Source: a virus
Strand: one strand, 5' to 3'
DNA length: 20,970 nucleotides
Virus record (IMG/VR): IMGVR_UViG_3300010354_000837
Span: 1 to 20,970 of that record
Shown here one piece after another: positions 1 through 20,970 of the stretch. The first letter of the stretch is position 1, and each line of letters starts with the position of its first letter. A program made the translations under genes and the position numbers. The notes under the pieces were generated by a model, which saw only the letters and a program-made list of their open reading frames with translations, was not told the origin of the DNA and made no database searches.

Positions 1-513
1 CAGCGGATCTTGCCCTGATGCTGAATTATTAAACTTGTCACGCGCACTAGACGTACCAACTAAGAGGCGCCCACTTGAGTCAATTTGAGCCCGCTGTGTG
101 TCATTTGTCGCAAATACAAGCGGGTATGCGCCTTGAGACCACAGCACCCTGGCATAGTTGCCTGCGCTCAGCGATCCTCCGGTGCTGTTGTCAATCCCAA
201 GATAAAAGTTTCCTGAGTTATTTTCAAAATGATGGAAGGCTGCGCCCGTTGAGGAATCTTTTACGCGGATTCGCGGAGCACTCCCAAGTAGATCTAGCAA
301 ATAGCTGGGCGTAGTATTGCCAATCCCTACTCGATTATTCGAAGCGTCAACGTAAAAAGTGCCGCTATCTATATTTACATTCCCAGAACTATCGCTAACG
401 ATTACCTCGCCGCCAGTTGTCGTAGGGAGAGTGATGGTGTTATTACCTGCAGCGTTAGCAGCCCGGAGTTCGGTAAAACCGCTAGTTGCGCCCGTTAAAC
501 GAATCCTACCCAT
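1..513 (-). CDS. Tail fibre-like protein, N-terminal part (gene runs off the left edge)
   Basis: 171 codons are open from an ATG at 511-513 to the window edge, so the C-terminal part is missing. The protein begins MGRIRLTGATSGFTEL and continues with NTITLPTTTGGEVIVSD, then VDASNNRVGIGNTTP. The last phrase, a 'DxSNNRVGIGTTxP' motif, is common in phage tail fibre and appendage proteins, where it precedes receptor-binding or chaperone domains. Later comes a beta-rich stretch ending with DSSGRLLVG. The start is supported by a GGAG box ten bases upstream; an in-frame TTG lies two codons earlier. The upstream gap 514-610 holds a good -10 sequence, so this gene may have its own promoter. Its role in host recognition is inferred from the motif family and from the neighbouring fibre genes. 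The family is fairly secure; the exact position in the particle is not. Confidence 0.75.
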   Translation of the reverse strand, partial: MGRIRLTGATSGFTELRAANAAGNNTITLPTTTGGEVIVSDSSGNVNIDSGTFYVDASNNRVGIGNTTPSYLLDLLGSAPRIRVKDSSTGAAFHHFENNSGNFYLGIDNSTGGSLSAGNYARVLWSQGAYPLVFATNDTQRAQIDSSGRLLVGTSSARDKFNNSASGQDPL

Positions 514-558
514 GATCAATAAACTCCGTTTTAGGGCCGAATGAGTTCGCTAAAGGTC

Positions 559-587
559 ATTATAAAATACGCAACTCACGAATTAAA
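559..587 (-). promoter_or_regulatory. Possible sigma-70-type promoter for the left-edge fibre gene
   Basis: On the minus strand TATAAT (564 down to 559) is a perfect -10 box. Seventeen bases upstream lies TTTAAT (587 to 582), a poor match to a -35 box. The element sits in the 97-base gap before the fibre gene and is followed by its GGAG ribosome-binding site. This is a sequence match only. Confidence 0.35.
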
Positions 588-610
588 CGATTCCAGTAAA
601 ACAGCCGGAA

Positions 611-1000
611 TCAGATAGGATTACGAACAAAAATAGGCGATTGGATCTCCACATCGACGCTAGTCGTAGAAACACTGCGACCGATGTTAGTTAAGTACGC
701 GCCAGATAAAACTGTACTATTTAATTCAGCGGCCCAGCCGCTGTAAGAAACAAGCTGACCGGAAGTCAAAATAGACAAAAAGCGATAATCGCCGGGTGTC
801 AGCCCAGAAAAACTGGAGTAAACAGCGTCAGATTGTACGCGTACAAGAGAACCGGGCGTGCCGTTGTCGATGGCCACGCCGGCAACCGAGGCTTGAGTGA
901 AATTACCAGCGCTGGCTTTATGCAGAAAACCCGAAGCTGTCACATAAACAGCCTGGCCGGCCGAGATGGATTCGCCAGCTCTAAAACTTGTCGTCGCCAT
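611..1000 (-). CDS. Small virion protein, decoration or head-fibre-like
   Basis: A 129-residue protein beginning MATTSFRAGESISAGQAVYV. The pattern 'GESISAGQAVYVTASGFLHKAS' followed by 'ASVAGVAIDNGTPGSLVRVQ' is typical of small all-beta phage proteins that coat capsids or cap fibres (DUF2190-like architecture); no catalytic motif is visible. An AAGG box five bases before the ATG supports the start. It lies between a tiny basic gene upstream and a tail-fibre gene downstream, in the same direction and with a short gap to the former. I infer a particle role from the fold style and the context. It could equally be a trimeric fibre foot; the sequence alone cannot decide. Confidence 0.6.
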   Translation of the reverse strand: MATTSFRAGESISAGQAVYVTASGFLHKASAGNFTQASVAGVAIDNGTPGSLVRVQSDAVYSSFSGLTPGDYRFLSILTSGQLVSYSGWAAELNSTVLSGAYLTNIGRSVSTTSVDVEIQSPIFVRNPI

Positions 1001-1024
1001 CTCGACCTTATAGATAATTACAGT

Positions 1025-1153
1025 TTAGCCCTTACCCTGGCCGCGATAGCGCTTCTTGCCGCGACGCTTAGGCCGGGACAAAACACTGCACCCAATCGAA
1101 GTGGTTTTGGGCTTGGACTCAATCTTGTTCAAGACGCCTTTAGGTTTAGCCAT
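1025..1153 (-). CDS. Tiny basic protein of 42 residues
   Basis: A short frame from ATG at 1151-1153 to TAA at 1025-1027 encodes MAKPKGVLNKIESKPKTTSI and then a tail of KRRGKKRYRGQGKG. Eleven lysines and five arginines give it a strongly positive charge, as in nucleic-acid-binding or DNA-condensing peptides. It fits exactly into the 178-base gap between two same-strand virion genes, with 24-25 bases on either side, which is the main argument that it is real. No clear Shine-Dalgarno sequence is seen. No family is recognised; binding to DNA or RNA is only inferred from charge. Confidence 0.5.
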   Translation of the reverse strand: MAKPKGVLNKIESKPKTTSIGCSVLSRPKRRGKKRYRGQGKG

Positions 1154-1178
1154 GAGCAGCTAAAAATGCGATCAGAGT

Positions 1179-2036
1179 CTAAGCGGTAATCCAGGAACTG
1201 CCGTTCCAAACCTTAAGTGTATTATCTGCTGTTGAATACCATCCCGCACCCTCAGTAGCGGGGGCGGGTGCGACGGACCCGTAAGCAAAAGATCTTGACG
1301 GTCCGCTCTCGTACCAACCCGATGTCACAGCATCGTAAATAAATAGATTGCCGACAAGCGTATTAAACCAAATAGCGCCATCTCGAGGAGGCGCGTTAAG
1401 ACCGGCTCCAGATGGTGGAAGCTCTCCTTTAAGAACAAAGGCCTCGCTATTGGTCTGGTACCACGCGGGCGAGGATACGCCGTTACCGCTGGCGTACACG
1501 AAAAGTCGCCCCTGATTCGTGTCAAACCAAAGGTCGCCATTCGCGGTAGGCGTCGCCGGATTGCCGGATACAGTCACCCCGCCGCCGGTACGCAGCGCGT
1601 TAAAGCGAGTACCGCCGTCAGAGAGATAAAGACCAGAACCTGCGGTGTAGATAATACCGGAAGCACTAGTGACGCTGGCGTTAACCTCTACGTAACTGCC
1701 GCTATAAGTGATATAAACACCAGAACCGCCAACAATAGCGCTGTTAATAAGAGTGACGTCACCGCTAGTAGTTGTGTAAATACCAGAACCAGCGGCGATA
1801 TTTGCACCTCCGCCGCCCTGGATACCGCTTATAGTAGTGTTAAGATCTTCCAGCGCACGTACAATACCCTCGAAATTCCAAGGGTATCCTACGGCGCACC
1901 TGGAGTAGCTAGTTGTTCCCACGACTCCAGAAATAGTAAGGAAAAGATCGTCGATGACCTCCACGATGCCGCGGAAGTTATGCTCATGTAGAGCGCGATA
2001 TGTACTTCCGTGAGTGGGGCAAGGAGCTAGGGTCAT
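1179..2036 (-). CDS. Repeat-built tail fibre or appendage protein
   Basis: A 285-residue protein assembled from three kinds of repeat. The N-terminal ~70 residues contain a duplicated segment, NFRGIVEVIDDLFLTISGV and then NFEGIVRALEDLNTTISGI. The middle carries GSGIYTTTSG, GSGVYITYSG and GSGLYLSDGG, a pattern known from cyanophage fibres. The C-terminal half has three versions of a G-x-(L/I/G)-W-(F/Y)-(D/N/S)-x(5)-L-(F/K)-(V/I)-(Y/W) module, starting GDLWFDTNQG, GAIWFNTLVG and GAGWYSTADN. Such modules build beta-structured, usually trimeric, fibres. An AGGAGG box lies 19 bases before the ATG, too far to be ideal, and an in-frame stop blocks any earlier start. A related LW module occurs in the fibre-like gene at 9951-10616. 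A fibre role is well supported by family style; the ligand is unknown. Confidence 0.7.
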   Translation of the reverse strand: MTLAPCPTHGSTYRALHEHNFRGIVEVIDDLFLTISGVVGTTSYSRCAVGYPWNFEGIVRALEDLNTTISGIQGGGGANIAAGSGIYTTTSGDVTLINSAIVGGSGVYITYSGSYVEVNASVTSASGIIYTAGSGLYLSDGGTRFNALRTGGGVTVSGNPATPTANGDLWFDTNQGRLFVYASGNGVSSPAWYQTNSEAFVLKGELPPSGAGLNAPPRDGAIWFNTLVGNLFIYDAVTSGWYESGPSRSFAYGSVAPAPATEGAGWYSTADNTLKVWNGSSWITA

Positions 2037-2100
2037 CGAGAAAGTTTACATCTAGCCTCCTAATCTCGATTCTACATCCTGCAAGGACTAAGATCGGATA

Positions 2101-2463
2101 TTAAATTGATTTTACTCCCGGTGTAAGGCGAACTGGTGCGTTTTTCCTATGCCGAGCTGAAACACGTTTAACAGCCGAGATCGAGATATTCAAAATCTCA
2201 GAAACCTTGCGGCAGCTGTGACCTGCGTCCAGCAAGTTACAAACTTCTTTTGCCCTCCAGGTGTTCATACACCGGTTATCGATTCGGCGACGCAGTTCTT
2301 TTAACTGAGTGTCATTAACGCCCGAATGTAAAATTTGGCGGACACGTTCAGCGCTGATTTTAAAGAGGGCGGCCAGTTCACGGTACGACTTGCCCTCCAT
2401 ATACATCTCATAAAGCTGTTGGAATCGATACTCGCGCTGAGCTTCGGTCAGGGTCTCTGACAT
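2101..2463 (-). CDS. Tandem helix-turn-helix protein, sigma region 4-like
   Basis: A 120-residue basic protein with two helix-turn-helix segments. The first, at residues ~25-46, contains YRELAALFKISAERVRQIL, close to the '(L)xELAxxFgvSxERVRQI' signature of sigma-70 region 4. The second, at ~81-104, contains CRKVSEILNISISAVKRV. A linker rich in arginine joins them. The protein lacks sigma region 2, so it cannot be a complete sigma factor; a transcription regulator or sigma appropriator is more likely. It is the first minus-strand gene left of the divergent control region and so could be a late-transcription switch, which is inference from position. No Shine-Dalgarno sequence precedes the ATG. 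The motif GGTAGGATTC lies 28 bases upstream and recurs, as GGTAGGATAC, before the gene at 15605-16039. Confidence 0.75.
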   Translation of the reverse strand: MSETLTEAQREYRFQQLYEMYMEGKSYRELAALFKISAERVRQILHSGVNDTQLKELRRRIDNRCMNTWRAKEVCNLLDAGHSCRKVSEILNISISAVKRVSARHRKNAPVRLTPGVKSI

Positions 2464-2830
2464 TTTAAAAATTTAAGTTGATGTGAATGTGAATCCTACC
2501 CCCTACGTGTGCGCGCGTCAAGGGCAGGGTGCTGAAAACCCTCCTCAGCGAGCTGCCAGGCGGGTATGTTCCATTCTAAAGCACGTCGACGGCACTCAGC
2601 CCAGAATTCGGCATCAGGGCTCTCGTTCGCAGGAGAAGGCAGGTCAGTCAGAGTCGTCACAGGGAACACCTAAGGTGTGTTATGCACAAATATTAACAGA
2701 CAACCTTAAGAATTACCAAAACCACCGGAACCCACGCTGGATTCGTGCTCGACTGACCGGAAAAAAAGTTTTTAGGAGGGTCGGTATAACGTGAATTGCG
2801 TGTCTGCGGAGATTTATAAATATATTTAAA

Positions 2831-2878
2831 ATTAAATTAGGTAATAGTATGCGTACGCGACCGACACCCTAATTAAAT
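2831..2878. repeat. Co-centred interrupted palindrome
   Basis: The central octamer GCGTACGC (2851-2858) is a perfect palindrome. The outer arms AATTAGG (2835-2841) and CCTAATT (2868-2874) are inverted repeats around exactly the same centre (between 2854 and 2855), and three more outer pairs match at 2831-2833 with 2876-2878. A shared centre is what a dimeric operator or a cruciform would show. Confidence 0.5.
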
Positions 2879-2885
2879 AACGTAA

Positions 2886-2901
2886 CTAAGCCGCTAAGCC
2901 G
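2886..2901. repeat. Tandem octamer CTAAGCCG x2
   Basis: CTAAGCCG at 2886-2893 is repeated without a gap at 2894-2901. It lies between the dyad and the first rightward gene and could be an iteron-like or regulator-binding site; two copies are too few to say more. Confidence 0.4.
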
Positions 2902-2978
2902 AGACTCAAGTGCGACAGGCAAGTTGCGTTAAGTAGCCCTCTTAAGAGAAAAAGTAATTAGAAGGGTCAAGGTTAACC

Positions 2979-3680
2979 GTGCTATCCTTGGGTGAACACC
3001 GTGCAACTTGGTGTACGTCTATGTTCAACCCCATACTGGTCTCAGTGCTGGGCTTACTGGTCCAAACGCCGGTTGAGCCCTCCGAAGGCCCAATCTCAAA
3101 GCTCTACACCTTGGACTCATTCCAAGTCGTCGAGCGCGGCGATGTCTCGAGTCTGGACTGCAAATGCGGCCGCCACGAAACCATCCACGTGGCGACAAGC
3201 GACCTAGAACGGTCCCACCCCGTCCTCGGGGTCTACGCCTGTCCGATCTGCCTAGAGGAGCTGCGGGCCGCCCGTAGCCCATCGGATAAGGTCGCCGTCT
3301 GGTTCAAGCAGAATCGGTTGGCCTTGACGCCCGATCAGCACATTTATCTGCCTTGTACCTTTGCCCGTCTTGTCGATTCTACAGATAAGACAATTATGAG
3401 ACCGAGGCGATTCGTGTATGCCAAATTCCACAACGTCGCTCTTTCTGACGCCGATAAAATTCTGACAACCTGCGGAGATCCAGAATGTGTTAATCCGTAT
3501 CACATGATGCTGACCGCAAGCCCAGCTACTAAAGTCACACCTGAAATGCGAGAGGACGTCAAAACATGGGTGGCCCGCAAGATACGAAACAAAACCATTC
3601 AGGAGATGCTGAAATCGAAATACAACAGGGACTTGTCTCTTCGAACGATCACGAATATAAAAAAATCTGTGCTTGCATAA
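2979..3680 (+). CDS. Zinc-cluster protein with HNH-like CVNPYH motif and C-terminal HTH-like tail
   Basis: First gene of the rightward chain, 233 residues from a GTG with an AAGG box six bases upstream; an ATG at 3021 (residue 15) is an alternative start without a ribosome-binding site. A putative zinc ribbon is formed by CKC (C61, C63) and CPIC (C88, C91). A second cluster, TTCGDPECVNPYHMML (C165, C170, H175), matches the C-terminal half of HNH homing endonucleases. The expected first histidine of an HNH site is not clear; H151 in AKFHN is the only candidate. Residues ~195-230 resemble an HTH of the kind found behind phage HNH domains. The first ~300 bases are visibly more GC-rich than the rest. 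The likely role is DNA binding, perhaps regulation; nuclease activity is doubtful. The gene at 4320-4745 shares the same cluster. Confidence 0.65.
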   Translation: MLSLGEHRATWCTSMFNPILVSVLGLLVQTPVEPSEGPISKLYTLDSFQVVERGDVSSLDCKCGRHETIHVATSDLERSHPVLGVYACPICLEELRAARSPSDKVAVWFKQNRLALTPDQHIYLPCTFARLVDSTDKTIMRPRRFVYAKFHNVALSDADKILTTCGDPECVNPYHMMLTASPATKVTPEMREDVKTWVARKIRNKTIQEMLKSKYNRDLSLRTITNIKKSVLA

Positions 3681-3898
3681 GGCATTACGGAGATTTAATC
3701 GGTCTGCTAGCATCAGACCAACCGTTGTCTACAGCAGACCTAATCGGAAATCTCGGAGCTTCTAAACTCAAAATCTTACGAGATTTAAATCGACTCATTA
3801 AGTACGATTTGGTCATCAAAATTTCATTTGAACACCACGTGCTGTATTGCGTCAACGGCCGTTTCAACACTCTGATTAAGCAAATTTTAGAATTATGA
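3566..3898 (+). CDS. Winged-helix-like DNA-binding protein
   Basis: The core, residues ~45-100, reads LLASDQPLSTADLIGNLGAS, then KLKILRDLNRLIKYDLV and a beta-hairpin ISFEHHVLYCVNG. This is the helix-helix-helix-wing order of MarR/ArsR-type winged helices. The longest start (ATG 3566) overlaps the preceding gene by 115 bases but has a GAGGA box nine bases before it. No good ATG, GTG or TTG occurs between there and the domain, so either the long overlap is real or a rare start is used. The TGA stop overlaps the next gene's ATG (ATGA), implying coupled translation. A regulator of the rightward genes or of the host is plausible; no effector site is recognisable. Confidence 0.6.
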   Translation: MGGPQDTKQNHSGDAEIEIQQGLVSSNDHEYKKICACIRHYGDLIGLLASDQPLSTADLIGNLGASKLKILRDLNRLIKYDLVIKISFEHHVLYCVNGRFNTLIKQILEL

Positions 3899-4323
3899 CC
3901 ACTGCTACGCCTATTAAGCCCAGCCTCTGGGACGCTAAATACGTTATCGAGAATCTCCCTGCGTGGATCTACTCCGATAACAAGCAACCTGAATCTATCG
4001 AAGAGTGCAAAGCTAAGATTTCATCTACGGAGTACACAATCCGCGATATCGAGCTTCAAATCGAGATTCGCGAGCTGGAGCTAAAAACTGGAAGCAGTCG
4101 GCACAACAGCAGTTTTGAGTTTGATCGCTGGAAAACGCAAGCTCTGCGGGCGAAACAGACACACCTTTATCTTCTTAACGCCCATAAGTACTGGTTGATG
4201 CTGAACGAAAGCAAAGCAACCGAAACGTCAGAAAAAGATATTCGTAAAACCGTGGAAAAACTCATTGAACTGTTGATCGAAGAGCCTGATGATTTCGTTA
4301 CTCAGCTTGAAAGCCTGCTGTGA
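3895..4323 (+). CDS. Coiled-coil protein of unknown function
   Basis: A 142-residue, mostly helical protein with no recognised family. Residues ~35-65 (AKISSTEYTIRDIELQIEIR and on) and ~110-140 show heptad-like spacing of I, L and E, suggesting two coiled coils and oligomerisation. The N-terminal PSLWDAKYVIENLPAWIY may be a separate short helix. It is tightly embedded in the chain: its ATG overlaps the preceding stop (ATGA) and its TGA overlaps the next gene's GTG (GTGA). That double coupling is strong evidence it is expressed and suggests balanced amounts with its neighbours. Function unknown; a structural or adaptor partner of the flanking DNA-binding proteins is a guess. Confidence 0.65.
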   Translation: MTTATPIKPSLWDAKYVIENLPAWIYSDNKQPESIEECKAKISSTEYTIRDIELQIEIRELELKTGSSRHNSSFEFDRWKTQALRAKQTHLYLLNAHKYWLMLNESKATETSEKDIRKTVEKLIELLIEEPDDFVTQLESLL

Positions 4324-4745
4324 CCTGCATAAAAAATGAGTCTCACAAAAAGACTGATACAGTTTGCCAAGACTGTCTTAAAGAAATTGATCTAGATCCG
4401 GTATTTCCGTGTCTAGATGACATAAAACCTGAATTGAGAGCTGTTCTCACTCAACTGACTCTTCAGAATCAAGACCTTTACGAGTGTTGGAAATCATCGT
4501 TTACGCATTTGAGATTAGAAGGTAAGAGATTAAAAATCGCAAATGTTTACTACGCTTTCTTTAAAGCTGATATCGGTAACAACACTCTGAAACGAACTTG
4601 CGGAACTATCGGATGCGTAAATCCTTATCACCACAGATCACGCTTTGAGGCGTCCGACATAAGACAAAGGGTCAGAAGCGGATTTAACAACAAATTAAAA
4701 TTTGTAGAAGATTTATCTAATGCAGAATGGATGAGACTACCTTAG
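4320..4745 (+). CDS. Second CVNPYH zinc-cluster (HNH-remnant) protein
   Basis: A 141-residue protein starting at a GTG that overlaps the preceding stop. An N-terminal CQDC pair (C16, C19) may form a zinc knuckle. Residues 74-105 read ANVYYAFFKADIGNNTLKRT followed by CGTIGCVNPYHHRS, which aligns with the FVYAKFHNVALSD...TTCGDPECVNPYH segment of the gene at 2979-3680. Where that gene has a possible histidine (KFH), this one has FFK, so the metal-binding half of an HNH fold remains while the general base appears lost. The tail is basic and helical. Together the two look like a diverged paralogous pair, probably DNA-binding rather than cutting. The gene is followed by the 140-base structured interval. 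Confidence 0.6.
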   Translation: MTCIKNESHKKTDTVCQDCLKEIDLDPVFPCLDDIKPELRAVLTQLTLQNQDLYECWKSSFTHLRLEGKRLKIANVYYAFFKADIGNNTLKRTCGTIGCVNPYHHRSRFEASDIRQRVRSGFNNKLKFVEDLSNAEWMRLP

Positions 4746-4885
4746 ACTCAACTCGCTGCGTCTGGTAAGAACGGCCCTTACGCAGTATCTTGGGAGGTAG
4801 TCGTAGTTTTTGTCGTTTCCTACGACTTGTAAACGAACCGCATTGCCGGGTACCCGGTGATGGGGCGGCCTCCCTACCATTTCCC
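4746..4885 (+). promoter_or_regulatory. Structured leader with competing hairpins inside the rightward chain
   Basis: This is the only substantial non-coding gap among otherwise overlapping genes. Hairpin 1 pairs GTAAG/CTTAC (4765-4769 with 4777-4781) extended by CTGC/GCAG across a five-base bulge. Hairpin 2 pairs AGTCGTAG (4799-4806) with CTACGACT (4820-4827). A competing stem pairs TCGTTT (4813-4818) with AAACGA (4831-4836) and cannot form together with hairpin 2. CCGGGTACCCGG (4846-4857) is a perfect palindrome. GGGAGG (4792-4797) can pair with CCTCCC (4869-4874), close to the next ATG, which has no Shine-Dalgarno sequence. An attenuator, cis-acting RNA switch or protein-binding leader is possible; no known riboswitch class is recognised. 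Confidence 0.45.
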
Positions 4886-5221
4886 ATGACTCTCGACATC
4901 ACAAAAGATCTTAAAAAACTGATTGAAGTCCTCACCAACATCGACACCAGTCTTCAAATTATTTCAAATGCAAAAGCAAACAAGGTCACCACGGCGTTTG
5001 TTAGTAAAAAAGCTATTGCTTCGAGGCTCAACGTCGCTCCTGTGGTTATCGATAAACTTATTCATACTGGCATTGCGAGCGGCGGTACTGCTGGTTTGGT
5101 TGAAGGCCGTCATTACTGCAAGCTTGACCCGGCGGAAACCAATACCTCCGCATTCCTCTTTGATGCGACTAAAGTCTTGGAATCAGCGTGGCAGAACTTC
5201 ACCAACTATCAAAATGGCTAA
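4886..5221 (+). CDS. Excisionase-like helix-turn-helix protein
   Basis: 111 residues from ATG 4886. An upstream in-frame start at 4790 would add 32 residues that look like translated leader, so it is rejected. Residues ~38-80 contain FVSKKAIASRLNVAPVVIDK, then LIHTGI and a turn leading to EGRHYCKLDP. That is the order of a MerR/excisionase-type HTH followed by a 'GRHYxxL' wing, used by phage regulators and architectural proteins. The N-terminal ~30 residues are helical and may dimerise. The stop overlaps the following ATG (ATGGCTAA), implying coupled translation. The structured leader in front suggests this gene and those after it are separately controlled. The DNA-binding role is inferred from the motif; the target is unknown. 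Confidence 0.6.
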   Translation: MTLDITKDLKKLIEVLTNIDTSLQIISNAKANKVTTAFVSKKAIASRLNVAPVVIDKLIHTGIASGGTAGLVEGRHYCKLDPAETNTSAFLFDATKVLESAWQNFTNYQNG

Positions 5222-5636
5222 CTCCAAAGAACGCGACAAACTTGCTAAAGATCTGTTCGGTAAGTCAGAAGTAAAGAACCGTATCGGTCTTAATACGGCC
5301 AAAATGATAACAGGGGACATCGTGACCCTGTACCAAGAATTTCGGAAGGCATCCGGCGCAGGAGCTCTGTGCTTCAATCCCGCTAAGCCAGATCAAAGCG
5401 TGTACATGACAGTAGCGGACTTAAAAACGGATATGGCGTTAGCAGAAGAAATGTGTGACGCGGATACAGCAAAGTTTTTATCGGAAGCTATCGGTCTTGT
5501 TCAGAAAGTAGGGAGTAAAGAGGATAAAGCTTTGGTCCTCTTAGCCTCTCGATACGGGATAAGTGCCCACGTGATCGATTTAGACGAAGCAAATTCTCGA
5601 CTCGACGGGATCGCTGATGCCGCAAGTCGCGACTGA
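5214..5636 (+). CDS. Unknown soluble protein of 140 residues
   Basis: Starts at ATG 5214, overlapping the previous stop by eight bases, and runs 20 bases into the next gene. The sequence, MANSKERDKLAKDLFGKSEV and onward, is mixed helical with no transmembrane segment, signal peptide or cysteine cluster. FRKASGAGALCFNPAKPDQS and VYMTVADLKTDMALAEEMCD look like parts of a compact globular fold. I do not recognise a family. Its position between an HTH protein and a methyltransferase-like protein suggests a partner in the same early function, but that is only context. An alternative longer start at 4923 lies in the shadow of the preceding gene and is not used. Confidence 0.55.
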   Translation: MANSKERDKLAKDLFGKSEVKNRIGLNTAKMITGDIVTLYQEFRKASGAGALCFNPAKPDQSVYMTVADLKTDMALAEEMCDADTAKFLSEAIGLVQKVGSKEDKALVLLASRYGISAHVIDLDEANSRLDGIADAASRD

Positions 5637-6195
5637 TTTCGTCTCTCCGCCAGACGTAATCGGAATCACATCTGCGTTTTTCGGAGGCCGCGTCGAGTTA
5701 GACCCGGCTTCCAGTAAATCCGCGAACACTTTAATAAACGCAGATCGTTATTTCACTGCGAAAGATAACGGTCTTCGGCAAAAGTGGGAAGCTAAAAACG
5801 TATATTTATATCCGCCCAGGGACAGCCTGACTTACGACGAACAACCGCCCGATTCCAGCGTTTTCCGCAGAAAAAAGCGCTTCGTCAAGTCAGCTCAACG
5901 CGTGTGGTTGGAGGAGTGCTATCGGCAGTATCTAAGAAACAACTTCGAGGAAGCCATTATTTTTCTAACCTCGACAGAAGTTGCATTAATAACCACGCAG
6001 AAGATCGGCTTAGACCTTCCCATGTGTGTTTTAAAGGAGAAACCTGCGCTTCACTTGGATACGCCAGATCTTCCAAAAATAACTAACACAAGATGTTACG
6101 GATTTATCTTATATATGCCTGAATCAACTAAACCAGAAGAAAGAGTCAGGGACTTTATTGAATTCTATAGTCCTCTGGGGCGCGTATATTACTGA
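5617..6195 (+). CDS. Phage N6-adenine methyltransferase-like protein with altered catalytic motif
   Basis: 192 residues. The first 68 follow the phage Dam-type (PF05869-like) pattern: a 'TPPELxxxL...F' opening as FVSPPDVIGITSAFF, then LDPASSKSAN at residues 29-37, then RYFTAKDNGLRQKW, then the strand leading to the catalytic motif. Active members have (D/N)PP(Y/F) there; this one has YPPR (residues 65-68, within NVYLYPPRDS), replacing both the Asn/Asp that holds the target amine and the aromatic. Residues ~110-170 (EEAIIFLTSTEVALI, then CYGFILYMP) still match the later strands. The fold is likely kept but methylation is doubtful; it may bind DNA or act as a decoy. It is the last gene of the rightward chain, and its 3' end overlaps a convergent gene by 41 bases with no visible terminator. 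Confidence 0.65.
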   Translation: MPQVATDFVSPPDVIGITSAFFGGRVELDPASSKSANTLINADRYFTAKDNGLRQKWEAKNVYLYPPRDSLTYDEQPPDSSVFRRKKRFVKSAQRVWLEECYRQYLRNNFEEAIIFLTSTEVALITTQKIGLDLPMCVLKEKPALHLDTPDLPKITNTRCYGFILYMPESTKPEERVRDFIEFYSPLGRVYY

Positions 6196-6460
6196 GAAAA
6201 CGTGCGGTCCCGAAATTGTCATTCGGGCCGTAAGCATCTCGCTCAGCAAATCCGAGACCCACGGGGGTGGATTTAGATTTACCTGAGAGCCTTTCTCTCT
6301 CTAAGCGTTGACGCCGTTCGCTCGGGCCTTCCGACCAGACCTTACCGGCCATACGAATAACATCGCGGCTTCGATAGCGGTAATCGTGTTTCGCAAAAGG
6401 AGCTTCGCTGTGAAACCTGACCTTTCGTTCGTGTTTTGACTCTTTTATGTCGTCAGACAT
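6155..6460 (-). CDS. Small charged protein, unknown
   Basis: 101 residues, very rich in R, K, E and D: it starts MSDDIKESKHERKVRFHSEA and contains ERRQRLERERLSGKSKS. No fold is recognised; it may be largely disordered, with HDYRYRSRDVIR as a candidate binding patch. Its start overlaps the stop of the upstream gene by eight bases (ATGTCTGA), so it belongs to the leftward virion unit with the genes at 6453-8305. Its last 41 bases overlap the convergent methyltransferase-like gene. A minor virion or assembly role is inferred from the company it keeps. Confidence 0.55.
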   Translation of the reverse strand: MSDDIKESKHERKVRFHSEAPFAKHDYRYRSRDVIRMAGKVWSEGPSERRQRLERERLSGKSKSTPVGLGFAERDAYGPNDNFGTARFLSNIRAPEDYRIQ

Positions 6461-6986
6461 TGTATGTATATAGTTGCTTCATGGATTCCACGTCGCTCGT
6501 AACTGTAGGCGGATTACTCGCGTAGGACATAAACGTCTGATTAAGCAGATTATTAAAAGCAGGATCTTCCGCTAATTTTTGGAACTGTGTGATGGGTGCA
6601 GATAACGCTGCATATAACCGAGCACTTCCAGCTTGACTTGCTTGGTTAAGCCGATTGGTGTAATCGCTCAAACTCGAGGACAACATACCTGCAAACCGTT
6701 TCGCTGATTGTGAAGCGAGCAGATTCGGATCATATTGAGCTAATTGTCGACTGTACTGGCTGCCGATATCACCGATCGTCTTGTAAAAATCTTGCGAAAG
6801 TTGCGTAGTGGCCTCCTTAGGCCTCATCGGAGCCAGGTTGCTTATAGCTTGTTGTTGTTTATTCGCTCGTTTTTTTAATCTCTGATTTTGACGCCGTAAA
6901 GCAACGATAGTCCGCTTCTGAATATCGCGTGCGGTATTTACCGAAGCTTGAGCACGCTCAGCAGGACTAGGACCGAATAAACCCAT
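6453..6986 (-). CDS. Probable internal virion protein, helical
   Basis: 177 residues, alanine- and glutamine-rich and predominantly helical. An N-terminal GLFGPSPAERAQAS is followed by a strongly basic coiled region (IVALRRQNQRLKKRANKQQQ) and then amphipathic helices such as FYKTIGDIGSQYSRQLAQYD. Short helical A/Q-rich proteins placed just after a transglycosylase gene are typical of internal core or ejection proteins in podovirus-like phages. That analogy, rather than similarity to a known family, is the basis of the call. The start codon overlaps the stop of the transglycosylase gene (TAATG), indicating coupled expression. It could instead be a tail-assembly chaperone. Confidence 0.5.
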   Translation of the reverse strand: MGLFGPSPAERAQASVNTARDIQKRTIVALRRQNQRLKKRANKQQQAISNLAPMRPKEATTQLSQDFYKTIGDIGSQYSRQLAQYDPNLLASQSAKRFAGMLSSSLSDYTNRLNQASQAGSARLYAALSAPITQFQKLAEDPAFNNLLNQTFMSYASNPPTVTSDVESMKQLYTYNV

Positions 6987-8305
6987 TATCCGAAAGGTGC
7001 TTGGCCTCGCTTAATTCTACCAGCAACAATATCTCTTATCCGCAGGATTTCTGGGCTAGCTGTAGAAGCTCCGGGATCAAAGAAGTCCATAGAAATGTGA
7101 GGACCCGTAGCGCGACCTGTAGTCCCTTGTAAACCAAGAGGCGTGCCCGCCGCTAAACGCATACCGGGCTTTAGATTCGGATTGATTTCGTTAAAGTGAG
7201 CAATCAAGGTGTCGAAAGGTTTACCCTCAGGAGTAACACCTCGAAGCTCAACATAGTTACCGTACCCACGGCCGCCTGGACCTCGATTAGCGGCGTTAGG
7301 TTCGCGAACGACTTTTAAAACCTGAGCATTAAAAGGCGTCGCAAACATCGCGTTAGCCCCTCCCGCAAGCGCAAAATCCAAGCCAGGTTCGCCCGTGGCA
7401 TCGACGGCAGAGGTGACAACAGCATTCGGATACGAAATACCTCCGCCAGTTTTAGCGAAACCTTGGCCCGGTTTAGCCCCTGTCTGGGTATTAACACCAG
7501 CAGCTTGCGCCGTCTGACTCACGGCCACGTCGTTGAGTGTTCGTTCAATCTGAGAAGCCTCTGCGTTATATGCCGTCTGCTGCTGCCTGAGCTCCAAGAT
7601 GTTTTTAGCTAATGTTGATGGATCTAAACCTACTTGCTGCGTCGATTCGGCTAGCTTGCTGATCGACTGCGACTCCAGAACATCCGCTTCATCCTCGTAG
7701 CCGGCATCCGCCAATTCAGCGGCACGGTTTTGGAGCTGTATAGCTTCGGCTGCGCTGTTTGGTGTCCCCAAACCTTCGACAGCTGAACGCAGCAGCAGAC
7801 CTTTCAAAGCGCCGCGAAGGTCGAATCGGGGAAGTTGAATGCGTTGCGCGGCATTAGCAGGAGCTGGAACAGGGGCTGGAGTTTGCGCTGGGCCGCGGGG
7901 AGCCATCATGCCCCCCGTAGGAACAGCGGTCCCGCCTAAAATTTTGGTTACGTAATTTCTCGTCTCTTTAAAAGGCGGAATACCCCCGTATCTCTCCACG
8001 TTGCCGGGGCCTGCGTTATACGCAGCCAGAGCTTTGGGATATGACCCGAAACGTTTTAATTGCTGACTGAGGTACCTAGCACTTCCTGTTATGTTTTGAA
8101 CCGGGTCTGACGGATCAGACACACCAAGGCCCCGAGCAGTTGCAGGCATCAACTGACCCAGTCCTTGCGCTCCGGCAGGACTAACAGCGGCGGGGTTCCA
8201 CCCAGACTCTGTAGTTATAAGGCGCTCAAAAATAGCCGGATTAACACCAAAATCACGGGCTTTTTGCCTAGCGATTTGCTTAAGTTGCTCTGTGGTGTAT
8301 GGCAT
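6986..8305 (-). CDS. Virion lytic transglycosylase fused to a degenerate M23-like domain
   Basis: 439 residues. Residues ~3-125 are an SLT (lysozyme-fold) domain: catalytic E33 in [20 protein letters not shown], then [11 protein letters not shown] and [17 protein letters not shown], all classic for transglycosylases that cleave MurNAc-GlcNAc bonds. A P/A-rich linker (~130-155) and a helical segment (~160-265) follow. Residues ~300-412 match the M23 (lysostaphin/LytM) fold: [42 protein letters not shown]. The M23 zinc site needs HxxxD and HxH; here the first His is E306 and the last is S405, with D310, H370 and H403 kept, so zinc binding is probably lost. The domain may recognise peptidoglycan while the SLT domain cuts it during DNA entry. 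There is no signal peptide, which fits a virion-carried enzyme rather than a secreted one. Confidence 0.85.
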
Positions 8306-8374
8306 GTTTTGAATTTTTGCCTAGAAGATGAAAATCGCAGGGATATGATCCGCTGATTTTAGTTTAATCTTTGC

Positions 8375-8629
8375 TCAACTTTCTTTCAGTTCTTCGTCAT
8401 CAAATAACTTCATGTTTGTATTCACAGCGATGCCCACTTCAGCCATTACTGTTTTATACGCCCTCTCTCGGCAGATCAACTTAAACACTTTATCCCAGAG
8501 ATAATTATCGCGATCCTTACTATGTAGTGTGTGTGCTTTAGTACGAATGCGTGTAAGTACGAACTCGTCCTCTAGCGTCAAACCGCAGGCTAAGTTCCCT
8601 GTGTGCTCCGAATCACGCTTGGAGGCCAT
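8375..8629 (-). CDS. Small helical protein, unknown
   Basis: 84 residues. The central part, LEDEFVLTRIRTKAHTLHSK, then YLWDKVFKLICRERAYKTVM, has the regular hydrophobic spacing of two or three helices and looks like a genuine conserved core, ending with EVGIAVNTN. No known motif, membrane segment or signal peptide is visible. It lies alone between two 70-110-base gaps on the minus strand. The upstream gap 8630-8739 is AT-rich and contains TATTTATAG, with no convincing promoter pair. I do not recognise the family; a small regulator or host-interaction protein would fit the size. Confidence 0.5.
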   Translation of the reverse strand: MASKRDSEHTGNLACGLTLEDEFVLTRIRTKAHTLHSKDRDNYLWDKVFKLICRERAYKTVMAEVGIAVNTNMKLFDDEELKES

Positions 8630-8739
8630 GTGCCGGCTGCCGATACTCAGAGTCTAACTCCCAGTATCTCCGTATCACATTATTTCGAAAAATAGAAGCT
8701 TTCGTTATGCGCTATAAATAAAATGAAAACACATTGTAC

Positions 8740-8988
8740 TCACCATGATTTACAACTCCAGTAACCCGGAGTCAATTTGCTCTTCTTCTCGTCACAGCTA
8801 TGACGCGAACGAAAAGCTCGGCGTCGATCTGGTTCGTTACTACGGTTCTCCATATTGGGATCACCAAAGCGCACTAAACGCACAGTGTCCCCTTCCTTGG
8901 CTGCCACGGAGAATTCTTTACCGCTCTGAACGTCTCGTTTGGGGACGTTGTAGTTTTTAAAAATTTCCCCAGCGATACGAATAGCCAT
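8740..8988 (-). CDS. Small conserved phage protein ending in RHxC...YWSCKxW
   Basis: 82 residues from ATG 8986-8988; an upstream start would add 18 unlike residues and is rejected. The protein runs MAIRIAGEIFKNYNVPKRDV, then VRLVRFGDPNM, then PDRRRAFRSRHSCDEKKSKL and a terminal YWSCKSW. I recall this C-terminal layout (FGD/S-x-M, RRxxFRxRHxC, YWSCKxW) from a widespread small protein in cyanophages and other phages, of unknown function. The conserved H, C and C may bind zinc. It diverges from the HTH-dps pair on the plus strand across a 149-base gap. The family resemblance is strong; the function is unknown. Confidence 0.75.
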   Translation of the reverse strand: MAIRIAGEIFKNYNVPKRDVQSGKEFSVAAKEGDTVRLVRFGDPNMENRSNEPDRRRAFRSRHSCDEKKSKLTPGYWSCKSW

Positions 8989-9137
8989 ATGGACACAGAA
9001 TCTAACAATATTGTAAATACTACAACGCTTCACACAGCTCAACAGAAACCTTAAGAGTACATGAACTCCTCCACACAGGACTACGCAGAGCAGAAAAAGC
9101 TCTATAGTGTCCTCTGTAATTCATCTTCTATATCGTC
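8989..9137. promoter_or_regulatory. Divergent intergenic region before the HTH-dps pair
   Basis: 149 bases separate the minus-strand YWSCKxW gene from the plus-strand HTH gene. They contain the perfect palindrome ACAATATTGT (9005-9014), a plausible regulator site near the start of the minus gene, and a long imperfect hairpin (9073-9117) close to the plus-strand start. No Shine-Dalgarno sequence precedes either start codon. Confidence 0.45.
9073..9117 (+). promoter_or_regulatory. Leader hairpin upstream of the HTH-dps operon
   Basis: ACACAGGAC (9073-9081) pairs with GTCCTCTGT (9109-9117) with one C-C mismatch. After a symmetric 5x5 internal loop, AGAGC (9087-9091) pairs with GCTCT (9099-9103) around the loop AGAAAAA. 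It has no T-tract, so it is not an intrinsic terminator; it lies 20 bases before the ATG at 9138 and could affect initiation or be a binding site. Confidence 0.4.
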
Positions 9138-9404
9138 ATGCCTGACGACAAGAATCTTCTGACAATCGCAGAGACCGCTGAATTCCTGAACTGCAGCTCT
9201 GGTTTTGTGCGCAAACGTATTGCTCTGACTGAGTCCAACCAACCCGGCGGATGGCCCAAGCAAATCTTCGTGAATTTGCAGCCTAATGGCGCCAAATCTC
9301 TGTATCGCGTGAATAAAAACGCACTCGAGGAGTACCTGAAGACTTCATCCGCCGCTAAAGTGGAAACTGCAGAGCCCGCAACTGCGGCTGCTTGCTCTTT
9401 CTGA
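9138..9404 (+). CDS. Excisionase/MerR-type helix-turn-helix protein
   Basis: 88 residues. LLTIAETAEFLNCSSGFVRK (7-26) is a clear HTH of the excisionase (HTH_17) type, in which the helix pair 'TxxEaAexLgcSxxtVrr' reads DNA. The expected C-terminal wing and helix follow as SLYRVNKNALEEYLKTS (54-70). The last 18 residues are alanine-rich and probably disordered. It is the first gene of a two-gene plus-strand unit with the Dps-like gene ten bases downstream, and sits behind a hairpin leader and a palindrome, so self-regulation of the pair is a reasonable inference. The strand is opposite to the virion genes on both sides, consistent with an independently controlled cassette. Confidence 0.75.
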   Translation: MPDDKNLLTIAETAEFLNCSSGFVRKRIALTESNQPGGWPKQIFVNLQPNGAKSLYRVNKNALEEYLKTSSAAKVETAEPATAAACSF

Positions 9405-9414
9405 TAGCGAAAAA

Positions 9415-9954
9415 ATGACGTTCTCCGGTTCTTTCAGCACCACGCCTGCGCCGCAAGAGGCTCCTGAGCAGATGTTTGAAGAGCTGGAGACGGGGGACGA
9501 GGAGAACAAGGCATCAGTCGAGGATTTAATTTCTGGACTGGTGTCTTTATCTTCTTATTTACATCAACTTTATGTTCAAAGCCATTTACTCCATCTGAAC
9601 GTCGAAGGTCCTCTGTTTCTGCCGATTCATGAGTTCCTGAAAGAACAGTACGAAGCGCATATCGAGCAATTCGACCAGATCGCCGAATTTGTGCGCACAA
9701 TGGATTTTCTGATGCCTATGTGTGAGCGCGGTTTACTGAGCGCTTACAAAGGCTTTAAACATGTAAAAGCTTATGAAACCCGTGAAGGACTTACTGTTTA
9801 TCTGAAGAATTTAGAGACCTGCGGAATGACTTCCAAAGATCTGCAAAAGATTGCAAAGGAAGTCGATGCTCCAGATATTGAAAACTACTTGGCGGAACTC
9901 GTAGGGATGATGTTCAAGGCCTCGTGGTTCCTCAAGAGCACTTTGCGTCCTTAA
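9415..9954 (+). CDS. dps: Dps/ferritin-like protein
   Basis: 179 residues, against about 150-170 for Dps. A disordered acidic N-terminus (~1-35) precedes the ferritin-like helices. The Dps signature is visible at 56-92: SHLLHLNVEGPLFLPIHEF, then a helix with FDQIAEFVRTM. Against the Dps ferroxidase ligands (E. coli H51, H63, D67, D78, E82) it has H60, H72, D87 and E91 at exactly the right spacing, but the D67 position is K76. Four of five ligands remain, so iron binding is possible but may be altered. Dps proteins oxidise and store iron with peroxide and shield DNA in starved or stressed cells, so in a phage it could protect the genome or the host from oxidative stress. It is co-oriented with the HTH gene. 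Its stop codon shares TTAA with the convergent gene. Family call strong, physiology inferred. Confidence 0.8.
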   Translation: MTFSGSFSTTPAPQEAPEQMFEELETGDEENKASVEDLISGLVSLSSYLHQLYVQSHLLHLNVEGPLFLPIHEFLKEQYEAHIEQFDQIAEFVRTMDFLMPMCERGLLSAYKGFKHVKAYETREGLTVYLKNLETCGMTSKDLQKIAKEVDAPDIENYLAELVGMMFKASWFLKSTLRP

Positions 9955-10616
9955 ACAAGGAGCCAAGTATCGGTAGCTCGAACATACAGACCGGCTGCGA
10001 AAACACCAGACGGCTGAACCTGATAAATCAGAGTTCCGGACGGATTTAGAACGGGATTAGGGAGTCCACTTAAGACCAACGTAGAACTCTGAATGGCTCC
10101 AGAAGCTAAAATTGCTCCCGAAGCTAAAGTTGCTGTATTAGCAAATAAAGCACCTGAAGCTAAAATTGTTCCCAAAGCTAAAGTTGCTGTTCGGGAAAAT
10201 ACAGCACCCGAAGCCAGAATCGTTCCAGAAGAAAGGGTAGCTGTAGAAGCCTGAGTAGCAAAGGTAGCTGTAGTTGCCGTGGTTGCGGTAGTAGCTGAAT
10301 CCGCAAAGCCGGCACCTACCTTTTGCCAGGCGCCGCCAGTCCAGACTTTTAAGTAATAACTTCCTGTCGAACTATCTGTCCACAGCTCACCAACGGAGTT
10401 TCCGGCTAAACCAACAGGCGTGGAATTAGGCGCAGTTGTTCCGTAGTGCGAAGGACCGATTTTTCGGATGCTTCCGGCAGAGTCTTCGAAATATAGACCC
10501 GGATCTGCAGCGCCCACGGCGATAGCAAGTTCGCCGTTCTGAACAACGCTAGTTTGAGGACGATCAGAAGACTGACCTGATCGTTTTAGGAGAAGGATAA
10601 CGGGTGTTGAAGTCAC
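9951..10616 (-). CDS. Fibre-like protein with three 18-residue repeats
   Basis: 221 residues, starting with GTG directly after the upstream TAA. Residues 1-60 (LLLKRSGQSSDRPQTSVVQN and LAIAVGAADPGLYFED) match the N-terminal module of many phage fibre and collar proteins. NSVGELWTDSSTGSYYLKVW (73-92) is an LW module related to those in the gene at 1179-2036. After a TTA-rich stretch come three tandem 18-residue units at 125-178, each TATL-x-x-G-(T/A)-ILASGA followed by four variable residues. The regular spacing suggests a beta-helix or repetitive stalk. The C-terminal part, QPSGVFAAGLYVRATDTWLL, may cap it. The stop overlaps the stop of the Dps-like gene in TTAA. A fibre or spike component is the best guess. 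Confidence 0.65.
   Translation of the reverse strand: MTSTPVILLLKRSGQSSDRPQTSVVQNGELAIAVGAADPGLYFEDSAGSIRKIGPSHYGTTAPNSTPVGLAGNSVGELWTDSSTGSYYLKVWTGGAWQKVGAGFADSATTATTATTATFATQASTATLSSGTILASGAVFSRTATLALGTILASGALFANTATLASGAILASGAIQSSTLVLSGLPNPVLNPSGTLIYQVQPSGVFAAGLYVRATDTWLLV
10083..10244 (-). repeat. Tandem 54-base repeat, three units, within the fibre-like gene
   Basis: Three consecutive 54-base units encode 18 residues each. On the plus strand units 1 and 2 begin GAAGCTAAAATTG and remain closely similar along their length. The unit furthest from these (around 10191-10244) is more diverged. Near-identity of two units at DNA level points to recent duplication or gene conversion. Confidence 0.7.
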
Positions 10617-12149
10617 TTAATAAACACCACCATTAATTAAAGAAGGGAAACCAGCCGGAGGAACTATAACCCCATTCAAATACTGACCGCCATCAAAAAC
10701 GTTTGTAGGTTGATTAACCAGAACACCGTTTGCATATGTGCCGCCATCATACGTCCCGACAACAAAAGATGCGGGATCGAAAGGGTTGAACTCGTCGATC
10801 GTAAACATCTCGAAACTTGCGCCCTGCAGAGTATTCGGCCCTGATAAATCTCCGGCATTGAGCGTCTTTGTCATCATGTTGTACATATCCGGGTACATCA
10901 TGTGCGTCGGCATATCGTCCTTAGCCGGGCTGTATCGCTGCCACCAGACCAAATCTTTTTCACGCTTCAGGAATGTGGTCTGTCGCTCTAATTCTTTTTC
11001 GAAATACTCTCTGTAATACTCGTTCAGAGGTTCGTCTGTTGGTTGCGGTAACCACGGTCCGGTGACTACGCCTTGATCGTATGCGCGCTGGAGATCCCAC
11101 ATTGCGGCGTAAATATGCTTACACCACTTTGGTTGGTAGTAGAAAAAGTTAGGATCCGAGTATGTCGCTTCAGAAAAACTAGGGATATTGTATATCTGAT
11201 TAATATAAATAAAACCAAATGTTCTAACGAAACCAGGGTTATCAGACGAAGGCACAACACGAGGCGATCCGTCAACACCCGCGTCAAAATAACCAGGATC
11301 AAAGTTCTGCGGGCGCGTACGCGGATATTTACGGCGAATTGACGCGTCGTATAGATTAAAATTTTCGCGAGCTAAAAAGTCGGAACAGGTACACTGAGAT
11401 CGCATCTCCGTTGTCAGATATTCTCCAACCGCCGGAGGCCCGGTGGCGGGGATGGCTAATGTATTTTCATTGACAACAGCCCAGCTTGTGTTATCTGTAT
11501 GAGATAAAAACAAAGTATTGAATATAGGAGCATATGACGGAGGGACAGGCACATTATCAATGCCCACGGCTGTGACCGTGTAGTTGTTAAATCCGTACTG
11601 TTTATCTGTACCGTCTGCGTTGAATCTATTAGATAAAACTTCGCCAGTAAAGAAAGAAATAGGAGCCCCGAAAGTGGAGCTTAGTTTCACGGCATACGTG
11701 TTTGCGTCGTAATCTGTTACAGAAACAATCGAGTAACCAAAGTTCAAGAAATTAAACGAATCCCGAGGGCGAATGCCGACCATGTGCATGCGCATATCCG
11801 TCCGCGTGGTCGGATACATAAAACACATACCGGGTAGAAACACACCCAGTCCAGGAGTACCAGATACGAAATACTTAAACGAATAAGTTAAACCTCCATA
11901 CGCTTGCTGAGAGTACATACTCAGCTCATATCCGCGGCGCCAACGAACCCAAAGGGATGCGTAGTCGTACTCGCTTGTAAGACTAAAATCTTTGGTATTT
12001 AAAGCTGGCCTAAAGCGACGTTTAAACGGTAACGGAGAATTTAGCTCCTTGATGTTGTCGGAGCCCTTTACTGTTTTCGGTAACTCAGCAGGATTTGTAG
12101 CCTTGAAAGGCTTGAAATTAAAGTCGTCTGACCCGCGTCTACGTGACAC
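10617..12149 (-). CDS. Large virion protein with SWIM-like CxC...CxH motif and YDGG repeats
   Basis: 510 residues from a GTG three bases after the upstream stop. An N-terminal basic region (MSRRRGSDDFNFKPF) precedes an aromatic-rich beta domain (~55-245). CTCSDFL (C253, C255) and, 87 residues later, WCKHIYAAMWDL (C343, H345) reproduce the CxC...CxH layout of SWIM zinc fingers, with an unusually long insertion. A helical tyrosine- and tryptophan-rich stretch follows (~350-430). The C-terminus carries YDGGTYANGV, FDGGQYLNGV and INGGVY, a MORN-like short repeat. Size, composition and position between fibre-like and capsid genes argue for a neck or tail structural protein; I cannot name it. The zinc site is inferred from spacing and may be structural. 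Confidence 0.6.
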   Translation of the reverse strand: MSRRRGSDDFNFKPFKATNPAELPKTVKGSDNIKELNSPLPFKRRFRPALNTKDFSLTSEYDYASLWVRWRRGYELSMYSQQAYGGLTYSFKYFVSGTPGLGVFLPGMCFMYPTTRTDMRMHMVGIRPRDSFNFLNFGYSIVSVTDYDANTYAVKLSSTFGAPISFFTGEVLSNRFNADGTDKQYGFNNYTVTAVGIDNVPVPPSYAPIFNTLFLSHTDNTSWAVVNENTLAIPATGPPAVGEYLTTEMRSQCTCSDFLARENFNLYDASIRRKYPRTRPQNFDPGYFDAGVDGSPRVVPSSDNPGFVRTFGFIYINQIYNIPSFSEATYSDPNFFYYQPKWCKHIYAAMWDLQRAYDQGVVTGPWLPQPTDEPLNEYYREYFEKELERQTTFLKREKDLVWWQRYSPAKDDMPTHMMYPDMYNMMTKTLNAGDLSGPNTLQGASFEMFTIDEFNPFDPASFVVGTYDGGTYANGVLVNQPTNVFDGGQYLNGVIVPPAGFPSLINGGVY

Positions 12150-12152
12150 AGT

Positions 12153-12707
12153 TCAATAGAATCCTCCCTGAGCAAATACAGTGATACCAGATGGACTTAA
12201 ACCGCCAGATACCGCTGTGCTTCCGGTGCCGATGTAGCCCACGGCGAGAATGTACCCCTTCTCCAGGTAAATGCCTTCGGATTTACCGATCTGAATGGGA
12301 GCGAGAAGGTTAGTATCGCCCACTTGCGGGGTGGGAGCGTTACAGGCAAATAGCTGCACACTCTGAGGAATACCTCGAGTCGAACCGCTGAGACCAACCT
12401 CAACACGACCAACCATCAACGCAGCTGACGTAGAAGGAGCGGCTTGGTTAGGTGCGTAAACATAAAGACCAAGATCAACAGACCGTCGACCGCTGTTGTC
12501 GGGATAGCCTTCGTTGCTGACAATGGTGATATCCTCTACCAGGGCGGCATCTTCAGAAGGAAGGTCACCTACCCGAACTAACTGAATCAAATCAGTCAGA
12601 TTTGGGTTAGTGGGGTTGCAAGTCCCTGTCGCGCTAGTGATCCGAGCGCCCCTTAAAAAAGGGCGGTCGATAAGACAGGGTTGCTTGTTTGTAGAAGTAG
12701 AGGCCAT
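12153..12707 (-). CDS. Beta-rich virion protein, unknown
   Basis: 184 residues. It opens MASTSTNKQPCLIDRPFLRG and continues with strands such as VEDITIVSNEGYPDNSGRRS, LGLYVYAPNQ and LEKGYILAVGYIGTGS. The regular alternation of short strands and glycine turns suggests a jelly-roll or beta-sandwich, as in decoration, collar or tail-tip proteins. There is no known signature. It ends three bases before the start of the 510-residue protein, so the two are probably translated from one message. Three scattered cysteines (C11, C30, and one in LFACNAP) are not arranged as a metal site. Structural role inferred from fold style and neighbours. Confidence 0.55.
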   Translation of the reverse strand: MASTSTNKQPCLIDRPFLRGARITSATGTCNPTNPNLTDLIQLVRVGDLPSEDAALVEDITIVSNEGYPDNSGRRSVDLGLYVYAPNQAAPSTSAALMVGRVEVGLSGSTRGIPQSVQLFACNAPTPQVGDTNLLAPIQIGKSEGIYLEKGYILAVGYIGTGSTAVSGGLSPSGITVFAQGGFY

Positions 12708-12749
12708 TAGGTGCGCTCGGTGTGCGGAATAATTGTGCTGATCTTAAAC

Positions 12750-13187
12750 TCAAATCATGAGTTTGTCAGTATTTTTGTCGCCTGTGTTTAACTGAAACGA
12801 GATTAAACCGGCTTCTTTCAGATCACGCAGGGCTTTAGCCAACGAAGATTCTTCGCTTTCGTCCTTATCGCCAGTTTTATCCTGGAAATAAGTCGACAGA
12901 AGCTGGCCCGCCATCGGCATATCGCCACGCGCAGCAGCTATGCCTGCACCTAACCCGGCGCCAAGCTTACCTACACCGCCAAGGAAATCCCCTAGTTGTT
13001 TACCCCAACCGGGCTGGGCTCCAGGTTGCATGGGACTTGGAGCGGAAGGTTCTCCCAAATTCTGAAGGTTAATGTCGAGAACATTACCTAAATCAGGGCG
13101 AAAACCCTCGTAATTAATCCCCGTAGGAGCTTGGAACTCGTAACCCTTCACGGTAGGAGGGTTAAGGTAGAAGTCGGCAGCAGACAT
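12750..13187 (-). CDS. Small glycine-zipper virion protein
   Basis: 145 residues from ATG 13185-13187, chosen because GAGGAG lies at ideal spacing before it; the in-frame start five codons earlier has none. Residues 60-88 (GWGKQLGDFLGGVGKLGAGL, then GAGIAAARGD) form a glycine-zipper hydrophobic segment of the type that inserts in membranes or packs tightly in channels. The N-terminus is proline-rich and the C-terminus is acidic then amphipathic. It follows the 575-residue protein, which has its own hydrophobic glycine-rich segment. Both could be internal proteins ejected to help DNA cross the cell envelope, which is inference from composition and position. Confidence 0.55.
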   Translation of the reverse strand: MSAADFYLNPPTVKGYEFQAPTGINYEGFRPDLGNVLDINLQNLGEPSAPSPMQPGAQPGWGKQLGDFLGGVGKLGAGLGAGIAAARGDMPMAGQLLSTYFQDKTGDKDESEESSLAKALRDLKEAGLISFQLNTGDKNTDKLMI

Positions 13188-13202
13188 TTTTTCTCTCCTC
13201 AA

Positions 13203-14930
13203 TCAAGCGAAGGGAACAGCGGGAATAGAACCGCCCGAGGGAATAAATCGCCCACCAAGGGGTACATAATTAGCTTTAGGGAGGAGAAGAGGACGAATCG
13301 CGTCCTCGATATCCGAAGCACCGGCCGATTTATCCGCCGCGGCAGCTGCGTATGCAGAATTCCCAGCTGCGTTCTTGACAGAATCAGTGCCCATTTGGGA
13401 GCCGATCACTACAGTGGTTGGCTGGGGCATTTGTTGAGATAAATCAGGTCGTGCTTTAGCTCGCTGAAGCATCTCATAAGCCAGAGTGGGGTTCTTCGCA
13501 GCCCAAACAGGAGTTTGTGGGGCCACGCCGGGAAGAGCGGAGACATCCCGAATAATTTGGTTGAGAACCTCAGGCTGCGATACGTAGTCTTGACGTTGCT
13601 GATAATACTTAGCGATCGGTGCGTTGGGATCAGGACTAGGAGCAGCGATGGGTGCGCGCGGAGCGCCAGGAGCTGCGCCACCTCCGCGACGAACAGCTTG
13701 TAATGCGTTTGCGCGTGCTTGCCGATATTCGCTATCGCCGCCGTCCTGGGTAATAACAACCTGACCGCTGCCGGCCTGCCCGGTGGTTGAAGGGGGCATC
13801 CTTCCAGGCGTACGAGAAGAAGGAGTACCCGTCCCTTGACGGGGATAAGCCTGTTCGTCGGTCAGAGGCACGACAGACTCGGTTTCATCGCCGCGCCCCA
13901 TAACGCCCATGAGCGTGCCTACGCCGAGAGCACCGCCGCCAGCCAGCAAAGCTTTAATTTGCGTGGGAGTGAGACCTGATTCACGCACCGCTTTACCTAA
14001 GTCAGCAGTTATGCGACCAAGAGCACCGCCGCGTTGTCCGGTAGGTAAATCGCGAATGAGGCGATATTCGAGATCAATAACGTCATCGACCACGCCGGGA
14101 GAAGGACGGCCGGCTCCACCGGCAGGAGACGGAACTAAGGCGCCGCCGTGATCCCCGCCGCCCATGGCTGGGCCGCCGCCCGGAGGAACTGCGCCGCCGC
14201 CAGGAGGAAGTGCTCGGCCGCCCCCAGGAGGGACCATCGAACCGCTTGGGCCTTTCTGAACCGTATTTAAATAAGCCAGATAATCTGTGCCCCTAGGACC
14301 AGTAATGTTTTTAAGAGCTTCTCCGGCAGAAACGTTATACTCAGTCGAAATATCGTCTGCTAATCGAGCAAGAGTCGCGGCTGTCCCCGGTTCAAGAGTG
14401 CGAAGCAGACTCATAGTATCGGCGTCAGCCTCTCGCAGAGATAGCGGACGTGCACCGGGACCAAACTCCGGTTCCGGAGCGATGTGGACACCTCTGTAAT
14501 TAAACTGAGGCTCAGGAGCTGACTCAATGTGCAATTGACCTGGCGCTTCGCCGGGTAAACGCACACGAGGCATGTCTGCGACACGTTCGCGGGCACCCGC
14601 ACGAATTGTTTCGCGATTTCGGACCGTGGGCCGCGGAGTGCGCGAAGAAACCGGCACGCCTTCACGAGTTTGAAGAGGCAACGGGAGTTGCAGAGCCTTC
14701 TCAGCTTTAGTCGGAATGGGCCGAGGGGCGGGGGCGTCTGGCAGTAAAACTTTTCTCTGAATATCAAAACCCAGAGTGCCGCTTTTAGCAGCAGCGTTGA
14801 AAGTATTTAAAAGATTATTTATCTGTCGGCTTGTCTCGCCCGGCAGACGCTGTATGGCCCGGAGAGCCCTGGGATCGGTAGCGAGGTTGTACAAGGCCCG
14901 CAAGCCTTCGCCAGTATTTTCGAGGCTCAT
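13203..14930 (-). CDS. Large proline/glycine-rich internal virion protein candidate
   Basis: 575 residues of low complexity with a few folded islands. The N-terminal ~60 residues are helical (GLRALYNLATDPRALRAIQR). Proline-rich stretches follow. Residues ~233-260 contain repeated PPGGG units (MVPPGGGRALPPGGGAVPPG), a collagen-like or flexible hinge region. Residues ~325-345 (IKALLAGGGALGVGTLMGVM) are a hydrophobic glycine zipper long enough to cross a membrane. The C-terminal half has disordered and helical parts such as PEVLNQIIRDVSALPGV. No enzyme motif is visible. The mixture resembles ejection or pilot proteins of podovirus-like phages. Placement between a possible connector and the small glycine-zipper protein fits that, but the call rests on composition. 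Confidence 0.55.
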   Translation of the reverse strand: MSLENTGEGLRALYNLATDPRALRAIQRLPGETSRQINNLLNTFNAAAKSGTLGFDIQRKVLLPDAPAPRPIPTKAEKALQLPLPLQTREGVPVSSRTPRPTVRNRETIRAGARERVADMPRVRLPGEAPGQLHIESAPEPQFNYRGVHIAPEPEFGPGARPLSLREADADTMSLLRTLEPGTAATLARLADDISTEYNVSAGEALKNITGPRGTDYLAYLNTVQKGPSGSMVPPGGGRALPPGGGAVPPGGGPAMGGGDHGGALVPSPAGGAGRPSPGVVDDVIDLEYRLIRDLPTGQRGGALGRITADLGKAVRESGLTPTQIKALLAGGGALGVGTLMGVMGRGDETESVVPLTDEQAYPRQGTGTPSSRTPGRMPPSTTGQAGSGQVVITQDGGDSEYRQARANALQAVRRGGGAAPGAPRAPIAAPSPDPNAPIAKYYQQRQDYVSQPEVLNQIIRDVSALPGVAPQTPVWAAKNPTLAYEMLQRAKARPDLSQQMPQPTTVVIGSQMGTDSVKNAAGNSAYAAAAADKSAGASDIEDAIRPLLLPKANYVPLGGRFIPSGGSIPAVPFA

Positions 14931-14961
14931 ACAGCATCTATGTCTTTAATAAATATAGCGT

Positions 14962-15582
14962 TTATCGCCAGTTTGCGTAAAAGTACAAACGGTCCGAACG
15001 AGACACATCCGGAGGTCCTGGAATGGCCTGAATGAATTCACCACCGCTGCGTTCAAACCGGTACCTAGCGGTTACGGGGTCCCTGTAATTTGGGACGTAA
15101 AGCATATGAGCTAATCTATCGCACTCGTATAGATAATTTTCACGCCAGATTTTAGCTGTTTCTCTTTTATCTTGAATATTAATAGAACGACTGACGTCAC
15201 CTAAAATAGTTTCTTGACGACTGGTCGCTCTTCCGGTAGCCAACTCTGTCAGACGCTCAGCTTCTTCACAACGTTCTACCTGCTGAACTATCTTATCGAA
15301 GTAATATTCGCTGGGAACGGAATTACACGCTTCGATAAGACGCGCATAATCCCCCGCAGGAACCGTAGCTATATTAAAACCAAGGTGATATGCAACACGA
15401 CTGAAATTGTAATCATCTAACCTGTATCCAAACGTCTGAGCAGGATTACGTGTTAGCTGATTTATTGCAGCATATACGACTTCTCGTTTGGTAGCGTCTG
15501 TTGTATCGGGCTGAAAAACAACGCCCTGCTGAGATAAGTAGCTCTGGATTTGCTCCAGTTCTTGCGGTGTTAAAGGTGCCAC
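14962..15582 (-). CDS. Possible connector or neck protein
   Basis: 206 residues from a GTG. The N-terminus, LTPQELEQIQSYLSQQGVVF, and the helical middle, YYFDKIVQQVERCEEAERLT, followed by a strand- and loop-rich C-terminus (YFYANWR at the end), match the general design of head-tail adaptors of about 200 residues: a helical bundle plus a hook. No specific family signature is visible, so this is a suggestion from size, composition and position downstream of the capsid genes. It follows the HhH gene with a 22-base gap and precedes the proline/glycine-rich protein by 31 bases, all in the same direction. Confidence 0.45.
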   Translation of the reverse strand: MAPLTPQELEQIQSYLSQQGVVFQPDTTDATKREVVYAAINQLTRNPAQTFGYRLDDYNFSRVAYHLGFNIATVPAGDYARLIEACNSVPSEYYFDKIVQQVERCEEAERLTELATGRATSRQETILGDVSRSINIQDKRETAKIWRENYLYECDRLAHMLYVPNYRDPVTARYRFERSGGEFIQAIPGPPDVSRSDRLYFYANWR

Positions 15583-15604
15583 GTCTCAGCAGGACTTCTT
15601 TACA

Positions 15605-16039
15605 TCATTCTACGTACACATTTCCGTCTTCAAGAACCTCGTCCCAGTTAATGCCCTTAATGGACTTCAACTGATCGAGCTTAGTAAAACGTTCGCCAGG
15701 CATACTCTGCTGCAACTCTTTTATATCTGTAGCTGTTTTGATGCCCACGCCTTTCAGTACCTGAGTCAGTAACTGAGGAGGCGCTGTGTTGATGTTGACT
15801 CGATTAAATGCAGGCACTTCAGGTTTAACTAACTGACGTCCGCGCCGTTGTTTAGAAGGAGCAGCTTCGGGGTCAGCTTCACGCACTTCTTCGATAACTT
15901 GATTCCGATGCGCAAAAAAAACTTTACCGGTAGTAATCGAACGCACCAGCATGTACTCGCCATCGTCATGCGTACTAACAACTTCAATTTTTACGCCATT
16001 AGGGGTGTAAGTGAACTCTTTAACCTGAGTCACAGTCAT
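15605..16039 (-). CDS. ComEA-like helix-hairpin-helix protein
   Basis: 144 residues. Residues 1-50 form a small beta domain (VKIEVVSTHDDGEYMLVRSI, then GKVFFAHRNQVIEEV) resembling an SH3/KOW barrel. After a charged linker, residues 79-137 are a tandem helix-hairpin-helix: NRVNINTAPPQLLTQVLKGV with GIKTATDIKEL, then FTKLDQLKSIKGINWDEVLE. 'INxNTAxxxxLxxvxGIGxxtAxxI' is the hallmark of ComEA-type HhH, which grips DNA backbone without sequence preference. ComEA of competent bacteria is a secreted DNA receptor; this copy has no signal peptide. In a virion gene block it may hold the DNA end at the head-tail junction or belong to packaging. First gene of its leftward unit, with GGTAGGATAC 22 bases upstream and no Shine-Dalgarno sequence. 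Confidence 0.75.
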   Translation of the reverse strand: MTVTQVKEFTYTPNGVKIEVVSTHDDGEYMLVRSITTGKVFFAHRNQVIEEVREADPEAAPSKQRRGRQLVKPEVPAFNRVNINTAPPQLLTQVLKGVGIKTATDIKELQQSMPGERFTKLDQLKSIKGINWDEVLEDGNVYVE

Positions 16040-16103
16040 TATGTGAACAGTATCTGAACGGTATCCTACCTTAAACTGGCAATAGTGTACGGTCTTAAAG
16101 TAG
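16040..16103. promoter_or_regulatory. Short divergent intergenic region
   Basis: 64 bases lie between the leftward HhH gene and the lone rightward gene. GTATCCTACC (16061-16070; GGTAGGATAC on the minus strand) resembles the decamer before the HTH gene at 2101-2463. Because a terminator stops the capsid transcript upstream, the leftward genes need a promoter around here or within the rightward gene. No consensus -35/-10 pair is evident. Confidence 0.35.
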
Positions 16104-16604
16104 GTGCCTTTTAATTTTCGTTTACCGGGTTTACCTCAGATCCCGGCACCCGCAAGACGATTGCTACAGGCAATTCCTTTTGCTGGCGATGTGGTCAACG
16201 TCTTCGGCGAAACAAGTTCCAACATGAGAGCCGGCATGTCGCCTAGCCGTGCGGTAGCGCGAGGTATTGCGGTAGGTGGAACTGGATTAGCCGCAAGCGC
16301 ATTACAACCCGCAGATGTTCTCACGGTGGCTCCCAGTGTAGTCCGCTACGTAGCTAAAACTCAAGCAACTCCGGAAGCCCAGGTTCGACGCGATGTTCAT
16401 CGCGGTTTAGGTATAGCAGGTGGAGGATTCAGTCCGGAAACGTTAAGTCGTACAGCAGGAATGTTGGATTACGTCAACCCAGAAAACTGGGCCAGGTCCT
16501 TGGTAGACCTTGTGGAAACCGGAAAAACATACAGCATCAATCCAGAAGATCGTTTAGAGGAGATCAAACAAGAACTACTGCGTAAATCGATAGGAATTAA
16601 GTAA
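16104..16604 (+). CDS. Lone rightward protein within the virion block, unknown
   Basis: 166 residues from a GTG; an ATG at residue 41 is an alternative start. The N-terminal part, PFNFRLPGLPQIPAPARRLL, is proline-rich. Residues ~25-90 are glycine- and alanine-rich and moderately hydrophobic (FAGDVVNVFGETSSNMRAGM, ARGIAVGGTGLAASALQPAD). The C-terminus is helical and charged (PEDRLEEIKQELLRKS). No family is recognised. It runs against the flow of its neighbours, and its stop codon lies in the A-tract that forms the T-tail of the opposing capsid terminator. Composition resembles the proline/glycine-rich virion proteins nearby, so a particle-associated or membrane-active role is possible. The opposite orientation suggests separate timing. 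Confidence 0.55.
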   Translation: MPFNFRLPGLPQIPAPARRLLQAIPFAGDVVNVFGETSSNMRAGMSPSRAVARGIAVGGTGLAASALQPADVLTVAPSVVRYVAKTQATPEAQVRRDVHRGLGIAGGGFSPETLSRTAGMLDYVNPENWARSLVDLVETGKTYSINPEDRLEEIKQELLRKSIGIK

Positions 16605-16630
16605 AAAAAAATCCCCCTCCGAGGAGGGGG
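16602..16630 (-). terminator. Strong intrinsic terminator of the capsid unit
   Basis: On the minus strand CCCCCTC pairs with GAGGGGG around a four-base loop (16613-16630), followed by one A and nine consecutive T. It lies 26 bases beyond the stop of the 291-residue virion gene. Read rightward the hairpin has no T-tract, so it should act leftward only. Confidence 0.85.
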
Positions 16631-16656
16631 CGTCCGTCGACATCCGATTAAGTTTA

Positions 16657-17532
16657 TCAGGCCGAAGGAGAGGTGCTGGTGTAGATCGAAGATTCCACCA
16701 CACCGGCGGGTTGGAGTGCCACGTCGGAACGCTTGGGCGGCTCGTCGGGAACAAGCCAGCAAACTTCGCAGATTGCCAGAGCTTTGTCTTTGCCGAGCAG
16801 CTTGCCGGTCTTGGCGCGGGGGTCGTACACACCGGAAGCCTGAGCCAAACCAGAAGCAGCTGCGCCGCCGAGGTTGCCCACGGTGGAGAGCTTGTAGGTA
16901 GTGGCGGAGGTAACGGCGTGCATGTTCGCATCATTCCAGGCGTTGCTGGAGTTGAACGAACCGTTCTCAATACGGCTGTTGGAACCAACAACAGTAGCGA
17001 AGAAACCGCTGGCCGAAGGGGTGGCGGTGAGGCCTACGCCCAGTGCGGGACCGAGACCAAGGGTGGGGGTAGCGGAACCGCCGCCCACACCGCTGGACAC
17101 CACGTCGCCGCCGTCGATACGGAGACCCACGCGGTACACGTAAGCACCGGAAGGAACAGTGATGCCGTCAGCAATGTCGGCACGCACGTCCTTGTGATAA
17201 TCCGGAGAGGGGATGATCACGTTGCCGGTGGTGAAGGCGACGTTGTCACCGTTCAGACCGGAACCGTAAGGCTTGGTGTAGTACTCAAGCTGGTTGACGG
17301 AACCCAGAGCCTGGTAAGACAGGTCTACGTAACCGACAGCTTGCTGAGCAATCCAGCCGGGACGGAAAATAACGCCAACAGGACCGCCAACGGGTTGGTT
17401 GGCGAGAGTCTCGCTGGTGCCGTTTTCGTTGAGGAAATCAACGGACTTCGCTTCGTGCCAGTAACGAAGAACGTTGGTGTAGTTACCAGGATAAATCTTG
17501 GCAACCGAGATCTGGTTAGGGTTGATGGCCAT
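16657..17532 (-). CDS. Abundant virion protein next to the major capsid gene
   Basis: 291 residues; it starts MAINPNQISVAKIYPGNYTN and has a long glycine/serine/alanine-rich loop (~145-165). The closing part, LAICEVCWLVPDEPPKRSDV, is distinctive but not recognised. An AGGAGG box overlapping the capsid stop, eight bases before the ATG, predicts efficient translation. GC-rich, uniform codon choice shared with the capsid gene also points to high expression, and long stop-free frames on the opposite strand are a by-product of it. The gene is the last before a strong terminator. Capsid decoration, or a major tail or neck subunit, are the main options; I cannot choose from sequence. Confidence 0.6.
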   Translation of the reverse strand: MAINPNQISVAKIYPGNYTNVLRYWHEAKSVDFLNENGTSETLANQPVGGPVGVIFRPGWIAQQAVGYVDLSYQALGSVNQLEYYTKPYGSGLNGDNVAFTTGNVIIPSPDYHKDVRADIADGITVPSGAYVYRVGLRIDGGDVVSSGVGGGSATPTLGLGPALGVGLTATPSASGFFATVVGSNSRIENGSFNSSNAWNDANMHAVTSATTYKLSTVGNLGGAAASGLAQASGVYDPRAKTGKLLGKDKALAICEVCWLVPDEPPKRSDVALQPAGVVESSIYTSTSPSA

Positions 17533-17546
17533 CGTTAGTTACCTCC

Positions 17547-18662
17547 TCAAGCGTTAAAGGAGTAGGCGATGGTCGCGAAGTCAGCGTTCAGGAGTTCGAA
17601 ACCTGCGTACAGGCTCCAAATCATCATGATGAAACGGCTGAAATCGTCGTTGTTATTCAGGAGCACCTGAGCATTGTTACCGCCGATGCCGACGCCAACA
17701 CTCTGGGGACCGAAGAACATACCGATTGCGCTTTCATAAGCCTTAGACGTGCCGCCGATGGTGGCAGTCTGGCTCTGAGAGGGCATGTTAGTGGATTCGA
17801 AGAAGCGAACGCCTTCGAACACAAAACCCGTGGGCATAATCGGCTCGCCCGCCACGAAGGTGGCTTGACCGAAGCCCTGACCCATGTAGATGGCAGCGTT
17901 GGGCTGCATCGAGGACATGAGGGGGTTGATCTGACCGTTGCCGGGGTAACGAGCAACTTCGCGGAAGTCGCTGTTCTGGCGCAGGTGCATCAGGAAGGTA
18001 GGATCGCAAACGCAGCGATAGAAACCGTCCTGGTAGGTAGGAGTGTTCCGCTTACGCAGGCTCTTCACCACACGCAGCAGGTCATCCTTAACGTCGAACT
18101 TGGCTTGTTCGGCGTTGGCATAGGTGAGGCTACCAACAGCGAGATCGCCGGGATAGTAGTAACCACCTTGGCTGTCGGAAGCTTGACCCTTGGAAACAGC
18201 TTTCAGGAGTTCATTGATGAACACCCGGTCGCGCCAACGACGATAGTCGTCAAGCAGGGTCAGAGAACCGATGGACTGGTGGAAAGCGGTGAGGTTACCG
18301 GTATCCAGCAGCAGACGCTGAGCGGTGATCAGAGTCTCGCGAGCAATCTTGAAGGTGCTCGGCTGAGTGGGATCACTCGGGTCAGCAGGACCAGTGTACT
18401 CGCGGAGGGTCACGAGCACTTTGTCCTTAACAATGTTGCGGCTGTTAGCCGTGCCGATGGTTTGCTCGGCAGTGCGCTCCCGGCTCTCTTTGGAACCAGG
18501 ATTGCCCCAGAAGCGATACCGGTCTAACTGAACAGTCTGGCCGGGTTGTTTAGAGAAATCATGAACAACCACAGGCTCTGCTGCCATCTCCACCACGTAA
18601 GCGGGGTGAGGACGGTATAATTCAGCGCCCAGCAGCTTCGGGAAGTCATTATCGACGAACAA
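17547..18662 (-). CDS. Probable major capsid protein
   Basis: 371 residues, the usual size for an HK97-fold coat protein. The N-terminus, AELYRPHPAYVVEMAAEPVV, followed by a basic/aromatic strand (QTVQLDRYRFWGNPG) and, later, FYRCVCDPTFLMHLRQNSDF and GFVFEGVRFFESTNMPSQSQ, matches the layout of N4-gp56/P22-like coat proteins: N-arm, long helix, P-domain, 'GxxFEGVxFxES' strand. The start is TTG, unusual for a capsid gene, but GGAGG sits eight bases upstream. Codon use is GC-rich and uniform, as expected of the most abundant protein. A terminator lies just upstream (18702-18729) and another after the following gene, making a capsid-pair transcript. Assignment rests on size, layout and context. 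Confidence 0.7.
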   Translation of the reverse strand: MFVDNDFPKLLGAELYRPHPAYVVEMAAEPVVVHDFSKQPGQTVQLDRYRFWGNPGSKESRERTAEQTIGTANSRNIVKDKVLVTLREYTGPADPSDPTQPSTFKIARETLITAQRLLLDTGNLTAFHQSIGSLTLLDDYRRWRDRVFINELLKAVSKGQASDSQGGYYYPGDLAVGSLTYANAEQAKFDVKDDLLRVVKSLRKRNTPTYQDGFYRCVCDPTFLMHLRQNSDFREVARYPGNGQINPLMSSMQPNAAIYMGQGFGQATFVAGEPIMPTGFVFEGVRFFESTNMPSQSQTATIGGTSKAYESAIGMFFGPQSVGVGIGGNNAQVLLNNNDDFSRFIMMIWSLYAGFELLNADFATIAYSFNA

Positions 18663-18701
18663 AGCGTCAACCTCCGAAGAACTACATACTTAATTTAACT
18701 A

Positions 18702-18729
18702 GAAAACAAGCTGAACAAAACCAGCTTGT
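18702..18729 (-). terminator. Intrinsic terminator before the capsid gene
   Basis: On the minus strand ACAAGCTG (18729-18722) pairs perfectly with CAGCTTGT (18713-18706) around an eight-base loop and is followed by TTTTCT. It lies 15 bases beyond the stop of the 248-residue gene and 40 bases before the capsid start, so a capsid promoter would sit in or just after it. Confidence 0.65.
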
Positions 18730-18743
18730 CGCATTTTTAGCGG

Positions 18744-19490
18744 TCAAATCGATTTTTGGTTGCTGGAATTAACAGTAGGCGAATACGTGCGCACCATCGA
18801 CCTAACACCTTCGGGCAGCTGGTGATAAATGGCCGCGAAGTTGGAGACATACGTTCCGGCTTTACCGCGGTATATGTACCGAAGAGCCGTGGACATCAAA
18901 CCAGGAGCCGTACTGCGCACCGTTTCAGTGTAGGTTTTGCAATAAACAGGGGGGTTATAGATCCACGCGGCACGGGATCCTGAGGTGTCGTTAGTCGGAT
19001 TCGTGAGAATGCCTCCCTCATACCGACCATGAGTTACGCCGCCTCCGGTATACCCCTGAGCTGCCGTGTTTTCATCTGGAGTGTTGTATGGCGTGTACGC
19101 TTGAGACGCCGGTGCAACACCGTTGAAATACGTAGATTGCCCAGTGGTCCTCAACCCAAATTGAGGTCCATAAGACGTAGAAACTTTTGCGTTAGCGATC
19201 GTCGAAACACCTAGAGGGCGGTACCCGACGTAACTGCTTAAAGCGCCGCTAGGGGCGTAGTCAACATCCGAATAATTGGTCCAATAACCGGAAACAGCGC
19301 TTGGTACCGCCCGCCAGTCATCTGTGTTGTACCAGAGTCCGCTATTAGGAGCCCCCGGCGCAATAATTCCGATATCTGCTCCCGTATCGACGATTCCGGA
19401 GCTGACGACACGGTAACCTTCGTGATCCGGCCCGCTCTGAATCCTGTGGAAACCGCTGTCATAACGCCAATTACTTAACGGCGTGTACAT
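18744..19490 (-). CDS. Beta-rich structural protein, unknown
   Basis: 248 residues, very rich in Y, S, G and T: MYTPLSNWRYDSGFHRIQSG, then NSGLWYNTDDWRAVPSAVSG and YGPQFGLRTTGQSTYFNGVA. The GLWYNTDDW segment resembles the LW modules of the fibre genes. The C-terminal ~50 residues look more compact (TALRYIYRGKAGTYVSNFAA). No enzyme motif or membrane segment is visible. It lies between two small genes and the capsid gene and is closed by a terminator, so it is transcribed with the scaffold-side genes or from a local promoter; TATAAT occurs on the minus strand near 19520 without a good -35 box. A minor head or collar protein is the best guess. Confidence 0.55.
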   Translation of the reverse strand: MYTPLSNWRYDSGFHRIQSGPDHEGYRVVSSGIVDTGADIGIIAPGAPNSGLWYNTDDWRAVPSAVSGYWTNYSDVDYAPSGALSSYVGYRPLGVSTIANAKVSTSYGPQFGLRTTGQSTYFNGVAPASQAYTPYNTPDENTAAQGYTGGGVTHGRYEGGILTNPTNDTSGSRAAWIYNPPVYCKTYTETVRSTAPGLMSTALRYIYRGKAGTYVSNFAAIYHQLPEGVRSMVRTYSPTVNSSNQKSI

Positions 19491-19531
19491 GACGGCCCCT
19501 GGGAGTTACATATATTATAAAACTTTTAAAT

Positions 19532-19708
19532 TCAACCTTCAGCGGCGGGTTGAGACTCGACTTTTTTACTGAGTGTCTGCATATCTGCGCTGATGTTCTC
19601 CATATCCCTGACGTAAAGCTCTCGGAGAGCGTTTAACTCAGATTGAAGCGCCGCAATAGACTCACTTGGAGTCAAAGCGGCGTTAGACCGACGGTTCAAG
19701 TTAGCCAC
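19532..19708 (-). CDS. Small coiled-coil protein of 58 residues
   Basis: GTG at 19706-19708 to TGA at 19532-19534 encodes VANLNRRSNAALTPSESIAA with a heptad helix after it (LQSELNALRELYVRDMENIS, then ADMQTLSKKVES). An AAGGA box eight bases before the GTG and an eight-base overlap with the stop of the preceding gene support it as a real, coupled gene. Its acidic-hydrophobic coiled coil could oligomerise or bind the basic protein encoded just upstream. Family not recognised. Confidence 0.65.
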   Translation of the reverse strand: MANLNRRSNAALTPSESIAALQSELNALRELYVRDMENISADMQTLSKKVESQPAAEG

Positions 19709-19907
19709 GGGGAGTTTCCTTACGTTTTTTGGCGAATTTTTCCGCTTTACGCTTGGCTTTAACCATGTTCTCTTTCTTCTTCACCCGCTCAGGGAGATCC
19801 CCTTTAGTTTCTTTTTCGTACTCTTTTACTTTGTCCTTAGAAATTTCACCGCGTTCGCTCATTGCGTAGAATTTGCGGCGCTGAGCTTCGCTTCGGAAGG
19901 GAGCCAA
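19701..19907 (-). CDS. Small lysine-rich phage protein with SEAQRRKFYA motif
   Basis: 68 residues if started at TTG 19905-19907. It reads APFRSEAQRRKFYAMSERGE and then becomes extremely lysine-rich (RVKKKENMVKAKRKAEKFAK). 'F-x-S-x-A-Q-R-(R)-x-F-Y-A' openings are common in tiny phage proteins, often beside capsid genes, of unknown function. An in-frame stop seven codons upstream and no ATG before residue 16 (19862) make TTG the only start that keeps the motif. TATAAC next to it could be a -10 box, which would conflict with the TTG start. High positive charge suggests contact with DNA or with the acidic coiled-coil protein whose gene overlaps its end. Confidence 0.65.
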   Translation of the reverse strand: MAPFRSEAQRRKFYAMSERGEISKDKVKEYEKETKGDLPERVKKKENMVKAKRKAEKFAKKRKETPRG

Positions 19908-19941
19908 AGTTATACGGTAAAGCTAAAAGTAGTTTAACAAG

Positions 19942-19968
19942 AAAAAACCCCGCCTAACAGACGGGGTT
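19942..19968 (-). terminator. Intrinsic terminator after the scaffold-like gene
   Basis: On the minus strand AACCCCG (19968-19962) pairs with CGGGGTT (19952-19946) around a nine-base loop and runs into a tract of T (six in all counting the stem end). It lies 30 bases past the stop of the 305-residue gene. Confidence 0.8.
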
Positions 19969-19997
19969 CCCCTTGAATCCTCCGAAAGGATACTAGC

Positions 19998-20915
19998 TCA
20001 AGCGTTGTCCAGGAACAACAGCTTGCTACGCAGAGCTTCTGGACTCATTTGAGACAGATAGCGCCAAGCGTTTTCGGGGCTTTGATCCATGGTCTGCGTG
20101 AAACCATTCCACTGGGACTCAGGATCAGCGCCGCGGGCACCGCCGGTGGTAGAGGCGGGAACGGCAGGGAACTGATCGTACTGAGGCTCGTACTGCTGCC
20201 CGTAGCCATACTCCATTTCGTCATCCACGGGGTAGACCTCCGTGAAGAAACGATTGGTGTAGTCAGCCAGCTGATCGGGATCAGTCAGAATGTGCTCCAT
20301 GGCGCCGGCTCGCAGAGCGAGGGCTTCCATGTTTTCGTTCTGCTGAATAAGCGTATCTTCCAGAGTAACGGCGTACTCATTCAGAATCGCAGGGGCTTCA
20401 ATACCGAAGTGGTTAACTACGGCGCTTGTTTCCTCGCTTAGTTGAGCGGGTTGCGCTTCCGTAGAAGTCGGATAGGAAGTCGGGATTGTATACGCGCTGT
20501 TGTACGAGATCTGCTGATCCGTAGGCGCTTGGTACAGCCAGGGTTGGGCCTGTAAATTCTGACTGTACTGTTGAGTATCCTGCGGCACCATTTGGTACTG
20601 AGGATACTGTTGTGCCTGGCTGGGGGATGGGGAGATCCGAGAAACCACCCGTTCCAGGCTGCCCATCGCTGCTTCCCACGGGTTGGACGGGGAGGAGGCT
20701 GACGGAGACTGGTTGTACTGGTTGCTGGTAGAAGGGGCCGTAACCGGTGTTGCCGGCGACTGCATTTGGGGCATAGCCACCGAAGGCACCCCCTGGGTAT
20801 TGGCTACCCACTGCGGGTAGGCTGTTGAGCCCATATCCGCCGAGGGTGCTGCCTGAGGGGCCGCTACCGCCGGGGAGACCGGGCTCGGGATCGAAGCTGG
20901 GATCTGCTGGCTCAT
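19998..20915 (-). CDS. Scaffold-like capsid assembly protein candidate
   Basis: 305 residues. The first ~160 are P/Q/S/A/Y-rich and disordered (MSQQIPASIPSPVSPAVAAP and SQNLQAQPWLYQAPTDQQ). Residues ~160-230 form a helical, acidic core: SEETSAVVNHFGIEAPAILN, then LIQQNENMEALALRAGAMEH and DPDQLADYTNRFFTEVYPVD. A further disordered linker leads to a C-terminal helix, SPENAWRYLSQMSPEALRSK. A disordered N-terminus, helical acidic centre and small C-terminal helix, encoded upstream of the capsid gene, is the pattern of podovirus scaffold proteins. Its 5' ~500 bases are also open in another frame that enters from the right edge. If only that frame is used there, internal ATGs (for example the one opening MVPQDTQQ) could be the true start. 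No ribosome-binding site precedes the ATG at 20915. Confidence 0.6.
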   Translation of the reverse strand: MSQQIPASIPSPVSPAVAAPQAAPSADMGSTAYPQWVANTQGVPSVAMPQMQSPATPVTAPSTSNQYNQSPSASSPSNPWEAAMGSLERVVSRISPSPSQAQQYPQYQMVPQDTQQYSQNLQAQPWLYQAPTDQQISYNSAYTIPTSYPTSTEAQPAQLSEETSAVVNHFGIEAPAILNEYAVTLEDTLIQQNENMEALALRAGAMEHILTDPDQLADYTNRFFTEVYPVDDEMEYGYGQQYEPQYDQFPAVPASTTGGARGADPESQWNGFTQTMDQSPENAWRYLSQMSPEALRSKLLFLDNA

Positions 20916-20970
20916 AGCTGCCCGAGTAAGTCAGTTCTTGCGCAAGGTGATCGAACGTCCTGTATAACAG
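20413..20970 (-). CDS. C-terminal end of an upstream gene, overlapping the scaffold-like gene out of frame
   Basis: Reading leftward from the window edge, 185 codons are open without a stop until TAA at 20413-20415. Over 20916-20970 this is the only open minus-strand frame; the other two carry stops there. The visible protein begins LLYRTFDHLAQELTYSGSYE and PADPSFDPEP, then becomes G/P/S/Y/Q-rich (GLPGGSGPSGSTLGGYG; FYQQPVQPVSVSLLPVQPV), and ends with a basic tail, STKRGNKRRS. By position, directly upstream of a scaffold-like gene, a portal or head protein with a disordered C-terminal extension is likely, but nothing in the visible part proves it. It overlaps the scaffold-like frame by 503 bases. 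Confidence 0.5.
   Translation of the reverse strand: MLYRTFDHLAQELTYSGSYEPADPSFDPEPGLPGGSGPSGSTLGGYGLNSLPAVGSQYPGGAFGGYAPNAVAGNTGYGPFYQQPVQPVSVSLLPVQPVGSSDGQPGTGGFSDLPIPQPGTTVSSVPNGAAGYSTVQSEFTGPTLAVPSAYGSADLVQQRVYNPDFLSDFYGSATRSTKRGNKRRS

Follow-up and report, generated by a model that had tools for sequence, protein, structure and literature searches.

Organization of the locus

The window analysed here, i.e. the whole stretch of DNA, is a virus record of 20,970 bases. Near its right end, two long reading frames overlap on the minus strand. The portal frame is open from the contig edge at 20970 to a stop at 20413, with 185 codons visible, and the scaffold frame runs from an ATG at 20915 to a stop at 19998 and encodes 305 aa. 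Over the whole 503-nt overlap the scaffold frame lies at +1 (one base forward) relative to the portal frame. This out-of-frame overlap of 503 bases had been noted in an initial annotation; its coordinates were confirmed, and it is more than a chance occurrence. Since the record ends within the upstream gene, the full length of the latter was taken from longer relatives. In the relative L003, the scaffold is 100% identical and the portal is complete with 744 aa (L003:4269-6503), of which approximately residues 560-744 are visible in the window. The features of the locus are as follows, all on the minus strand:

20413..20970, minus strand: 3′ part of the portal gene, cut by the contig edge (PHROGs and Foldseek matches)
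20413..20915, minus strand: very probably dual-coding overlap of 503 nt, for the C-terminal tail of the portal and the N-terminal half of the scaffold, both predicted to be disordered
19998..20915, minus strand: gene of a probable scaffolding protein, 305 aa (open reading frame, relatives, AlphaFold2, position between portal and major head protein)
20913..20915, minus strand: ATG at which the scaffold frame starts, unchanged in 77/77 sequences of the clade
20931..20933, minus strand: stop codon TGA (TAA in others), in frame with the scaffold start and upstream of it
20634..20681, minus strand: short predicted scaffold helix, residues 79-94, inside the overlap (AlphaFold2)
20416..20457, minus strand: last 14 residues of the portal, forming its basic C-terminal patch and encoded in the overlap
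20004..20435, minus strand: C-terminal half of the scaffold, predicted to be helical at residues 161-224 and 265-304 (AlphaFold2)
19942..19968, minus strand: terminator-like hairpin and T-run (sequence)
17547..18662, minus strand: major head protein gene, downstream and in the same direction (phrog_1357, 3e-22; 68% identical to phage S-EIV1)

The hairpin (CCCCG, a 9-nt loop, CGGGG, TTTTTT) lies directly 3′ of the scaffold gene and is present in L003 as well; its 9-nt loop is beyond the limits of the terminator pattern scan.

Some further genes were observed in the vicinity. Downstream of the scaffold terminator and ahead of the following gene, L003 carries an ORF of 172 aa (L003:7013-7531) with CxxC motifs and HNH/endonuclease-VII-like character; this ORF is missing from the window and looks like a mobile endonuclease insertion in an otherwise near-identical locus. 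A glycosyltransferase family 17 gene (L003:2726-3559; Pfam 1e-15) is located two genes upstream of the portal. In the window, positions 6986-8305 encode a 439-aa protein that resembles a lytic transglycosylase in its N-terminal part and matches profiles of peptidase-type tape-measure proteins and endolysins in its C-terminal part.

Conservation of the overlap in related viruses

Relatives were collected by scanning IMG/VR with the scaffold, head and portal proteins, and genome contigs were scanned in addition. This resulted in 404 complete related loci, comprising 129 of the window clade (W), 134 of the S-EIV1 clade (E) and 141 of two further clades (M and F). Some of these represent the same contig met twice, and the analysis set is non-redundant (77+84+68+36=265). 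No match was found when phage records were searched at the nucleotide level with the segment from the window, and the genome-contig scan yielded nothing with a single portal sequence and two loci with a portal profile, one of which, on a marine TMED88 assembly contig, led to clade M. In the phage collection a single cultured relative was found, Synechococcus phage S-EIV1, with 68% identity in the head protein and 46% in the portal. A tree of the portal bodies showed all four clades to be monophyletic (support 0.85-1.0), with 50-62% identity between clades.

Both frames are open and in the same phase in 404/404 complete loci. The overlaps have lengths of 443-638 nt (497-518 nt in W, 548-638 nt in E, about 443-539 nt in M and 515-539 nt in F). 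In the apparent exception, L140, the portal frame is interrupted upstream, close to the end of the contig, and the overlap of 509 nt is intact. Among the six possible frames, only the portal and scaffold frames are open in 77/77 W and 84/84 E non-redundant sequences. In all W-clade loci, a stop codon shortly before the start bounds the scaffold frame, and the same was seen in the sister clades. The overlap is old, being common to four clades that share only 50-62% identity in their portal bodies. The age order of the two frames remains unsettled, because no relative without the overlap was found among those collected.

An antisense ORF at 20049-20441 was also considered as a candidate gene. 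In the relatives, antisense frames carry stops across the overlap, with at most 5/84 sequences open in one frame, and the overlap-lying part of this ORF is not a conserved gene.

Identity of the upstream protein

A match to phrog_20475 (virion structural protein, 1e-158) was obtained for the upstream protein, and that of L003 also matches phrog_64 (portal protein, 5e-8), for which the protein of S-EIV1 itself reaches only 0.08. No match was obtained in a Pfam search with this protein or in a PDB sequence search with the portal profile. Foldseek with the AlphaFold2 model returned 35 matches with E<=1e-3, the best being 9e-9, to solved portals; all 35 entries are described as portal, neck or tail-complex, with TM-scores of 0.13-0.41 for a low-confidence query model. 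The PHROGs profile and the fold match together identify the upstream gene as that of the portal protein.

The AlphaFold2 models of both proteins have a low mean confidence (pLDDT 46 and 50), and a low pLDDT is indirect evidence of disorder only. In the portal model the final helix stops at residue 576, the overlap begins at about residue 577, and residues 578-744 are predicted to be disordered. In each of the four clades the tail terminates in a basic patch, with a mean net charge of +4.4 to +5.6 over 14 residues (+5.6 in the window clade). Furthermore, the motifs P.P.PG.T, PG.LR and G.ADL seem by eye to recur in the tail in all clades and are candidates for binding motifs.

Identity of the downstream protein

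The 305-aa gene is located between the portal gene and the major head protein gene. Residues 1-160 of its product are predicted to be disordered (pLDDT about 30-40) except for the short helix at 79-94, which adjoins an [NS]PW[EQ] motif present in 229/229 sequences of the W, E and M clades. Helices are predicted from residue 161 onwards, with a pLDDT of 68-82 for residues 261-300 and low values elsewhere, and this helical half (20004..20435) lies almost wholly outside the overlap. Scaffolding proteins usually show a disordered front half, a helical back half and terminal helices, and the predicted anatomy of the 305-aa protein, which is helix-rich and partly disordered with terminal helices, meets this description.

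No meaningful match to the 305-aa protein was found in Pfam or PHROGs, and Foldseek with its model gave no structural match. As scaffolds diverge fast, a missing match to a known scaffold weakens the label and does not exclude the role. The absence of any sequence or structure match to a known scaffold would also agree with a different reading, in which dual coding is real and the product is an internal head protein or another virion protein. We regard this as unlikely, since the gene sits between portal and major head protein and the disordered front, helical back and terminal helices fit the usual look of a scaffold. A scaffolding protein is the likely identity; this function is inferred from gene order and predicted anatomy only, and the label “scaffold-like” given initially is plausible and unproven.

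Translation start of the scaffold frame

In clade W, of all in-frame starts before alignment codon 219, the ATG at 20915 alone is retained in 77/77 sequences, and the portal Tyr codon holding it is always TAT, never TAC. In clade E, a Shine-Dalgarno sequence in the arrangement AAAAGGAG-7 nt-ATG is invariant (84/84), and the codons CAA AAG GAG ATG before the start are likewise invariant in 84/84, although three of them had synonymous alternatives. AAGGAG precedes a GTG start in almost all sequences of clade M, and AAAAGAGGT precedes an ATG start in 36/36 sequences of clade F. These conserved Shine-Dalgarno sequences of E, M and F are situated inside portal codons. In the 60 nt before the start, the portal-synonymous change is 0.10 (pooled) versus 0.40-0.57 in the portal body by clade. 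Downstream of the start, selection in the scaffold frame is detectable already in codons 2-28 (NN/NS 0.39, 0.26-0.57) and continues onward, including codons 29-60, and the N-terminal peptide MSQQI.AS.PSP is kept in most of W.

At 20915 no Shine-Dalgarno sequence was found in W (duplex -2.5 kcal/mol), and it is likewise absent from roughly half of the other genes inspected in the window. By portal-residue alignment, the W start lies 12 nt further downstream than that of E. A search for RNA structure at the start as an alternative initiation signal revealed no common strong structure (z 1.26, -0.68, 1.00, -2.79). Two side observations may be added. Within 20890-20935 of the window, the Shine-Dalgarno-less W shows no variation in TCG (Ser) and TAT ahead of the start, and another initiation signal is possible; in clade F (L348:5686-5765), the scaffold start region is more stable than shuffled sequences (z -2.8), unlike in the other clades.

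The initial annotation had offered two other explanations for the open frame, namely an internal scaffold start near 20600 or later, and a programmed frameshift joining the two frames. Under the first, the openness upstream of the later start would be due to chance or composition. It could draw on the absence of a Shine-Dalgarno sequence at 20915 in W, on better duplexes at alignment codons 53 and 90, and on the late start given for S-EIV1 in GenBank. However, starts at codons 53 and 90 are kept in only 44/77 and 65/77 sequences, compared with 77/77 for codon 1, codons 2-28 and 29-60 already show selection in the scaffold frame, most of W retains the N-terminal peptide, and the sister clades have a Shine-Dalgarno sequence at the matching place. 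The invariant ATG, the Shine-Dalgarno sequences of three sister clades and the selection within the first 28 codons lead us to reject the later start, which is very improbable.

Under the second explanation, a +1 frameshift would fuse portal and scaffold, and indeed a shift anywhere in the overlap would give a fusion, as the scaffold frame is at +1 throughout. This suggestion found no support: the scaffold has its own conserved start in each clade, with a dedicated Shine-Dalgarno sequence in three of four; a stop shortly before that start closes its frame; and selection on the scaffold from the first 28 codons together with the retained basic C-terminus of the portal is as expected for two separate full-length products. 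A frameshift is thus highly doubtful, though slippery sites were not searched for systematically. Internal initiation of the scaffold at 20915 is by far the most probable reading, inferred from sequence without expression or ribosome-profiling data.

Selection on both reading frames

In W, third-position diversity is reduced in the overlap for both frames, from 0.51 outside to 0.24 for the portal and from 0.51 to 0.25 for the scaffold. Ratios of dN/dS were determined by an OLGenie-like count on independent close pairs. For the overlap in W, they amount to 0.26 (0.19-0.35) in the portal and 0.27 (0.19-0.36) in the scaffold frame. The scaffold ratios in the other clades are 0.36 (E), 0.41 (M) and 0.26 (F), and those of the portal are 0.82 (E), 0.55 (M) and 0.51 (F). 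Noncoding frames served as controls and gave values near 1 or higher, in W 0.98 for the scaffold-phase frame in the portal body and 1.9 for the portal-phase frame in the scaffold-only part. The portal ratio of clade E (NN/SN) is weak, since with an interval of 0.64-1.05 the value of 0.82 is not significantly below 1. By other counts (NS/SS 0.40; scaffold-synonymous change 0.16 versus 0.42 outside), constraint on the portal is evident in this clade, too; it is the reduced scaffold-synonymous change that still shows it. Purifying selection acts on both frames, strongly in W and more weakly on the portal frame in E.

Simulations were run with neither, one or both frames under selection, and each gave the expected ratios. 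Only the model with both frames selected resembled the data (dNN/dNS/dSN/dSS of 0.031/0.110/0.115/0.394 simulated and 0.024/0.092/0.093/0.416 observed). When a single frame was selected, the other gained stops in 60-83% of lineages, whereas stops occur in 0 relatives in either frame. In addition, codons were shuffled synonymously. With the portal protein fixed, the scaffold frame acquired approximately 3-4 stops and stayed open in only 0.15-1.6% of shuffles; with the scaffold fixed, the portal frame was open in 0-1.75%. For S-EIV1, two of the three null models gave only a weak result when the scaffold was held constant in the shuffle (P 0.05-0.11).

The remaining objection is that only one frame is a gene and the other is open through nucleotide-level constraint such as RNA structure or composition. 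In favor of this, the sequence is of low complexity and rich in P/S/Q/G, which is able to keep a second frame open, and the shuffle of S-EIV1 with the scaffold fixed is weak as described. Against it, sites silent in both frames are about as free in W as in the flanks (dSS 0.42 versus 0.44-0.46), which excludes a general nucleotide constraint, and in E they change at the flank rate as well. The simulated stops in 60-83% of lineages against none in the relatives, and both W ratios being well below 1, also speak against it. A single-gene reading can therefore be practically dismissed, and we return to dual coding.

The earlier suggestion of overprinting of two disordered regions held, on the basis of selection in both frames and the disorder predicted by AlphaFold2 for both segments. 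The GC-rich third positions ascribed to both frames are only weakly informative here (GC by codon position in the overlap 0.58/0.55/0.66). Two observations would have refuted the proposal, and neither was made: no homologue with a stop in one frame exists among the relatives examined, and third-position variation typical of a single coding frame was not seen, as it is suppressed in both frames in the overlap and dN/dS is below 1 for both in W.

Comparison with S-EIV1 and other known systems

The S-EIV1 proteins AHV82224.1 and AHV82225.1 (KJ410740.1) are direct homologues of the two proteins in the same order. The overlap of their open frames measures 554 nt, is in the same phase, and begins with an ATG at L156:7429 behind a perfect Shine-Dalgarno sequence, AAGGAG, at 7-nt spacing. 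Unlike in our reading, GenBank lists two non-overlapping hypothetical proteins: AHV82225.1 is annotated from L156:8005 with 133 aa, and the open frame from 7429 gives 325 aa. It appears to have been annotated too short because its likely true N-terminus overlaps the portal gene. The S-EIV1 scaffold frame (L156:7429-8406) corresponds to KJ410740.1 59287-60264, so that AHV82225.1 is approximately 192 codons short by this analysis. S-EIV1 has a genome of 79 kb, and S-EIV1-like genomes also occur in the ocean, with about 3.3% of the cyanophage content in one survey (PMC5332604).

In phage lambda, the scaffold Nu3 is nested in the 3′ part of gene C in the same frame and shares protein sequence with it. 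The initiator of lambda head assembly consists of portal B, protease C and scaffold Nu3 (PMC3224144). The likeness lies in a scaffold start inside an upstream head-assembly gene; here, in contrast, the other frame is used, the portal is the host gene, and the protein sequences are unrelated. In phiX174, gene B lies out of frame within A, an overlap noted in PMC3606162; B is the internal scaffolding protein and A a replication gene. In both cases, another essential gene contains coding sequence of a scaffolding-type protein in a different frame. However, phiX174 is a small ssDNA microvirus with B nested, whereas here a tailed dsDNA phage shows a partial terminal overlap of two head genes. Same-strand +1 overlaps in virus genomes have a median length of 14 nt (IQR 8-26; PMC8903798). 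They, too, run from the end of one gene to the start of its neighbour, but the overlap described here is about 500 nt long, and the expectation that overlaps of this length are rare in phages is consistent with these statistics. An out-of-frame overlap of portal and scaffold was not reported in the literature searched, which did not cover S-EIV1's own paper.

Proposed explanation and significance

Taken together, the region very likely encodes two proteins by a genuine out-of-frame overlap (probability approximately 0.93), as inferred from sequence without expression data. One transcript for portal and scaffold is plausible, with the terminator-like hairpin just after the scaffold gene. Ribosomes translating the portal would read to 20413, and the resulting portal would carry a C-terminal tail of about 167 residues that is disordered and has a basic end. 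A second set of ribosomes would initiate internally at 20915, at +1 of the portal frame, and produce the 305-residue protein, of which the first 160 or so residues would be mostly disordered and the rest helical, and which is most likely the scaffolding protein. Head assembly normally needs far more scaffold than portal. Separate initiation would permit such a difference in dose, which is inferred here. The shared DNA encodes two flexible segments and, by inference, could satisfy two proteins at once.

The portal tail would point into the procapsid, where the scaffold lies, although this is likewise inferred. A bolder and merely possible reading is that the portal tail and the N-terminal half of the scaffold are a co-evolved disordered pair which meets inside the procapsid, for example with the basic tail and the conserved short motifs of the portal binding the scaffold, for which there are no binding data.

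Long same-strand out-of-frame overlaps have been thought to be mainly a trait of small viruses with scarce coding space, and here one is found in large tailed phages. It links two genes of head assembly and has been retained in four divergent clades of a widespread phage group related to the cyanobacterial phage S-EIV1. With 265 non-redundant sequences from these clades, it is among the few cases with enough sequences for following selection along both frames, and it offers a clean test of whether disordered segments make overprinting possible. The misannotation of the only cultured relative found shows that gene callers truncate overlapped genes. If the bolder reading is true, the shared DNA would lock portal and scaffold into one inherited module, and translation of the portal through the scaffold start would set the dose of the scaffold.
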